Source of the DNA: Rhodothermus bifroesti | GTDB taxonomy: Bacteria > Bacteroidota > Rhodothermia > Rhodothermales > Rhodothermaceae | Length of the DNA stretch: 64,000 nt | NCBI RefSeq assembly: GCF_017908595.1 | Contig: NZ_JAGKTL010000004.1 | Location: 186,001-250,000, forward strand | Direction of reading: 5' to 3' | In this document: one piece after another, positions 1-64,000 of the stretch | How the letters are laid out: every line of letters starts with the position of its first letter | Position numbering within the stretch: the first letter of the stretch is position 1 | Program-made: the position numbers and the translations under genes | Notes under the pieces: generated by a model | Databases searched by the model: none | Told to the model about the DNA's origin: nothing | The model's input: only the letters and a program-made list of their open reading frames with translations

Positions 1-358
1 CATTTCCGACAAGTAGGTTGAAACCATTGTAGACTTCGCCTTGAGCAAGCACGTACCGTAGGTAGGTTTGGGGATCCATGTGACCCAGTAAAAAATCTCG
101 TGTTAGCCATCCCCGGGAACGGTTACCAGCGGTGCGGCGATCTGGTTCGCGATAGTTTGTAACTAAAGCCAGGCGCCCCTGACGCGTAATGCCTAGCCAC
201 GTGCCGCCAGCCTCTAGGTCGCGTCCGCCCAACACCATTGGGGCATCAGGCCACCAATGCGCTGCTGCGGACGGCCGGGCGTAGTATTCATCCCGGTTGG
301 CCGCCAGTACTAACCGGTAACGGGTGTGCTGATGATACGCCAAGAGTACCAAACACAT
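1..358 (-). CDS. NRDE family protein (TANGO2-like), 3' end cut off by the window
   Basis: Reading the minus strand from an ATG at 356-358 gives an open frame of 119 codons that runs off the left edge. It begins MCLVLLAYHQHTRYRLVLAA and continues with NRDE at about residues 21-24. This is the N-terminal signature that names the NRDE/TANGO2 family. Further conserved blocks are GGRDLEAGGTWLGI, LALVTNYR and, near the cut, GEVYNGFNLLVGN. Family members are about 250 residues, so more than half is missing here. In eukaryotes TANGO2 is linked to Golgi organisation and haem handling; the bacterial role is not established. The gene diverges from the T9SS-exported protein gene across about 50 AT-rich bases. 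Family assignment is firm, function is not. Confidence 0.88.
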   Translation of the reverse strand, partial: MCLVLLAYHQHTRYRLVLAANRDEYYARPSAAAHWWPDAPMVLGGRDLEAGGTWLGITRQGRLALVTNYREPDRRTAGNRSRGWLTRDFLLGHMDPQTYLRYVLAQGEVYNGFNLLVGN

Positions 359-393
359 GTTTATTTTCGCTTTTTTTATTAATATACTTCGTC

Positions 394-409
394 ACGTATG
401 CACATACGT
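394..409. promoter_or_regulatory. 16-bp palindrome just upstream of a start codon
   Basis: ACGTATG-CA-CATACGT is a perfect 7+7 inverted repeat with a 2-base centre. It ends 3 bases before the ATG at 412, in the short space between two divergent genes. It could be an operator, or a 5'-UTR hairpin that limits ribosome access. No known regulator is recognised. Confidence 0.35.
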
Positions 410-411
410 CT

Positions 412-1575
412 ATGCTTTGCCGCGGAAGCTTCGCGTTGCCTTTGCTACTGCTAGGCATCTTGTCTGCAACAGCCCAACCGACGCTGAATGCAAACACCTA
501 CGCCCAATTGATCGGGAATGCCTACATAAGCATACGGCACCCGGTTGACTTTGGCACTTCCTCAGAAACGCAAGTTCAAGTGCGCCAAGCTTTGCAGGGA
601 CTCATTACACGCCAGGGTGCAGCACAAAGTTGGGATTTTTCGGCCTTTACGTATCTAGAACCCGTCACAAGTGCGCAAGTCTATCTGCCCTACAGCGATA
701 CGCTGCCGGGAGCGCGTGCATTTTTACAGGCAGACCATGCGTTGCAGGTGCGTGAAGGCGTGTACCTCTATGGGGCATTACGCCAGAATGAGGGGCAATT
801 TTACTATGGCCTGGCAACTGGCGATTCCATTATGGCCTTGCCTCCCGACGATCCGTTTCCAGCGTTGCGCTTTCCGCTGACCTACGGCACACCGCAATGG
901 AGCTGGCCGAGCGCCTCTTTTAACCTTGAGGTGCTGGTGGCTTTCCTGGTGGCTTTTTCAGGCGACAGCTCGCTGGCAGCTTTGTATGAGCAGTACAAAA
1001 GCCTTTTGCAAAATGCCTCGGTCACGCTCCTTTGGGAGGTAGATGGCTACGGCATGCTGATTACGCCTGCAGGATCGTCCCCCTGTTTACGACTTAAGCG
1101 AACCGTTCGCGTTCAGGGTCTTCCAGCGCCGTTTCCTTCTACGCAAGACGTAGCTGTCGATTACCTCTATCTTACCGAAGACCTGAGCTTGGCAGCCGAG
1201 ATTGCCACGCGGCTGGTGTTTTCTTCGTTTACCCTTTCATTGCAACCTAGCGCAGCCTCTTACAGCGTAAGCCATGTAGCGCCAGTTGCACACCAACCAT
1301 GGGCCACGACCTCGGGGGCTTTATTGCAAGCTCCCTATCCCAATCCGTTTGCTGAGCAAACGATGCTCACGCTTACGCTACCCACACCGCAGCCGGTTTC
1401 AGTGCGCATCTACAACCTACTGGGACAGGAAGTCGCCCGGGCTTTTGGGGGATGGCTTGCTCCTGGTACGCACCAGCTCCCGATTCAGGCCAAAGGCTGG
1501 GCTGCAGGCGTGTACTTGTGCCGCGTCGAGGCTGGGCCATATAGCTGGACCTATCGGCTTGTGGTGAAGCCTTAG
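412..1575 (+). CDS. Secreted protein with type IX secretion C-terminal sorting domain
   Basis: The protein has 387 residues when started at the ATG at 412. That start gives a clean Sec signal peptide (MLCRGSF, then a Leu-rich core, cleavage near ATAQ/PTLN). The frame stays open upstream to 238, but that part runs into the divergent NRDE gene. The last ~85 residues form a typical type A T9SS sorting domain. It has the motif YPNPF, a stretch VRIYNLLGQEV, then GWAAGVYLCRVEAG and a final basic KP. Such domains direct the protein through the outer membrane and are then removed. The body (about residues 25-290) matches no family I recognise, so the extracellular function is unknown. The 3' end overlaps the convergent methyltransferase gene by 4 bases. 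Confidence 0.85.
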   Translation: MLCRGSFALPLLLLGILSATAQPTLNANTYAQLIGNAYISIRHPVDFGTSSETQVQVRQALQGLITRQGAAQSWDFSAFTYLEPVTSAQVYLPYSDTLPGARAFLQADHALQVREGVYLYGALRQNEGQFYYGLATGDSIMALPPDDPFPALRFPLTYGTPQWSWPSASFNLEVLVAFLVAFSGDSSLAALYEQYKSLLQNASVTLLWEVDGYGMLITPAGSSPCLRLKRTVRVQGLPAPFPSTQDVAVDYLYLTEDLSLAAEIATRLVFSSFTLSLQPSAASYSVSHVAPVAHQPWATTSGALLQAPYPNPFAEQTMLTLTLPTPQPVSVRIYNLLGQEVARAFGGWLAPGTHQLPIQAKGWAAGVYLCRVEAGPYSWTYRLVVKP

Positions 1576-2168
1576 CGTGCCCGCTTCCATACCAGGGTAA
1601 GCTCAGGCGGTGGCTTCCGACAATTGCAGCATCGGTAGGTTGAGGCTGCGTAATGCGTGGCGTCCAGCGTAGCTGCCCAGGCCCGAACGCTTTCTGCTTC
1701 TTCAGCCCCGCCTGGATGCCCAGGGTAGGCCACGACAGTGATTAATCCACCAGGGCGCAAAAGCTGCAGCGCAGCATTCAAAGCTGGTAGGGTTGTTTCT
1801 GGTCGCGTAATACAGCTTCGGTCATGTCCACCGGGTAAGTAGCCTAGGTTAAACATGACGACACTGATACGGCCGTGCCAAACCGTAGCCAACGCCGTTG
1901 CCATGTGGGCATGACTTTCCCCAAACAGCGTAACGCGCGCTTCCAGTCCAGCCATGCGTAAACGCTTGCGGGCCTTCTCCAGGGCTTCCAGCTGCACCTC
2001 AAAGCCAAAAACGCGTCCGGTATCGCCTACCTGGCGCGCCAGAAAAACCGTATCGTATCCGTTACCTACGGTAGCATCAATAGCAGCCTCGCCAGGTTGC
2101 AAAACAGTTGCCACAAAAAAATGAGCCAGTTGCGAGACATTGAGAAAAAACGGCTGCACGGCACGCAT
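1572..2168 (-). CDS. mnmM: Class I SAM methyltransferase, MnmM (YtqB)-like
   Basis: The protein has 198 residues. It carries the SAM-binding loop DATVGNGYDT at about residues 31-40, where rRNA_methylase-family members have D-x-T-x-G-N-G-x-D-T. It also has the later block FNLGYLPGGHD and the downstream TRPETTLPALN segment. This combination is typical of the YtqB/MnmM family. In Gram-positives that family methylates the aminomethyl group of tRNA wobble uridine 34 (nm5U to mnm5U). The length matches the family. Whether this organism makes the nm5 precursor cannot be told from this window, so the substrate is inferred from the family. Confidence 0.8.
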   Translation of the reverse strand: MRAVQPFFLNVSQLAHFFVATVLQPGEAAIDATVGNGYDTVFLARQVGDTGRVFGFEVQLEALEKARKRLRMAGLEARVTLFGESHAHMATALATVWHGRISVVMFNLGYLPGGHDRSCITRPETTLPALNAALQLLRPGGLITVVAYPGHPGGAEEAESVRAWAATLDATHYAASTYRCCNCRKPPPELTLVWKRAR

Positions 2169-2231
2169 CCCTTGCGTTTGTGCCTAAATTGGGAGACTCA
2201 AGGTTTGGTTTAGGGTTAGTTTACGCACGGC

Positions 2232-3356
2232 ATGCATACGGTATCCCTGCATTCGATGGTGCACGAAGTCGCCTTACCTGATGGCCGCCGCTACCCGATC
2301 GTGGTGGGCGGGCTGCAGGCCTTACCAGAATGGCTTGACCGCATTGGTCTGCAACGCGGGCGTTGCCTGATTGTAACTGACGAAAATGTAGCTGCACTGC
2401 ATCTTGACCTGCTTCGGACTACTTTGGAGGCTTTCGGTTGGCTGCCCCATGCCCTCATCCTGCCGGCAGGCGAGGAAACCAAATCGCTGACGCATCTAAG
2501 CCAAATCTACGATGCGGCCCTGGCCTGGGGGATCGATCGGCGCACGCCTCTACTCGCCTTCGGGGGTGGCGTGATCGGCGACTTGGCTGGTTTTGCTGCA
2601 GCTACCCTCCTACGGGGCCTACCGCTGGTTCAGGTGCCCACAACGCTCATTGCACAAGTGGATAGTGCCATTGGGGGCAAGACCGGCATCAACCATGCAC
2701 GGGGCAAGAACCTGATCGGTGCCTTTTATCAGCCTGAGTTAGTTTATGCCGATCCGACGTTGCTGTTGACGCTTCCAGAGCGGGAATGGACCAGTGGCCT
2801 GGCTGAAGTCATCAAGCATGCCCTAATTGGCGATGCCGACTTGTTCGCGTTTCTGGAAGCGCACTGGGAAGTGATCCGGCATCGCGCAGCCGAGCTGTTG
2901 CCACAGCTTATTGCTCAGGCCATGGCGGTTAAGGTACGCGTAGTGGTGCAAGACGAGCGGGAATCCGGACTTCGGGCGATTTTGAACTTTGGCCATACGT
3001 TTGGCCATGCCATTGAGCGCGTAGCTGGCTACGGCCGTTTTACGCACGGCGAGGCGGTAGCCTTGGGTATGCTGGCCGCACTGTGGCTGTCGCACCAGCG
3101 CCATCCGGAGCTGCCGTTTGACCGCCTGTGCAGCCTAATTTTGAAGCTCCCTATAGCCCAACCGCTCGACGGTCTAACGTTTTCCTTGCTGCTTGACGCT
3201 ATGCAGGTAGACAAAAAAACGCTAGCAAGCCGCTTGCGCTTTGTGCTTCTCCAAGCATTAGGTAAAGCTTACGTGACCGACAAGGTCAGCGTTGGCGAGC
3301 TCCAAGCCGCCTGGCAGTTTGTGTTGGAAATGCGACGACTTGCAGTTGGCACTTAA
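2232..3356 (+). CDS. aroB: 3-dehydroquinate synthase
   Basis: This is the second step of the shikimate pathway: DAHP is cyclised to 3-dehydroquinate in an NAD- and metal-dependent reaction in the cytosol. The 374-residue length is normal. Visible landmarks are the glycine-rich NAD site AFGGGVIGDLAGF (about 109-121), the block PTTLIAQVDSAIGGKTG, the GKNLIGAFYQP loop, and the metal-binding NFGHTFGHAIE (about 253-263). The start at 2232 lacks a clear Shine-Dalgarno; an in-frame Met eight residues later would also do. It leads a forward run into the TamB-like gene, which follows about 50 bases after its stop. Confidence 0.97.
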   Translation: MHTVSLHSMVHEVALPDGRRYPIVVGGLQALPEWLDRIGLQRGRCLIVTDENVAALHLDLLRTTLEAFGWLPHALILPAGEETKSLTHLSQIYDAALAWGIDRRTPLLAFGGGVIGDLAGFAAATLLRGLPLVQVPTTLIAQVDSAIGGKTGINHARGKNLIGAFYQPELVYADPTLLLTLPEREWTSGLAEVIKHALIGDADLFAFLEAHWEVIRHRAAELLPQLIAQAMAVKVRVVVQDERESGLRAILNFGHTFGHAIERVAGYGRFTHGEAVALGMLAALWLSHQRHPELPFDRLCSLILKLPIAQPLDGLTFSLLLDAMQVDKKTLASRLRFVLLQALGKAYVTDKVSVGELQAAWQFVLEMRRLAVGT

Positions 3357-3408
3357 AGCTGCTTTTGGCGTTTTTTCAAAGTCACCCCCTATCCCTCCTC
3401 ATAGAACG

Positions 3409-6400
3409 TTGCCCCTACGCTTTGCCAAACATATCGTGCGCTGGCTGCTACGAATTGCTGGCGCTTTGCTCTTTGGGGGCGTGGTGTTTTTTTTCATACT
3501 GACCCGCACCGAGGTCGGGCGTGACCTGCTGCGCCAGCAGCTTGAGGCTGCCTTTCGGGCTACGGTGAATGGACAACTGCACATCGGACGGCTGGAAGGC
3601 AACGTTGTACATGGCCTCTATGCGCGCGACGTACAGCTTCGCGATGCAGCTGGTCGGCTGGTGCTTACCATCGATTCGGTAGCGCTTCGCCCCTCCTGGC
3701 GTCTGTTACTCGAGCGTACACTGGCTTTCCGAAGCCTAGAGCTCTACAACCCCTTGCTGCTACTGCATTACGACAAGGGTACTTGGAACCTAGCCACGCT
3801 ATGGCGCCGCCCAGATCAACCAGGCCCCACTTCTACGTGGTCCTTTGCTGTAGCCCGTCTACGGGTTGTAGGCGGTGCAATCCAAACCCGACGTACCGGA
3901 GATCCTCCCCCCATTGTCGCACAGCAAATCTTGCAGGATTTTACCGAAGCCAAGCTCGACAGCCTCACGCTCTGGGCCTCGGTAGACTTACGCCCGGGGC
4001 AGCAACTCGTGGATCTCTGGCAGCTTTCGGCACACCTGACTACTCCAGTTAACCTGCCGCTGCACGCTGCAGGCCAAGTAATCCATCAGGCCTCACGATG
4101 GCAGTTTTCGCGCCTAGCACTGCGTGTCGGTACCAGCTGGCTAGCAGCAGACGGAGAGATTCAGCTAGACCCCAAACGCACGCCTTGGTTGGATCTTACG
4201 GTAGACCCCTCGCATCTCGACCCAAAGTCGCTGCGCTTGCTGCTACCGCGCTTTGCACTGCTTCGAGCGGTAGATCTCACGGGACGCCTTCGCGGACCGC
4301 TGAATGCACTCCAACTGGATCCCCTCTCGCTGGCCAGTGGAGCCAGCCTGTTGCGTATTGAAGGCACCGTGCAGGGGTTGCCCGATTCGCTAGCCTTTAC
4401 GGCTACCTTTTCCAGCACCAGCTTGCGCCTAGCCGACATCGCAGCACTTTGGCCTAAACAGGTGGTTCCTGCGTCTGCCAACCAACGCAGTCGGCTAACG
4501 CTAAAGGCCGAGCTTAGAGGTGCGCTAGCGCAACTTCAGCCTGTAGCCATACGCTACCTTGAAGGCCGCATCCGGCTTTCTGGGCTTCCAGGAGTTCTTA
4601 GCGGATCCCTTCAGCTAGCGCGTCCAAGCCCTGGCTCGGAGCTGTTCTACCGCGCACGCGGCCGCCTAGAACGCGTCAACCTCCAAAGCGTGTGGACGCA
4701 AAGCCCATTGGCAACGCCATTGGACGGTAGATTTGAACTGCAGGGTTCGGGTAGGGAAAACCTTACGTTGCATGCCCACTTGCTTCCCACACCTTTTGGT
4801 GGACAGGGCCCTGATTCGCTTCGGATGACGCTCAAGCAGCAAAACCAGCAGCTATGGGCCACGCTCGCCTTACCTCAGGCAAGCGGAAAACTCACCGCTA
4901 CTGCTTCTTGGAGCACAGCGTCGGATGATGCGCACTTTAGCCTACAAGCCCTAGCCCAACGGTTCGATCTTGGCCCTTACCTAGCGCCTGATACGCTGCA
5001 TACCGCGCTAAACGCCACACTATCGCTGCAGGCTACGGGTTTTGCCTCAGAGGCCCTGCAACTGCAAGCAACCCTACGGGTGGATTCTTCACAGGCCGAA
5101 CGCTCAGGATATCGACACATGCTCCCACCCGTCACTATGGCACTTACATGGAATGCCGAAGCCCATCGCCATCAGGTGCAGCTGCAGGGTGACTTGTTGG
5201 AAGCCTCTGTAAATGGGTTGCTACCGCCGCAATCGCTTTGGCACCTCATGCAGCGGTGGGGACAAGCAATAACCATAGCGTTAGCTGAACAATTCGACAA
5301 GCCCCTTTACCGACCACCGCGTGTGCAACCCATCGCTTCACTGCCCAGCTATATGGGGCCGGAAATGGCAGCGCAGGGCCGGTTTCGACTGAGAAAGCCT
5401 GAATGGTTCCAGGTGCTTTTAGGCTGGCCAGTGCTGCAAACAGACCTTCAAGGCCTCTTCCAGATGCGAGCTGGTGCCGACACCCTAGTCCTGAACCTTG
5501 AAGTTCAGGCCGACTCGCTGCGGCTGGGTGCACTCCGGCAGCGCCGGTTACACGGTCAGTTCCAACTCGCTACGGGCTTTCCCGTTACCCAACGTCTGAC
5601 CGCCATGCTCGAGGTGCAAAGCGCTCAAGTAACCTATGGCCGGCAAACGCTCCGCAACGTACGCCTGGTGGGTTACTTGCAACCGGATGGTGGACAGCTC
5701 AGCCTAAGCAGTCGACCCGACACGGTGAAAGCCACGCTGCGCTTTACAGCCACGCTGGACTTGCTTGAACGCTTTAATCGCCTGACGGTACAGGAAGTTT
5801 TTTGGCAGGTGCGCGATTATCAATGGCAGCTGGAGCAGCCGGCCCAGATTGACCTGTACGCCGATGCTGTCCTGCTGCACCGCCTAAACCTTATAGGTCG
5901 GTCTGATGCTCAAGGTGGCCGCATTTCACTCCAAGGCTTGCTTTCTGCGTTACCCTCCGATACCGCCTATGTGGTGCTGCAAGGCATTTCGCTCGATGGA
6001 TTACTTGAGGCGACCTATGAGGTACCCTGGCTTGGCGGGCAGCTTAACGGCGCACTCAGCTTCACTGGAGTGCTAGGCGCGCCGCAGCTGGCGGGTTACC
6101 TGCGCGTCGATCAGTTGCGCCTTAAAGAGCACCTGTTGGGTACGTTGTCGCTGGTCAGCTACTACATGCCGGGCTCACCGCTTGTTGCCCTCGATGCCCA
6201 GCTGATGCCGGATACCACCTTGCCTGCAGCGAATCAGCTGCGCCTTCGGGGTACCCTACAGCTTCCTTCAGCAACATCTGCAGGTGCCCTAAATCTTCGC
6301 CTGGAGACCGCTCATGCTGAAGCCTTTTTCTTCGAATACATTTTCCCAGATCTCATCGCCAATGTGCAAGGCTACTTTAGCGGCAGTGGCCGCATTACAG

Positions 6401-7986
6401 GTACCTTCCGAAGGCCGATCTTCGAAGCGGCGATGCAACTGCATGCCGGTGCCTTCGACATTCCACAGTTCAACTTGCATTATACCGTTGAAGGGCCAGT
6501 GCGCGTCGATCGCGAGGGGATCATACTGGAAAATGTGCAACTACGCGACCCTACGGGCGGCCGCGCCCAGGTACAAGGGCGCATTAACTTTAACGAATAT
6601 CGCTTTTTCTCTTTTGGCCTCACCGCCCGCTTAAGCGGCCTCCAGGTCATGAATGTGACGTATGTTCGAACGCTGCCTTTCTATGGCCGCATTTGGGGTA
6701 ACGGGACCTTTACGCTCAATGGTCCGCTCTACAGCGCCCTCCTCGCTACGGCCGACGGCGAGGTGCTCTCGCAAAGTGAAATTTACATCCCCTTAGCCGA
6801 AACAGGCGTTGAGTCGGACGAAGCTTTCATCATCTTTGCTGATCCTACAGGTCAACTGCCCAAACGGCCGCAACGCCGCCCCAACCTGCTGGCCAGCCGC
6901 CCACCAGAGGAACGATCGTTTTTGGACGGACTGGACCTAGATGTTAACCTCCTGGCTCCCCAGGGCACAATGGTACGGCTGGTGATCGATCCGCTACTAG
7001 GCGACGTCATCAACGCGCGCAGTAGCGGCCGACTGCAAATCATCCGCCAGCAAGGAGAATTTCAAACTTTTGGCCAGCTCAATGTTGCGGGAGGGGACTA
7101 TCTGTTTACCGCCGGCGAAGTGTTTATGCGTCGCTTTTTGCTCGACAGCGGCACCATTACCTGGGATGGCGATCCCATTAATGCCCGTCTGGATCTGGCC
7201 GCAGCTTATCGGACCCGCGCCTCTCGGGCTGGACTACCAGGAACGCTGGGTCAAGGCGGCGGCCTTATTCCTCTTGTGGTGCAAATGCGTATTACGGGCC
7301 GCGTTAAAACACCGCAGGTGAATCTGCGCTTGGCAATCGACCGCGCCACCAATGAGCCCTTAGCCGGTTATGAGGGGATAGAAACACTGCTCAACCAGCC
7401 CGAACGCGCAGCCGAATACGCCACGAGCGTTTTGCTAACCAACTCGTTTTTACTGACCACAGAACAAACCAACCCCGAAGCACTTACCTCTTCGGGCAAC
7501 CAGCTGGCTTTTAACAGCCTCTCTCAACTGGTGGCCAGCCAGCTCAACCGCTATCTCAGTCAGATGCTCCCCAATGTCGACGTGCTTCTGGGCGTGCAAG
7601 GCGAAAGTGCCCAGCGCCTAGACGTCACCTATGGGGTCGCGCTGCGACTGCTCAACGAGCGCCTGGTCATTCGCGGACAGGGTGTCTATCGCGGTGAAAG
7701 CACAAACAGTCCGCAAAATCTCCTTGGAGAATTTGCTATCGAAATGCGCCTTACGCCCAACGTTTCGGTTCAGGTATTCTATCGACGCGAAGACGACGTG
7801 CTCAACGACTATACCCTGACCAACACTGCCGGTGCAGGGCTGCTTTATCAGACAGACTTTCCAACCTGGCGCCACCTCTGGCATCGACTCTTCGGGTGGC
7901 TAAGCCCTAGTCCGGAAGACACCACCTCTCCTCCACTCACCCATACGAGCAACAATAGCGATAGCAGTAGCGTTCAACCACCATGA
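3409..7986 (+). CDS. TamB-like translocation/assembly module protein (DUF490 C-terminus)
   Basis: A very long protein (about 1525 residues). An N-terminal transmembrane anchor (IVRWLLRIAGALLFGGVVFF) is followed by a long run of amphipathic beta-strand repeats. The C-terminal region carries TamB/DUF490 hallmarks (for example LAGYEGIETLLNQPERA and LLTTEQTNPEALTSSGNQLA) and ends in a short polar Thr/Ser-rich tail. TamB-type proteins span the periplasm and are linked to outer-membrane protein assembly and phospholipid transport. The only ATG (3292) lies inside aroB and would give a 65-base overlap. I therefore prefer the TTG at 3409, just before the anchor; a GTG at 3436 is an alternative. RNase R follows 24 bases later. 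Confidence 0.88.
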   Translation: MPLRFAKHIVRWLLRIAGALLFGGVVFFFILTRTEVGRDLLRQQLEAAFRATVNGQLHIGRLEGNVVHGLYARDVQLRDAAGRLVLTIDSVALRPSWRLLLERTLAFRSLELYNPLLLLHYDKGTWNLATLWRRPDQPGPTSTWSFAVARLRVVGGAIQTRRTGDPPPIVAQQILQDFTEAKLDSLTLWASVDLRPGQQLVDLWQLSAHLTTPVNLPLHAAGQVIHQASRWQFSRLALRVGTSWLAADGEIQLDPKRTPWLDLTVDPSHLDPKSLRLLLPRFALLRAVDLTGRLRGPLNALQLDPLSLASGASLLRIEGTVQGLPDSLAFTATFSSTSLRLADIAALWPKQVVPASANQRSRLTLKAELRGALAQLQPVAIRYLEGRIRLSGLPGVLSGSLQLARPSPGSELFYRARGRLERVNLQSVWTQSPLATPLDGRFELQGSGRENLTLHAHLLPTPFGGQGPDSLRMTLKQQNQQLWATLALPQASGKLTATASWSTASDDAHFSLQALAQRFDLGPYLAPDTLHTALNATLSLQATGFASEALQLQATLRVDSSQAERSGYRHMLPPVTMALTWNAEAHRHQVQLQGDLLEASVNGLLPPQSLWHLMQRWGQAITIALAEQFDKPLYRPPRVQPIASLPSYMGPEMAAQGRFRLRKPEWFQVLLGWPVLQTDLQGLFQMRAGADTLVLNLEVQADSLRLGALRQRRLHGQFQLATGFPVTQRLTAMLEVQSAQVTYGRQTLRNVRLVGYLQPDGGQLSLSSRPDTVKATLRFTATLDLLERFNRLTVQEVFWQVRDYQWQLEQPAQIDLYADAVLLHRLNLIGRSDAQGGRISLQGLLSALPSDTAYVVLQGISLDGLLEATYEVPWLGGQLNGALSFTGVLGAPQLAGYLRVDQLRLKEHLLGTLSLVSYYMPGSPLVALDAQLMPDTTLPAANQLRLRGTLQLPSATSAGALNLRLETAHAEAFFFEYIFPDLIANVQGYFSGSGRITGTFRRPIFEAAMQLHAGAFDIPQFNLHYTVEGPVRVDREGIILENVQLRDPTGGRAQVQGRINFNEYRFFSFGLTARLSGLQVMNVTYVRTLPFYGRIWGNGTFTLNGPLYSALLATADGEVLSQSEIYIPLAETGVESDEAFIIFADPTGQLPKRPQRRPNLLASRPPEERSFLDGLDLDVNLLAPQGTMVRLVIDPLLGDVINARSSGRLQIIRQQGEFQTFGQLNVAGGDYLFTAGEVFMRRFLLDSGTITWDGDPINARLDLAAAYRTRASRAGLPGTLGQGGGLIPLVVQMRITGRVKTPQVNLRLAIDRATNEPLAGYEGIETLLNQPERAAEYATSVLLTNSFLLTTEQTNPEALTSSGNQLAFNSLSQLVASQLNRYLSQMLPNVDVLLGVQGESAQRLDVTYGVALRLLNERLVIRGQGVYRGESTNSPQNLLGEFAIEMRLTPNVSVQVFYRREDDVLNDYTLTNTAGAGLLYQTDFPTWRHLWHRLFGWLSPSPEDTTSPPLTHTSNNSDSSSVQPP

Positions 7987-8010
7987 TAACGTCAAAATCT
8001 GTCAAAATCC

Positions 8011-10245
8011 TTGGCGCGTAAACGTTCTGCAGTCTCGTCTTCTGAAGCGCACCCGCAATCTCTAACACGGCAGCAGCTTCGACAGGCGATTCTTTCCTTG
8101 CTACGCAACAATGCCCACAAAACCTATCATCCTAAAGAGCTGGCTCGCCGTCTCAATCTAAAAGACTACGAAGCTTACCAGCGCTTTTGGGAGGTACTTG
8201 CCGAGCTCGAGCATCAGCATCTAATTGCTCGGGTTAAAGGTGGCCGGTATACCTACGAGCGCCGTCCTTATCGCCTAGAAGGCATTCTGCGTGTTCATCC
8301 TCAGGGGTATGGCTTTGTGGAAGTAGAAGGACGCGAAGAAGCGGATATCTACATTCCTGAGGCCCATATGGGTACAGCCCTCGATGGCGATCGGGTACTG
8401 GTGGGCTTGGCTGCACCGGCCCGCGGTAACCGGCGTCGCGAAGGCGAGGTGCTTCAAGTCTTAGAACGCCGTCGCACGCAAACCGTGGGCACCTTTCAGC
8501 CGCACGGCAGCTTTGCCGTAGTCGTGCCTGACGATCCCCGGCTAACGCGCGACATCTATGTGCCGCCGAATGCTTTTGGGGGAGCCCAGGCGGGAGACAA
8601 GGTCGTGGTCTCGATCGACCAGTTCACAGACCCCAAAGGGCTCCCCGAGGGCCGCGTGCTTGCTGTACTAGGACCCAGCAGCGATCCTGCTGTTCAAGTC
8701 TTGGCGTTAGCACTGAGTAAAGACGTACGCTCAAGCTTTCCGGAAATTGTCTTACGCGAGGCCGAACGCATCCCCGATGCGATACCCGAAGCAGAATACC
8801 AGCGTCGACTGGACCTGCGCGACCGTGAAGTCTTCACGATCGATCCCTCTGATGCCAAGGACTTCGACGATGCGCTCCATCTGCGCCCGCTGCCTAACGG
8901 CCACATTGAAATTGGTGTGCACATTGCCGACGTGAGCTTTTATGTCCACCCCGGCACTACACTCGACGAAGAAGCCTATGCACGCGGCACCAGTGTCTAC
9001 CTGGTAGATCGGGTTATCCCCATGTTACCTGAAAAGCTTTCAAACCAGGTTTGCTCACTTCGGCCTGGCGAAGACAAACTGACCTTTTCGGTTCTCATCG
9101 AACTAACACCGGAAGCTGAGCTTGTCCGCTACCGCATTTCCGAAACGATCACCCACTCTCGCCACCGGTTTACCTACGAAGAAGCCCAAGCAATCATCGA
9201 GGGTGCCGAGCATCCGCTGGCCGATCCGATTCGGCTGGCACATGCCCTAGCCCAAAAGCTACGCCAAGCTCGCCTAGAAGCTGGCGCCATCGACTTTGAC
9301 CTACCAGAAGTTAAGGTCGAACTGGACGCCTTGGGCTATCCGGTCAAGGTATATCGCAAAGCTCGCCTGGCTGCTCACCAACTGATCGAAGAGTTCATGC
9401 TACTGGCCAATCGGCTGGTGGCCGAAACTATCGGTAAGCGTCGCCAAGCCCTCCCGTTTGTGTACCGCATTCACGACCGGCCTGATGCGCAAAAGATCTA
9501 TCAGCTTGCCCAGTACGTACGCGCCTTTGGCTATCGGCTAGAATTAGAAGACGGCAGCGTATCTTCGAAGGCCTTAAACGCACTTCTGCACCACGTTAAA
9601 GGAACTCCCGAGGAACCTGTTATCGAAGAGGCCGCCTTGCGCGCCATGGCCAAAGCGCGCTATTCCACGCAAAACATTGGGCATTACGGTTTGGCCTTCG
9701 CCTACTACACGCATTTTACCAGTCCAATCCGGCGCTATCCAGATCTCATGGTGCATCGCCTGCTTAAGCACTATTTGCAGCCTCAAGCTGCCCCCACTTT
9801 GATCGACATAGAGGCCTTGGAAGCACGCTGTGAACACTGCTCTGAACGGGAGCGGGCTGCTGAAGAAGCGGAACGGGATTCGGTACGCCTGAAGCAAGTG
9901 CAGTATATGCAACAACACGTGGGCGAAACTTTCTGGGGCGTAGTTAGCAGCGTAACGCCCTTTGGCGCATTTGTTGAGCTTGACGACGTGCTGGTCGATG
10001 GGCTGGTGCATGTGCGTGATATGGGCGACGATTACTACGAGTACGACGAGCGACGCTACACGTTACGGGGATTGTACACGGGCAAACGGTATCGCCCAGG
10101 CGACCGCGTACGCGTTATGGTTATCCGTGCCGATCCGGCAACCCGTCAGATCGACCTGCGCTTTGTTGCTGAAGACGACACGTCGCCAGCACCGCTTACG
10201 CGCCGTCGGAAAAAGCGCGCATCAACGCGCGGCGCTGGGCGCTAA
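8011..10245 (+). CDS. rnr: Ribonuclease R
   Basis: A processive 3'-5' exoribonuclease of the RNB family, 744 residues, within the family range. Domain order: an N-terminal winged-helix segment (about 15-75), cold-shock/OB segments (about 85-220), the RNB catalytic domain (about 255-590), and an S1 domain near residue 637 ([19 protein letters not shown]). The tail is basic ([14 protein letters not shown]). The catalytic Asp cluster is in [19 protein letters not shown] at about 274, and the conserved [18 protein letters not shown] is present. The start appears to be TTG at 8011; the ATG at 7983 is in another frame and closes after 12 codons. The last 50 bases overlap the convergent hemL. Confidence 0.96.
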
Positions 10246-11497
10246 GCGTGCGCTCCAGTTCCCGTTCGCCGTGCGCGGTTGAAAAGAAAAAGGCTTCGAA
10301 CTGTGAGGGTGGCAGGTAGATGCCTTCTTCAAGCATAGCGTGAAAGTAGCGGGCAAAACGCTGGGTGTCGCAGCGGCGGGCGGTTTCATAGTCTACTACG
10401 CGTTCTCCGGTAAAAAACAAGGTGGCCATCGCCCCTACGCGCGTAAAGTAAAGCTCCAGGCCCAACGCCTTGAGGTTGGCACGAACCCCCTCCTCCAGTG
10501 CTGCGCCAAAGGCTTCTAGACGGTCGTACAAGTCAGGCGTGTCGGCAATCTTGCGCAGCACGGCATAGCCGGCATGCATAGCCAGCGGATTGCCCGAAAG
10601 CGTACCAGCCTGGTAAACGGGACCTTGCGGCGCCACCCATTCCATGATTTCCCGTCGGCCACCATAGGCGCCAACCGGCAGTCCACCGCCAATGATTTTG
10701 CCCAGCGTGGTTAGGTCAGGTCGCACGCCATAGCGTTCTTGAGCACCCCCACGCGCCACCCGAAAGCCGGTCATCACTTCGTCAAAGATGAGCACGATGC
10801 CATAACGGTCGCACAAGGCACGCACCCCTTCCAGAAACCCTGGCTCTGGAGGCACACATCCCATGTTGCCGGCTACGGGTTCTAAAATGATAGCGGCAAT
10901 TTCATCCGCATAAGCTTCGACCAGCTGTGTAACGTGCGCCAGATCATTAAAACGCGCCAAAAGCGTATCCTGCGCAGCAGCTGGCGTCACACCCGGGGAG
11001 TTGGGCTGCCCTAGCGTCAGCGCGCCACTTCCGGCCGCAATAAGGAAAAAATCCGCATGCCCATGGTAATGGCCTTCAAACTTGATAATCTTCGAACGCC
11101 CTGTATAAGCCCGCGCCAAACGCACCGCACTCATGGTAGCCTCAGTACCCGAATTGACCAGGCGAACCATTTCAATTGAAGGCACAAGCGCACAGATGAG
11201 CTCGGCCAGACGCACCTCGATCTCTGTAGGCGCCCCAAACGAGAGGGAGCGCGTCGCCGCTTCTTGGACTGCCTGCACCACATCGGGATCGGCATGGCCG
11301 AAAAGCATTGGACCCCAAGATCCCACATAGTCGATATAGCGGTTGCCATCGACATCTTCAAGGTAGGCGCCTTCGCCGCGGACAAGAAAAGGGGGCGTTC
11401 CACCTACGCTGCGAAAGGCCCTCACGGGCGAATTGACCCCACCGGGAATAACCTTACACGCGGTCTCAAAGAGCGCCTGGCTTCGCGTTAGCCGCAT
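10196..11497 (-). CDS. hemL: Glutamate-1-semialdehyde 2,1-aminomutase
   Basis: A PLP enzyme that makes 5-aminolevulinate in the C5 pathway of haem synthesis. About 433 residues from the ATG at 11497. A GTG three codons earlier (11506) would overlap the hemH stop as GTGA. Landmarks are [15 protein letters not shown] near the N-terminus, [41 protein letters not shown]-type sequence ([13 protein letters not shown]), and the PLP-lysine segment [18 protein letters not shown]. It is the downstream partner of hemH and likely translationally coupled. Its final 50 bases overlap the end of rnr on the other strand. Confidence 0.97.
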
Positions 11498-11502
11498 AGG
11501 CC

Positions 11503-12828
11503 TCACAAAAGCGACGACTTGGAGGGAGCTTCCTTGCGGGAGCCTGCTGGCGACACCTTACTCTCTGGCTCACATTCGCCTGGAATCCAGCAGCGGGCCT
11601 CTGTGATGTGCTCACACTGATGACAGCGCGTTTTACGCATCTTGGGATGGTAACGAGGCAGCTCGTCCAAGGGACGGATAGGATAGCTCTGCGTGGCGAC
11701 TGCCCCATCTCCCGAGGTTCCTGCTGCTTCTGGCGCCAGCGGCAAACGCAGCTGGGCAACAGTGACCTCAGCCAAAGCTTCGATGAACAGCGGATGGCAA
11801 TTCAGCGCCGGCATCACTTCGTAATGTGCAATGCCCATCTGTTCGGCTTCCTCCCGCACTTCAATATCGAGCTCAAAGGAAGTTTCAATGTGGTCTGTTA
11901 CAAATGCGACCGGAACCATAAGCACAGCACGCACGCCCTGCTGCGCCAGCTCAGCCAGCTTATCCGGCGTGCTAGGCGTTAACCATTCTCCCGGACCTAC
12001 TTTGCTCTGAAACGAGACATGATAAGGCAAATCGTGGCGCCGATAAGTCATCACACGGTCAACCGTTGCGTGAATCAAACAGCAGTAGGGATCTCGCCGT
12101 TGCTTCATTTCGACAAGCGGCGTGCCATGAGCGCTAAAGACAAGATGTACCTCTTGGCGCAGTTGGCGTGGGAAACGTTGCAAAGCTTCATCAATGCGCT
12201 CACTGAGTGCCTGAATATATTTAGGATGGGCAGCGTACTCGAACACGTACGTTGTAGGCCAGCGTGGAATTTCCCCTACCTGCTCCAGCGTCCACCAGTA
12301 CAGCAGCGAAGACCCCGTAGTTGTTTTGGAATACTGGGGATACAAGGGCAGCAACACCACCTTATCGACACCATCACTCTGCATCTGTTGTGCTGCTTCT
12401 TCGCTAAATGGATGCCAGTAGCGCATAGCCATGTAGGTACGAAAGCGCACACCCGCAGGCTGCCCAAAACGTCGATTCAGCAGGCGCTCAAGCGCCTGGG
12501 CCTGCTCACGCGTGAGACGATTGAGGGGCGACCCGCCCCCAATCAGCTCGTAATCCTTCCCCACTTTTTTGGCGCGCAGACGAGCAATCCAGCGGCATAG
12601 CACATGACGCAGCGTCCCTTTCAACGGAATGTCGATGATCGCTGGATCCATAAACAGGTTATACAAGAAAGGCTCTACGTCGGCTACGCGCTCCGGACCA
12701 CCTAAGTTGAGCAACACCACCCCAACGGTTTCCCCTGCTTCCACCGTAAGCGGTGCAGAAGAAAAATACCCACCACGCACCAGTCGCGCGTCGTATTGAT
12801 ACAATTTGAGAAATTGACGAGGCGTCAT
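11503..12828 (-). CDS. hemH: Ferrochelatase with Cys-rich C-terminal extension
   Basis: Inserts ferrous iron into protoporphyrin IX (or coproporphyrin III), the closing metallation step of haem synthesis. The protein has 441 residues, longer than the ~320 of simple bacterial enzymes. The core shows [19 protein letters not shown] near residue 36, [16 protein letters not shown], the [10 protein letters not shown] block with the metal-site His, and [13 protein letters not shown]. The last 45 residues contain Cys402, Cys405, Cys413 and Cys419 (CHQC, then C-x5-C). This could ligate an Fe-S cluster, as seen in some microbial and animal ferrochelatases. It overlaps or abuts the hemL start. No protoporphyrinogen oxidase gene was seen in the window. 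Confidence 0.96.
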
Positions 12829-12897
12829 AAGCTCACCTCTGGATCTTTTCTGGCCTACGCCTTAGAACCAAACAAGGGCTGCCAGTTCCTGGCTGCT

Positions 12898-12930
12898 ATT
12901 GAAGTTTCGCGTAAGCACAGCTTATTCTTG
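12898..12930 (+). promoter_or_regulatory. Candidate pckA promoter (Bacteroidota-type)
   Basis: ATTG at 12898-12901 and TATTCTTG at 12923-12930, separated by 21 bases, resemble the Bacteroidota pattern TTTG-N19-TAnnTTTG (7 of 8 in the -7 box). The -7 box runs directly into a palindrome at 12928-12940. Assigned by eye only. Confidence 0.35.
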
Positions 12931-12955
12931 AGGACCTCAACCTGTTTTTAACAGG
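12928..12955. promoter_or_regulatory. Two abutting palindromes upstream of pckA
   Basis: TTGAGG-A-CCTCAA (12928-12940) is followed without a gap by CCTGTT-TTT-AACAGG (12941-12955). Both have perfect 6-base arms. They sit between the divergent hemH and pckA genes and touch the candidate -7 box, so they may be repressor sites. No known consensus was recognised. Confidence 0.4.
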
Positions 12956-13021
12956 ATTTAATATCGCCTGGGAGCGCTTTTCCTATACTGAATTTTAAGC
13001 TTGTGTTGTGCGTTTAGAAGC

Positions 13022-14635
13022 ATGTCCCATTCAAAAAATAGACAAAAAAGTATGGACCTTACCGCCTACGGCTTGCACGTTCCACAGGTATTGCACAATC
13101 CTTCCCCAGCTGTGCTCTACGAGGAAGCCATCCGCTTTGACCCCCAAGCTGCACTGGTGAGCAGCGGCGCGCTGGCTTGCACTTCAGGACGCAAAACCGG
13201 ACGCAGTCCAGCCGACAAGCGCATCGTCGAACATCCCGAAAGCCAAGACCACATCTGGTGGGGCCCCATCAATATTCCGCTCGACGAGCACACCTTCCTG
13301 ATCAACCGGGAACGGGCTATTGACTACCTAAACACACGTGCCCGACTCTACGTGGTGGACGGTTTTGCCGGATGGGATCCTAAATATCGGCTCAAGGTGC
13401 GGGTTATCTGTGAACGGCCCTATCATGCCCTATTCATGCACAACCTGCTGATTCGGCCCAGCACCGAAGAACTTATCCACTTTGGCGAGCCCGATTACGT
13501 CATTCTGAACGCTGGGCGTTTCCCAGCCAATCGATACACTTCACACATGACCTCACAGACCAGTGTGGACCTCTCTTTTGAGCGAAGGGAAATGGTCATC
13601 CTAGGGACCGAGTATGCTGGAGAAATGAAAAAGGGGATCTTCACGGTCATGAATTACCTGATGCCCCTCAAGGGCGTACTTTCCATGCATTGTGCCGCTA
13701 ACGAAGGGCCTCGAGGTGACGTAACGTTGTTTTTCGGGCTCTCGGGAACAGGAAAAACAACCCTGTCGGCCGATCCGCAACGCCGTCTTATTGGTGACGA
13801 TGAGCACTGCTGGACCGACGAGGGGATCTTCAACATTGAAGGCGGTTGCTACGCTAAAGTGATCCACCTCTCTCCGGAGCACGAACCACAAATTTACCGC
13901 GCGATTCGCTTTGGCACTGTGTTAGAAAACGTGGTTTTCGATCCGCAAACGCGACAGGTTGACTATGCCGACGCTTCCATCACCGAAAACACGCGGGCTG
14001 CTTATCCCATCGAATTCATCGACAACGCTAAAATTCCCTGCCGCGGCGGTCATCCAAGCAACATTTTGTTTTTGACTTACGATGCCTTTGGCGTGTTGCC
14101 GCCAGTGGCACGCCTGACGCCAGAGCAAGCGATGTATCATTTCATCAGCGGCTACACTGCCAAGGTGGCTGGTACCGAAGTAGGCGTTACCGAGCCGCAA
14201 GCGACCTTTTCAGCTTGCTTTGGCGCGGCTTTTCTCGTTTGGCATCCCTTCAAGTACGCCGAGATGCTGGCTGAGCGCATTCGCCGTCACGGTACCCAGG
14301 TTTGGCTGGTGAATACGGGGCTTACTGGGGGACCTTACGGCCAGGGGCGCCGCATTCCGTTGGCCTATACGCGGGCGTTGGTTGACGCCATTCACAACGG
14401 CACACTGGCTCAGGTGCCTACAGAAGTGGACGAACGCTTTGGTTTTGCCGTGCCTGTCCGCTGTCCTGGTGTTCCAGAAGTCTTGCTGCAACCCCGAAAT
14501 ACCTGGGAAAGCCCCGAAGCCTACGACGAGATGGCCAACCGACTGGCGCGTCTATTTGCCCAGAACTTTGAGAAGTATCGTGCTGGATGCACGCAAGAGG
14601 TCGCTGCCGCTGGCCCGTGCTTAGCTCGAATGTAA
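13022..14635 (+). CDS. pckA: Phosphoenolpyruvate carboxykinase (ATP)
   Basis: Interconverts oxaloacetate and PEP using ATP; the first committed step of gluconeogenesis. About 537 residues from the ATG at 13022, which is normal for the ATP-dependent type. A later ATG at 13052 ([11 protein letters not shown]) is also possible. Landmarks are the [16 protein letters not shown] substrate-binding segment, the kinase-1a P-loop [14 protein letters not shown] at about 239-252, the metal-binding [10 protein letters not shown] just after, and [17 protein letters not shown]. The upstream region carries two palindromes and a candidate promoter. The 3' end overlaps the convergent nucleotidyltransferase gene by 15 bases. 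Confidence 0.97.
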
Positions 14636-15394
14636 GGTCACTGGCTGCCCTGCACGGGCCAACAACTGGGCCTCGGCATAGGCCAGCATTTCTGGAGTGT
14701 CGACGTCTTGCCAGAATCCGTTACCGATATCCAGCGCTGCCATACGACGCATTTGGGCTAGGCGGCGTACACCATCCGAAAGCGATGCGTCGCCCCGCTC
14801 GCGGTAAACAGCTTCTAGCGCGTCCATAAGGGCAAAGCTGCACACAAAAACCCCTGTATCAATCGCGTTGTAGTTGGTTAGCTGTTTGCCAATATCGACA
14901 ATCCATCCGTTCTCGACGCGTACCTTGGTGGCATCTGCCAAGTCAAAAATCTGATCGACCCGATAATCGACAAGAAGCGTGGCCCCTTGTGCTGGTGGCA
15001 CATGGGCGCGAACTAGTGTCATCAGCTCATCGCCCACCACATGGTCGGCCATCATCACTAAAAAAGGCTCTGCAGCCACATAGGGCCGGGCCGCAAGCAC
15101 AGAAAGGCCGTTTTGCAACGCGTAGTGTGGGTTATAGGCAATGTGCACTTGCAGCGGTCCGTCATAGTACTGCCTGACTGCTGCTTCCACTTCCTCGCCG
15201 TGATAGCCCACTACAATCACCACGTCGCGGCAGCCAGCCAGGGCTACGCTGCGCAGCGTGCGTAGCAGAAGCGGCATACCGGCCACCGGTGTCAAAGGCT
15301 TCAAACGAAAGCCCGGACGGGCACCTGCCAGCCGGGAGCCCAACCCCGCAGCTAGCACCACGCCCGTCCGGAGACCTGCTGCTTGGCAGTTCAT
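14621..15394 (-). CDS. Sugar/inositol-phosphate nucleotidyltransferase, probable CTP:inositol-1-phosphate cytidylyltransferase
   Basis: A 257-residue NTP_transferase-fold protein. The nucleotide-binding loop [12 protein letters not shown] is at residues 11-22, with the [16 protein letters not shown] signature, an MMADHVVG metal-site Asp, and a DTPEM segment near the C-terminus. It is the last gene of a three-gene set and its ATG overlaps the stop of inositol-phosphate synthase (ATGA). A CDP-alcohol phosphotransferase heads the set. The neighbourhood therefore suggests it makes CDP-inositol for di-myo-inositol phosphate, as IPCT does in hyperthermophiles. The fold is certain, the substrate is inferred. 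In many organisms this activity is fused to the transferase; here the two are separate genes. Confidence 0.8.
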
Positions 15395-16719
15395 TTGAGG
15401 TTTTCGTAAAGCTCAAACTCTTCGGAAAGATGGGTAATAGGCGCCTCACCACCCAACACACGTAGCGTATTTTTCAGCCGAATATGCTGAATGAATAGAT
15501 CGTGCTCAGGTACGTGTCCTTCCTGGACATGGGGGCTCTTGAAGTAGAACGAGAGCCACTCCTGAATGCCTTTTAGGCCAGCCCGAGCCGCCAAATCAAG
15601 AAACAACGCCAAATCCAGCACAATCGGGGCAGCCAAGATAGAGTCCCGGCAAAGGAAGTTGACTTTGATTTGCATCGGGTACCCCATCCAGCCAAAGATA
15701 TCGATATTGTCCCAGCTTTCTTTGGCATCACCACGAGGCGGATAGAAGTTGATCCGCACCTTATGGTAAAGGTTGCTATAGAGCTCAGGGTAGAGCTCCG
15801 GCTGCAGGATGGTATCGAGTACGCCCGACTTGGTTACCTCTTTAGCACGGAAGCTATCGATGTCATCGAGCACTTCGCCATCGCGGTTACCCAGGATATT
15901 GGTAGAAAACCAGCCACGCACCCCTAGCATGCGCACCTTAAAGGCCGGCGCCAAAGCCGTTTTGAGCATCGTTTGACCGGTCTTGAAATCTTTACCGGCA
16001 ATAGGGACGCCCTTTTCCTCAGCCAATTGTTCCAACGCAGGCACATCAGCTGAGAGGTTGGGGGCCCCGTTAGCATACGGGACACCCTCCATGATGGCCG
16101 CGTAGGCATAAAGCTGTGACGGTGTGATGGCTGGGTCGTTGGCTTCTAAGCCAGCTTCGAAGGCTTCAATCGAGCGATGGCAGTCGGAGGGCCGCGTGTA
16201 GACTTCCGTAGAGCCGCACCAGATCATCACAGCCCGCTGTGCACCTGTTTCGTCCATAGCACGGCAAATGTCTTCGCGCAGCATTTGGGCCAGTTCTTTT
16301 TTGGTACGGGCCTTTTTGACATTGGGTCCGTCGAGTCGACGAACGTACTGCCGATCAAAGACCGCCGGCATAGGCCGAATGGTCCGCAGAAAGTCTTCCA
16401 ATGGCTTTAGGTCGCGCTCTTCGAGCACCTGAGCCCGCACGGCAGCCTCATAGGCATCATCGGGAAAGATATCCCAGGCGCCGAACACCAGATCATCTAG
16501 CTCAGCCAAGGGCAGAAACTCCCGAATCAGCGGGTTACGCCCAGCTGAGCGGCGCCCTAGACGGATGGTCTGCAGCTGGGTCAGCGAGCCGTAAGGGCGA
16601 GCGCGCCCCCGGCGAACAGCCTCTACACCAGCAATAAACGTCGTGGCCACTGCACCCAGCCCCGGCGTTAGTACCAGCAATTTGCCTTCGGGCGAGGCAA
16701 TAGAAACGGATTCGCTCAT
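15391..16719 (-). CDS. Inositol-3-phosphate synthase (Ino1 family)
   Basis: Converts glucose 6-phosphate to inositol phosphate with a bound NAD. The protein has 442 residues, normal for the family. Recognisable blocks are the NAD-binding start LVLTPGLGAVATTFIAGVEA, YANGAPNLSADVPALEQLA, the active-site segment GVPIAGKDFKTGQTMLKT, and NILGNRDGEVL. It lies between the CDP-alcohol phosphotransferase (34 bases upstream) and the nucleotidyltransferase (4-base overlap). That arrangement points to the product being used for an inositol-containing solute or lipid rather than for catabolism. Confidence 0.95.
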   Translation of the reverse strand: MSESVSIASPEGKLLVLTPGLGAVATTFIAGVEAVRRGRARPYGSLTQLQTIRLGRRSAGRNPLIREFLPLAELDDLVFGAWDIFPDDAYEAAVRAQVLEERDLKPLEDFLRTIRPMPAVFDRQYVRRLDGPNVKKARTKKELAQMLREDICRAMDETGAQRAVMIWCGSTEVYTRPSDCHRSIEAFEAGLEANDPAITPSQLYAYAAIMEGVPYANGAPNLSADVPALEQLAEEKGVPIAGKDFKTGQTMLKTALAPAFKVRMLGVRGWFSTNILGNRDGEVLDDIDSFRAKEVTKSGVLDTILQPELYPELYSNLYHKVRINFYPPRGDAKESWDNIDIFGWMGYPMQIKVNFLCRDSILAAPIVLDLALFLDLAARAGLKGIQEWLSFYFKSPHVQEGHVPEHDLFIQHIRLKNTLRVLGGEAPITHLSEEFELYENLK

Positions 16720-16753
16720 AGGTCAACTTCTTAGATGGTGAACAAGATAACGA

Positions 16754-17686
16754 TTAACCGGCCAGCGAAGCTTCGGTTGGTTGTCCAACAGGCTGCTGCC
16801 GCAACCAGACCCTGAAACGTTGGTTACGCAATCGCTGGCGCATAACAAGCAGGAAAAACAAAAGATTCAGCCCCACAAGTTCAAACACAAAAAACGCTAG
16901 GGGTTGACCCCCAAGGCAAGCAACAAAAATCGCCAGCGTCCGATAGTTTGAGCTCATCCAGCCCCAACGCCGTACCAGAGGTTGCTGCCAAAAACGGTAC
17001 ATCTGACGCACAAGCTCCGGATGGGGATGGTGCCGCAAGACAGTCTCAAGCTGTTGCATCAGACGGGCGTCCACACCACCTACGCGATGTTGCACAATCA
17101 AATAGCACAGATAAAGCCTGCCCATCCAGCCCGCCAGACCCTGCTTCGTGGCAAGCGTCTGCCGAAAGGCCTCAGGGGTTATTGGGCGTGCACTTTGCTT
17201 GCCGTGCACCCAGTAGTCATAAGCCTGGCGTTGAAACTCGTACGTGCTTGCCTGAATGATATGGCTAGCTCCGGCCAGCACGGCCAATATCCAAGCCGTA
17301 ATACCGGCCGAAGGATACGTAGCTAAGGCCAAACTAAGGTAAATAAGCACAAACGTACCGTGGTCACACAGACCGTCGAGCACTTTACCAATCTCTGAGG
17401 TGCGTCCCGTTAGTCGCGCCAGCTGACCATCAGCACCATCCATCACGTGCCAGCCGATCATCAGGGCTAGCCCCAGCACACATGCTTGCCAAGAAGCGTA
17501 GTGGTAATAGGCTAGGGCTGCACCTGCACCTAAGCCTAACCCCACCAGCGACACGGTGTTGGGATGCACCCCCCTCCGGGCTAGACGCTGCACCAAAGCC
17601 CAGCTCAAAGGATGAATCACATACCGGTTCGTTGGATCTTCAATCTCAGGCGTGCGCCAAGCTCGTTGCAATGCTTCATCTGGCAT
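16754..17686 (-). CDS. CDP-alcohol phosphatidyltransferase family, probable di-myo-inositol-phosphate-phosphate synthase
   Basis: A membrane enzyme of 310 residues. It has the full signature D-x2-D-G-x2-A-R-x8-G-x3-D-x3-D: D83, D86, A90, R91, G100, D104 and D108. Several hydrophobic segments follow, and the tail is basic. Because Ino1 and a nucleotidyltransferase follow in the same operon, the best reading is transfer of CDP-inositol onto inositol phosphate. That gives phospho-DIP, the precursor of the thermolyte di-myo-inositol phosphate. An alternative is phosphatidylinositol-phosphate synthesis, but that would not explain the nucleotidyltransferase. A GGAG Shine-Dalgarno lies about 12 bases upstream. 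No dedicated phosphatase for the last step is in the window. Confidence 0.82.
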   Translation of the reverse strand: MPDEALQRAWRTPEIEDPTNRYVIHPLSWALVQRLARRGVHPNTVSLVGLGLGAGAALAYYHYASWQACVLGLALMIGWHVMDGADGQLARLTGRTSEIGKVLDGLCDHGTFVLIYLSLALATYPSAGITAWILAVLAGASHIIQASTYEFQRQAYDYWVHGKQSARPITPEAFRQTLATKQGLAGWMGRLYLCYLIVQHRVGGVDARLMQQLETVLRHHPHPELVRQMYRFWQQPLVRRWGWMSSNYRTLAIFVACLGGQPLAFFVFELVGLNLLFFLLVMRQRLRNQRFRVWLRQQPVGQPTEASLAG

Positions 17687-17741
17687 AGAAAGTCTGCTCC
17701 TGTTGAAGCCAACAAGCGCGGCATAAGTTAGTAAATTGTTG

Positions 17742-17773
17742 CGAAATTATTAACGCTTGGAACGCCGCGCAAA
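17742..17773 (-). promoter_or_regulatory. Candidate promoter of the inositol-phosphate operon
   Basis: Read on the minus strand, TTTG (17770-17773), 20 bases, then TAATTTCG (17742-17749). This fits TTTG-N19/20-TAnnTTTG with 7 of 8 in the -7 box. The box is about 55 bases upstream of the ATG at 17686. Assigned by eye. Confidence 0.45.
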
Positions 17774-17777
17774 GAAT

Positions 17778-18767
17778 TCAAATTAGCCAAGGCTGCGGCA
17801 CATCGGCTTCTGTGAGCATTAGCCAGTCGCGGGGTTGAAAATACCAGCTTGCGGCTTCTTCAGGTGACCCAGGCGCAGGCCGCCAATCATACTGCCAACA
17901 CGCCTCAGGCGGTAAGCTCATGAGAATACTCTCAGTACGGCCATTAGACTCTAGGCCAAAGCGTGTGCCCCGATCATAGAGCAAGTTAAACTCTACGTAG
18001 CGCCCGCGCCGCAACGCTTGAAAGTGGCGTTCTCGCGCACCATAAGGCAAACCTTTACGTCGTTCCACAATAGGGAGATATGCCCGCAGAAAAGACCTAC
18101 CTGCTTCACGGGTAAAGAAAAAGGCGCCTTCGGGGTCGTCGCGTAAGTAGTCGTAAAAGATGCCCCCTACGCCACGCGTTTCGCCTCGGTGGGGTAGATA
18201 AAAGTAGGCATCGCAGGCTGCCTTAAAACGGGCATAGTCAGCCACCCCAGGGTGGCGGTCGCAAACCGCTTTCCAAACGCGGTGGAAATGCTGCACATCT
18301 TCTAAGAACGGATAATACGGTGTCAGATCAGCACCGCCCCCAAACCATTGATCCTGAGGCTGAAAAAGGTCTTCACCAAGGGCAAAATACCGGAAGTTAG
18401 CGTGTACGCTAGGCACATAGGGCGAACGGGGGTGAATCACCAGCGAAAGGCCGGTGGCAAAAAACGGGGCAGGCGACACGCCAATAGCCCGTGCTGCCTG
18501 ATCCGCAAGCTGTCCCCAAATGGCCGACGTATTGACCCCGGCTTTTTCGAAAACAGCCCCGTTTTCAAGCACGCAAGTTAGCCCACCGCCCCCTTCACGG
18601 TATTTCCAAACATCTCGGCGAAACTGCGCTGCACCATCGACGTCTTCCAAAACTTTACAGATATGCCGCTGCAAGGCTTCAACAAAACGCTGCACGCGGT
18701 GCGCCATCGGAAGGTCTGTTCGGGGTGCTTCGCGCAAGCGACGGACGCGGGCGTGATCATCCATCAT
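17778..18767 (-). CDS. hemF: Oxygen-dependent coproporphyrinogen III oxidase
   Basis: Aerobic oxidative decarboxylation of coproporphyrinogen III. About 329 residues from the ATG at 18767; a second ATG follows at once. The frame extends to 18839 but that part lies inside the divergent small gene. Signatures include WKYREGGGGLTCVLENGAVFEKAGVN near the N-terminus, SLVIHPRSPYVPSVHANFRYF, WFGGGADLTPYYPF, and RYVEFNLLYDRGTRFGLESNGRTESILMSLPP. Only 22 bases separate it from the divergent start at 18790, so its promoter must lie inside that neighbour. It belongs with hemL, hemH and hemE in haem synthesis. Confidence 0.96.
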   Translation of the reverse strand: MMDDHARVRRLREAPRTDLPMAHRVQRFVEALQRHICKVLEDVDGAAQFRRDVWKYREGGGGLTCVLENGAVFEKAGVNTSAIWGQLADQAARAIGVSPAPFFATGLSLVIHPRSPYVPSVHANFRYFALGEDLFQPQDQWFGGGADLTPYYPFLEDVQHFHRVWKAVCDRHPGVADYARFKAACDAYFYLPHRGETRGVGGIFYDYLRDDPEGAFFFTREAGRSFLRAYLPIVERRKGLPYGARERHFQALRRGRYVEFNLLYDRGTRFGLESNGRTESILMSLPPEACWQYDWRPAPGSPEEAASWYFQPRDWLMLTEADVPQPWLI

Positions 18768-18789
18768 AACCAACGTAGAGTGCTTTGCG

Positions 18790-19092
18790 ATGACTATTTT
18801 GGAATATACGCCAAACGACGACGAGATCCTGCCGTTCATCCACGACAGCTTCCGCCAACTTCAAGAGGCAGGCTATGAGCCGCGCTATATTCTGGTAGGT
18901 CAAGCCGCCTACCGTCGCCTATGTAAGGCTATTGGACGTCAGTTTCAACGTGGAGCAGGCCAGTTTGAAACCTACTTGCACGTTCCTATTGTGGTTGACC
19001 CCTTCCGGCAGGAAGCCGTATGTGTGGTGCCGGCAGCAGCCATCTGTGCAGCAGAAGCATCCGGCTACCGAATACCCTCAGCTTCTAAGTAA
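18790..19092 (+). CDS. Small protein resembling an isolated HK97-type A domain (family 4 encapsulin-like?)
   Basis: A 100-residue soluble protein with no signal peptide or membrane segment. The order is an amphipathic helix (DEILPFIHDSFRQLQEAG), then GYEPRYILVGQAAYRRLCKA, a short charged linker, FETYLHVPIVVDPFRQEAVCVVP, and an Ala-rich end. As I remember them, A domains of HK97-fold capsid proteins share this pattern, with G-[FY]-x-P-x2-I then x-Y-x2-L, then L-x-V-P-[IV]-V-x-P and A-x-V. So do the ~100-residue DUF1884/family 4 encapsulins of hyperthermophiles. This is pattern recall, not a search result. It diverges from hemF by 22 bases and overlaps the convergent pseudouridine synthase by 28. 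If the resemblance fails, it is simply a hypothetical protein. Confidence 0.6.
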   Translation: MTILEYTPNDDEILPFIHDSFRQLQEAGYEPRYILVGQAAYRRLCKAIGRQFQRGAGQFETYLHVPIVVDPFRQEAVCVVPAAAICAAEASGYRIPSASK

Positions 19093-19796
19093 CGCAGCAG
19101 CTGATCTATCGACAGCCGAAAGGCTGCATTCCAGGTAACGGGGGGCGGGGCGCTCCAAGCCATAGGGATGCGCTGGGTAGGATGCGTGAGTTGCAACTGC
19201 CAAGCATGCAAGGCTAACTGATGGGGGACAAAAGCACGGCGTGACCGGTAGCGCCGATCGCCCAGAATCGGGTATCCCCGGAAAGCCAGCTGAACCCGAA
19301 TCTGGTGCTTACGGCCGGTTTCAGGCACCAAACGCAGCAATGTCAGGCCATTTCGGCTCAGCAAGGCCTGCCAGTGAAGCACAGCTCGGCGTCCCCAGGG
19401 ATGCGACTCTGGCACCAGACGCATGCTCTCGCCAGCCGGTGCCACATAGTCTTCCCAAGTGCCTCCCCCTTCAAGCTCTCCTTCCACCAGCGCCAGGTAG
19501 GTTTTTTGTACCGTACGATCTCGAAATTGCTGCATAAGCCGTGCGGCTGCCTTAGAAGTGCGGGCCAGCACCATCACACCCGAAACGGGTGCATCCAGCC
19601 GATGCACCAACCCCAAGTATACATTTCCAGGCTTGTGACATTGCATCTTCAGCCAGGCTTTAGCCAAGGATAGCACCGTTGGCGCCCCGCTACGGTCTCC
19701 TTGACTCCGCAGCCCTGCTGGCTTATTGATTACCAGCAAGTGATTGTCGTAGTACAGCACCGGCAAAGCTTCCGGCTTCAACATCTCCAAGCTCAT
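19065..19796 (-). CDS. RluA-family RNA pseudouridine synthase
   Basis: The protein has 243 residues. The catalytic motif is VHRLDAPVSGVMVLAR, where the Asp is the nucleophile-like catalytic residue. LLVINKPAGL comes upstream, and the later RKHQIRVQLAFRGYPILGDRRY is typical of the RluA branch. There is no S4 domain at the N-terminus, as in the short RluA/RluC/TruC-type members. The target (rRNA or tRNA uridine) cannot be told from sequence alone. Confidence 0.93.
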   Translation of the reverse strand: MSLEMLKPEALPVLYYDNHLLVINKPAGLRSQGDRSGAPTVLSLAKAWLKMQCHKPGNVYLGLVHRLDAPVSGVMVLARTSKAAARLMQQFRDRTVQKTYLALVEGELEGGGTWEDYVAPAGESMRLVPESHPWGRRAVLHWQALLSRNGLTLLRLVPETGRKHQIRVQLAFRGYPILGDRRYRSRRAFVPHQLALHAWQLQLTHPTQRIPMAWSAPPPVTWNAAFRLSIDQLLRYLEAEGIR

Positions 19797-20005
19797 GACG
19801 CGTTCAGTCAGGTCAACCCTCCATCAAACGGAGCAGCTTTGGACCACGTTCAAGCACCAGGCCTGTCTACTCCTCTTGAATGTTTAGCAGCACGCCACAG
19901 ACCGCAACCTTACCGAGTTGTGCAGCGCTGGCTAAGGGGCTAGTTCATGGGTCTCAGTTTACGGCTGGCCACGCTGGGTTCAGCAATACTTAAGGCTGTC
20001 CCACA
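19797..20005. other. Intergenic stretch, nothing recognised
   Basis: About 209 bases between the start of the pseudouridine synthase and the 3' end of hemE. I see no convincing reading frame, tRNA, strong hairpin or repeat. It presumably holds the promoter of the pseudouridine synthase. Confidence 0.5.
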
Positions 20006-21073
20006 TCAAGCGCACGTGTTCGCAACAGGCATGTAGTCGTGCACAGCTTCTACAAATGCCCGCACGTGCTCCGGATCGTGCGTAGGGTGCAACCCATGCC
20101 CTAAGTTGGCAATGTGGCCCCGCGGGCCAAAGGCCTCTAGCATCTGGTGCGTGAGCCGGCGAATCGTCTTCAGGTCGGCATACAGCGCACATGGGTCTAA
20201 ATTGCCCTGCAATGCAACGCGGTCTTGCGTTATCTGCCGGGCTTGACGGGGATCGACGGTCCAGTCGATGCCTACCACATCATAGCCCGACGCGGCTAGC
20301 TCATCCAAAGTAGCATGCGCCCCACGTGCAAAGACGATACGCGGCACGCCCGGCCGCGCTTTCCCCACCTCTTCAGCAATCCGACGCAAGTAAGGAAGCG
20401 CAAACGTTCGGTACAAATCAGGACTGAGCACCCCAGCCCAAGAGTCAAACACCTGGATCACTTGTGCTCCAGCGTCGATTTGTGCCGTCAAAAATTCCAC
20501 CAGCACCTCGGTCAGTAGCGAAAGTAGCTGATGGCTAGCTTCCGGAGCACCATAGAGCCAGCCCTTAGCTTGGCTAAAAGTTTTACTCCCTCCACCCTCG
20601 ATCATATAAGCCATGAGCGTCCACGGTGCTCCGCAGAAACCAATCAAGGGGACTTTGCCATCCAAGGCCCGTCGCGTTAGCCTCAAGGCTTCAAGCACGT
20701 AGTGCAGTTCGTCTTCAATCACCGGCCGATGCAAGCGGCGCAAATCCGAAACCTTGCGTAGCGGATCCAACAAGCAAGGCCCTTGACCGGGAACCATTTC
20801 GACGCGCAGACCCATGGCCTGAGGCACAACAAGAATATCCGAAAAGATGATCGCGGCATCGAGTGGAAAGCGGCGCAACGGCTGCAGCGTCACTTCGGTA
20901 GCCAACTCAGGCGTGCGCACTACATCAAAGAAAGCCTCTTCGGCGCGCAAAGCACGGTATTCCGGCAGGTAACGCCCAGCCTGCCGCATGATCCACACTG
21001 GCGTGCGTTCAACCGGTTCGCGACGCGCTGCCCGAAGGAGCAGATCATTTTTCAGGGGCGAAACGTTGGCCAT
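20006..21073 (-). CDS. hemE: Uroporphyrinogen decarboxylase
   Basis: Removes four acetate carboxyls from uroporphyrinogen III. The 355-residue length is normal. Signatures are [18 protein letters not shown] (about 27-44), [16 protein letters not shown] with the catalytic Asp, [45 protein letters not shown] and [10 protein letters not shown]. It is the fourth haem gene in the window, but is not in an operon with the others. Confidence 0.97.
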
Positions 21074-21197
21074 AAACGCTTTTAAGGCTTTAACCGCCAG
21101 GCCTATTCCAAGACGACAAGCTGGGTTCCCTGGTTATGCAATATGAACCTAACAGGGGAAGCCTTCGTTGATCGGCCGAACGTAGCGCTCAAGACCT

Positions 21198-21809
21198 ATG
21201 GCTCAGACGTCTCCTTCCAGCGTGCTTTCCTACCAAGGCGAGCTTTTCCGAAAAGGGCTGCACTTGCTGGCGCTTAGTATCCCTATTGGCATGCTGCACG
21301 TAACGCGTCCAACAGCCCTCGTAATACTTTGGCCCCTTGCGCTGGCAGCCTTAGGTGCTGACCTGCTTCGGGCCTTTTGGCCAGCCTTTCATCGCCTCAT
21401 CCAAAAGCTCTTCGGCTATATGATGCGTCCGGAGGAGCTTCCGGCCAATCGTACCGTCGTGATCAACGGTGCTAGCTGGGTCCTGCTTTCCAGTGCTCTG
21501 CTAGCTACACTTTTCCCCCTCCCCCTAGCCGCTACAGCCTTTGCCATTTTTATGGTCGGCGATGCGGCTGCAGCCGTAATCGGTCTTCGCTTTGGTCGCC
21601 ACCACTGGCCAGGCAGTCATCGCACGATTGAAGGATCGCTGGCTTTTTTTGGTGCCGCCCTGATCACAGCCAGCTTCTTTCCCATACCTTTTATGCACGG
21701 TTTGGCAGCTGCCTTACTGGCCACCGCATTGGAAGTGCTGCCGCTACCCCTCAACGACAACCTGCGCGTCCCCCTTGCCGTAGCCTTGCTACTTTGGGTG
21801 CTACAGTAG
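21198..21809 (+). CDS. CTP-dependent lipid kinase (diacylglycerol/polyprenol kinase family)
   Basis: A polytopic membrane protein of 203 residues with about six hydrophobic segments. The N-terminus has the family pattern ELFRKGLHLLAL. Later there is MVGDAAAAVIGLRFGRHHWPGSHRTIEGSLAFF, which holds the D-A-x-A-x2-x-G-x2-G and K/R-T-x-E-G-S signature of the SEC59/DGK1/phytol-kinase family (CTP as phosphate donor). The likely substrate is a lipid alcohol; which one is unknown. It is followed 69 bases later by the GH2 gene. Confidence 0.85.
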   Translation: MAQTSPSSVLSYQGELFRKGLHLLALSIPIGMLHVTRPTALVILWPLALAALGADLLRAFWPAFHRLIQKLFGYMMRPEELPANRTVVINGASWVLLSSALLATLFPLPLAATAFAIFMVGDAAAAVIGLRFGRHHWPGSHRTIEGSLAFFGAALITASFFPIPFMHGLAAALLATALEVLPLPLNDNLRVPLAVALLLWVLQ

Positions 21810-21878
21810 CGCATTGATTCCAACAGAAAAATTACGTAGGCTTCAGCTGTCCTTAACCTCACTGGATCGGTTAAAGCC

Positions 21879-23690
21879 ATGGATATTGGCCTTGGGTTAC
21901 TCCTACTGGTCGTTTCGGCTTACGCGCAACCCACGCCACTGCTTATCAACGTAGAGGGCCGGCAAACCACATCGCTCCATGGAAGCTGGGCAGCGATTGT
22001 CGACCCTTTTGACGTCGGCTACCGTACCTACCGTAACACGCCCGATCCTCATGGTTTTTTTCGAAACCAACGGCCGCAGCACCCAGCCGATCGCATTGAG
22101 TACAGCTTCGAGGAAGCACCACGCCTTGAAGTGCCTGGCGATTGGAACAGCCAGCGCGCCGAACTGCTTTTCTACGAAGGTACCGTCTGGTATCAGCGCA
22201 CTTTCTCCTACACGCTCCCTGCCGACCGGCGACTGTTTCTGTACTTTGGCGCAGCCAACTACGAAGCTATCGTTTGGCTTAACGGCCAAGAATTAGGACG
22301 CCATGAAGGGGGCTTTACCCCGTTCAATTTTGAGATTACGCAGCGCGTTCGCAACGGCAAAAACGACCTGGTGGTTTATGTGAACAACCGCCGCCGTCCT
22401 GATGGCGTGCCCACCGACAACATGGACTGGTGGAACTATGGGGGGCTGACGCGCCATGTGCTCCTGATCGAAACGCCCCGCACGTTTGTGCGCGACTATT
22501 TTGTGCAACTCGATCCTGCAGACCCCACCTACCTTGCCGGTTGGGTGCAGCTTGACGGCCCAGAACGTACGCTTGCGGTAACGCTGCAGCTGCCTGAGCT
22601 GGGGTTATCGCACACGATCCAGCCCGATACCAACGGTCGGGGTACGTTCCGGCTGCGCACTCCCGACAATATAGAGCACTGGAGCCCCGAACATCCCCGA
22701 CGCTACCGGGTCGAACTCATCACCCCTTACGAAACTCTGATAGACACCATCGGCTTTCGAACCATCGAAGCCCGGGGCACACAACTCTTACTAAACGGGC
22801 GTCCCATCTTCTTACGTGGCATCTCGATCCACGAAGAAGCTCCTTTTGCAGGACGACGGGCTTTCTCTGAAGAAGACGCGCGCGTGCTGCTGGGCTGGGC
22901 GCGTGAGCTAGGCTGCAATTTTGTGCGGTTGGCCCACTATCCACACAACGAAGCGATGGTGCGCACAGCCGAGGCTATGGGGCTGCTGGTATGGGCAGAA
23001 ATTCCGGTTTACTGGACCATCCAATGGGATAATCCGCGTACACTGGCCCTGGCCAAACAGCAGCTTCAGGAGATGATCACGCGCGATAAAAACCGTGCAG
23101 CCGTCATCTTTTGGTCGGTAGCCAATGAAACGCCCCGGGGGGAAGCACGCTTACATTTCCTACAAACGCTTATCGAAGAAGCACGCCGTCTAGATCCTAC
23201 ACGACTGGTAACAGCCGCACTCGAGCACCGCTACATCAACGATTCCACAATCGTGATCGACGACGAGCTGGGTGCCTACTTGGACGTACTGGGCAATAAC
23301 GAATACATTGGTTGGTACGACGGCCCACCAGAAAAAGCCGACCGCATTGTGTGGCAAAGCGTCTACAACAAACCGCTGATCATGAGTGAGTGGGGTGGCG
23401 ATGCCCGCGCCGGCTATCACGGATCGCCCCAGCAAATCTGGACCGAGGAGTACCAGGCCCAGCTCTATCGGCATCAAATCGCTATGCTGCAACGCATTCC
23501 ATTCCTTGTGGGTACCTCACCCTGGATTCTGAAGGATTTCCGTTCTCCACGACGCCCTTTGCCGAAAATTCAAGACTACTGGAACCGCAAAGGCGTTATC
23601 TCGGATCGCGGGCAGCGCAAGCAAGCCTTTTATGTATTACAAGCCTTCTATCATGAACTGGCCCAAAAGGCTATAGGCAGCACGCCTTAA
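21879..23690 (+). CDS. Secreted glycoside hydrolase family 2 (beta-glucuronidase/galactosidase type)
   Basis: The protein has 603 residues with a short signal peptide (cleavage near AYAQ/PTPL). Domain order: GH2 sugar-binding jelly roll (about 30-205, including VPGDWNSQ and WLNGQELGRHEGGFTPF), immunoglobulin-like middle (about 205-300), and TIM barrel (about 300-600). The acid/base Glu is in FWSVANETP and the nucleophile Glu in PLIMSEWGGDA. The length is like bacterial beta-glucuronidase. The substrate is not certain. Three forward genes follow closely, beginning with a lipase 15 bases downstream. Confidence 0.93.
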   Translation: MDIGLGLLLLVVSAYAQPTPLLINVEGRQTTSLHGSWAAIVDPFDVGYRTYRNTPDPHGFFRNQRPQHPADRIEYSFEEAPRLEVPGDWNSQRAELLFYEGTVWYQRTFSYTLPADRRLFLYFGAANYEAIVWLNGQELGRHEGGFTPFNFEITQRVRNGKNDLVVYVNNRRRPDGVPTDNMDWWNYGGLTRHVLLIETPRTFVRDYFVQLDPADPTYLAGWVQLDGPERTLAVTLQLPELGLSHTIQPDTNGRGTFRLRTPDNIEHWSPEHPRRYRVELITPYETLIDTIGFRTIEARGTQLLLNGRPIFLRGISIHEEAPFAGRRAFSEEDARVLLGWARELGCNFVRLAHYPHNEAMVRTAEAMGLLVWAEIPVYWTIQWDNPRTLALAKQQLQEMITRDKNRAAVIFWSVANETPRGEARLHFLQTLIEEARRLDPTRLVTAALEHRYINDSTIVIDDELGAYLDVLGNNEYIGWYDGPPEKADRIVWQSVYNKPLIMSEWGGDARAGYHGSPQQIWTEEYQAQLYRHQIAMLQRIPFLVGTSPWILKDFRSPRRPLPKIQDYWNRKGVISDRGQRKQAFYVLQAFYHELAQKAIGSTP

Positions 23691-23705
23691 ATCTCATGGC
23701 CCTAT

Positions 23706-24521
23706 ATGAAAACCGGTGTGCCATGGCTTCGCTATCCGGTACTTTTACTTCACGGCTTAGGTGCCCTTCCCCTGATAGGCCGTCAAGGCCAGCTTGAGCC
23801 TATAGCGCGTTTTTTATGCCGCTATGGCATTCGAGCCTATGCCCCCGTAGTCGCTCCTTATGCCCCCATTGCGCAACGCGCCCATTTCTGGAGACGTCAT
23901 CTGCAAGCCCTTCTAGAAACAACGCGTGCACCTAAAGTACACCTGATTGCTCATTCTATGGGCGGACTGGACGCCCGTTACCTCATCAGTTGCCTAGATG
24001 GTTATCGGCACGTGACCGCGCTTATTACGCTTTCAACCCCCCATCACGGCTCTTCACTAGCATACTTGCTGCTGCAGCGTCCTGCACTCACCCAACGTTT
24101 GGTTGCCCAACTGGCGCACCGCTTAAGTCATTGGGTGCTCCCTGAAGCACCTGCCGCCTTACTGGAAGCGCTGGAGTGCTTGACTCCTGCTTACGTCACC
24201 GAGATCTTCAACCCACAGGTGCCTAATCATCCTGACGTGCACTATATCTCTTGGGCGGGCATGGCTGGACCCAGCACCAATGTGCCCATTACCCCTTGCA
24301 TTGCACCCCTAGCTCGATACATCTATCGGCACGAAGGACGCAACGATGGCTACGTAGCGGTGCGCAGTGCCCGCTGGGGTCGTTTTATGGGGACGCTGCC
24401 GGCCGATCACCTACGCCAAATCGGTCTTCACCTAGGGCCCGGCGCACCTTTCAATGCAAAAACCTTTTTTCTTTATCTCTGCCAGTGGCTCCACCATACC
24501 CTAGAAGCTGCCATAGACTAG
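23706..24521 (+). CDS. Alpha/beta hydrolase, triacylglycerol lipase-like
   Basis: The protein has 271 residues and no signal peptide. The oxyanion segment is VLLLHGLGALPL. The nucleophile elbow is IAHSMGGLDARY, followed by LSTPHHGSS, both typical of Pseudomonas-type lipases. Asp and His candidates are in GRNDGYVAVRSARWG and LPADHLRQIG. It begins 15 bases after the GH2 gene and ends 8 bases before the S9 peptidase, so the three probably form one transcript. Confidence 0.88.
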   Translation: MKTGVPWLRYPVLLLHGLGALPLIGRQGQLEPIARFLCRYGIRAYAPVVAPYAPIAQRAHFWRRHLQALLETTRAPKVHLIAHSMGGLDARYLISCLDGYRHVTALITLSTPHHGSSLAYLLLQRPALTQRLVAQLAHRLSHWVLPEAPAALLEALECLTPAYVTEIFNPQVPNHPDVHYISWAGMAGPSTNVPITPCIAPLARYIYRHEGRNDGYVAVRSARWGRFMGTLPADHLRQIGLHLGPGAPFNAKTFFLYLCQWLHHTLEAAID

Positions 24522-24529
24522 ATGCAACC

Positions 24530-27262
24530 ATGCTACCCAAACTCTTTGCTGGGGCTGTTTTACTGCTAACTTTTGCCCTCTCTGGACAAGCGCAGCCGCG
24601 ACAGACCTGGACCATAGAGGACATTTTGCAGCAAGAAACGCTCTCGGACCTAGAAATCTCGCCCGATGGCAAGCGGCTGCTTTGGACGCGCCGCAAAGCG
24701 AACCTAGAAAAGGATCGCTTTGAAACCGACTTGTTTCTGACCTATCTCGATCGCAAAGGACCTGACGGACTACCCTTAACCGTACAACTTACCCGCAGCG
24801 GCGACAACCAGCATGGGCGCTGGAGCCCCAACGGGCGCTATATCGCCTTTCTCTCTTCCCGAAAGACCAGCGAAAATGACAAGGCCGCAGGACGCCAGCT
24901 TTGGCTACTAGACACCTTCGGCGGAGAACCCTATCGTCTAACCGAACTAGAGGTACCGGTAACAGACTTTGCCTGGCGTGATAGCTCGCGCATCATTCTT
25001 GCCGCTCGCGAAACGATCACGTTCAGCGAACAGCAGCGCAAAAAACAAAAAGACGACGCCCAGGCCGTCGAAGACACGACGGAGTTTTACCCGGTTCGGC
25101 TTTTTAGCCTATCGCTTAGCTCCAAAAAAATGGAACGTATCACAGAGAATACTGGCAAGATTTTGGAGTTTGCGATCGATCCTACCGGACGCTATATCGT
25201 CTACAGCATTGATCCCCATCCGGTCGATGCCGATGCGCGCCATCAGCCGCGCCAGTACTTGCTGGATCTTGAACGGCAGGAAACAGTCGAAATTTTCACC
25301 GAGCGCTATTTTGATCCGGAGCGGTTTCTTTGGGCGCTTGACGGCAAGGGCTTCTACGCTAGTGACGAATTTGCTTCTGACCCAGAAAACGAAGGTGCCG
25401 GAATCACCAAGCTGTACTACTTTGACCTAGCCACACGCACCTATGCCGAAGTGCCCTTAGCCTGGGAAGCAGGCGTGGGCTACGGTGGATACCAAGTGGC
25501 CGAAGGGGGCGTGCACGTGCAGCTTGCCCATGGCCCACGCATGCAATCTCGCTTCTATGCCCAAGGGGCCAATGGCTGGCAAGCCTATCCGGTTTCAGAC
25601 GAACGCTTACACTACAGCACGTCTCTTCGCATTGGTCCTGATGGCCGCACCATCGCCTTTGTGTACTCTCGCGCAGATTCCCTACCTCAATACCTCGTAG
25701 GCACGTATCGCCAGGGACGGTTAAGCGAAGTGCGGCCTTTTGTACGGCTAAATGCCCAGCTGCAGAACCATCCCCTTCCCCGCGCGAAAGTCATTTACTG
25801 GGAGGGTGCCGAAGGCGACACGGTAAACGGTATTCTCTATGAGCCCTTCAACTATCAGCCAGGTCGCCGCTACCCCCTCATGGTGGTCATTCATGGAGGC
25901 CCCAGCAGCGTCGACCTGGATGCCTGGCGAGCGGACTGGACCGTCTATCCTCCGCTTTGGGCGCAGCGGGGTGCCTTTGTGCTGCGCCCTAACTATCACG
26001 GCAGCGGCCACCACGGACTGAAGTTCGTCGAATCTATTAAAGGCCGGTATTACGAACTGGAATTGCCCGACATCATCCGCGGCATTGAGCACCTGGTAAG
26101 CCAAGGGCTTGTCCATCCCGACTCCCTTGGCGTCATGGGTTGGTCCAATGGCGCTATCCTGACCATTGCCCTAACGGTCGCCTATCCTGAACGCTTTAAG
26201 GTGGCTATGCCGGGTGCTGGCAACGTGAACTGGATTTCAGACTATGGCAACTGTGCCTTTGGCGTACGCTTTGACGACTCCTATTTCGGGGGACCACCTT
26301 GGGAGCGCTTAGAGCACTATATTGCCAAAAGTCCGCTTTTTCGATTGGATCGGGTAGTTACCCCCACGCTCATCCATTTTGGAGACCAAGACACAGCCGT
26401 ACCTACCGAACAGGGCTGGCAGCACTACCGGGCGCTCCAGCAACTGGGTAAAGCGCCTGTGCGCTTTCTGCTGTATCCCGGCGAACCCCATAGCTTCCAA
26501 CGCCCCTCCCACCAGAAGCGCAAAATGGAAGAAGATCTGGCTTGGGCCGACATGTACCTATTTGGGCGCAACCCGATAGACTTACGGTTGCGCCAGCGTA
26601 TCCTTCCCGAAGACGCTCCTTTGACGCTACGCTTGCGCGCTCGAGCTATCGCACGCACCAAAGACGGCCGCTATGGAGTAGAACATCAGGGGTTGCTGCT
26701 TCCGGAAATGATCATGCTAGGCGATACGCTACAAGTGAGCCGCTTTGAAATCACGCGGGCGCAGTTTCGTGCTTTCCATGCAGCCTATCCAGTACCGCCT
26801 GGAACCGAAAATTATCCGGCCAATGGTCTTTCGGCTGAGGAAGCCCAAGCCTACGTAGCCTGGCTGCGTCGCCAAACAGGCCAGCCCTATCGCTTACCGA
26901 CAAAGCGGGAGCTGGAAAAACTCCAGCAGCTGGCTGGACCATCAGAGAACACGCTAACTTACTGGCTCGGCTACACACCCAATCCAGACGAGCACAAGCA
27001 ACTGGAAGCAGTGCTTAGCACGATTCGACCTGACGAGCTGCTGATGCCGGTAGGCTCGCGTCCCCCTGGAAACGCCAAAGATCCCCAAGCACCCCTTTTG
27101 TACGATCTGGATGGCAACGTAGCCGAATGGGCTGTAGACGTGGGAGGTCGACTCATTCCCTGGGGTGCCTCAGCCGTAACCGCACGCGATCCCCGCACCG
27201 GGGAAACCCCTGCTTCACCCCCTGCCTTTATTGGGCTACGCGTGGTGCTTGCGCACCGCTGA
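24530..27262 (+). CDS. S9 prolyl-oligopeptidase-type peptidase fused to a formylglycine-generating-enzyme-like domain
   Basis: The protein has 910 residues from the ATG at 24530. That start gives a signal peptide (MLPKLFAGAVLLLTF, cleavage near GQAQ/PRQT) and begins just after the lipase stop. Residues about 25-420 form a beta-propeller. Residues about 430-680 form the alpha/beta hydrolase, with Ser in GWSNG (about 536), Asp in GDQDTAVP (about 618) and His in GEPHSF (about 650). The remaining ~200 residues are a FGE-sulfatase/SUMF1-type domain (VSRFEITRAQFRAFH, YRLPTKRELEK, LYDLDGNVAEWAVDV, FIGLRVV). No Cys pair of active FGE is seen there. S9 peptidases of this kind degrade exported peptides; the extra domain is unusual. 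The 3' end overlaps the convergent patatin by 35 bases. Confidence 0.9.
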   Translation: MLPKLFAGAVLLLTFALSGQAQPRQTWTIEDILQQETLSDLEISPDGKRLLWTRRKANLEKDRFETDLFLTYLDRKGPDGLPLTVQLTRSGDNQHGRWSPNGRYIAFLSSRKTSENDKAAGRQLWLLDTFGGEPYRLTELEVPVTDFAWRDSSRIILAARETITFSEQQRKKQKDDAQAVEDTTEFYPVRLFSLSLSSKKMERITENTGKILEFAIDPTGRYIVYSIDPHPVDADARHQPRQYLLDLERQETVEIFTERYFDPERFLWALDGKGFYASDEFASDPENEGAGITKLYYFDLATRTYAEVPLAWEAGVGYGGYQVAEGGVHVQLAHGPRMQSRFYAQGANGWQAYPVSDERLHYSTSLRIGPDGRTIAFVYSRADSLPQYLVGTYRQGRLSEVRPFVRLNAQLQNHPLPRAKVIYWEGAEGDTVNGILYEPFNYQPGRRYPLMVVIHGGPSSVDLDAWRADWTVYPPLWAQRGAFVLRPNYHGSGHHGLKFVESIKGRYYELELPDIIRGIEHLVSQGLVHPDSLGVMGWSNGAILTIALTVAYPERFKVAMPGAGNVNWISDYGNCAFGVRFDDSYFGGPPWERLEHYIAKSPLFRLDRVVTPTLIHFGDQDTAVPTEQGWQHYRALQQLGKAPVRFLLYPGEPHSFQRPSHQKRKMEEDLAWADMYLFGRNPIDLRLRQRILPEDAPLTLRLRARAIARTKDGRYGVEHQGLLLPEMIMLGDTLQVSRFEITRAQFRAFHAAYPVPPGTENYPANGLSAEEAQAYVAWLRRQTGQPYRLPTKRELEKLQQLAGPSENTLTYWLGYTPNPDEHKQLEAVLSTIRPDELLMPVGSRPPGNAKDPQAPLLYDLDGNVAEWAVDVGGRLIPWGASAVTARDPRTGETPASPPAFIGLRVVLAHR

Positions 27263-28484
27263 ACACCAGGGAAGCTTCTGCATGCCCATTGCCGGGAGGG
27301 CGCCGTGGCGCTCTTTCCAAAAATTCCGCAAGGTGATCGTGCTGCCGGCGAGCGTCTTCATAGCCGATCTCTAGTAATCGCGCAATATAATCCGGCTCAA
27401 ATAGCATCATGCTAAGCGAGTCAGGCGTTTTCGTCTCGGTCGCGCCTAAGCCCCAAGTTAAAAAGCGAAGCGCCCCCTGCGTAGGTGGAGGATACTCGGC
27501 TGCTAGCTTGCCTAAGTCGACCGATGGCCTGAGGATCAAAAGCCGAACCGGCCGCAGCCCTTGCCGCTGATGTGGTGGAAGTTGCCGCACCAATCGGTTA
27601 ATGCGCTCCAGCATGGCCGCATCTTGATCGAACGTGTCTAAAAAGATGGCATTGAGCAACATGCCCAGTATTTGTGCAGCCGGTGGATAACCCACCACAT
27701 CAGGCGCGTTCCCCTCTTCCTGGGTGCGTTTATAACGTGTTGAAATGGCCAGGATTGCGTCGGCTCCTAAGTGAATCGCTGGGGCCAGCGGCGTGAGCAG
27801 GCTAATACCACCATCCCCATACCAAGCATCCCCCAGTCGAATGGCTGGAAAGACAAAAGGCAAGGCCGCTGAGGCTAAAATATGCTCAACGGTCAGCTCG
27901 GTTTGCACCCCACGGCGGTCGGGGCGCTCCCAGTTTTCAATGTTACGACCTTCGACCCAGGTGACCGACTGCCCCGTCGAGTAGTTCGTGGTTGTAACCG
28001 CAAAAGCACGTAGTGTACCTCGTTTTAGATTGAAGGCTACGCCGTGCAGCCGACCGTCTGTGGTTTGCAAGTGGCGTTTCAAAAAAGCCCGTAAAGGCGC
28101 ATTATCCACCAAGCCGCGCAGCGTGTTTTCAGGCAAGGGCTGGTCGTCGTCCCGGGCGCGCCGAAGCAGCGTGCGCAACACCTGCCAGCGCGAAACGGGC
28201 GCCACGACATCTTCAAGACGCACGGCCCGCCAGGTTTGCACAAGCCGTTCAGCTGCCTCAGGGAACGTGCCGGTGTGGTTAGCGAGCTGGGCTGCATTGA
28301 TAGCTCCTGCGGAAACGCCAGCCAAAATCGTAAATGCCCTGTCTGGAAATGCCTCAGCAACGTAACGAATGACGCCAGCCTGATACGCCGCACGCGCTCC
28401 ACCACCACTAAGCACTAGCGCCCAGTCTCCTGCGTTTTCCTGCTGCCACCAGCGTCGCATGGCTTGCCAGAATGCCTGCCACAT
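27228..28484 (-). CDS. Patatin-like phospholipase
   Basis: About 418 residues from the ATG at 28484. A longer frame would need a TTG at 28526 and would swallow the palindrome at 28501-28515. The oxyanion loop is LVLSGGGARAAYQAGV, the nucleophile elbow is AGVSAGAINAAQ, and the second dyad residue is in AWYGDGGISLLTPL (DGG). The N-terminus has a Trp-rich amphipathic segment but no clear signal peptide. Likely a cytosolic or membrane-associated acyl hydrolase. The physiological lipid is unknown. Confidence 0.92.
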   Translation of the reverse strand: MWQAFWQAMRRWWQQENAGDWALVLSGGGARAAYQAGVIRYVAEAFPDRAFTILAGVSAGAINAAQLANHTGTFPEAAERLVQTWRAVRLEDVVAPVSRWQVLRTLLRRARDDDQPLPENTLRGLVDNAPLRAFLKRHLQTTDGRLHGVAFNLKRGTLRAFAVTTTNYSTGQSVTWVEGRNIENWERPDRRGVQTELTVEHILASAALPFVFPAIRLGDAWYGDGGISLLTPLAPAIHLGADAILAISTRYKRTQEEGNAPDVVGYPPAAQILGMLLNAIFLDTFDQDAAMLERINRLVRQLPPHQRQGLRPVRLLILRPSVDLGKLAAEYPPPTQGALRFLTWGLGATETKTPDSLSMMLFEPDYIARLLEIGYEDARRQHDHLAEFLERAPRRPPGNGHAEASLVFSGAQAPRVAQ

Positions 28485-28500
28485 AACTTTGCTTTTGATG

Positions 28501-28515
28501 AGTATCGACGATACT
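28501..28515. promoter_or_regulatory. 15-bp perfect palindrome in a divergent promoter region
   Basis: AGTATCG-A-CGATACT lies 16 bases upstream of the patatin ATG, between the patatin and the DprA-like gene. A regulator is likely but unidentified. Confidence 0.4.
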
Positions 28516-28535
28516 ATGTTAGGCAATAAGCCTCA

Positions 28536-28571
28536 ATAGAAACTATAGGCAAACTGTCGAAGGGTTTCTAT
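28536..28571. repeat. Inverted repeat ATAGAAAC...GTTTCTAT
   Basis: Perfect 8-base arms (28536-28543 and 28564-28571) separated by 20 bases, in the same divergent region. The right arm lies 24 bases before the ATG of the DprA-like gene. Confidence 0.35.
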
Positions 28572-28595
28572 ATTACACTGTATGTTGACTGTCTT

Positions 28596-29489
28596 ATGGC
28601 TGCAACCACACTGTTTGCGTTGGCGCTGGCCCGCTTGCCTGAAGCCGATACAGCCACAGCAGGCTGGCTCGTACGGCATGTGTCGCGCTACGATGCCCTC
28701 CAACAGCATTCGCGCGAAAAGCTCCAGGAAGCCCTAGCCGACCGGCCGGCTTCGGCGCGCTTGGTTGCTTTTCTTTACAACACCAGCCTTATGGAACAGC
28801 AGCTGGCGCAAGCGCGCTCAGAGCTGGCGAATCTGATCACGCGGCGGATACGCGTCCTCACCCCCAGTGACCCCGCCTGGCCTGCAGGACTAGAAGCACT
28901 ACCTCCCGAGTGGCGTCCTTTTTTGCTTTTCGCTTACGGTAACTTAGACGTGCTCGAGCAGCCTCGCATTGCCTTACTGGCTCGGCCACCGCTTTCGGAA
29001 AGTGCTTACGACCGGGCCCAAGACCTCGTGTTACATGCGATCGACGCGGGCTGCATTCCGGTTACTGGAGCAACTACGGGCTTCGACGTAGCCTTGCAGA
29101 AGCTCTGCCACAACGCTGCTCCACCTCGAGCTGCCATTATGGTGACCAACGCCGGCCTAGCCCAGTTGCTGCCGCCAATTCGTCCGGTCGCAACAGCCAC
29201 GTTACGTGCTGGGGGACTTTTGCTGTCCCCATTTCTTATGGAGCAACCGCCCAGCGACACACGGGACGAACAACGGGCCCTAGTGCAAGCTGCACTAGCC
29301 CAGGCCGTAGTGTTTGTAGAACCCCGCGAGGAAACGCCAGAGCAACGGGCCCTTGAATGGGCCATTCAAGCCAATCGCCCTGTCTTTGGCATCAGTACCC
29401 GCACGCTGCCCGAAGTACATCCTGTCCGAGATGCGGTAGATTTTGAATGGGTCGTCGAAGCAGCCCGCCGCGCCCTGATGCCATCATGA
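28596..29489 (+). CDS. DprA/Smf-like Rossmann protein, degenerate
   Basis: The protein has 297 residues and the layout of DprA. An N-terminal helical part comes first, then LTPSDPAWPAGLEALPPEWRP (compare YP-x2-L-x2-I-x-DPP-x2-L), FAYGNLDVLEQPRIALLARPPLS, and AIDAGCIPVTGATTGFDVALQKL (compare vvSGlA-x-GID). GLLLSPFLMEQPPSDTRDEQRALV comes last (compare liSE-x-P...RNRiiaaLs). Key DprA residues are altered: GxR is ARP and RNR is DEQ. DprA loads RecA on incoming single-stranded DNA during transformation; this copy may have lost or changed that role. It is coupled to the next gene by ATGA. Confidence 0.65.
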   Translation: MAATTLFALALARLPEADTATAGWLVRHVSRYDALQQHSREKLQEALADRPASARLVAFLYNTSLMEQQLAQARSELANLITRRIRVLTPSDPAWPAGLEALPPEWRPFLLFAYGNLDVLEQPRIALLARPPLSESAYDRAQDLVLHAIDAGCIPVTGATTGFDVALQKLCHNAAPPRAAIMVTNAGLAQLLPPIRPVATATLRAGGLLLSPFLMEQPPSDTRDEQRALVQAALAQAVVFVEPREETPEQRALEWAIQANRPVFGISTRTLPEVHPVRDAVDFEWVVEAARRALMPS

Positions 29490-30403
29490 AACCGCTGCTT
29501 CAGGTGTTATGGGTGTTTCTCGATGGGGTTGGCCTAGGGCCCGTGCATGCACGCAACCCCCTGAGCAGCTTTCGCTGGCCTGCTTTAATGGAACTTGCTG
29601 GTGGTCAAGCCTGGAGCCTAGAAACACGGCCACGCTTTGGTAGCACACAGCTTTTTTTGCCTATCGACGCTACCTTGGGCGTTGCAGGCTTGCCCCAAAG
29701 TGGCACTGGACAGGCCACGCTGCTAACCGGATTTAACTGTGCCCGCATCGCAGGCCGGCATTACGGACCCTATCCGCACTCACGCACACACAGCGTGCTA
29801 GCCCGCTACAACGTTTTTCGACGATTGCAAAACCGCCAGCGCAGCGTTGCCTTTGTCAATGCTTATCCCCCAACCTTTTTTACGCAGGCACGCATGCGCA
29901 ATCGCTGGAATGTAACAGCACGCTGCTGCTTAGAGGCTGGTGTCATGCTTCGGGATCTGCAAGCCCTGGCGAAGGGAAACGCCCTAGCCGCCGATCTAAC
30001 AGGACAAAGGCTCCGCGACGCCGGCTTTATGGTTACAGTCATTGATGAAACCCAAGCAGCCCACCGCCTGATGCATATAGCCACAAACCATGCCTTTACG
30101 CTATTGGAGTACTTTCTCACCGATCAGGCCGGCCATAGCCAAGATATGGCTGAAGCTTATCGCGTGCTTGCTTCACTGGATCGATTTTTTGCGGCGCTGC
30201 TGGACTTGCTGGACCCCAAGCAACAACTCTTGCTGGTCACCAGCGATCACGGCAATTTAGAAGACCTGCGTGCGCGCACGCACACACGCAACCCTGTACC
30301 GCTGGCAGCTTGGGGCCAAGGGGCTATGCATTTTCGGCATGCGCGTGATTTGCGCGACATCACACCTACAATTGTAGCCCTTCTTAAAGCAGCTAGGGCC
30401 TAG
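29486..30403 (+). CDS. Metalloenzyme of the alkaline phosphatase superfamily (phosphopentomutase/PGM-like)
   Basis: About 305 residues from the ATG at 29486, which overlaps the preceding stop (ATGA). Metal and nucleophile motifs are visible: VFLDGVGLG near the start (metal Asp), GTGQATLLTG (Thr nucleophile position), LTDQAGHSQD, and TSDHGNLED (Asp-His). There is no signal peptide, so it should act in the cytosol. The family includes cofactor-independent phosphoglycerate mutase and nucleotide pyrophosphatase-like enzymes. The short length suggests an uncharacterised subgroup, so no substrate is proposed. It overlaps the convergent S46 gene by 11 bases. Confidence 0.8.
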   Translation: MKPLLQVLWVFLDGVGLGPVHARNPLSSFRWPALMELAGGQAWSLETRPRFGSTQLFLPIDATLGVAGLPQSGTGQATLLTGFNCARIAGRHYGPYPHSRTHSVLARYNVFRRLQNRQRSVAFVNAYPPTFFTQARMRNRWNVTARCCLEAGVMLRDLQALAKGNALAADLTGQRLRDAGFMVTVIDETQAAHRLMHIATNHAFTLLEYFLTDQAGHSQDMAEAYRVLASLDRFFAALLDLLDPKQQLLLVTSDHGNLEDLRARTHTRNPVPLAAWGQGAMHFRHARDLRDITPTIVALLKAARA

Positions 30404-32663
30404 TAGCTTCAACAGCGGACTCAGCCTCAAGCAACCGTCCTGTGACAAGCTCCACCACCAGCCGGTCGGCTCCATACACATGGCGTAACGCTTCAAGCAC
30501 GCCGCGACTGTCAACAGCTACAGCTCGGGCGCGCTCGGGCAGATAAAGATATTCAGCCGCCAGACCTTCCATATTGCTGTCAAACACCACGCCTACCAAG
30601 CGCAGATCGCGGTCAACCAGAGGCGAACCGGAGCTGCCCCCCGAAATATCGGTACTGGCCGCTAGGTTAAAGGGCGTAGCCCGCACAAAGGCTTCTGAAG
30701 GCGTTAGCCATCGGGCAGGCAGATTCCAGGGTCCACGTCCTTCAAAGCTGTAAAACCGGTCATAAAGCCCCAAAAACGTGGTAAACGCTGGCGCCAGCGT
30801 GCCGTTGTACGGATAGCCTTCGATGCGGCCATCGGCAATGCGCAGCGTTCCCGTGCCATCGGGCGGCACAAGGTGGCCGTAAACATGAAAACGCAACGCA
30901 GCTAGGCGGGCATTAAGATAGCGCTCCCGCGCCTCGAGCTGATCTAGTTGCTGCCCTAGCGTAAAGTATAGAGGTCCAAGCACTTCGATAACGGGCACAG
31001 AGGGGTCTTTGCTGCGCAGGTACCCTTCTTTGAGCAACCGGGCAAAACTACTGGAATCCTTAAGCGCACTGCGGGCTACCAGGTCGCGAGCTACTTCGGC
31101 CGGCGTGCGATTCCCCAAAAGCTGCTGCACACTTGGGTGCTGGAGCCCTAAATAGTCGCGCAGCTCTTCCAAGCGCGCCGTGATGTATCCCACCTCCACC
31201 GAATCGGGCCAGTCTCGAATTTGTAAGGCCTCTTTGCGCACTTCTTCTAGGCGTTCGGGTGAAACACCCCGCTGACGCATCAGCTCATAGGCATAGCCAT
31301 AGAGGGCCCGCAGCAGAATATGTGAACTCAACAGCGTGCTGGAGCCGAAGAATTCAAAAGCAGCAGCCTGCGAGGCCGCTGCAGCCTTACTCCGCTGGAG
31401 TATCTCAAGCTGCGCAAACAGATTGCCATAGCGGTTGCGCAGCGAGTCGCTACGCATCATGGCTTGCCGCAGCGAATCTTCGGCAGCCTTTTTTCGGGCC
31501 AAAAGGTAGGCATCGCGCAAGCCTTCAAGCTGCCCTTCGGCAGCCTTGATCGCGTTCCTGATGGCAAAATACACGCTGCGCAATCCGTAGTGGTCGGCCG
31601 AATCGGGATACTGCTGCACATAGGTTTCCAACACACGCGCCCTTCGGCGCAACAGCCGAAGCCGCTGAGGCAACGTGTAGTCGCGCGCAAACGTAAGCTG
31701 ACTGGCTGTGGTGTGGCGTTGCGTAGGCCCGGGATTGCCTATGGCAAAAACCAGCTGCCCCGCCTGAGCACCTTCCGTACTCCAGGGAAAATGCCATGGA
31801 CTCTGCAGTGGCTGACCATGCGCATTATAGATGCGCAGAAAGCTGACGTCAAAGCTGTAGCGTGGATACGTAAAATTGTCAAAGTCACCGCCAAAATACC
31901 CAATGCGGAGCTCGGGCGTCATCACCAGCCGCACGTCGTAATAGCGACGCCAAGTATAAGCTGTATAACGCGCACCATAATAGAGGGATACGATCTCAAC
32001 CTGCAGCGTGGTGTCTCGCCCTCGTGCTTCTGCGGTCAGTTGTTGCTTGAGACGCTCTATGCGACGATTACGTAGACGCTCTCGTTCTACGTCGTCGCGG
32101 ATTTCATCTAAGCCGCGCACAATGGCTTCGGTTACGTCGCGAGCCTCTAGGAGCTGCTCTGCATACACGCCGGGCAATCGTCGCTCGTCGCCAAGCGAAT
32201 CGGCATAGAAACCCTGCTCCAGCAAGGCCTCGCCAGGGCGCTCAATGCGGTCGAGACTCTCCCAGGTGCAGTGATGATTGGTTACCACCAGTCCATGAGG
32301 CGAAACGAAAGCCCCCGTACAGCGGCCGCTTTCAAAAACCAGGCGCAACGTTCCCAGGCGAGCTTGGGCCAACCAGGCCGAATCGGGCCGAAAACCATAG
32401 GTTGTCTCCCAATAGTCCAGAGGGGGATTTTCAAACGTCCAGAGCCGCCCCCAATCGAAACGCCCAGCACGTACGGTATCGGGTATCCGCTCATCCGAAG
32501 CCTCTGCGCGTACCGAAGCTGAAGTCGTATCGACTTCGGTTACCAGCGGCGGCACGTCAACCAGTCGCGCCGTCTCACGCGGACCAGCGCAGCGCAGGCT
32601 CAGGAGGCCCAGCGTAAAGCTGAGCCCCCAAAGCCCTAAGCGATGTGCTATAGCAGATTTCAC
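30393..32663 (-). CDS. S46 family dipeptidyl peptidase (DPP7/DPP11 type), Ser at the specificity position
   Basis: The protein has 756 residues starting with GTG at 32663, overlapping the upstream S46 stop (GTGA). An N-terminal hydrophobic signal ends at a Cys (LLSLRC), so it may be a lipoprotein, though the lipobox is poor. The catalytic His is in GLVVTNHHCTWES. The nucleophile Ser is in ISGGSSGSPLVD. The residue 18 after the nucleophile, which sets P1 preference in the family (Gly in DPP7, Arg in DPP11), is Ser here (FDSNMEG). These chymotrypsin-fold exopeptidases remove dipeptides from exported peptides in the periplasm. Second of a tandem pair. Confidence 0.93.
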   Translation of the reverse strand: MKSAIAHRLGLWGLSFTLGLLSLRCAGPRETARLVDVPPLVTEVDTTSASVRAEASDERIPDTVRAGRFDWGRLWTFENPPLDYWETTYGFRPDSAWLAQARLGTLRLVFESGRCTGAFVSPHGLVVTNHHCTWESLDRIERPGEALLEQGFYADSLGDERRLPGVYAEQLLEARDVTEAIVRGLDEIRDDVERERLRNRRIERLKQQLTAEARGRDTTLQVEIVSLYYGARYTAYTWRRYYDVRLVMTPELRIGYFGGDFDNFTYPRYSFDVSFLRIYNAHGQPLQSPWHFPWSTEGAQAGQLVFAIGNPGPTQRHTTASQLTFARDYTLPQRLRLLRRRARVLETYVQQYPDSADHYGLRSVYFAIRNAIKAAEGQLEGLRDAYLLARKKAAEDSLRQAMMRSDSLRNRYGNLFAQLEILQRSKAAAASQAAAFEFFGSSTLLSSHILLRALYGYAYELMRQRGVSPERLEEVRKEALQIRDWPDSVEVGYITARLEELRDYLGLQHPSVQQLLGNRTPAEVARDLVARSALKDSSSFARLLKEGYLRSKDPSVPVIEVLGPLYFTLGQQLDQLEARERYLNARLAALRFHVYGHLVPPDGTGTLRIADGRIEGYPYNGTLAPAFTTFLGLYDRFYSFEGRGPWNLPARWLTPSEAFVRATPFNLAASTDISGGSSGSPLVDRDLRLVGVVFDSNMEGLAAEYLYLPERARAVAVDSRGVLEALRHVYGADRLVVELVTGRLLEAESAVEATRP

Positions 32664-34912
32664 GGTGCCTTCTGGCTCATGCGCGCATCGGCTTCCTCTT
32701 CAGTGCCGACCACCTCCCCGGTGGTCAGTTCCAGCACCAAACGATCAGCATCATAGATCTCGTCAAGCGCCTCCAAGATGCCTCGCACGTCGACTGCCAC
32801 TGCCCGCATGCCTCGATCGGGCAGATAGATGTAATCGGCGGGTAAGCTCTCGATGTTGCCATCAAAGACCAATCCCACCACTTCAAGCTTGGCGTTAATG
32901 ACAGGAGAGCCCGAGTTGCCGCCGATAATGTCGGCCGTAGCCACAAAGTTCAGCGGGGTAGAACGGTCAAAGGTCTCTGAGGGATGGAGCCAGCGCTCCG
33001 GCAGCGTCCAATCGGTGGCTGGGCCAAAAGCGTAGTAGCGGTCGTACAACCCGTAAAACGTTGTGTATGGGGGCGCTAGCGTGCCGTTGTAGGTGTAGCC
33101 TTTGACCACCCCATCGGCAATGCGCAACGAAAAGGTAGCATCGGGAGGTACAGCAGTACCATAGACCTCGTAACGCGCCCGTCCAAGCTGGCTGGCGATC
33201 TCCTGCTGCTGCGCGGAGATCCCTGCCCAGGCGCTCTGGAACGCTTGGAAACGTGGCCATACTGCTGCAACCAAGGCAACGGCCGGATCCTCCAGCGTAA
33301 GCGTGCCAGAGGCCAGCGCCTGCGCCGCTTGCGCCGAATCGGCCAAGACCGAATGGGCCACAATGTGCTGGGCAACCTCTTCAGGATCCCGCCCCTGCAG
33401 GATTTGCTGCACTACTGGACTACTGGCTCCAAAGTAATGCACAAAGTCCTCTAGGCGCGCTTTGAGGTAGCGCCATTGCACACCTTTGGGCTGGTCTTCA
33501 ACGCTAAGGATCTGCTGGCGCAGCTCAGCGAGCATCTCCTCCGAAGCTCCAACCTGCTTTCGGCTAGCGTAGATAAACGCCAAAATAGCGCGGCGCTCCA
33601 CCGTACTGCTTAGGCTACTGCCCGGGTTAAATCCGAGAAAAGCCTGAAGCTCCGTCGCATACGTGCGCTGCTGACGAACGAGCTCAGCCATTCGGTCAAA
33701 TAGGGGATCATAGGTTTGCGCCAATGTTGAATCGCGCTGCAACGCTTCGCGAAAGCGACGCTCCGCATCACGCCGCCGGGCAATAATGTAAGGATCCCGC
33801 AGGCCTTTAACACGGCCTGTGTAGAGCTTTTCGGCATTGCTGAGCGAGAAAATTTCATTGCGCACCTGCTCACGCTCCGAGCCCTCGGGTAGCCCTTGTA
33901 GGTGCTCCTGAAGAGCAGCCATGCGCGTCTGGATCAACCGCAAAATGGCTGGCTCCAGCACATCGCGCCGGAACTCAAGTTGCGCCACGGTTTGCAAGCG
34001 ACTCGTGGAACCAGGGTTACCGATCACAAAAACAGCATCCCCTTCTTTAACCCCTTCCTGGCTCCAGCGAAAGTAATGTGGCGTGCGCATTGGCCGGCCA
34101 TTTTCGTCGTAGACCCGGAAAAACGTCACATCGAGCGCATAGCGCGGATAGGTAAAATTGTCCGGATCGCCACCAAAGTATCCCAATTGTAACTCAGGTG
34201 CCATTACCAACCGCAAGTCGCGATAGCGCCGGAAAATATACGCTGAGTATTTTGCGCCGTTGTAAAGCGAGATAACCTCGACTACATAGCCTGCTTCCTC
34301 ACCGCCTTTTTCTTCCAAAAGGCGTTGCTCAAGCGCTTCAATGGCTTGCTGGCGGGCCATAGCCCGCTCGGCATCGGTCTCAGCGCCTTCCAGTGCCGCA
34401 TAGACTTCATGAGTCACGTCCCGGATTTCAATGAGCTGGTCGACATAGTAGTCCTCAGCCCGGCGCTCTTCGGCAAGGGAACGGGCATAAAATCCATGGT
34501 CTAGCAGGTTTTCTCCGGGCTGACTGACTGCTACAATGGCTTCGCGGGCGCAGTGGTGGTTGGTCATCACCAAACCATTAGGCGACACAAAAGAGGCAGA
34601 GCAGTTCGGCAAGCGAAGTGCCCCTAAACGTGCCTCGCGAAACCAGTTCGAATCGGGACGAAAACCATAGGCTTCGGCAAAATAGGCGATCGGCGGATCT
34701 TCAAACGTCCACATCTTGCCGTTGTCAAAACGCCCAGCCTGCACGGTGTCGGAAGCCAACACAGCTGCTCCCGACGCCAGCACCTCAGGTACTACGGCAG
34801 GAGGTGGGGGCGCCGTGGAAGAAACCGCAGGAACAGTAGCAGAGGGACGACTGCTTGCGCATCCCCAAAACCAGATCAGGCTCAGGATGAGTAGCCCATC
34901 TACGCGTTTCAT
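32660..34912 (-). CDS. S46 family dipeptidyl peptidase, DPP7-like specificity residue
   Basis: About 750 residues from the ATG at 34912 (MKRVDGLLILSLIWFWGC). That start yields a lipoprotein-type signal with Cys at position 18 followed by a Pro/Ser/Ala-rich linker. The frame stays open upstream through the tRNA-Leu gene, but that part is not coding. The catalytic His is in GLVMTNHHCARE and the Ser in IGGNSGSPVIN. The +18 residue is Gly (FDGNIES), as in DPP7, which prefers hydrophobic P1. The following S46 paralogue is translationally coupled. Together the two probably have complementary cleavage preferences. Confidence 0.94.
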   Translation of the reverse strand: MKRVDGLLILSLIWFWGCASSRPSATVPAVSSTAPPPPAVVPEVLASGAAVLASDTVQAGRFDNGKMWTFEDPPIAYFAEAYGFRPDSNWFREARLGALRLPNCSASFVSPNGLVMTNHHCAREAIVAVSQPGENLLDHGFYARSLAEERRAEDYYVDQLIEIRDVTHEVYAALEGAETDAERAMARQQAIEALEQRLLEEKGGEEAGYVVEVISLYNGAKYSAYIFRRYRDLRLVMAPELQLGYFGGDPDNFTYPRYALDVTFFRVYDENGRPMRTPHYFRWSQEGVKEGDAVFVIGNPGSTSRLQTVAQLEFRRDVLEPAILRLIQTRMAALQEHLQGLPEGSEREQVRNEIFSLSNAEKLYTGRVKGLRDPYIIARRRDAERRFREALQRDSTLAQTYDPLFDRMAELVRQQRTYATELQAFLGFNPGSSLSSTVERRAILAFIYASRKQVGASEEMLAELRQQILSVEDQPKGVQWRYLKARLEDFVHYFGASSPVVQQILQGRDPEEVAQHIVAHSVLADSAQAAQALASGTLTLEDPAVALVAAVWPRFQAFQSAWAGISAQQQEIASQLGRARYEVYGTAVPPDATFSLRIADGVVKGYTYNGTLAPPYTTFYGLYDRYYAFGPATDWTLPERWLHPSETFDRSTPLNFVATADIIGGNSGSPVINAKLEVVGLVFDGNIESLPADYIYLPDRGMRAVAVDVRGILEALDEIYDADRLVLELTTGEVVGTEEEADARMSQKAP

Positions 34913-35004
34913 GGTCTTGCAACAATAGTTCATCGAAAGCTCTGAGCAGCGTATTGGAACCTGCCCAACAACTGGAATATATTTAAGGGCAATGTGTAAA
35001 GCAC

Positions 35005-35088
35005 GCGAAAGTGGCGGAACTGGTAGACGCGCGAGACTTAGGATCTCGTGGCCGCAAGGCCGTGGGGGTTCGAGTCCCCCCTTTCGCA
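35005..35088 (+). tRNA. tRNA-Leu (anticodon UAG)
   Basis: An 84-base class II tRNA. Acceptor GCGAAAG pairs with CTTTCGC, with discriminator A at 35088. The D arm is GCG...CGC. The anticodon stem CGAGA/TCTCG encloses loop CTTAGGA (anticodon TAG, reading CUA and other CUN codons). The long variable arm is GGCCGCAAGGCC, and the T arm is GGGGG-TTCGAGT-CCCCC. CCA is not encoded; CAA follows the discriminator. Confidence 0.97.
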
Positions 35089-35099
35089 CAACCAGTCTT

Positions 35100-36386
35100 T
35101 TAAACAGCCTCCAGCGCCTGCTCTAGATCTAAGATCAGATCCGCTGGATGCTCGATCCCTACAGAAAGCCGCACAAGATTTTCTCGAATCCCAATACGCC
35201 GCTGCTCTTCAGGGGGGACATCGGCATGCGTCATCGTCGCCGGATGCTCGGCCAGCGATTCAGTGCCTCCTAAGCTAACTGCTAGCTTAATCAGCTTCAG
35301 GCAATTTAGAAATCGGAAGGCTTCGGCCTCTCCTCCCCGAATTTCAAACGAAATCATGGCACCTGGGCTTTCACACTGGCGCTGAAAGACCTCCCACTGG
35401 GGGTCACTCGGCTGCAAATGGCCCAGATAGTAGACTTTTTCTACCTTGGGGTGCTCAGCCAGAAAGTCGGCCACGCGATGGGCATTACGGGCTTGCCGCT
35501 CCATGCGAATTTTGAGGGTTTCTAAGCTGCGCAGCAGCAGCCAACCTGTCCACGGCTCGGCCATTGAACCGGTAAACGTACGCGTGGCCTTAATCGCCTT
35601 GACAAGCTCACTTTTGCCCAAAACAGCTCCAGCAATAACGTCACTGTGGCCCCCAATGTACTTGGTCGCCGAATAGAGCACAAGATCAGCCCCATGCTTA
35701 AGCGGATGCTGCCAAAGCGGCCCCAAAAAGGTGTTGTCGACCAGGAGCAATGCGGGCCGCGCTGATTGCCCCAAGTCTCGAGTAATGCGTGCACAAGCTT
35801 GGAGATCCACAAGCCGATTGGTCGGGTTGGCCGGTGTTTCGACATACAGTACCCGAATCCGGTCAGCTATTCCCGCCGCCGCAATGCGCGCGCGGATTTC
35901 CTCCTCCGAAGCTCCAGCTAGAAAACCCACAGGCTGAATACCCCACTCGGGTAAGATGCGTTTGATCAGGTAGTCGGTACCTCCATAGAGTGGCTCACTG
36001 TGCAGCACCACATCGCCAGGACGCAAAAACGTGAGCAGTGTCGTACAAATGGCAGCCATGCCGCTCTGAAAGACGGCAGCTTCTTCAGCTTCATCCCAAA
36101 GCGTAAGCCGATCTTCGAGAATTTCGAGATCGGGATTATTCAAACGGCTATAGATGAGCCCAAGCTGCTCCGCCCGCTGCGGCTCACGCAATCCATAGGC
36201 CAGCTCGAAAAAGCGTTTACCCTCTTCTGCAGACTGAAAAACAAACGTCGAAGTTTGAAAGATAGGGCACTTGAGCGCTCCTTCCGACCATTCGGGTCGG
36301 TAGCCGTAACTCATCATTAAGCTTTCCGGGTGCAAACGATGGCCGTTAATTTCAGCCGGCCATTTGGGTCTGGGTCTACGCGGCAT
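35100..36386 (-). CDS. Cys/Met metabolism PLP enzyme (cystathionine gamma-synthase / methionine gamma-lyase family)
   Basis: About 428 residues from the ATG at 36386; a longer frame would need TTG at 36431. Signatures are CPIFQTSTFVFQSAEEG, IYSRLNNPDLEILEDRLTLWD (the Y-S-R-x2-N-P motif that binds PLP phosphate), HSEPLYGGTDYLI, and DNTFLGPLWQHPLKHGADLVLYSATKYIGGHSD with the PLP Lys. The C-terminus has SLGGTESLAEHPATMTHADV and VRLSVGIEHPADLILDL. The family covers gamma-synthases, gamma-lyases and O-acetylhomoserine enzymes. The N-terminal part (SYGYRPEWSEGALKCP) is of the type seen in 'cystathionine gamma-synthase family' proteins. The exact reaction cannot be decided. Confidence 0.9.
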   Translation of the reverse strand: MPRRPRPKWPAEINGHRLHPESLMMSYGYRPEWSEGALKCPIFQTSTFVFQSAEEGKRFFELAYGLREPQRAEQLGLIYSRLNNPDLEILEDRLTLWDEAEEAAVFQSGMAAICTTLLTFLRPGDVVLHSEPLYGGTDYLIKRILPEWGIQPVGFLAGASEEEIRARIAAAGIADRIRVLYVETPANPTNRLVDLQACARITRDLGQSARPALLLVDNTFLGPLWQHPLKHGADLVLYSATKYIGGHSDVIAGAVLGKSELVKAIKATRTFTGSMAEPWTGWLLLRSLETLKIRMERQARNAHRVADFLAEHPKVEKVYYLGHLQPSDPQWEVFQRQCESPGAMISFEIRGGEAEAFRFLNCLKLIKLAVSLGGTESLAEHPATMTHADVPPEEQRRIGIRENLVRLSVGIEHPADLILDLEQALEAV

Positions 36387-36462
36387 AACTTCAACTGGGT
36401 TTATATAAAACGAATCTGGAACCGCTTCCAATAAAATACAAAAACATTCCTTTGCTGCACGT

Positions 36463-37371
36463 TTATTGTGCCAGTTTGTTGTATTCCGACAAATGTGCGG
36501 GGTCCAGGTTGCTTAGCAACACAAAAGCCTCCTGCTGAAAGCGCGACCCCAAAAACACTGCAGCTAGCTCTTGATACTTGGCGGCAAAAAACAAGTCCAT
36601 CATATATGATCGGGCCAATTCTTGGTTTAGCCGTTCTATGGTGCGTAGCGTTTCGAGAATGGCTGCCCGTGCTTGATCAGGATCTTGTAGGAAATGGTCT
36701 AAGCCGTTAAAGTGATACTGAAAATAGGCCTGACGTAGCGGTCGGTATCGCGGATCAAGTAATTGGGTAATCAAAGCTACCCGGCTTCGATCGTCTCCTA
36801 TCGGGTTCCAACCACTGTTTGCGGCAGTTTGGGCTAGATCAGCAATTCGCCGTGCCCGCTCAAACAGCGGTGTGCCGCCCAGTTCACTAAACGTATCGTA
36901 ATCGTAACCCAGCATCACCAGCGCGTAGAAATCCAGTACCGAGCTTAACGGGTCAAAGCGTTCTGGATTGTAAATCAGCGGCGTGCCTTGCGGGTATTCG
37001 AACTCCCAGTTTGGATCGCTGAGTTGCAGCACCGTTGTGTATTGCAGCGTGCCATAAATAGGTCGGCGTGTAGCCAGCACCAGGCGTGCCCGAAAGCGCG
37101 TAAGCGTGACTGCCTCTTCAAAAAAGACCTGCAGGGTACAATCAACCCGCTCGATATCCTGAAACGCGTCGTCTGTCCAGCGCCGCTCGTTTAGGTAGCG
37201 CCGGATTTGGTCCTCCAGCTCACGCAAGTAATTGTACTGTGAGCCTTGAAGCTTTTGATAGTTGACCGAAACCGTACAGTTCAGCTCTTGTGCCCGCACG
37301 CCAGTTACACTGGCAATGCCGAGCAGCAAAAGCCACATCCCTATCCATTGGTATAAGCGCATCCAAGCCAT
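36463..37371 (-). CDS. DUF4835 protein, PorD-like type IX secretion-associated
   Basis: About 302 residues from the ATG at 37371 (a second ATG at 37362). These starts give a signal peptide with cleavage near VRAQ/ELNC, the usual N-terminus of the DUF4835 family. Family-type features are VSVNYQKLQGS near the mature start, LNERRWTDDAFQ, RPIYGTLQYTTVLQLSDPNWEFEY, and the middle LSSVLDFYALVMLGYDYDTFSELGGTPLFERARRI. DUF4835 members are annotated as PorD and linked to type IX secretion; the molecular role is unclear. It diverges from the PorV/PorQ-like gene, so both T9SS-related genes may share the 100-base region between. Confidence 0.85.
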   Translation of the reverse strand: MAWMRLYQWIGMWLLLLGIASVTGVRAQELNCTVSVNYQKLQGSQYNYLRELEDQIRRYLNERRWTDDAFQDIERVDCTLQVFFEEAVTLTRFRARLVLATRRPIYGTLQYTTVLQLSDPNWEFEYPQGTPLIYNPERFDPLSSVLDFYALVMLGYDYDTFSELGGTPLFERARRIADLAQTAANSGWNPIGDDRSRVALITQLLDPRYRPLRQAYFQYHFNGLDHFLQDPDQARAAILETLRTIERLNQELARSYMMDLFFAAKYQELAAVFLGSRFQQEAFVLLSNLDPAHLSEYNKLAQ

Positions 37372-37439
37372 AGCGCGGTATCGTACGGTTACTTGTGGCG
37401 TGGGTTTCCCAAAAGAATTGCGCCAAATTAGACTTTCAC

Positions 37440-37455
37440 CACACCGTAAGGTGTG
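37440..37455. promoter_or_regulatory. CACACC-GTAA-GGTGTG inverted repeat
   Basis: A perfect 6+6 palindrome with a 4-base centre, 16 bases before the ATG at 37472. It lies in the divergent region between the PorD-like and PorV/Q-like genes. It could be an operator or a leader hairpin. Confidence 0.35.
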
Positions 37456-37471
37456 TCTTCTTAAAAGGGTC

Positions 37472-38293
37472 ATGTTGAAACAGGTGCACATCTGGCTTTT
37501 GGTGGTGGCTACGCTAGGATGGGCGGGAATCACTCACGCGCAAACGCTCGAAGGCGGTGCGCGGGCTGTAGCCCTGGCCGGTGCGACAACGGCGCTGAGT
37601 GCCGAGGTTTGGGCGCACGCAAACCCTGCTTCCTGGGCAGGCTGCCAGCGCCCTATGCTGTCCTTCATGGTCAGCCAGGCCTACGGTCTAGAGGCGTTGC
37701 GCTTAGGCGCAGTCACCTATGTGCATCCAACCTCGCCGGCAACGTTTGCCCTTGGTGTCCGTACGTTTGGCTTTGAAGATTTTCGGGAAACGCACCTGTG
37801 GCTCGGCTTGGCCAAGGCTTTCTATCCGGCAAGCCGGCGGCCGCTACGCCTTGGGCTGAGCTTGCGCTACCAGCACGTTGCCCTCACACGCTACGGCTCG
37901 GCAGGGGTTGTAGGCATATGGGGAGGCCTGCAGGCTGAAGTTTTCCCTTGGTTGGCCCTAGGTTTGGCAGCAACCAACGTCAATGCCCCGCGCTGGGCTG
38001 GACGCGAAGCGCTACCCCAAACGTTGGCTATAGGCTTGGCTTACCAGCCCTCAAACCGTTTCCAGCTTCTACTTGATGTACTGCAGACCATGCGTTTTGC
38101 GCCTGACTTTCGCGTCGGCATCGAGGTCTGGGCACTGCCGGTCTTGGCCCTGCGGGCCGGTAGTGGGTCGCTCCCTGAACGTTTTACAGCAGGTTTTGGC
38201 ATTGCCCTTGGAGCCCTAGAGGCCGACATCGCCGCTGAACATCATGCGCAGCTGGGCTGGTCGCCAGCGCTTTCCCTTTCCCTTCGGCTCTAA
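37472..38293 (+). CDS. Outer-membrane beta-barrel protein, PorV/PorQ-like
   Basis: The protein has 273 residues. The ATG at 37472 gives a signal peptide (cleavage near THAQ/TLEG), whereas the longer frame to 37262 runs into the divergent gene. The mature start LEGGARAVALAGATTALSAEVWAHANPASW is the pattern of PorV/PorQ and UPF0164 barrels. The rest alternates in beta-strand fashion and ends SLSLRL. PorV and PorQ help T9SS substrates to the surface. Which of these it is, or whether it is another barrel, cannot be settled. The HhH-barrel gene follows 9 bases later. Confidence 0.7.
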   Translation: MLKQVHIWLLVVATLGWAGITHAQTLEGGARAVALAGATTALSAEVWAHANPASWAGCQRPMLSFMVSQAYGLEALRLGAVTYVHPTSPATFALGVRTFGFEDFRETHLWLGLAKAFYPASRRPLRLGLSLRYQHVALTRYGSAGVVGIWGGLQAEVFPWLALGLAATNVNAPRWAGREALPQTLAIGLAYQPSNRFQLLLDVLQTMRFAPDFRVGIEVWALPVLALRAGSGSLPERFTAGFGIALGALEADIAAEHHAQLGWSPALSLSLRL

Positions 38294-38302
38294 AAGGCTG
38301 CT

Positions 38303-40264
38303 ATGCGCTGTTTGCGTCTGCTGCTGCCTGCTCTTTTTGTCCTGCCGGCAATAGCCCAGCCGGCTGACACCCTGCAACGCTTGCTCGAAGAAGCCTTCGA
38401 AGGAGCAGTTATCGATCCAGAAGGACTCGAAGCCCTAGCCGCCTGGCTCGAAGAGCTCCGCCAGCAACCCCTTAACGTTAACACGGCTACAGCCGAAGCG
38501 CTGGCGCAGCTTCCCGGATTTTCCCTCGTGCTAGCCCATCGCCTGGTACGTTACCGTCAGCAGCATGGCCCGTGGCAAAACCTCGAAGAGCTGCTGCACA
38601 TCGAGGGTTTTTCTCCGGAGTTACTAGAACGACTGCGGCCCTTCCTGACGGTACATCCCCCTCCCTCCCCACAACGGTTGACAGGCTACCTCCTCCAGCG
38701 GCTCGACTATGATCCTGAGGCCCACCAGGAAGCTTATCTTGGCCCTCCCTATCGTCTGCAAACGCGTTTGCACCTGAGCTACAAGGCATTGCGGGCTGGC
38801 CTGACGCTAGAAAACGACCCCGGTGAACCGTTGCGCTGGGATCCTGAAAGGCGCACTTATGGCTTCGACCACACGGTAGGGTTTCTGCTTTTTGAAGGCA
38901 GCGGTATCCTACGCCGGCTCATTCTAGGGGATTTTAGCGTGCGCTGGGGGTTAGGGCTTACGCTTTGGTCGCTCCCTGCCATCGACAGCTATCAGGCCGC
39001 AGCCCGTACCCCACTGCGCCAGGGGTCAGGCCTTACCCCCTATAGCGGAACCGACGAGACCCGCTTTTTCCGCGGCCTGGCCGTCATGTTCACTTTAGCC
39101 CCTAGCGTATCGCTGGCTGCCTTTGCCTCGCGACGCTGGCTTGACGCACGCCTAGACACAGTGGCAACCCCTTTCTTAAGCATCGTAAGCCTGCCAGCTT
39201 CTGGCTTGCATCGCACACCTGCAGAACAAAGCCGTAAAAGCCAGGTCCGGGCTGATGTAAAGGGTGGTGCACTTTTGGTCACCAAAGCCACACTCTCAGC
39301 AGGACTGGTGGTCTACGAAGTTCGTTGGAGCTCGCCTCTGGAGCCTACCCCTGCCCTTTATCAGCGCCATGCTTGGCGCGGCCGGGTGGCCCAAGCAGCT
39401 GGAGCCTTTGGACAAATCGCACTCAGACAAGCCCTGCTGGGCGTAGAAATTGCAGCTACAGCAGGACGACCGCTCGGCTTGAGTGGCCACTTATCAGGCT
39501 CGCTGGGGCGCTTTGCACAAGCTACACTGGCTTTTCGTCATTTTCCAACACGCTTTGTTAGCCTTTATGGCGATCCGTTCGATACCCGCAGCGGCCCCCC
39601 AAGCGGGGAAACAGGCCTCTATGGCGGCCTAGAACTCCTGCTCGATCCAGCCTGGCAACTCCAGCTCGCCGTCGATCATTACCGTCACCTGTGGCCCCGT
39701 TACGGGATGTTTTGGCCTGCTAGTGGCCAGGTGCGTTGGATACAGCTCCGTTACCGGCCACGTCCCTGGCTGGAAAGCTCCCTGCAACTTCGCCTGCACC
39801 AGAGCATTCGCCGCATCGAAGCCGCTGGACCAGCCGGGTCGTTGCTTGAAACTACCCTACCATTGCATTATTTGGCCCTCCGTTGGCAAGGTAGTTATAC
39901 CTTCAGTCCTACCGTGCACCTTAAGACACGCCTTGAATACGTACAGCGCACCGACAGCACAACAGGTCGAGGATGGCTGCTGCAACACCTGCTTCGCTGG
40001 CAACCAATCCCGCCCATCGAGCTCGATGCCCAGCTCACGTTTTTCAACACAACGCCTTCCTTAGTGCTCTACACGCTGGAACCCAGCCTGCGCTACAGCA
40101 CCGCACTGAGCGCCTTAACGAGCCAAGGGCAGCGCATGCTACTGCGCCTGCAGCTTAGGCCACTGCGACAAGCACGCCTTCAGGTCCGTTACGGAATCAC
40201 CCAACCCTTAACTGGAACCCCTAAACGCCTGTGGCAATTCCTCGCCCAATGGCAACTGGATTAA
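38303..40264 (+). CDS. Helix-hairpin-helix (ComEA-like) domain plus outer-membrane beta-barrel
   Basis: The protein has 653 residues with a signal peptide (cleavage near AIAQ/PADT). Residues about 50-115 contain two ComEA-type helix-hairpin-helix units: PLNVNTATAEALAQLPGFS...LVRYRQQHGPWQNLEELLHIEGFS. The remaining ~500 residues look like a beta-barrel, with alternating aromatic strands and a C-terminal strand ending QWQLD. HhH domains bind DNA without sequence preference. The combination would put a DNA-binding domain on the periplasmic side of an outer-membrane barrel. Such proteins recur in Bacteroidota but I know of no assigned function. It forms a pair with the PorV/Q-like gene. Confidence 0.75.
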   Translation: MRCLRLLLPALFVLPAIAQPADTLQRLLEEAFEGAVIDPEGLEALAAWLEELRQQPLNVNTATAEALAQLPGFSLVLAHRLVRYRQQHGPWQNLEELLHIEGFSPELLERLRPFLTVHPPPSPQRLTGYLLQRLDYDPEAHQEAYLGPPYRLQTRLHLSYKALRAGLTLENDPGEPLRWDPERRTYGFDHTVGFLLFEGSGILRRLILGDFSVRWGLGLTLWSLPAIDSYQAAARTPLRQGSGLTPYSGTDETRFFRGLAVMFTLAPSVSLAAFASRRWLDARLDTVATPFLSIVSLPASGLHRTPAEQSRKSQVRADVKGGALLVTKATLSAGLVVYEVRWSSPLEPTPALYQRHAWRGRVAQAAGAFGQIALRQALLGVEIAATAGRPLGLSGHLSGSLGRFAQATLAFRHFPTRFVSLYGDPFDTRSGPPSGETGLYGGLELLLDPAWQLQLAVDHYRHLWPRYGMFWPASGQVRWIQLRYRPRPWLESSLQLRLHQSIRRIEAAGPAGSLLETTLPLHYLALRWQGSYTFSPTVHLKTRLEYVQRTDSTTGRGWLLQHLLRWQPIPPIELDAQLTFFNTTPSLVLYTLEPSLRYSTALSALTSQGQRMLLRLQLRPLRQARLQVRYGITQPLTGTPKRLWQFLAQWQLD

Positions 40265-40316
40265 GTGCTGCTTCGAAAAGCCGATCTTTTTCCAAAAAGA
40301 ACTTTCCAGTATCGCT

Positions 40317-40703
40317 ATGCCTCCCCCTAAGCCCAAACTGCTGGCCGTCGAAGACAACCCAGAGACGCGCATCTTGCTACGCTATCTCCTCCAAGATCAA
40401 TTCGAGGTATTGCTGGCAGCTACCTTCGACGAGGCGCTTCGGCTGGCTCAAGAGGCCACGGCTGAAATTCTTTTGCTGGACATTAACCTGGGCGAAACAC
40501 GCACCGGTGTCGATTTACTCCGTGAGTTACGCACCAAGTTTTCGTATCGCGACACTCCGGCTATTGCTTTTACGGCCTATGCGCGCCCCGAAGACCGGCA
40601 TCAATTCTTAGAATCTGGATTCGACGAATACTTAACCAAGCCGTTTACCCGCAAGCAGCTTCTTGAAGCCATTGCTGCTGCCCTTTACCGCCGCCGATCC
40701 TGA
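40317..40703 (+). CDS. Stand-alone response-regulator receiver
   Basis: The protein has 128 residues. Acidic pair E-D in LLAVEDNPETR, phospho-acceptor Asp55 in ILLLDINLGE, Thr/Ala in IAFTAYARPED, and Lys in FDEYLTKPFTRKQ. There is no output domain, so it should signal by protein contact or phosphotransfer. No kinase is adjacent. Confidence 0.92.
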   Translation: MPPPKPKLLAVEDNPETRILLRYLLQDQFEVLLAATFDEALRLAQEATAEILLLDINLGETRTGVDLLRELRTKFSYRDTPAIAFTAYARPEDRHQFLESGFDEYLTKPFTRKQLLEAIAAALYRRRS

Positions 40704-40773
40704 ATTTTTAGCTGAGCTTTGATCCATTCGGTTGCTACAGCGTACGGTTGATAAAACGATCCCTGCCCCGGTG

Positions 40774-41610
40774 ATGCCCCGCTTTCTACTGGTGTTCTTG
40801 TTGGCATGGATGGGTTGCCAACTATCGCGCTCCTACGAAATGCGCGGCCGCATTGTGGGTTTTGGTGACGATGGCCGTACGGTGTTTATCGCCCATGAAG
40901 CCGTTCCTGGCTACATGCCTGCAATGACCATGCCCTTTCATACGGTCGATACCACTGCGCTCCAAAGCCTATCGCTGGGCGATGCCGTTCAGTTCACTTT
41001 TCATGTAACACGCGACAGCTCGTGGATCACCAACATCCGGCGCCTTCCCCCAGGCACTTCGCTTACTTTGGCCGAGGGCGAGCGACCTACGCTCCATGGG
41101 CTTCCGCTATTAGAAGAAGGTGACCCGCTCCCTGGGGTTACACTCCTTACCCAGGACAGCACCACGCTACGTACAACCGATTTGAAAGGCCAGGCCGTAG
41201 TACTAACTTTTATTTATACCCGATGCCCAGTGCCAGACTTTTGTCCCCGCATGTCTGAAAACTTTCAAAAACTCCAAACCCTCGTACAACAACACTTCCC
41301 AGGACGCGCACGCCTGCTGACCATCAGTTTCGATCCAGCCCACGATACCCCTGCAGTGTTGCGCCGCTACGCGCAACGCTATACGACCGACACGCAAAGC
41401 TGGACGTTTGCCACCGGCGACACCACAACCATTCGTCAGCTAGCCACGCAGTTTGGCGTGCACTACCAGGACGAAGGGGTTGAAATCGTACACAACCTTT
41501 CGACGGCACTCATTACACCCGATGGCCGCATTGCACGCATCTGGCGAGGCAATCGCTGGAAACCTGAAGACGTATTGCAAACCCTCGCAGAAGTGCTCCA
41601 ATCAGAGTAA
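40774..41610 (+). CDS. SCO1/SenC copper chaperone lipoprotein with N-terminal CusF-like domain
   Basis: About 278 residues from the ATG at 40774, which yields a lipoprotein signal ending at MGC. Residues about 25-90 resemble the copper-binding CusF/Cu_bind_like domain (GRIVGFGDDGRTVFIAHEAVPGYMPAMTMPF, with the methionine pair). Residues about 110-275 form the SCO1 thioredoxin-like domain. Its copper ligands are in YTRCPVPDFCPRM (two Cys five residues apart) plus the later His in VEIVHNLSTALITPDG. SCO proteins deliver copper to the CuA site of cytochrome oxidase; the window holds no oxidase genes. It ends 2 bases before the convergent neighbour's stop. Confidence 0.93.
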   Translation: MPRFLLVFLLAWMGCQLSRSYEMRGRIVGFGDDGRTVFIAHEAVPGYMPAMTMPFHTVDTTALQSLSLGDAVQFTFHVTRDSSWITNIRRLPPGTSLTLAEGERPTLHGLPLLEEGDPLPGVTLLTQDSTTLRTTDLKGQAVVLTFIYTRCPVPDFCPRMSENFQKLQTLVQQHFPGRARLLTISFDPAHDTPAVLRRYAQRYTTDTQSWTFATGDTTTIRQLATQFGVHYQDEGVEIVHNLSTALITPDGRIARIWRGNRWKPEDVLQTLAEVLQSE

Positions 41611-41612
41611 AC

Positions 41613-44462
41613 TCAGCGCCACACCGTCTGCCAGCGGCCCTCTCGTACCCGATAAGCGGCCCCCCACCGCAAATCCACCCGCACATAAGAAAACAAACGG
41701 CTTTGCACCCCTATACCGCCCCCTAGGCTAAACATCGGCTCACTGGAAGGGCCACGGAGTGGCTGTAGGGTTTCGGCAAAGCCATACAGGTAAAGCGCCT
41801 CAAGGTAGATCGGCAGCAACACCAAGCCATTATCTACAAACCATAGCGGCATCGTGCTCAGCAGCCCGGCGCGGCCAAACAGGCCGCGCTCTAGATAGGC
41901 ATCTTCTTCCCCACGCGGCAAAAACGTAGTCAGGGTATAAATTCCCCCACGGTTTTGCCAAAGCAGGCCGACATCCAAACGCAGACTTACGTTCGCCCAC
42001 GCAAACCATGGCACATACAGGTAAAGACGCGACATGTAGGCTTGGCGGACCGGCAACCTGCTGCGCTTAAGATCCCACAGCGCCCGCGTAGTCCAGCTCA
42101 TGCCTTGGTTAGGCATGAGGTCGCGCCAGTTTTGCTGCAGGCGAAAGCTGAGGGTAACGATTGGCTCCAGCATCCACCGCGTATCGGTCAGCAAAGCAGG
42201 GCTCCTCGGCTGCGTGTGCGCAAAAAGCCGCTCGTACTCGTACCGCCCCAGCAGGGTCAAAAGCGCCCAGCTGTTATAGACGTTAGACTCAAAAAGCACA
42301 GGCAAATTAGCCACCAGCGCTGCTCCACGCCGCTCTCGCCCAACGCGCCAAAGCGACCCATCAGGCCGACGCACCAACGCGGTTGACGGCAAATCGTAGA
42401 GGTAAAGCCCAGGCCGAAAAGGCAACCCTCCATAAGCTAGCCAAAAATCTCCCCAAAGCCGGTCTTGCCGGTAAAAGCCTTGCACCTGGTAAGCCCAGCG
42501 CTTTAAGGGATCGGTACCCGCAAGCCCTAGTCCCCCACCCCAACCCAATCCTCTACCATAACCTTCTGCATCTTTTTGGGCTAGGGCAAAGATCGGATAA
42601 GCAAGACGTGGACGCATCAGGTAGCGCCAAGAGCGATAAGGTCGAATTTCAGACGCCAAATGAGGACTCACAGTGCCCTCCAACCGAGCGTCGACCAGTG
42701 CAAAGGGCTCTAGCCATGCCGATGGCACCTCCAAGGCACCCTCAGGCGCAAACGGAATGCGCACAAGCTCATAGCGCTCGTGCTGGTAGTGGATAAAAGC
42801 CAGCCATCTGCCATCGGGAGAGAGGGTCGGCTCTAGAGCACCAAAGGGCACATTGGTTAGCCGCAACACGCGACCCGTAGCGATTTCGAGCGCGTACAGG
42901 TTCGGCACGCTATCGGGATCAGCCGTAAACAGCAGCCAACGACCGTCCTCGCTCCAACTCACGTCGTAAATGGCCCCCTGGCGAAAAGCTAGCCAAGGAC
43001 GGAGTAGAAACCGACCTCCGGCGCCTATACGGGCCTCAAAGAGACCTTGCCGACCTTGCTGGTGCAGTAGCACTGCCACACGATCACCAGTAGGCGACGG
43101 GGCAAGCTGTAGAAAGAACACGGCGTCAAACGCTAAAAGCGGCTCAACACGGCCATCGGGCTTGATCCGTACCCACTGGTTGTGACTTCCTACGTTCTGC
43201 AAGGCCCAAATCGAACCGTCTGGTGCTGGAACAGGGGCATAAACACGTCCGCCCCGTGTCAGCTGCTCAATGTGGCCGTCCAGCGCAAGCCGGTACACTT
43301 CAGCAGTTAGGCGTCCAGAGAGTAAGACATCGGGTACGTAGCGAGCTACGAGCAAAGCTTTACGGTCGGGCACCAAGGCATACCGATAGTCTTCGGTAGC
43401 AGTAAAAGCCCGAAGACGCACCATCTGGCCTGTTTCAACATCGATTTGATAATAGCCCGGGCGTGTTCGGTAACCCTGAGCATAAACGACCAACGTGCGC
43501 GCATCCAGCCAATAAGGCCGACGTAAAATCAGCCCGGGCGCTGAGCGAATGATCTCCACAGCGGTGAACGGCCCACGCGCCTTCAATTCGGCTTGGAGCT
43601 GCGCGCGTGTCCTTTCACGAAACTGCCGTCCCAGCGTAGCTGGAAACGTTCGCGTACCATACCAAAAGGCCACGCCAAAACCGGTGAGCGGCATTCGGTG
43701 GAACCAACGCGCACTGCGCCCAAAAAAATCGGCGTGCCCATTTTCCTGGAGATAAGCATACAGATGCCCGCCTCCTTTGTAGTGCCGATCAAAGGGCCAA
43801 GTATACGCCGGAGCTTCTAAAAGCTGAGCCAACCGCCAAGGTTGCCTAGAAGCCATAGCAGCCCGAAACTCCATGGCAAAGAACGGAAAGTGCAACCGCC
43901 CTGCCCCTCCTTCGAACTGGCTTTCGTAATGCACCGCGATGCCTTCTGCAAAGCCTGGAGGCGTGCTAAGGTTGAGCAGCCGACTCCAGTCCGGCCCGAT
44001 CCACCGCAGCAGGCCACCTATGCCCATTCCAGCGTTGATTTCTGCATGGGCCGCATGTACCAGCTCATGCGGCCCAACCGCATCCAGCCATGAACGAGCC
44101 GTCGGCGCTAGCGTCAACCCTCGCAACCGAGCCGCATCGATCTCTTGGCGATACGGCAGGGGGGAAACCCACCCGTTGCCGCGATCCCGATAATCGTTGA
44201 GAATTACAGGCACGCGAAACGCACGCTGCACGCCTACCTGCGCCCGAACGCTGTCGTAATGCATTTCCAGTAGGACGGCTAGCCGCTGGGCTTCCAGCAG
44301 GCGGCCTTCTTGAAAGATGACTTCAAAAGGTCCGTGCTGCAGCACTTGGTAGCGCACCCCAGAAGGTCGGTAGGTAACCTCATACCACTGCGCTGTAGCC
44401 TTGTGCACGATGCTCCACAGCAACACGCCAATCACTACGCTATATCGAACCGCAAGCTGCAT
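41613..44462 (-). CDS. HEXXH metallopeptidase - beta-propeller - outer-membrane barrel fusion
   Basis: The protein has 949 residues from the ATG at 44462, two bases after the stop of the AddB-like gene. It has a signal peptide (cleavage near ATAQ/WYEV). Residues about 100-300 hold a gluzincin-like zinc site, HELVHAAHAE, with a likely third ligand in FAEGIAVHYES. Residues about 300-610 are TolB/PD40-like propeller repeats (SEDGRWLLFTADPDSVPNLYALE; SPDGRWLAFIHYQHERYEL). Residues about 640-949 alternate like a surface-antigen/Omp85-type barrel and end RWQTVWR. A membrane-anchored surface or periplasmic protease is likely. Its coupling to a DNA-repair gene pair is unexpected. Confidence 0.75.
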   Translation of the reverse strand: MQLAVRYSVVIGVLLWSIVHKATAQWYEVTYRPSGVRYQVLQHGPFEVIFQEGRLLEAQRLAVLLEMHYDSVRAQVGVQRAFRVPVILNDYRDRGNGWVSPLPYRQEIDAARLRGLTLAPTARSWLDAVGPHELVHAAHAEINAGMGIGGLLRWIGPDWSRLLNLSTPPGFAEGIAVHYESQFEGGAGRLHFPFFAMEFRAAMASRQPWRLAQLLEAPAYTWPFDRHYKGGGHLYAYLQENGHADFFGRSARWFHRMPLTGFGVAFWYGTRTFPATLGRQFRERTRAQLQAELKARGPFTAVEIIRSAPGLILRRPYWLDARTLVVYAQGYRTRPGYYQIDVETGQMVRLRAFTATEDYRYALVPDRKALLVARYVPDVLLSGRLTAEVYRLALDGHIEQLTRGGRVYAPVPAPDGSIWALQNVGSHNQWVRIKPDGRVEPLLAFDAVFFLQLAPSPTGDRVAVLLHQQGRQGLFEARIGAGGRFLLRPWLAFRQGAIYDVSWSEDGRWLLFTADPDSVPNLYALEIATGRVLRLTNVPFGALEPTLSPDGRWLAFIHYQHERYELVRIPFAPEGALEVPSAWLEPFALVDARLEGTVSPHLASEIRPYRSWRYLMRPRLAYPIFALAQKDAEGYGRGLGWGGGLGLAGTDPLKRWAYQVQGFYRQDRLWGDFWLAYGGLPFRPGLYLYDLPSTALVRRPDGSLWRVGRERRGAALVANLPVLFESNVYNSWALLTLLGRYEYERLFAHTQPRSPALLTDTRWMLEPIVTLSFRLQQNWRDLMPNQGMSWTTRALWDLKRSRLPVRQAYMSRLYLYVPWFAWANVSLRLDVGLLWQNRGGIYTLTTFLPRGEEDAYLERGLFGRAGLLSTMPLWFVDNGLVLLPIYLEALYLYGFAETLQPLRGPSSEPMFSLGGGIGVQSRLFSYVRVDLRWGAAYRVREGRWQTVWR

Positions 44463-44464
44463 GG

Positions 44465-47251
44465 CTACTGCACCCATTGTGTACCGCAAAACGACCGATA
44501 TGGACAAGACGGACAAGCTTTTTCCAAAGCCTCAGCCGGCTTGAAGGGAATCTCTGGATCGACCATTTCCTGCAGCAGCTGCTCTAAAACCACCAAAACG
44601 CGCTTATAAGCTTCAGTGTCTTCAACACCCGAATCAACTTCTGCAAAATCGCCCTGGCCTAGCCGGACGTACCGCGTAGCGATCACCTCGGGCAGCTGAT
44701 TTCGGGCTTGGGCGTAGAGCAGCCGGTAGAGAGGAAGCTGAAACGATCCGATCGTCTTTGCCCAGCTTGAACGATCGTCGGGATTTAATTGACTAGCCGA
44801 TACCGTCCGATAACCCCCTGTCTTGTAATCCAAAAGAAAAATCTGGTCACCCCGCTGGTCGATGCGGTCGACGAAGCCCTTGAGCGTAAAGCCTCTCCAG
44901 GAGACTTCCAGCGACTGCTCCAGGGCTAAGATCGTGATCTCTTGGGTTGCCAACTGCTCGCTTTGCCAGGCAAGGTAGGCTTCCAAACGCCGCGTTATCT
45001 GCCGACGTAGCAAAGCAAGGGCTGGAGCAAGCGGCTGCCCATACCGTTGGTCAAAGCATGCCTCAATCACCCTGCGTAGGCGTTCAACCTTCAGTGCATC
45101 GGCCCTCAGAGGCCGACCGACCAGGGGAGCGAAAAAGCACCGTAAAGCCTGATGTACCAGTTCCCCTGTAGTGCGTGCATCGGGCTCATCTGCAATCGTT
45201 TCTGGTTCCCTCAGGTTAAGTACGGCTCGGTAGTAAAAACGTAACGGACACGTTAGGTACGTGTCCAGTAGCGAAGCACTGTACGGAAGCGTGCGCAGCA
45301 CGTTCAGCATGGCCTCCGTCTTGGGGATGGGAGCTGGGTGCTTGGCGTGTAACCGCAGCTTATAGGACACCAACTGCACTGGCTCTGCTGCTCGAGCGCT
45401 TCCCTGCTGCTGCTCCAGCTGCCAGATGAGCTGTTCGACAAAACGACTACGCTCACCACGACGCGGATTTTCCATGTAAAACAGATGGACGTCACGCGCG
45501 CCATAGATGAGGTTTTCCATGTAGTACTGAACGAGGCGCTGCCAATCTTCCACTGTGGGCAGACCAAGGCGCCTGCGTAGAGCATCGGGCAAAAAAGGAT
45601 CTGGGTCTTCTGCAGCAGGCAGCACGTCTTCATTGGCATCCAGTACATAGACCGTTTCAAAGTTTAGGCCCCGGCTTTCCAGAAACCCCAGCACCTGCAA
45701 ACCAGCAACCGGTGTCCCCTCAAAAGGCACACGCTGCATAGCCCCTAGGCTTTCCAGCAAACGCAAATAGTCGCTTGGCCGCTCTAGCTCTGCGTTGCCA
45801 AGCAGCGATCGCTCTATAGCTTCGAGGGCTTCGATAAGCTGCTCAAAAAAACGATCGAAGTAGGGATGCAACCGAGCGGTACTGTACGTTGCCATGTAGG
45901 TGAGCACCTCAATTGTGCGCTGAGCCCAATCAGCCAGCGTAGCAGCCTTTTGGGGCAGGCGGCGAAGCGTACGGTCATGCAACGCACGTAAGTGCGCCTG
46001 CAGAGCTTCTGGGGTTGCCGCCGCATCAAGGATAGCGGCCTGTTGGGCTGCCGCTTCAAAAAGCGACGTTTCGGCCTCAAGTTGATCCAGGGCAACGCTG
46101 CTTTTGCCGTTTTGGATGACATGTGCCTCCAACGCGTGCATTAAGATACGCGTGACATCGGTGCGCTGCCCAAAGCGAATGTTTTTCGTGTACGGATGAT
46201 GTATAAAACGCAGATAGGCTTGGGCATCGTAGCAATCCTTCCCGGTGCATCCTTCAGCCAAGGCCACAAGCGCCCGCACAAACGCCATTACAGGCGTGCG
46301 CCCAAGCGGATAGCCTAGCGACACGTTATAAGGCTCACCCTTAGGCAGTACACTCACGGCATGATGTAGCACAGCAAACAACAGATCAGCAGCAGGCAGC
46401 ACAACCACGGTGCGCTCGTCAAGCGGCCGCTGGGTTATTTCTCGCTGCTTAGCAAGCTTTTCTGCCAACGCGAATACCTGCCCATGCCGGTCTGGAGCTT
46501 GGTAAATGTGCACCGCAGGCAGCGATGCTGGTGTCTTTTCCGCAGAAAAACAAGCCACCCCTAAACGCTGCAACATTGCTTCCAGACCAGGACCAGCTAA
46601 AAAAAGCCCTACAGCCTGAGGCAAGTTGAGTAGCTGACGCGCCAGCCGGACTTCTACTGCCAAAAGTGCACACCAACCCGCCAGTATAATCCGGTTGTAG
46701 TGCGATAAATCTACCTCAGCTAGACGCTCGGCAACCTTTCGAAAGCGACGTGCGCGTGTCCAGTAGTTTTGGCGCTCTAAATGATCATAAAATGCCCTAT
46801 AGTAGTCAACCAAAGGTTCGTTTAAGCCCACCTCAGCCAATTGCTCCGGGGCAACTGCTCCAGCATGCAACAGCTCCAACGTATCCAGCAGCCGGAGCCC
46901 CAAAGGCAAAAAACGACTTGCTCCAAGAAAGTGATCACCGCCATAGCGATGTGTGAGCGAGCGGTGCACCTCGAAGAGCACGGCACAGGCATCCAAGGGC
47001 TCTAGCCATCGCCCCCCAAAAGCAAGCACATCACGCGCCAGGTGATCAACCCAATCTTCAATGGACCAGATGCTGGGTCCGATGTAAGGTCCACCGAAGC
47101 GCTCAGCCAACGCCTTACGTAAAAAATGTGCCGGCCTGCGGCCTGGAAAAATGACTAAATTACGATGCCAATCGGCCCCTTCTGCTTGCAGATGCTCCAA
47201 AACAATGGGAATCAGCGCCTTCCCCGTAGGAAAAACCTTTACGCGTTCCAT
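44465..47251 (-). CDS. AddB-like PD-(D/E)XK nuclease subunit with Fe-S cysteines
   Basis: About 928 residues from the ATG at 47251, overlapping the AddA-like stop by 13 bases. The N-terminus has an inactivated helicase-like start (NLVIFPGRRPAHFLRKAL). The C-terminal RecB-type nuclease shows GELVHQALRCFF, LKGFVDRIDQ, LLDYKTGGY and FQLPLYRLLYA. One Cys in TYLTCPLRFYYR plus C-x2-C-x5-C in CPSCPYRSFC match the AddB [4Fe-4S] arrangement. With its partner it should resect double-strand breaks for recombination. The metalloprotease-barrel gene follows 2 bases after. Confidence 0.9.
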   Translation of the reverse strand: MERVKVFPTGKALIPIVLEHLQAEGADWHRNLVIFPGRRPAHFLRKALAERFGGPYIGPSIWSIEDWVDHLARDVLAFGGRWLEPLDACAVLFEVHRSLTHRYGGDHFLGASRFLPLGLRLLDTLELLHAGAVAPEQLAEVGLNEPLVDYYRAFYDHLERQNYWTRARRFRKVAERLAEVDLSHYNRIILAGWCALLAVEVRLARQLLNLPQAVGLFLAGPGLEAMLQRLGVACFSAEKTPASLPAVHIYQAPDRHGQVFALAEKLAKQREITQRPLDERTVVVLPAADLLFAVLHHAVSVLPKGEPYNVSLGYPLGRTPVMAFVRALVALAEGCTGKDCYDAQAYLRFIHHPYTKNIRFGQRTDVTRILMHALEAHVIQNGKSSVALDQLEAETSLFEAAAQQAAILDAAATPEALQAHLRALHDRTLRRLPQKAATLADWAQRTIEVLTYMATYSTARLHPYFDRFFEQLIEALEAIERSLLGNAELERPSDYLRLLESLGAMQRVPFEGTPVAGLQVLGFLESRGLNFETVYVLDANEDVLPAAEDPDPFLPDALRRRLGLPTVEDWQRLVQYYMENLIYGARDVHLFYMENPRRGERSRFVEQLIWQLEQQQGSARAAEPVQLVSYKLRLHAKHPAPIPKTEAMLNVLRTLPYSASLLDTYLTCPLRFYYRAVLNLREPETIADEPDARTTGELVHQALRCFFAPLVGRPLRADALKVERLRRVIEACFDQRYGQPLAPALALLRRQITRRLEAYLAWQSEQLATQEITILALEQSLEVSWRGFTLKGFVDRIDQRGDQIFLLDYKTGGYRTVSASQLNPDDRSSWAKTIGSFQLPLYRLLYAQARNQLPEVIATRYVRLGQGDFAEVDSGVEDTEAYKRVLVVLEQLLQEMVDPEIPFKPAEALEKACPSCPYRSFCGTQWVQ

Positions 47252-50220
47252 ACCACGTTTGGGCTCGGATGGACATAAACCAAGCAGGACCTGACCTGTC
47301 GCTCGGGCCACAGTGCCGACACAAGCCGCGCATAATCCTGAAGCTGCACGTGATGCTCCTGATTGGGCGCTCCGGTTTTAAAGTCCACCACCACAACTTC
47401 ATCAGCGCTCAGCAGCAAGCGATCAATGCGCCGCAAGGCGCCGGTAGCATCGACCACCTCCCACTCTGTGTGTACGGTTTGCCCATCGCGGGGCGTAAAT
47501 AATTCCCGAATCTCCGCACGCCGTAAACATGCTAGAAGCAAGTCGTGGGCTTCTTTTTGCAGCTTGACCCATTCAGGATGCTGTGCCAGTGCATCCTGTA
47601 AAGCCCGGACCAGCTGGTTTTCTAGGTCTGCCTCAAGGGTGTGCAGCCGCGCCAGCACCGCATGGCATAATTCGCCAAGCCGCAGTGCATGGGAATCCCA
47701 GGCTGGGGGGGCTAGTGCTTTGGGATCCCAAACCGCCACGCCTTGGCGCAAAACAACGGAAGGCTTAAGCTCCGACGAATGCACGTTTGCAGGTGTAGGC
47801 TTTCCCCAGGTGCCAGCCTCGGTTGGCCAGAAAGCTGCCAACTGCGCGCCCTTTTCGCTGTTTACCACAACACGCACGTGCAGCTCGTGCTCAGCGCGCG
47901 TGAGAGCCACGTAGACGCGGCAAAGCTCATCGATGAGGCCCATCGCCTGGGTGCGCCGACGTAGCGCGGCCAAATCCGAGTTGTGCTTTTCATAATCCTG
48001 AAGCAATGCCCATAGCTGTGGCCGCCCTTGCTCATCGCCTATCAGCGTAAAAGCCTCTCTGGAAGGACGAGAAAGAAACCAGAGCACCACCACTACGGGA
48101 AACTGGAGCCCCTTGGCCTTATGGACGGTCATCACTGTAACCGCATCTTGTCCTTCAGCCACCGGTAAATCCCAGTCGTCGTCTTCCAAAGACGCCGCAA
48201 CCTTGGCAAGCAGCTCGCGCAACCCACCTTGTCCAGAAGCCTCAAAGACATGCACCACCTCCAGCCATTTGGCCAAGGCTGCTTCTTCTTCCGGGAAACG
48301 TTCAAAAAGTTGCCAGATGCGGTAGAGCTCTACCGTCAGGTCATACACAGGCAGATAGCCTACACGGGTAAAGAGCGGCTCAAAGTATTGCGCCCAAATT
48401 TCAGGAAAAGCCTCGCGAAAAGCGGTGTAGCGCGGCTCCTTATCGCGATATTTTAGTAAAAAATCGTGGATTTGTGCAGTGTCTAAAATATTTTGCAATA
48501 ACGGACTCAAAAGCACCGACCCAAACGCTAAGTCGTCGATCGGCACATCTAAAAACCGCAACAGTGCCCGCACACCATCGATTACCGGCTGCCGCCGCAC
48601 ATCTAGACTGCTGTGCGACAGCACCGCAATATTCTTTGCGGTCAGCCAGGTGCTTACCTGCACTGCATCACGGTTACGCGGCACCAGCACTGCTACATCC
48701 TGCCACCGATAACCCCGCTGCTTGATCTCTTCTAACAACTGCAATAGGTTTTCTCGTGCATCGTCAGCCTCCAGACGCCTGTACGTCACGTAGCCGGCTT
48801 CCTCCCGACCAGGACGCACCTGCTGCCCCACCCGATTAAGCCCACTGGCAACAAAGTACTGCCTTTCGATGTCTCCTTGGAATAAGGCAGGGGCCCGCTC
48901 TCGAAACAGCTGTTCAACAAACTGGACGATTTGCCCATCGCTTCGGTAATTTGTCTCCAAGGTCTTCACGGTGATAGGCGTGCCATGAAAACACGGGCAT
49001 TGCTGCAAGCCCGCCATAATCTGCCAATCACCCCCTCGGAAGCCATAGATTGCCTGCTTGGTATCCCCAACGATAAACAGGCTACCGTTGTTTTGCAAAG
49101 CTCGCCTAGCTAGCTGCTCAAGTACAGCCCATTGCGCAGGCGACGTATCCTGAAACTCGTCCAGTAGCAGATGCTCGGGCAAATAACCCCATCGTTGTTC
49201 GAGAAGCTCAACTCCTTTGAACAGTAATTCTAGCAGGTTGCGCGTACCTTCCCCGAGCAATACCTGCCCCGTCTCTTGCTGATGCTGGCGCAAACGCGGC
49301 CGAATTCGATGGTAGAGCTGCATATAAGGGGCTGGGCGCGACCGTGCCAGCCAGTAGACATAGCGCTGCACGATTTGGCTGAGCAGCGCTCGTAACGGCT
49401 CGAGCGCTGCTTCCCCTTGGGATTTATTTTTGTGTTTTTTGAAAGCTTCCTGATCTAGACTGCGGCCGACCAACTTATCTAAGTTGCCTGCTTGCGCATC
49501 TTCCAGCAGACGCTGAAAGTGGCTACGTAGCTCTAACCCCTGCGCCAAAAACGGCGCCATGCGCTGCTTCATTGCACAGGCTACACGCTCGAGCTCAACG
49601 CGTAGGTCGTTAGATTCCTGAGGATCGATACAAGTTGCAGGAGGATCCAAAGGCCAGTGCAGCAGTAGCTCGTAGAGCCGGTGGACCTCTGCGCGCAGCC
49701 TGGTGTACGGATCCCAAAGGTAATCCCCCTTCTCCAGTAAATCGCTTAGCTCTGCCAGCAGCGCAGCTTCCTCGGCAGCTATCTGTGCAAAGGCTTCTTC
49801 AAAAAGCACCTGGCTGTCGAGCACAAGCTCAAAAGAAGATAACCAACCCAGTTCATGGGCAACGCTGCGCAACAGACGTCCAACAAAGCGATCGATCGTC
49901 ATCACTTGGAATGCCCTATACTGGGTCAGCAACAGCGCTATGGCCTCCCGTGCCCAGTCCGCAACCGCATCAGCATCGCGGCCCAAGGCTTCCTGCAGTA
50001 AGTTTAGCGTTTCGGGATCACCTAAGGCTGCCTGCTTTAGATACCTAAACACGCGACGACGCATTTCGCGGGCCGCGTTGTTCGTAAACGTCAGCGCCAG
50101 TAAGCGGGGTAGGGCATCCGCTAACGCATCCAGCCTCCGAAGTAAGCGTAGCGTAAGCTGGTGCGTTTTTCCTGATCCGGCCGAGGCCGTAATCAACTCA
50201 AAGGGTGGAGACTCCGACAT
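47239..50220 (-). CDS. AddA/RecB-like UvrD-family helicase-nuclease
   Basis: About 993 residues from the ATG at 50220; a GTG five codons earlier is possible. SF1 motifs: Walker A ASAGSGKTHQL near residue 13, TFTNNAAREM (Ia), LLDEFQDTSPAQW (II), FIVGDTKQAIYGFRGGD (III), TNYRSDGQIVQF (IV), VMTVHKAKGLQFPVVV (V) and YVALTRAEHELHV (VI). The C-terminal nuclease has VVVDFKTGAP and VQLQDYARL. It is the first gene of a coupled pair with the AddB-like protein, and so probably the motor of a double-strand-break resection enzyme. Confidence 0.92.
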   Translation of the reverse strand: MSESPPFELITASAGSGKTHQLTLRLLRRLDALADALPRLLALTFTNNAAREMRRRVFRYLKQAALGDPETLNLLQEALGRDADAVADWAREAIALLLTQYRAFQVMTIDRFVGRLLRSVAHELGWLSSFELVLDSQVLFEEAFAQIAAEEAALLAELSDLLEKGDYLWDPYTRLRAEVHRLYELLLHWPLDPPATCIDPQESNDLRVELERVACAMKQRMAPFLAQGLELRSHFQRLLEDAQAGNLDKLVGRSLDQEAFKKHKNKSQGEAALEPLRALLSQIVQRYVYWLARSRPAPYMQLYHRIRPRLRQHQQETGQVLLGEGTRNLLELLFKGVELLEQRWGYLPEHLLLDEFQDTSPAQWAVLEQLARRALQNNGSLFIVGDTKQAIYGFRGGDWQIMAGLQQCPCFHGTPITVKTLETNYRSDGQIVQFVEQLFRERAPALFQGDIERQYFVASGLNRVGQQVRPGREEAGYVTYRRLEADDARENLLQLLEEIKQRGYRWQDVAVLVPRNRDAVQVSTWLTAKNIAVLSHSSLDVRRQPVIDGVRALLRFLDVPIDDLAFGSVLLSPLLQNILDTAQIHDFLLKYRDKEPRYTAFREAFPEIWAQYFEPLFTRVGYLPVYDLTVELYRIWQLFERFPEEEAALAKWLEVVHVFEASGQGGLRELLAKVAASLEDDDWDLPVAEGQDAVTVMTVHKAKGLQFPVVVVLWFLSRPSREAFTLIGDEQGRPQLWALLQDYEKHNSDLAALRRRTQAMGLIDELCRVYVALTRAEHELHVRVVVNSEKGAQLAAFWPTEAGTWGKPTPANVHSSELKPSVVLRQGVAVWDPKALAPPAWDSHALRLGELCHAVLARLHTLEADLENQLVRALQDALAQHPEWVKLQKEAHDLLLACLRRAEIRELFTPRDGQTVHTEWEVVDATGALRRIDRLLLSADEVVVVDFKTGAPNQEHHVQLQDYARLVSALWPERQVRSCLVYVHPSPNVVWNA

Positions 50221-50253
50221 GTGTATGCGCTGCACGGGCTGGACACATCAAAA

Positions 50254-50285
50254 AGCGGCTTGGGCTAAGCTTAGCCCAAGCCGCT
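50254..50285 (-). terminator. Intrinsic terminator of terC (32-bp perfect palindrome)
   Basis: Sixteen-base arms meet without a spacer. On the minus strand the palindrome, which begins AGCGGCTTGGGC, is followed directly by TTTT. It lies 26 bases past the terC stop and before the AddA-like start. The four innermost bases must open to form the loop. Confidence 0.8.
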
Positions 50286-50311
50286 CATACGTTCAAGTCC
50301 AAAGTGAGCAT

Positions 50312-51241
50312 TTAAGAATGCGCCACGCGCTCGCGCCGCTCGGCCCGCAGCGAAGCCCATCCGCTTATAAGCAAAACCAGCGCTACAACCCCCAACGAGA
50401 CCACGGCCGGAATCTTAAACAGATCTGACACCAGCATCTTGCAGCCGATGTATGCCAGAATAACAGCCAAGCCAACGTGCAGATACCGAAAGCGCTGAAT
50501 TAGGCCCGCCAGCACAAAATACAGTGCCCGAAGCCCTAAAATGGCAAAGATATTCGACGTGTACGCAATAAACGGCTCCGGCGTAATGGCCAGCACGGCA
50601 GGTACCGAATCAACCGCAAACATCACGTCGGTACTTTCCACCACAAGTAACGCCAGAAAAAGCGGCGTTGCTTTCCACTGGTTGTTCTCACGTACAAAAA
50701 AATGCTGGCCATGATAGGTAGGCGTTACCGGAAATACACGCTGCGCTAAGCGCAAAACTGGGTTGTGCTCCGGATGCACTTGCTCTGCATTGCGCCGAGC
50801 CAATCGAATGCCTGTATACACCAGAAAAGCCCCAAAGACGTAAATCATCCAATGAAACATTTCTAACAGTTGAATACCGGCAAAAATAAACAGCGCCCGC
50901 ATAAGCACTGCACCTATGATGCCCCAAAACAGTACCCGGTGCTGATAGGCCGGCGGCACCGCGAAATAGGAAAAAATCACCGCAAACACAAAGATATTAT
51001 CTGCGCTGAGCGACTTTTCTACAAGATAAGCAGTAAAGAAATGCAACGCGGGCACTACACCCCAGAGCACCAAGATCAGCACATTAAAAGCCAGCGCCAC
51101 AACAATCCAGACAATACTCCAAGTAACAGCTTCTTTAAACTTCACCTCATGGGCACTTCGGTGAAACACCCCGAGGTCTATGGCTAGCATGACCACAACC
51201 ACTACGTGGAAGAAAATCCAGATCCATAAGGGGAATTCCAT
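50312..51241 (-). CDS. TerC family membrane protein (probable Mn2+ exporter)
   Basis: The protein has 309 residues with about eight or nine hydrophobic segments. Family motifs include the membrane acidic residues in VVVVMLAIDLGVF, EKSLSADNIFVFAVIF (D-N pair), LLVVESTDVMFAVDSVPAVLAIT, and SNIFAILGLRALYF. This is the Alx-type TerC layout. TerC/Alx proteins are implicated in manganese efflux or metallation of exported proteins. The upstream leader is a yybP-ykoY riboswitch, which independently supports a manganese role. A strong terminator follows the gene. Confidence 0.95.
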   Translation of the reverse strand: MEFPLWIWIFFHVVVVVMLAIDLGVFHRSAHEVKFKEAVTWSIVWIVVALAFNVLILVLWGVVPALHFFTAYLVEKSLSADNIFVFAVIFSYFAVPPAYQHRVLFWGIIGAVLMRALFIFAGIQLLEMFHWMIYVFGAFLVYTGIRLARRNAEQVHPEHNPVLRLAQRVFPVTPTYHGQHFFVRENNQWKATPLFLALLVVESTDVMFAVDSVPAVLAITPEPFIAYTSNIFAILGLRALYFVLAGLIQRFRYLHVGLAVILAYIGCKMLVSDLFKIPAVVSLGVVALVLLISGWASLRAERRERVAHS

Positions 51242-51321
51242 AGCATAACCTCCCTAGGCTAGGTTTAAACTTGCTGCGCAGCCTTCCAGAAAGGTCACGG
51301 CTCGTCGCGTTGAAGTGGCAC

Positions 51322-51385
51322 AAAAAAACCTTCAACCGACGAACCGCCCGCCTGGCATGGCCTGCGGTGGCACATCGGCCGAAGG
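51322..51385 (-). terminator. Riboswitch-controlled intrinsic terminator in the terC leader
   Basis: On the minus strand CCTTCGGCCGA (51375-51385) can pair with TCGGTTGAAGG (51329-51339) over 11 positions, including two G-U, followed at once by seven T. The first arm contains the 3' strand of aptamer helix P1, so the two structures exclude each other. Confidence 0.8.
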
Positions 51386-51491
51386 TCTCGCAAAAACCTG
51401 AAGCATGGGCGGGCGGAACCGGAGGTGACAAGCGCCTCGTGCTGACGATTCCGCCCCCGGACGTCGCCGCCCGGCTGCTACTCCCCTTCGG
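51379..51491 (-). promoter_or_regulatory. yybP-ykoY manganese riboswitch aptamer
   Basis: On the minus strand the element opens CCGAAGG-GGAGTAGC and closes GCGAGA-CCTTCGG. These are the conserved L1 strand (GGAGUAGC) and the GC(A/G)AGA-CCU strand, joined by a perfect 7-base P1. Between them is GTCAGCACGAG, matching the conserved L3 segment. Mn2+ binding stabilises P1, which would block the overlapping terminator and allow terC transcription. The gene starts 137 bases downstream. Confidence 0.93.
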
Positions 51492-51498
51492 ATGTCCT

Positions 51499-51529
51499 AA
51501 AAGTTAACAAAACAGCTTCCCCGTGCAAA
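51499..51529 (-). promoter_or_regulatory. Probable terC promoter
   Basis: On the minus strand TTTG (51526-51529), exactly 19 bases, then TAACTTTT (51499-51506). This fits the Bacteroidota consensus TTTG-N19-TAnnTTTG with one mismatch. The expected start of transcription is about 51492-51494, immediately before aptamer helix P1. Confidence 0.65.
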
Positions 51530-51579
51530 GTCTTTTTTGGCGCAATCCCGCGCACACAAACACAAAATCTATGGCTAGG

Positions 51580-51667
51580 CGGAGGGGGAGGGATTCGAAC
51601 CCTCGGTGCCCGCAATGGGCACAACGGTTTTCGAGACCGCCCCGTTCGACCGCTCCGGCACCCCTCC
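51580..51667 (-). tRNA. tRNA-Ser (anticodon CGA)
   Basis: An 88-base class II tRNA on the minus strand. Acceptor GGAGGGG pairs with CCCCTCC, with discriminator G at 51580. The anticodon stem GCGGT/ACCGT encloses CTCGAAA (anticodon CGA, reading UCG). The long variable arm is GTGCCC...GGGCAC, and the T arm is GAGGG-TTCGAAT-CCCTC. CCA is not encoded. Confidence 0.97.
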
Positions 51668-51725
51668 AGCCGCCAATATACTCACGCCGCATAGCTGGGT
51701 TCTACGAGCAATCTGCAAAGAACCA

Positions 51726-51758
51726 CCAAAACCGCGCTAGTCAATCCAATGCGGTTTT
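51726..51758. other. Hairpin upstream of the HD gene
   Basis: CAAAACCGC (51726-51734) and GCGGTTTTG (51750-51758) form a 9-base stem with a 15-base loop. It lies in the 226-base gap between tRNA-Ser and the HD gene. It has terminator-like A/T flanks on both sides, but no gene ends into it on either strand. Its role is unclear. Confidence 0.3.
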
Positions 51759-51893
51759 GCCTTATTAAAGGCTACCCCAAAGTTTTTGCGATGCTTTTTC
51801 CCAACGAAAGTGCGCTAGTCTTCTGCCTAGGAAGGGAAAAATTTTTTGCTGCGATAATAGGAGCTATTTCCGCAGATTTTTCAAGGCGCTGCA

Positions 51894-53231
51894 ATGTATT
51901 TTACGTTTGCTATAACGTATCGCTGCAACGGTACCGTGAAGCAAAGCCGCTTTAAGATCTTCTCTGATCCCGTCCATGGCTTTATTTCAGTGCCCCAAAA
52001 CCTGCTGCTGGACCTCATCGAAACACCCGAGGTGCAGCGACTGCGACGCATCCGGCAGCTTGGGCTGGGTCATTTGGTTTTTCCAGGAGCCGAACACACC
52101 CGCTTTAACCATGCCCTGGGCGCCATGGCGCTCATGCAAGAAGCGCTCGCGCATCTTTCAGAGAAAGGAACGCCCATATCGGCCGAAGAACACCTGGCTG
52201 CATGTGCAGCAGCGCTCCTGCACGACATAGGCCATGGACCGTTTTCGCACACGCTCGAGCATCAGCTTATCGAGGGCTTCACCCACGAAGCCATGAGCCG
52301 ACAGCTCCTTTTGCGGCTTAACGAACGTTTCCATGGCGCCCTGGAGCTGACTATTCAGATCTTCGATGACCTTTACCCACGTCCTTTCTTTCATCAGCTC
52401 GTCTCTAGCCAGCTCGATATGGACCGGCTCGATTATCTGCGCCGCGATTCCTTTTACACCGGCGTCGTTGAAGGCAAAGTGGGGGTCGAGCGCATCATTA
52501 AAACGCTTCAGGTGCACCCTATTGAGGGTGGACCAGACAGCCGCATTGTCATTGAATCTAAGGGCATCTATGCCGTAGAAAACTTTCTCATTGCGCGGCG
52601 ACTGATGTACTGGCAGGTGTACCTGCACAAAACAGTGCTAGCCGCCGACGCACTGCTGCGTTCTGTCATTCGACGCGCCCGCAGCTTGATTCAAGCTGGG
52701 GATGCGCAAGCGGCCACATATTGTGCACCGGCACTTCGCTTCTTTCTCGAGCACCCCCTCAAGGCACCTGAAGCCTTGGGGCGTGACGAAGTTATCGAAG
52801 CCTTCTGCCAGCTTGATGATGTGGATGTACTCTATAGCATTAAGCAATGGAGTCAAGCGAGGGATGCGGTACTGGCTGACTTAAGCCGCCGCTTTCTCCA
52901 TCGCCGCTTTTTTCGCACCACGTTTCTGCCCCAGACACCATCGCCCGAGCAACTTGCTCAGTGGCGTGGGCGCATCGCCCAATGGCTGGTACAGCAGGGT
53001 ATTGTCCCCAAAACGCAAGCAGAGGAAGCCGCCACCTATTACCTCACGGCCGATGCCTCCCAGCATACTGCCTATGAACCTGTGGCTGATCCTATCCCAG
53101 TGCTTGACCGCGACAACCAAATCCGCGAGCTATCGCGCACGACCGATGCCCCAGCGATCGATGCCATAGCTCGCTTTGTACGTAAGCCTTACCTTTGCCT
53201 GCCCAAAGAGCTGCCTTTTGAACTGCCCTAA
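51894..53231 (+). CDS. HD-domain phosphohydrolase (SAMHD1/YwfO-like)
   Basis: The protein has 445 residues. The HD metal site is complete: H in GAEHTRFNHALGAM, HD in ALLHDIGHGPFSH, and the later Asp in SSQLDMDRLDYLRRDSFYTG. The N-terminal KIFSDPVHGFISVP is typical of the SAMHD1/YwfO branch, which acts on deoxynucleotide triphosphates. An ATG at 51894 gives 14 extra residues before this block; a GTG at 51936 may be the true start. The substrate is inferred from the family. It is a single gene with no operon partner. Confidence 0.92.
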   Translation: MYFTFAITYRCNGTVKQSRFKIFSDPVHGFISVPQNLLLDLIETPEVQRLRRIRQLGLGHLVFPGAEHTRFNHALGAMALMQEALAHLSEKGTPISAEEHLAACAAALLHDIGHGPFSHTLEHQLIEGFTHEAMSRQLLLRLNERFHGALELTIQIFDDLYPRPFFHQLVSSQLDMDRLDYLRRDSFYTGVVEGKVGVERIIKTLQVHPIEGGPDSRIVIESKGIYAVENFLIARRLMYWQVYLHKTVLAADALLRSVIRRARSLIQAGDAQAATYCAPALRFFLEHPLKAPEALGRDEVIEAFCQLDDVDVLYSIKQWSQARDAVLADLSRRFLHRRFFRTTFLPQTPSPEQLAQWRGRIAQWLVQQGIVPKTQAEEAATYYLTADASQHTAYEPVADPIPVLDRDNQIRELSRTTDAPAIDAIARFVRKPYLCLPKELPFELP

Positions 53232-53261
53232 AGGCCTACGACTCTGCGGCAGCGTGCATGT

Positions 53262-53918
53262 TTAAGCCGAGCCCTCATTTTCTACCCACTGCACCGCATG
53301 TTGCATCAGTTCAGCTGCGGTGCGCAACCCGAGCTTAGCTTTGATGCGGGCGCGATAGGATTCAACGGTTTTGACCGAAAGGTGCAGCCGCTCAGCGATT
53401 TCGCGGGTTGTTAAGCCACGACCGGTCAGCTCAAAGACCTCCAATTCCCGATCGCTCAGCAATTCGACGGGCGAGCGCGTTTCAAGAGCCCGCCGGTGGC
53501 CCGTCATACTTAAGAGCAAGCGCTCACTGAGCTCCTCGCTAACGTAAAGCCCCCCGGCCAGCACGCGTCGCACTGCTTTGACAATTACTTCCACGGCCTC
53601 GACTTTCATCACATAGCCCCTTGCCCCAGCCCGGATAGCCCGTTCCGCATAGAGGGCTTCATCGTGACGCGAAATGACCAGCACCGGTAAATGCTGTTTC
53701 CAAGCCTGCAAATGCTTTATCAGCTCTAGACCGCTCATGCCAGGCAGCGAGATGTCCACGATAGCCAAATCAGGCTGAACCTTATCGAGCAAGCCCAGCG
53801 CTTCCTCAGCTGAGGCGGCTTGCGCACAAACCTCCAGGTCTGGCTCAGCTTCAAGCGTCAAAGCTAGTCCTTTGCGTACCAGAGGGTGGTCGTCGACGAT
53901 CAGAATGCGTTTCTTCAT
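53262..53918 (-). CDS. NarL/FixJ-type response regulator
   Basis: The protein has 218 residues. The receiver has the DD pair in LIVDDHPLVRKG, phospho-acceptor Asp55 in AIVDISLPGMSGLEL, and Lys in GYVMKVEAVE. The LuxR-type helix-turn-helix is at about 150-210 (LSDRELEVFELTGRGLTTREIAERLHLS...VESYRARI). It starts 3 bases after the stop of the sensor kinase and is clearly its partner. Confidence 0.96.
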   Translation of the reverse strand: MKKRILIVDDHPLVRKGLALTLEAEPDLEVCAQAASAEEALGLLDKVQPDLAIVDISLPGMSGLELIKHLQAWKQHLPVLVISRHDEALYAERAIRAGARGYVMKVEAVEVIVKAVRRVLAGGLYVSEELSERLLLSMTGHRRALETRSPVELLSDRELEVFELTGRGLTTREIAERLHLSVKTVESYRARIKAKLGLRTAAELMQHAVQWVENEGSA

Positions 53919-53921
53919 GCT

Positions 53922-55883
53922 TTAGGGAATTAGATCGCTTGTAGGAAGTACTTGGGATGCATCGGCAGGCAATACCCGTCCGCTGCGGGGAATGGCCACA
54001 TGCACTTCAGTTCCTCCCTTGCGCCGACGCCGCACTTCCAAATGGCCCCCTAAAAGGCGAGCGCGGTAGTGCATAATCCGCAAGCCCATTCCGGAGGTTT
54101 CGGGTAGTTCGGCAGGGATGCCTATGCCATCATCACGGATCCATAGATGCAAGGCTTCACGATCTGCTGCTAGGCGAATCTCTAGGTGTTTGGCCTTGCC
54201 GTGACGCACGGCATTATTGATTGCTTCTTGGGCAATGCGATAGAGGTGTGTGGCCGCTACGTTGTCCGACAAGTGAGCCTTGCGATCTGCTTTGAGCCTG
54301 CACGGCACGCCAAAAAGCTGCTCGGCTTGGCTGGCCAAGCGTTTCAGTGCTGCTTCAAGCCCATTGGCTTCAAGCTCTACCGGAATAAGACTGCGGGCCA
54401 GCGTTCGGGCCTGTTGATCGGCCTGTCGGATTAGGTCCGTGAGTTCTTCGAGTTCGCTGGCCTCAGGCCGCCCCTGAGCGGCTAGCCGTCGCGCTAGGCT
54501 CTGGCTGATAAGCGCCATACCAGTCAGCATTTGCCCAAGACCGTCGTGCAGATCTTGCCCGATACGCCGACGCTCTTCATCGCTGATGCGGAGGATTTCG
54601 CGCTCCAAACGCCGCGTTTCGGAAAGATCACGCACGATACCGGTAAACAGCCTTCGATCCGGGAGGCGCACTTCACTGACGGCCAGGTACATGGGAAACG
54701 TGCTGCCGTCTTTGCGCAAACCGGTAACCTCACGGCCACGTCCAATGATGCGCCGGCGACCGGTTTCGAGATAGTTACGGATGTATCGGTCGTGCTGCTC
54801 CCGATAAGGAGAAGGCATGAGTACGGATACGTTTTGACCGAGCACTTCTTCAGCCCGATAGCCAAAAATTTTTTCAGCAGCTGGATTAAAAAGCAAGATA
54901 TGCCCGTTTTCGTCGATAGTGATGATGGCATCAGCTGCTGTATCCACAATGGCACGGTAGCGAGCTTCACTGGCACGCAGAGCCTCCTCATGCCGCTGGC
55001 GTTCAATAGCGGCAGCAAGCACGTGGGCTACAGCCTGCAAAAAATGCACGTCGTCTGCAGAAAAGTGACGAGGTCTACAGGTATGAGCCCCCAGCACACC
55101 CCAAGCGCGTCCATCCACAAAGATCGGTACACTCAGTCCAGCCCGGGCGCCATGACGGCTGAGCAGCTCCGGACAAGAAAAGCGTTCTTCACGGGAGAAA
55201 TCTTCAACGATTACTGGACCTCCAACGCGTAGCGTGTAGCCGGCTTGCGAACGGGTGTCGGCCGGAATGCGAAAGGTACCGACCAACCCGTCTTGCCAAC
55301 CATGTCCAGCTATCAGCAGCAGTTCTTGACCACCGGGAAGCAGCTGAAGCACCTTAGCCAGCTCAACGCCTAATGCTGCTGCTGCACGCTCGGTTGCGTG
55401 ATGCAGCAAGAGCGGTAGCGGTAGCCCAGCCAAGGCACGGCGCCCAAGCTCGGCCACCACAGCCTGCTGACCTGCACGCACGTGCAGTTCACGCTCAATT
55501 TCCCAGCGGCGCTGCCGCGCCCGTGCGCGGCGCAGCAAAAGCCGAAGCCGGGCCTCAAGCAAGGCCGACGGCTCCCTAACGTCCAGCACATCGTCAATAC
55601 CAGCTGCCAATAAGCTTTCAAGTGAACCCGGCGTTGTAGGATCGGCCGGAACCGCAACAATGACCACCTGTTCGCCATTAGGTGCCGCACGCAAAGCTTC
55701 GAGCTGACTGCGTAGTCCGTCTGGATACCCAAACAGCAGAATCAATGCTGGCAAGGTTTCTACCAACAGCGTATCGCCAGCACCAACAAGCGTCACTTCA
55801 GCCCCCAATGCTTTAAAAAACTGCGCTAAGCGCAGTCCTAAACTGCGCGGCGTTCCAACAATCCAGACGGCAAGCGAATCCAT
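53922..55883 (-). CDS. Sensor histidine kinase: pseudo-receiver, GAF, FixL-like PAS, HisKA_3, HATPase
   Basis: About 653 residues from the ATG at 55883; the longer frame needs TTG. It is soluble, with no membrane segment. Order: a receiver-like N-terminus lacking clear Asp/Lys (about 1-125), GAF (about 150-300), PAS (about 310-420), HisKA_3 with phospho-His446 in IGQDLHDGLGQM, and HATPase with AQEAINNAVRHGKA and DDGIGIP. The PAS segment MPSPYREQHDRYIRNYLETG, then IIG-R-G-R, closely follows rhizobial FixL. His364 and Arg384 fall at the FixL haem-ligand and O2-gating positions. An oxygen or other small-ligand sensor is possible. Adjacent to its NarL-type regulator. Confidence 0.92.
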   Translation of the reverse strand: MDSLAVWIVGTPRSLGLRLAQFFKALGAEVTLVGAGDTLLVETLPALILLFGYPDGLRSQLEALRAAPNGEQVVIVAVPADPTTPGSLESLLAAGIDDVLDVREPSALLEARLRLLLRRARARQRRWEIERELHVRAGQQAVVAELGRRALAGLPLPLLLHHATERAAAALGVELAKVLQLLPGGQELLLIAGHGWQDGLVGTFRIPADTRSQAGYTLRVGGPVIVEDFSREERFSCPELLSRHGARAGLSVPIFVDGRAWGVLGAHTCRPRHFSADDVHFLQAVAHVLAAAIERQRHEEALRASEARYRAIVDTAADAIITIDENGHILLFNPAAEKIFGYRAEEVLGQNVSVLMPSPYREQHDRYIRNYLETGRRRIIGRGREVTGLRKDGSTFPMYLAVSEVRLPDRRLFTGIVRDLSETRRLEREILRISDEERRRIGQDLHDGLGQMLTGMALISQSLARRLAAQGRPEASELEELTDLIRQADQQARTLARSLIPVELEANGLEAALKRLASQAEQLFGVPCRLKADRKAHLSDNVAATHLYRIAQEAINNAVRHGKAKHLEIRLAADREALHLWIRDDGIGIPAELPETSGMGLRIMHYRARLLGGHLEVRRRRKGGTEVHVAIPRSGRVLPADASQVLPTSDLIP

Positions 55884-56088
55884 AAAGGGCTTTAGGGCTA
55901 ATGGCAACCAGTGCTTTAATATAAACGCGAAATGCCTCAGAGGAAGACTTGTTCAGCCTATAAAGGGCACCTCTGCCCGCGCCCGCCAGGACGAACGTCA
56001 AGACTAGAGGCCACCCCCAACTACCAGCCGTAAAGGCATCAGCGCTAGCCACCACATACCCACGTCCAACAGCGCTTCAGCAAAGCAC
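55884..56088. other. Intergenic stretch upstream of the kinase, nothing recognised
   Basis: About 205 bases between the kinase start and the end of the small membrane-protein gene. I saw no strong hairpin, repeat or convincing frame. It presumably holds the promoter of the two-component pair. Confidence 0.5.
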
Positions 56089-56268
56089 TCAGGTAACAGC
56101 CTGAGGCAGCCCAAGGCTAAAACGCTGCAAAGATAGCACGTCAGCACTGGTATCTAGCCGCGCTGCAGGCCCAAGCACATAAGCCAGAAAAACAAAAAAC
56201 GCCACCATCAGCAAAAAAGTGAGCACTAGCGCTATCCAAAGCCAAGCAGGAGTAATCTCGCGCCCCAT
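56089..56268 (-). CDS. Small single-pass membrane protein, unknown
   Basis: 59 residues from the ATG at 56268 (MGREITPAWLW); the frame is open up to 56334. One strong transmembrane segment is followed by a polar tail ending SLGLPQAVT. I do not recognise it. Its base composition is like the host chromosome rather than the AT-rich cassette just upstream. Confidence 0.5.
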   Translation of the reverse strand: MGREITPAWLWIALVLTFLLMVAFFVFLAYVLGPAARLDTSADVLSLQRFSLGLPQAVT

Positions 56269-56346
56269 TGTATTTAGGACTTTGGTTTTCACACTAGCAC
56301 GTCTTAAAAATAAAGAATTTAAAGAAGAAAGCAAACAGAAATTGTC

Positions 56347-59300
56347 CTAATCTACGTTATGAATGCTATTTAATACAAAAAAAAGTTTTTTATAGACATC
56401 CAAGATCGGCTTTTGTAAATATGGTTCTAGCTTCAGTAGGTGATTGTTATAATTATTATAACCTCTTGATATATTTTCACCATGAATTCTATACCAAAAT
56501 AAAGGTTCAGGGACAACACTAATTTTATACCCATTTAAACAAGCTCGAATTAAGAATTCCCAATCCTGAAAAGCAAAATTTCTTAATTCATTAAATCCTC
56601 CAAGCTCATGAAAAACCTTCAATTTAACAAGCATATTAGCATCTCCAAACACATTTTCAATACATCCAAGCTCTAAAAATCCGCCCAAAGGTATATATCT
56701 AGCAACAGGTAAATTAAGAACAAAATCTTCTTCTGTTTTAAAATTATCAGCGACACAAGTTAATATATCAGCATTAGAGTTAAGAGCTGCAGTGACAAAT
56801 GTCTCTATTTCAAAATCTTTTGCCAAATTATCATCATCCATAAACATAACATATTCTCCTGCAGCATGTTTTGCCCCCCAATTTCTTGCAGCACTAACGT
56901 ATTTATTTTTTTGTTTTAAAATTTTCCATTTCCTTTCTTCAAACAAGTCTTTTATATCTTCCAAAAACTGAAGCGCCTCAGGTTTGTCGCTTCCATCATC
57001 AACTAAAATAACCTCATACTTGTGATAAGTCTGGTTTAACAAAGAATTAATGGCTTGTTCAAGAAAATGTGGTCTATTGTAGTGCACTAAGCATACGCTA
57101 ACTAAAGGATTACGATCTTCAAGGTTTTTTAGATTCGGAGCACGCCTTTCTGCTCTGACCAATGCATTATGCCACGCAACCCAAGATTTTCTATTTTCTT
57201 TTTGATCAATTGCAGGTCTAGGTATAGGAGGAAGCTTAGTCAAAGCTTCACTGAGCGCATGAGCAAGCGCAGCGGCATTAGGCTCAAATAAGCAGTATGC
57301 ATGGTCATCAGGATGAATAAGCTCGGGGATACCTCCAACATTAGTTACAAGAAACCTCTTTTTAAGAGCTAAGCATTCATAAACCGATAGAGGAGAATTA
57401 TCCATACGATATGGCATAACAATAATAGCATTATTACAGTTTTTAATAAACTCCAAGGCTTCATTCCTATCAAAATTGGATAAAATATTGTTTTTCCAAG
57501 GCCAACCTTTAGATTTTTCCTGTATATATTTTTTACTATTTTTACCTTCAATTTTTACATCTTTTCCTAAAAAGAAGATTTGATCGATACAATGAGCTAC
57601 CTCAGTATTTTTTATAAGATTTAAAGCTTGGCAAAATATATCCAAGCCTTTTCTAAACTCTAATCTCCCAAAAAAAATCAGATTCAGCTTATTACACTTG
57701 TTCTTTTGCTCTGTATCTACACCAATCGCATCAAGAAATAATGGATAAGGTTTAATGATATAATTGGAAACATGAATATTCCATTGCTTTTCAATCCAAT
57801 TCTTCATATAGTTATTAATAAACCAAACATAATCCGCTCTCTTGACACTTTCTTTCTCCATAAAATCAATTTCTAAATCTCTAATACCAGGAAATTTTAG
57901 GTTATAGTGTAAGGTCCATAAGTGAGGACTATGTACACCAACAACAATTTTACAGTTTTTAAAAGCCAACCCTTGTTCTTTTGCAAGCATTGAATAAAAT
58001 GCCAATCCCTGCCATTCATGAAAATGAATAACATCAAAACATTCTTGATATTTTTTTAGCCATTGATAAATTTCAAAAGATAAAGCCCTAGACAAAGATG
58101 AGCTTTTTAAACTACAATTATTTAGCAATGCAGAAAGTGGTATAACTTGAATATTGTTTTTGCGATAGTACTCTATCCATTTATAAGTAGAATTATCTAC
58201 ACGATGTCCTACATATAAAACAGTCACTTGCCAATCATTTTGGGCCAATAATTCTGCCAGCTCTGTATATGCAGTACCTATACCTCCATTTTTTACTATG
58301 CCCACAAAATCTGAAGCCACAATACAAACGCTTTTACTATTTATTCTTTTAATATCCAAGCTAGACTTAAATTCGTTCCACCTTTTGGATAACGTTTCTA
58401 TAATTGAAAAGAGCTTTTCTGCATATATATCAAAAGAATATTTTTCTTCAGCATATCTTCTATATGCAAAAGAGTCATAAGTATCATTTATGACCTTATC
58501 AACAAATTCATTTACTGTTTTAAATAACCACGAATTAGGGTAAAGTTCATCAGAGCCAGGGAAATAATGGACTAATGGTTTAACACCACATGCTGCTGCT
58601 TCCAAAACACAATAAGGATTTCCTTCATGAATGCTTGGAAGTATCAAATAGTGTTTATCCTTCAACCAGTCAGATACATTTTCTATCCATCCACACCATA
58701 TCACATTATCCTTCAGATCTAATTTATCAATAATATTTGTTAGGTATTGATCAATTTCTTCATTTTGCTTTATGCCTCCAATATACAATTTATATTTTTT
58801 GTCTAGCTCAACAAGTGCTTTAATACATTGAATAAGCAAGGATGGGTTTTTCCTATAATTTAGATATCCCAAATAAGCTATGTTATATCCTTTTTCTTTG
58901 ACATGAAAGTCAAATTTATCAATATTAATTATACTTGGAATTATAGAAACGTCTAAAAAATCAAATTTGCTTAAATCTACTTTTTCCTTGATTAAATCGT
59001 AGACATGTTTGCTTGTAACAATCAGATGATCTACAAAATTCCAGTTTATGTTTTCAAACCAATTGGTAAAAACTTCATATCTATGCACTCTGCAAATCAC
59101 GGCTGCGGTTTTTCTTAACGTATTGCTGGCCTGTGCTAAAATGGCATCGGCCCACTCGAACCATACAACATCTGCCCAATCTAGAGCGTCTTGAATTAAT
59201 CGAAAGTCTACCTTTTCTGAGAAGTGATAGGCCCTGACATGATATCTTGCCGAAAATGCAATTTCTAAATCAATGATAAAACTGGTATTAGATCCACAAA

Positions 59301-59736
59301 TAAAAGCAACTTTAATAGGATTTTCTGCAGTTTTAGGTTTACCTAGGTCAACTGTTTCTTCCAATTTCAATTTAATGGACAGTATTTCATATATTACATT
59401 CCCCAATATTTTTTCATATTTTACTTTCTCTTCATCATCAATATTTACATGGTATTTTAAATAAACTTCAGCTGCCAAGTCTAGGTGATTATATTTAATT
59501 AACGTATCCAAAAGATTAAAAAAGGCTTTCGCAAATGAAGGATCATATTGCAAAGCTTTTTCAAAATACTCTACGGCTTTTTCTACTTCACCCAGCTCAG
59601 CATAAACCAACCCTGCATCGTTGAGTGCCCGAGTGTTTTGAGGATCTACATCCAATACAGATTTAAAAAATCGCAAAGCTTCTCCATATTCCCCCCTCAC
59701 AAAGAATTCTTCTCCGATTAAAACATTCCTGTTCAT
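56347..59736 (-). CDS. TPR module fused to three glycosyltransferase domains (GT4-GT4-GT2)
   Basis: The protein has 1129 residues. Residues 1-115 are TPR repeats (ALNDAGLVYAELGEVEKAVE). Residues about 140-460 form a first GT-B/GT4-like domain (IAYLGYLNYRKNPSLLIQ; HEGNPYCVLEAAACG near 372). Residues about 470-860 form a second GT4 (GGIGTAYTELAELL at about 482, FFGRLEFRKGLDIF, PLSVYECLALKKRFLVTNVGG near 779). Residues about 877-1129 form a GT2 domain (VSVCLVHYNRPHFLEQ, ILVDDGSD, MFMDDDN as the DxD). There is no signal peptide or membrane segment. Most of the DNA is strongly AT-rich with A/T-ending codons, unlike its neighbours, which suggests transfer. The TPR part is about half identical to that of the preceding sulfotransferase, 13 bases upstream. 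Likely builds a glycan on a protein or lipid carrier. Confidence 0.88.
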   Translation of the reverse strand: MNRNVLIGEEFFVRGEYGEALRFFKSVLDVDPQNTRALNDAGLVYAELGEVEKAVEYFEKALQYDPSFAKAFFNLLDTLIKYNHLDLAAEVYLKYHVNIDDEEKVKYEKILGNVIYEILSIKLKLEETVDLGKPKTAENPIKVAFICGSNTSFIIDLEIAFSARYHVRAYHFSEKVDFRLIQDALDWADVVWFEWADAILAQASNTLRKTAAVICRVHRYEVFTNWFENINWNFVDHLIVTSKHVYDLIKEKVDLSKFDFLDVSIIPSIINIDKFDFHVKEKGYNIAYLGYLNYRKNPSLLIQCIKALVELDKKYKLYIGGIKQNEEIDQYLTNIIDKLDLKDNVIWCGWIENVSDWLKDKHYLILPSIHEGNPYCVLEAAACGVKPLVHYFPGSDELYPNSWLFKTVNEFVDKVINDTYDSFAYRRYAEEKYSFDIYAEKLFSIIETLSKRWNEFKSSLDIKRINSKSVCIVASDFVGIVKNGGIGTAYTELAELLAQNDWQVTVLYVGHRVDNSTYKWIEYYRKNNIQVIPLSALLNNCSLKSSSLSRALSFEIYQWLKKYQECFDVIHFHEWQGLAFYSMLAKEQGLAFKNCKIVVGVHSPHLWTLHYNLKFPGIRDLEIDFMEKESVKRADYVWFINNYMKNWIEKQWNIHVSNYIIKPYPLFLDAIGVDTEQKNKCNKLNLIFFGRLEFRKGLDIFCQALNLIKNTEVAHCIDQIFFLGKDVKIEGKNSKKYIQEKSKGWPWKNNILSNFDRNEALEFIKNCNNAIIVMPYRMDNSPLSVYECLALKKRFLVTNVGGIPELIHPDDHAYCLFEPNAAALAHALSEALTKLPPIPRPAIDQKENRKSWVAWHNALVRAERRAPNLKNLEDRNPLVSVCLVHYNRPHFLEQAINSLLNQTYHKYEVILVDDGSDKPEALQFLEDIKDLFEERKWKILKQKNKYVSAARNWGAKHAAGEYVMFMDDDNLAKDFEIETFVTAALNSNADILTCVADNFKTEEDFVLNLPVARYIPLGGFLELGCIENVFGDANMLVKLKVFHELGGFNELRNFAFQDWEFLIRACLNGYKISVVPEPLFWYRIHGENISRGYNNYNNHLLKLEPYLQKPILDVYKKLFFVLNSIHNVD

Positions 59737-59749
59737 ATCTATATTTATT

Positions 59750-60952
59750 TTAGTTAATATTGAATTCCGAAATAATATCGAAGATAAAATCTACGTAGGC
59801 ACTTTCATGCTTTGACACAACATAGAGAGAGAAATACAAGAACTTTATCATGGGATTAACATTGTTTAAATGTAGAAGTTCTTGCATGTTGTGATGATAG
59901 TGACTCATATTTTCTTCAACAAAACTGTTAATATTTTCTAGATTTATTTTATGTTTTATTCCTATAAACTTCTTGATTTTTTCTATCTGTATGTTTCTGT
60001 GTTTATCGTTTAGCACATCTTCATAATTTACGATAATTTTGGGACTTGATCTTATATTTTTTAATATCAGCATATTATACTTAAACCAAAGTTTTAGGCC
60101 TTTTTCTAAAGGAAAATTGTTTCTTTTTTGTAGAGATTTGGCAACACTCAGAGGATTTCGCAGGCATACTACATATTTTATTTTATCATTAGGTATAACA
60201 TCCTTCCAAAAAGGAAGTGTAAGACATGTCCTTGGATCTTTCCATCCCCATATTTTATACTTAGACATGTTTTTGTTTATAAATTCTATAACTCTAAATT
60301 TTAAATCCCTAAATTTATTCGACCTTTCCCAACCCTCATAAAAAATCGGAGGCTCACTCCAGGTATATTCTTTGTCAGCTGGACTACCTAATCTCCTTAG
60401 TATTTCATCATTCACTTCGACAAAGAATTTATTCTCCCAGAAACCTTTTGGATTGTCCGGTGCTGGTTTCAAAAAATCTTCTGCTTCACCTAGATAAACT
60501 CCTAACAGATTTAATATTCTAGATATCGTAGACGTCCCACTACGATGCATTCCCAAGATGATTACTACTTGAGAAGATTCCTCTACCAAAGCTTTCTGAT
60601 CTTCAAAAATAGACTTATACTTTATTCTTTCTTCTCCATCTAAAATGTTCGATTTATATTGATGATATGCCTCTTGAGCTAAATCCCAAAAATCGTACTT
60701 CATTAACACGTCAAGCAAATTATAAAACGCACGCTCATGCGTAGGATCACAATGCAAAGCGTACTCGAAACACTCAACGGCTTTTTCTATCTGCCCGAGC
60801 TCAGCATAGGCCAGTCCGGCATCGTTTAAGGCATAGGTATTATCCGGATCCTCGCGTAATACCCTCTCGAAAAGATGCAACGCTTGCACATAAGATCCTT
60901 GTAGAAAATGATCTTCCCCTTGAAGCAATAGGGCCTTTAGGTTATCCTGCAT
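59750..60952 (-). CDS. TPR module fused to a sulfotransferase
   Basis: The protein has 400 residues. Residues 1-115 are TPR repeats (ALNDAGLAYAELGQIEKAVE). The rest is a sulfotransferase: the 5'-phosphosulfate loop VVIILGMHRSGTSTISRIL is near residue 133, then a PKGFWENKFFVEVND segment, WKDPRTCLTLPFW, and the 3'-phosphate-binding VVCLRNPLSVAKSLQKR. It should transfer sulfate from PAPS to a hydroxyl, probably of a glycan made by the downstream glycosyltransferase. The first ~250 bases have host-like composition and the remainder is AT-rich, so the gene looks assembled from two sources. It is first in the two-gene unit. Confidence 0.88.
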   Translation of the reverse strand: MQDNLKALLLQGEDHFLQGSYVQALHLFERVLREDPDNTYALNDAGLAYAELGQIEKAVECFEYALHCDPTHERAFYNLLDVLMKYDFWDLAQEAYHQYKSNILDGEERIKYKSIFEDQKALVEESSQVVIILGMHRSGTSTISRILNLLGVYLGEAEDFLKPAPDNPKGFWENKFFVEVNDEILRRLGSPADKEYTWSEPPIFYEGWERSNKFRDLKFRVIEFINKNMSKYKIWGWKDPRTCLTLPFWKDVIPNDKIKYVVCLRNPLSVAKSLQKRNNFPLEKGLKLWFKYNMLILKNIRSSPKIIVNYEDVLNDKHRNIQIEKIKKFIGIKHKINLENINSFVEENMSHYHHNMQELLHLNNVNPMIKFLYFSLYVVSKHESAYVDFIFDIISEFNIN

Positions 60953-61013
60953 CGAACCAAAGCGATTTTTGAAACTGGGAACACGCCCATATTTTTAACA
61001 AATCGGCTGCCAA

Positions 61014-61886
61014 TCAGCCTTGAGTTTGCCCTGAGCTGCGTGGATCCAGATTAAAAAACGCGCAAAGTGCCTCAAAAAGCTCGGGGTGGCGATGGGCCAA
61101 TAGCTCTGGCCGCTCGAAAAAGTTTTCCACTGCTACGGCAAAAAATTCGGCCGCACTGGTGGCTGCATATCGGCGCAGCACGGACCGTCCCTGACGCACT
61201 TTGACCATTTCTGCCCGCATCAGTCGCCGCCAAGCCTCAGCCGAAGCTGGATTAAGCAAGGTTGGAATCCCGTCCGCGTCTAGATTCTCAAAATCAAACA
61301 AATGCGCCAGCTCGTGCAGCACCACATTATCTCCGTCATGAGGGACTGCCCATCCCATCTCTACAGCCTTTGCCGACAGGATCACGGGTCCTTGTGCATG
61401 TGCCATGCCCTCATAGTCTCCCAAGGCATCTTCATCGTAGTCTTCGTTAAACCGACCCGCGTAAAAGAGAAATGTCCGACGTGCAGGCAGCTCCCAGTTA
61501 GGACGGCCATGAAGCAGTAGCGCAGCCCCTGCAGCTACCGCCAAGCGTAGCGTTTCCGTGACTTCAACCCCTACGCCTTCAAACCGCTGCTCGTCCAAAA
61601 AGAACTGCACGTCGCGCTCAAAGCGTCGCCGTCCTACTGCGTCTAGGCCTCGATAGAACGGCACATGCGCTTCCAACCATAGGCGCCACGCCGCGGGAAA
61701 CGGTTGTCGCGCCACCCGCCAGCGCCGCCACGAAGGCCACATTCCCCATGCAAAGACCCCAAAGGCTATCAGCGCACCTACCCACATTCCTATACCCATC
61801 CGCACTCCTATCCAGCTAACCATTCCTCCCAGCACAAAAGCCAACACCCCGTAAACCCCAACTACAGCACGACGGACAATTTGCAT
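61014..61886 (-). CDS. MtfA-like (M90) zinc peptidase with N-terminal membrane segments
   Basis: The protein has 290 residues. The zinc site is VVLHELAHLFDFENLDADGIP with a later Glu in SAAEFFAVAVENFFERP. RTFLFYAGRFNED and SAKAVEMGWAV are as in MtfA. Two hydrophobic stretches at the N-terminus (about 5-50) anchor it, as in many non-proteobacterial members. E. coli MtfA binds Mlc and has aminopeptidase activity; here the substrate is unknown. It ends 61 bases upstream of the TPR-sulfotransferase gene and diverges from flgF. Confidence 0.9.
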   Translation of the reverse strand: MQIVRRAVVGVYGVLAFVLGGMVSWIGVRMGIGMWVGALIAFGVFAWGMWPSWRRWRVARQPFPAAWRLWLEAHVPFYRGLDAVGRRRFERDVQFFLDEQRFEGVGVEVTETLRLAVAAGAALLLHGRPNWELPARRTFLFYAGRFNEDYDEDALGDYEGMAHAQGPVILSAKAVEMGWAVPHDGDNVVLHELAHLFDFENLDADGIPTLLNPASAEAWRRLMRAEMVKVRQGRSVLRRYAATSAAEFFAVAVENFFERPELLAHRHPELFEALCAFFNLDPRSSGQTQG

Positions 61887-62001
61887 GATATCGACCGTTT
61901 GGCCTATTCCATAAGGAAAAGTTGCCCTCTCTCCCGGGAAAATTATGCCCTACATGGCCTGTCTGCACAGGCTAAGGCGTCATTTTAAAGCCTCAAGCAG
62001 C

Positions 62002-62017
62002 TTGGCAGCGTCTTTGC
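62002..62017 (+). promoter_or_regulatory. Candidate sigma-54 promoter of the flagellar rod genes
   Basis: TTGGCAGCGTCTTTGC contains GG (62004-62005), exactly 10 bases, then GC (62016-62017). This is the -24/-12 spacing required by sigma-54, and it matches TTGGCA-N5-TTGC well. It lies 43 bases before the flgF ATG. Presence of RpoN cannot be checked here. Confidence 0.5.
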
Positions 62018-62059
62018 CGTCGGCATTTCACGTGCGCAGCTAACCTTCTACGGCCCACC

Positions 62060-62788
62060 ATGCTGCTTCGTCTCCAAAACGCTGCTGCTTCGATGACCGA
62101 GGCCTTGCGCCAGCAAGAACGGTTGGCCAACAATTTGGCCAACGTCAACACGGTTGGCTACAAACAAGAACGCTTTTTTGTGGAAGCCCTAAATGAACAA
62201 CTGGACCTGGAACGGGCACCCCGCAGCGACCGCCGTCTTGCTCAATGGAATGAGCTCACGCAAGGTCCCTTAGAACCTACCGGCAACCCGCTCGACGTCG
62301 CCATCGAAGGCGAAGGGTTTTTTGTGGTCACCGACGAAACAACCGGGGCCACCTTCTACACCCGCTCTGGACAATTTATGCTCGACACTGAAGGGGTGCT
62401 GAGAACTATCGATGGCCTATTGGTTGAAGGTCAAAACGGCCCTATCCGCCTTTCACCCCTTGAGCAGCGCCAGCCCCTTTCCATCAGTCAAGACGGAGTG
62501 GTTCGTGCCGGAGAGCGCGAAATCGACCGCCTGCAGCTTGTACGCTTTGCCCACCCCGAAGCCCTATTCCGCGTGACAGGGGCTCGCTTCGAGGCTGCCG
62601 GCCAAACACCAGAACCCCTCGAAAATCCACGCCTACGTCCTGGATTTCTCGAAGGCAGCAACGTCAACCCTGTGCTCGCCATGACCGAAATGATCGAGCA
62701 CTTTCATCGATTTGAAACCCAGCAAAAAGTCATTCAAACGACCGACCAACTGCTGGGACAAATTACCCGTGACCTTGGCAAATTCTAA
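62060..62788 (+). CDS. flgF: Flagellar basal-body proximal rod protein FlgF
   Basis: The protein has 242 residues. The N-terminal rod signature is EALRQQERLANNLANVNTVGYKQERFFVEA. The middle is PLEPTGNPLDVAIEGEGFFVVTDE...FYTRSGQFMLDTEGVL. The C-terminal FLEGSNVNPVLAMTEMIEHFHRFETQQKVIQT matches the FlgE/F/G family. It is shorter and more divergent than the following FlgG, which fits FlgF. The flgG start is 18 bases past its stop. The protein is exported by the flagellar type III system and forms the rod. Confidence 0.92.
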   Translation: MLLRLQNAAASMTEALRQQERLANNLANVNTVGYKQERFFVEALNEQLDLERAPRSDRRLAQWNELTQGPLEPTGNPLDVAIEGEGFFVVTDETTGATFYTRSGQFMLDTEGVLRTIDGLLVEGQNGPIRLSPLEQRQPLSISQDGVVRAGEREIDRLQLVRFAHPEALFRVTGARFEAAGQTPEPLENPRLRPGFLEGSNVNPVLAMTEMIEHFHRFETQQKVIQTTDQLLGQITRDLGKF

Positions 62789-62806
62789 ACCAACCAGCGT
62801 GCGCTT

Positions 62807-63595
62807 ATGCTACGTGCGCTCCGAACTGCTGCCCTGGGCATGAACGCCCAGCAAACCGGTGTCGATACCATTGCCCACAACCTGGCGAACGCTAATACGA
62901 CCGGCTTTAAACAGGCCCGGGTGGTCTTTCAAGACCTGCTCTACCAGACCATCCAAACACCTGGCCAAGAAGAAGCCCAGGGCATCACACCGCCAGCCTC
63001 GATTCAGCTAGGCAGCGGGGTGGCCATTGTGGCCACTGTACGTCAATTTACCCAGGGAAGCCTTATCGAAACCGGTAACGCACTGGACCTTGCCATCAAC
63101 GGTGACGGCTTTTTCCAAATCCGTCGGCCCGATGGATCGATTGTCTACACCCGCGACGGGACCTTCACGCTCAATGCCAACGGTACCCTGGTCACGCAAA
63201 CGGGCCTACCGTTGGAACCAGAATTAAACGTCCCGCCCGACACCATCGAAATCCACATCAGCCAGGACGGGGCAGTCTCGGTAAGGCTCCAGGGCGCAAC
63301 AGAAAGCGTGGAAATCGGCCAACTCGAACTCGCACGCTTCCCTAACCCAGCTGGACTACGGGCCATTGGAGGTAACCTTTACGAGCAGACCGAAGCTAGT
63401 GGCTTCCCTATCCTAGGTCCACCGGGTGAGGCCGGGTTTGGCACCGTTCGGCAAGGCTTCCTGGAGGCTGCTAATGTAGACATCGTACAAGAAATGGTTA
63501 ATCTGATCACCGCGCAGCGGGCCTACGAGATCAACTCCAAAATGGTCACCACCAGCGAGGAAATGCTCCAAACGGCTAGCCAAATGAAACGGTAA
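62807..63595 (+). CDS. flgG: Flagellar basal-body distal rod protein FlgG
   Basis: 262 residues, the typical FlgG length. Signatures are MLRALRTAALGMNAQQTGVDT at the start, IAHNLANANTTGFKQARVVFQDL, SLIETGNALDLAINGDGFFQI, YTRDGTFTLNANGTLVTQTG, and the C-terminal FLEAANVDIVQEMVNLITAQRAYEINSKMVTTSEEM. The stop overlaps the next start (TAATG), so the partial flgA is likely co-translated. Confidence 0.97.
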   Translation: MLRALRTAALGMNAQQTGVDTIAHNLANANTTGFKQARVVFQDLLYQTIQTPGQEEAQGITPPASIQLGSGVAIVATVRQFTQGSLIETGNALDLAINGDGFFQIRRPDGSIVYTRDGTFTLNANGTLVTQTGLPLEPELNVPPDTIEIHISQDGAVSVRLQGATESVEIGQLELARFPNPAGLRAIGGNLYEQTEASGFPILGPPGEAGFGTVRQGFLEAANVDIVQEMVNLITAQRAYEINSKMVTTSEEMLQTASQMKR

Positions 63596-64000
63596 TGAAA
63601 CGGGCTCTTCCCATAAGTGTCGCTCTCTGGACCCTGATGGGGCCGGCCATTGCCTCCGACCCCATCGACACGCGGCTTTTGGTTGCCGCCGACTCGCTGC
63701 TTGCAGCGGCTTTTCCAACGCTGCACGGTCACCTCAAGGCCAGCCTAATGCGGTATCAGGTGACGGCCAGTGGGCCCTTGCAGCTTCGGTTACCACCCAC
63801 CACCAAAGATCCCATAGGACACCTGCAGGTCGATGTATGGGTCGCCGATGCTCAGCAGCTCTGGCGCAAAGTCGGCTGGGCGCTCTTTTTTGTGGCTCGC
63901 TACGATTCGGTTGTTGTTGCGCGACGTACGTTCCAGCGCGGGGATAACGTATCGGGAGCTGACCTGGCCATCGTCTGGCAGGAAACCACGCGGCTACGTA
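63595..64000 (+). CDS. flgA: Flagellar P-ring assembly chaperone FlgA, truncated by the window end
   Basis: The open frame starts at the ATG at 63595, overlapping the flgG stop by one base, and runs off the right edge after 135 codons. It has a signal peptide (MKRALPISVALWTLMGPAIA). Near the cut is a SAF-type segment, VARRTFQRGDNVSGADLAIVWQE, typical of FlgA. Position after flgG supports the call. FlgA helps assemble the P-ring in the periplasm. Confidence 0.85.
   Translation, partial: MKRALPISVALWTLMGPAIASDPIDTRLLVAADSLLAAAFPTLHGHLKASLMRYQVTASGPLQLRLPPTTKDPIGHLQVDVWVADAQQLWRKVGWALFFVARYDSVVVARRTFQRGDNVSGADLAIVWQETTRLR

Follow-up and report, generated by a model that had tools for sequence, protein, structure and literature searches.

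Two adjacent genes share an N-terminal TPR module

The window, a stretch of 64,000 nucleotides from Rhodothermus bifroesti, carries two neighbouring genes that both begin with a TPR module and lie beside a flagellar operon. The features of the locus are as follows.

56347..59736 (-): TPR-GT4-GT4-GT2 gene, 1129 aa (open reading frame; Pfam)
56389..57114 (-): GT2 domain, aa about 875-1116 (Pfam Glycos_transf_2, 97.1 bits)
57232..58344 (-): second GT4 domain, aa about 465-835 (Pfam), at the position held by the methyltransferase in relatives
58387..59319 (-): first GT4 domain, aa 140-450, with HEGNPYCVLEAAACG at 370, an ortholog of the GT4 in the TPR-GT4-methyltransferase found across the genus
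59401..59736 (-): TPR module of the glycosyltransferase protein, aa 1-112 (Pfam, alignment, model)
59750..60952 (-): TPR-sulfotransferase gene, 400 aa (open reading frame; Pfam TPR and Sulfotransfer_3 PF13469 above cut-off)
59954..60565 (-): sulfotransferase domain, aa 130-333, with GMHRSGTS at 134, WGWKDPRT at 235 and RNPLSVAKSLQKR at 265 (Pfam; motif positions)
60605..60952 (-): TPR module of the sulfotransferase protein, aa 1-116, three repeats and a capping helix (56% identity to the other module; model)
61014..61886 (-): mtfA-like gene, conserved as the immediate upstream neighbour of the TPR gene(s) (NCBIfam MtfA match, synteny)
62001..62018 (+): sigma-54-like promoter site 5' of flgF, conserved in the genus (pattern scan, alignment)
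62060..63999 (+): flgF, flgG and the start of flgA, a divergent flagellar operon (open reading frames, synteny)

A preliminary description of this DNA, made from the letters alone, had reported two co-directional genes 13 bases apart, with a flagellar gene set about 1.1 kb away. The open reading frame list agrees with it in coordinates, strand and gap, and the start of flgF at 62060 (+) lies 1.1 kb from the TPR-sulfotransferase gene; flgH-I-J-N-K-L continue the flg operon beyond the edge of the window. Both frames are open and long and contain recognisable catalytic motifs, those of the glycosyltransferases in the 1129-aa protein having been read by eye. The mtfA-like gene matches the NCBIfam MtfA model at 7.9e-18, far under the model's own cut-off.

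The same description held that the two proteins share a TPR module and then switch to unrelated enzymes. Pairwise alignment of the modules gave 61 identities in 108 positions (56%) with 72% positives (E=9e-33), and Pfam assigned TPR and Sulfotransfer_3 to one protein and TPR, two Glycos_transf_1/4 regions and Glycos_transf_2 to the other, as had been claimed. The next-best match to the module in the R. bifroesti genome is an ordinary TPR (E=4.5e-8), indicating that the two modules form a subfamily of their own within this genome. Their identity and the whole-genome search thus place both in one subfamily rather than in unrelated TPR subfamilies. A scan of genome contigs with the glycosyltransferase TPR module returned weak, general TPR matches only.

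Structure prediction modelled the TPR of the sulfotransferase protein with a pLDDT of about 81-97 over aa 1-100 and that of the glycosyltransferase protein with about 80-96 over aa 1-90. The catalytic parts were modelled poorly (mean pLDDT 57 and 50) from the one or two sequences that entered the prediction. Against the PDB, the modules match the TPRs of OGT and SPINDLY among the top hits, with designed TPRs scoring higher still. Residues N43, L47, A50 and E51 of repeat 2 are identical in all six sequences compared. Between the two modules, the presumed concave positions are not clearly more conserved (8/15) than the other non-signature positions (28/63). In a tree of the ten TPR modules, the branching distinguished neither copy from original nor the time of the duplication.

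The sulfotransferase fusion is seen in one genome of the class

The sulfotransferase domain scores 34.1 bits against Sulfotransfer_3 (PF13469), which is over the curated cut-off of 27, yet the match is weak. By-eye comparison with known motifs located a 5'-phosphosulfate loop (GMHRSGTS at 134) and a 3'-phosphate binding motif (RNPLSVAKSLQKR at 265). Moreover, an APS kinase is encoded in the same genome (APS_kinase E=2.6e-62), which makes PAPS a plausible donor for this enzyme. Relatives of the domain occur in only four other genomes of the class, at 30-36% identity, and the nearest of them, in G162, lacks a TPR. Among the 245 class genomes the TPR-sulfotransferase fusion was observed once and is unique to R. 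bifroesti. The sulfotransferase plug-in is the novel part of the locus; no relevant paper on sulfated flagellin or on a sulfotransferase linked to flagellin came up in a survey of the open-access literature.

The TPR-GT4 core is conserved in place and the C-terminal enzyme varies

The TPR module is present in all seven genomes of the genus, in two copies in R. bifroesti and in one copy in each of the other six. In these six genomes the mtfA-like gene precedes the TPR gene and flgF is transcribed divergently, and histidine kinase and response regulator genes stand on the opposite side where the contig extends far enough. Five of the six relatives, those whose gene could be read whole, encode a TPR-GT4-methyltransferase protein of 711-731 aa: a Pfam scan of three gave TPR, GT4 and Methyltransf_23, and the other two align over their full length at 78-95%. 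The sixth gene, in G004, is split over two contigs (C209, C187) and fits the same architecture.

Residues 1-450 of the window glycosyltransferase, comprising TPR and GT4, are 44-48% identical over 430-461 aa to the genes of the five relatives, and its GT4-GT2 part has no relative in the 244 other class genomes (E<=1e-40). These comparisons indicate that the TPR-GT4 core is an old part that has kept its place and that the C-terminal enzyme was exchanged, the methyltransferase of the relatives giving way to GT4-GT2 in R. bifroesti. The TPR-sulfotransferase gene is an addition that carries its own TPR copy. Listed by genome search, the fusions to the module are GT4-methyltransferase in the five relatives read whole and GT4-GT4-GT2 and sulfotransferase in R. 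bifroesti. The proposed plug-in design around a shared module is therefore well supported, by the syntenic TPR-GT4 core, the changing C-terminal enzyme and the second TPR with a sulfotransferase; the pairing of sulfation with glycosylation, which was part of the same proposal, is confined to a single class genome. To judge from the genomes compared, the locus is variable and the pairing one local state of it, not a conserved system.

The two modules might instead bind each other or a scaffold, thereby assembling a complex of sulfotransferase and glycosyltransferase in which the catalytic domains choose the substrate, and flagellin could still be that substrate. TPRs are capable of self-association, and the modules belong to one subfamily and are encoded by genes 13 bases apart. 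However, each of the five relatives has only one such protein, a whole TPR-GT4-methyltransferase, and lacks a further TPR partner of this type, indicating that pairing of the modules is not their ancestral role, and the precedent of FlmG is one of substrate binding (PMC7591256). We consider such a complex unlikely.

Base composition and recombination at the locus

Both TPR genes form an AT-rich island whose sharp borders coincide exactly with the gene pair, at about 31% GC compared with about 56% in the flanks. The exception is the TPR part of the sulfotransferase gene, which reaches up to 50% GC. This pattern fits a recent import of the catalytic parts. Together with the occurrence of the pair in one species only, the low GC content could also be taken to mean that the pair is a recently acquired island, non-functional or unexpressed, with a TPR duplication that arose by chance. 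The frames are long and open and carry catalytic motifs, however, and the gene that the rest of the genus has at this position is an ortholog of the TPR-GT4 part, which makes an inert island very improbable.

Exchange within the gene can also be followed between two close relatives, G001 and G002, which are about 95% identical over 19 kb. Their TPR-GT4-methyltransferase genes are 100% identical in codons 101-180 and 361-580, and codons about 221-300 show 69-75% nucleotide identity. This mosaic GT4, seen on comparing L044:7099-9234 with L043:7327-9462, is the signature of allele exchange by recombination inside GT4. In G003, the centre of the TPR-GT4-methyltransferase gene drops to 24-42% GC between normal flanks.

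G003 additionally has five extra AT-rich genes (L045:9607-13903 (-), 37-51% GC) between the mtfA-like gene and the TPR-GT4-methyltransferase gene, which encode a GFO/IDH oxidoreductase, a PylC-like ATP-grasp protein, a HAD hydrolase, a GT2 and a methyltransferase.

Linkage to flagellar genes extends beyond the genus

At a threshold of E<=1e-25 for a core match, 19 of the 245 class genomes are carriers. The domains around the core differ outside the genus: G172 has TPR-GT4 with no further domain, G206 has TPR-GT4-methyltransferase with an extra C-terminal part to which no domain was assigned, G156, G161, G163 and G166 have GT4 after weaker TPR-like N-termini, and the core homologue of G222 has a GT2 in front. 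The nearest gene of the flg cluster is 1.9 kb away in G156, 0.5 kb in both G161 and G163, 1.9 kb in G166 and 1.8 kb in G167. In G172, flgF lies at 1.2 kb and an mtfA-like gene only 0.14 kb away; in G206, an HDOD gene, the last of the flg cluster, lies at 0.3 kb and flgL at 1.3 kb. In seven genomes outside the genus, drawn from five families (six with that of the window), a core homologue thus has an flg-cluster gene at a distance of 0.3-1.9 kb. A further core homologue, in G183, is 1.1 kb from fliD, and the stretches read around the core homologues of G168, G222 and G223 contain no flg gene.

The core homologue of G223 (L084:1700-5500 (-)), which also has a GT2 in front, lies near NeuB/PseI-like and PseG-like genes, by eye a nonulosonate-synthesis neighbourhood.

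A Flagellin_N match was obtained in 18 of the 19 carriers compared with 90 of the 245 class genomes (Fisher p=6e-8, uncorrected for kinship). The Flagellin_N model also matches FlgL, so that this measure reflects flagellar genes and not flagellin alone.

The putative promoter site upstream of flgF reads TTGGCA-N4-CTTTGC in the window and TGGCA-N5-TTTGC in relatives. It was found in the five relatives with an alignable or scannable upstream region, in four by pattern scan and in the fifth by alignment, and RpoN is encoded in the R. bifroesti genome. Within the window by itself the pattern is no rarer than chance, and the evidence is its conserved position. Sigma-54-like sites also precede the stand-alone TPR-GT4 genes, 67 nt (G172) and 62 nt (G206) before the start codons, where 0.0025 sites per 100 bp are expected from a count that includes those sites themselves.

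Between the mtfA-like gene and flgF we also observed a direct repeat, GGAAAAGTTGCCC / GGAAAATTATGCC, at 61915 and 61937 (+). The two copies are 22 bases apart (21 in relatives); the repeat is conserved in the genus, and none was seen in the other flagellar stretches read. It looks like a two-site binding site for a regulator, which we regard as putative.

The preliminary description had named flagellin, a T9SS cargo or a scaffold as possible targets. In the loci and flagellar genes compared, nothing pointed to a T9SS cargo or a scaffold. The flagellar linkage now extends to five further families, to co-occurrence with Flagellin_N and to sigma-54-like sites, and is stronger than the sequence of the window alone could reveal; docking onto flagellin itself we infer from FlmG (PMC7591256). 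Alternatively, the enzymes could act on a surface polysaccharide, a lipid-linked glycan or another surface protein, leaving the flagellum untouched despite the neighbouring flg genes. Polysaccharide clusters typically contain GT4, GT2, methyltransferase and sulfotransferase domains, and the R. bifroesti genome has such a cluster with sulfotransferases. The core homologues of G168, G222 and G223, with no flg gene in the stretches read, point the same way, as do the nonulosonate-like genes recognised by eye in G223. Against this stand the flg adjacency in six families, the flagellin-bearing carriers and the sigma-54-like sites, and we judge a non-flagellar target to be distinctly improbable.

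Proposed function and comparison with known systems

Taken together, these data suggest that this is probably a flagellar, most likely flagellin, modification locus, wherein a constant TPR docking module is combined with exchangeable catalytic modules. A second GT2, SunS-like and placed between fliD and the two flagellin genes, and the APS kinase also favour this reading. Speaking against it are the unremarkable conservation of the presumed concave TPR positions, the core homologues away from flg genes, the weak Pfam match of the sulfotransferase domain and the description of R. marinus as non-motile. The N-terminal TPR would bind one common cytoplasmic protein substrate, most likely flagellin before export, and hold it for whichever catalytic modules stand behind. 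The ancestral unit would be TPR-GT4, to which a methyltransferase was added in the rest of the genus. In R. bifroesti, a second GT4 and a GT2 took the place of the methyltransferase, and a second TPR copy was fused to a sulfotransferase. The glycan may then be extended and finally capped with sulfate where relatives use methyl; the order of the sugars, the use of PAPS and the role of sulfate as a cap are likewise inferred. A more far-reaching version, which we hold to be less likely than not, is a constant flagellin-docking TPR platform behind which glycosyl-, methyl- and sulfotransferases are exchanged within the genus by recombination, giving a species-specific flagellar glycan and, in R. 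bifroesti, a filament with a sulfated glycan, a feature for which the literature survey turned up no bacterial example.

Docking of the TPR to flagellin before export is proposed because of the analogy with FlmG of Caulobacter crescentus: two-hybrid assays show its TPR domain binding flagellins, and their modification requires this domain (PMC7591256). FlmG is a soluble, flagella-linked protein with an N-terminal TPR and a C-terminal GT-B glycosyltransferase (PMC7591256). Likewise, the locus described here has an N-terminal TPR fused to a GT-B type glycosyltransferase (Pfam TPR and GT4) and a genetic link to flagellar genes (synteny in six families; Flagellin_N in 18 of 19 carriers). The N-terminal region of FlmG is much longer (constructs of 1-313 aa), and the protein has one catalytic domain and transfers pseudaminic acid, whereas R. 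bifroesti has a TPR of about 115 aa and a GT4 enzyme; the likeness is drawn from domain order and gene setting. Additionally, extra catalytic domains are fused and swapped between species in the Rhodothermus locus, with a sulfotransferase on a second TPR protein.

O-GlcNAc transferase and SPINDLY similarly place TPRs ahead of a GT-B enzyme, but the modules match TPRs generally, have few repeats and precede GT4 rather than GT41. Flagellar glycosylation islands of the Maf / FlgGT type resemble the locus in that variable, horizontally exchanged glycan genes adjoin flagellar genes, and a SunS-like GT2 occurs at fliD-fliC in the genus. This AT-rich gene lies between fliD and two flagellin genes in R. 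bifroesti and G002 (L057:7897-9252 (+) and L058:7359-8522 (+), 40% and 45% GC). In contrast to such islands, no Maf was found in the stretches read, domains are swapped behind a constant TPR, and a sulfotransferase is involved.

With one docking module, several swappable enzymes and one target, the locus is a simple and testable example of how protein glycosylation evolves by modules, and flagellin modification of the FlmG kind would now reach into a deep lineage of the Bacteroidota. Provided that the module does bind flagellin, attaching other enzymes to it would be a general route for directing modifications to the filament, and the presence of the sulfotransferase would suggest flagella that carry sulfate. 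The flagella-linked locus is also a recombination hot spot in this lineage, perhaps under phage or other selection.

R. bifroesti has two tandem flagellins, encoded on a contig other than that of the window (C3:472-475 kb), in which Ser and Thr make up 23-26% of residues 141-210 and 11% elsewhere. R. marinus, the type species of the genus, was reported to be non-motile, and no flagella were seen on it (PMC3035238); the related strain RA is motile (PMC4943939). Despite the non-motile description of R. marinus (PMC3035238), flg genes are present in the genomes of the genus, and most of these genomes encode full flagellins.
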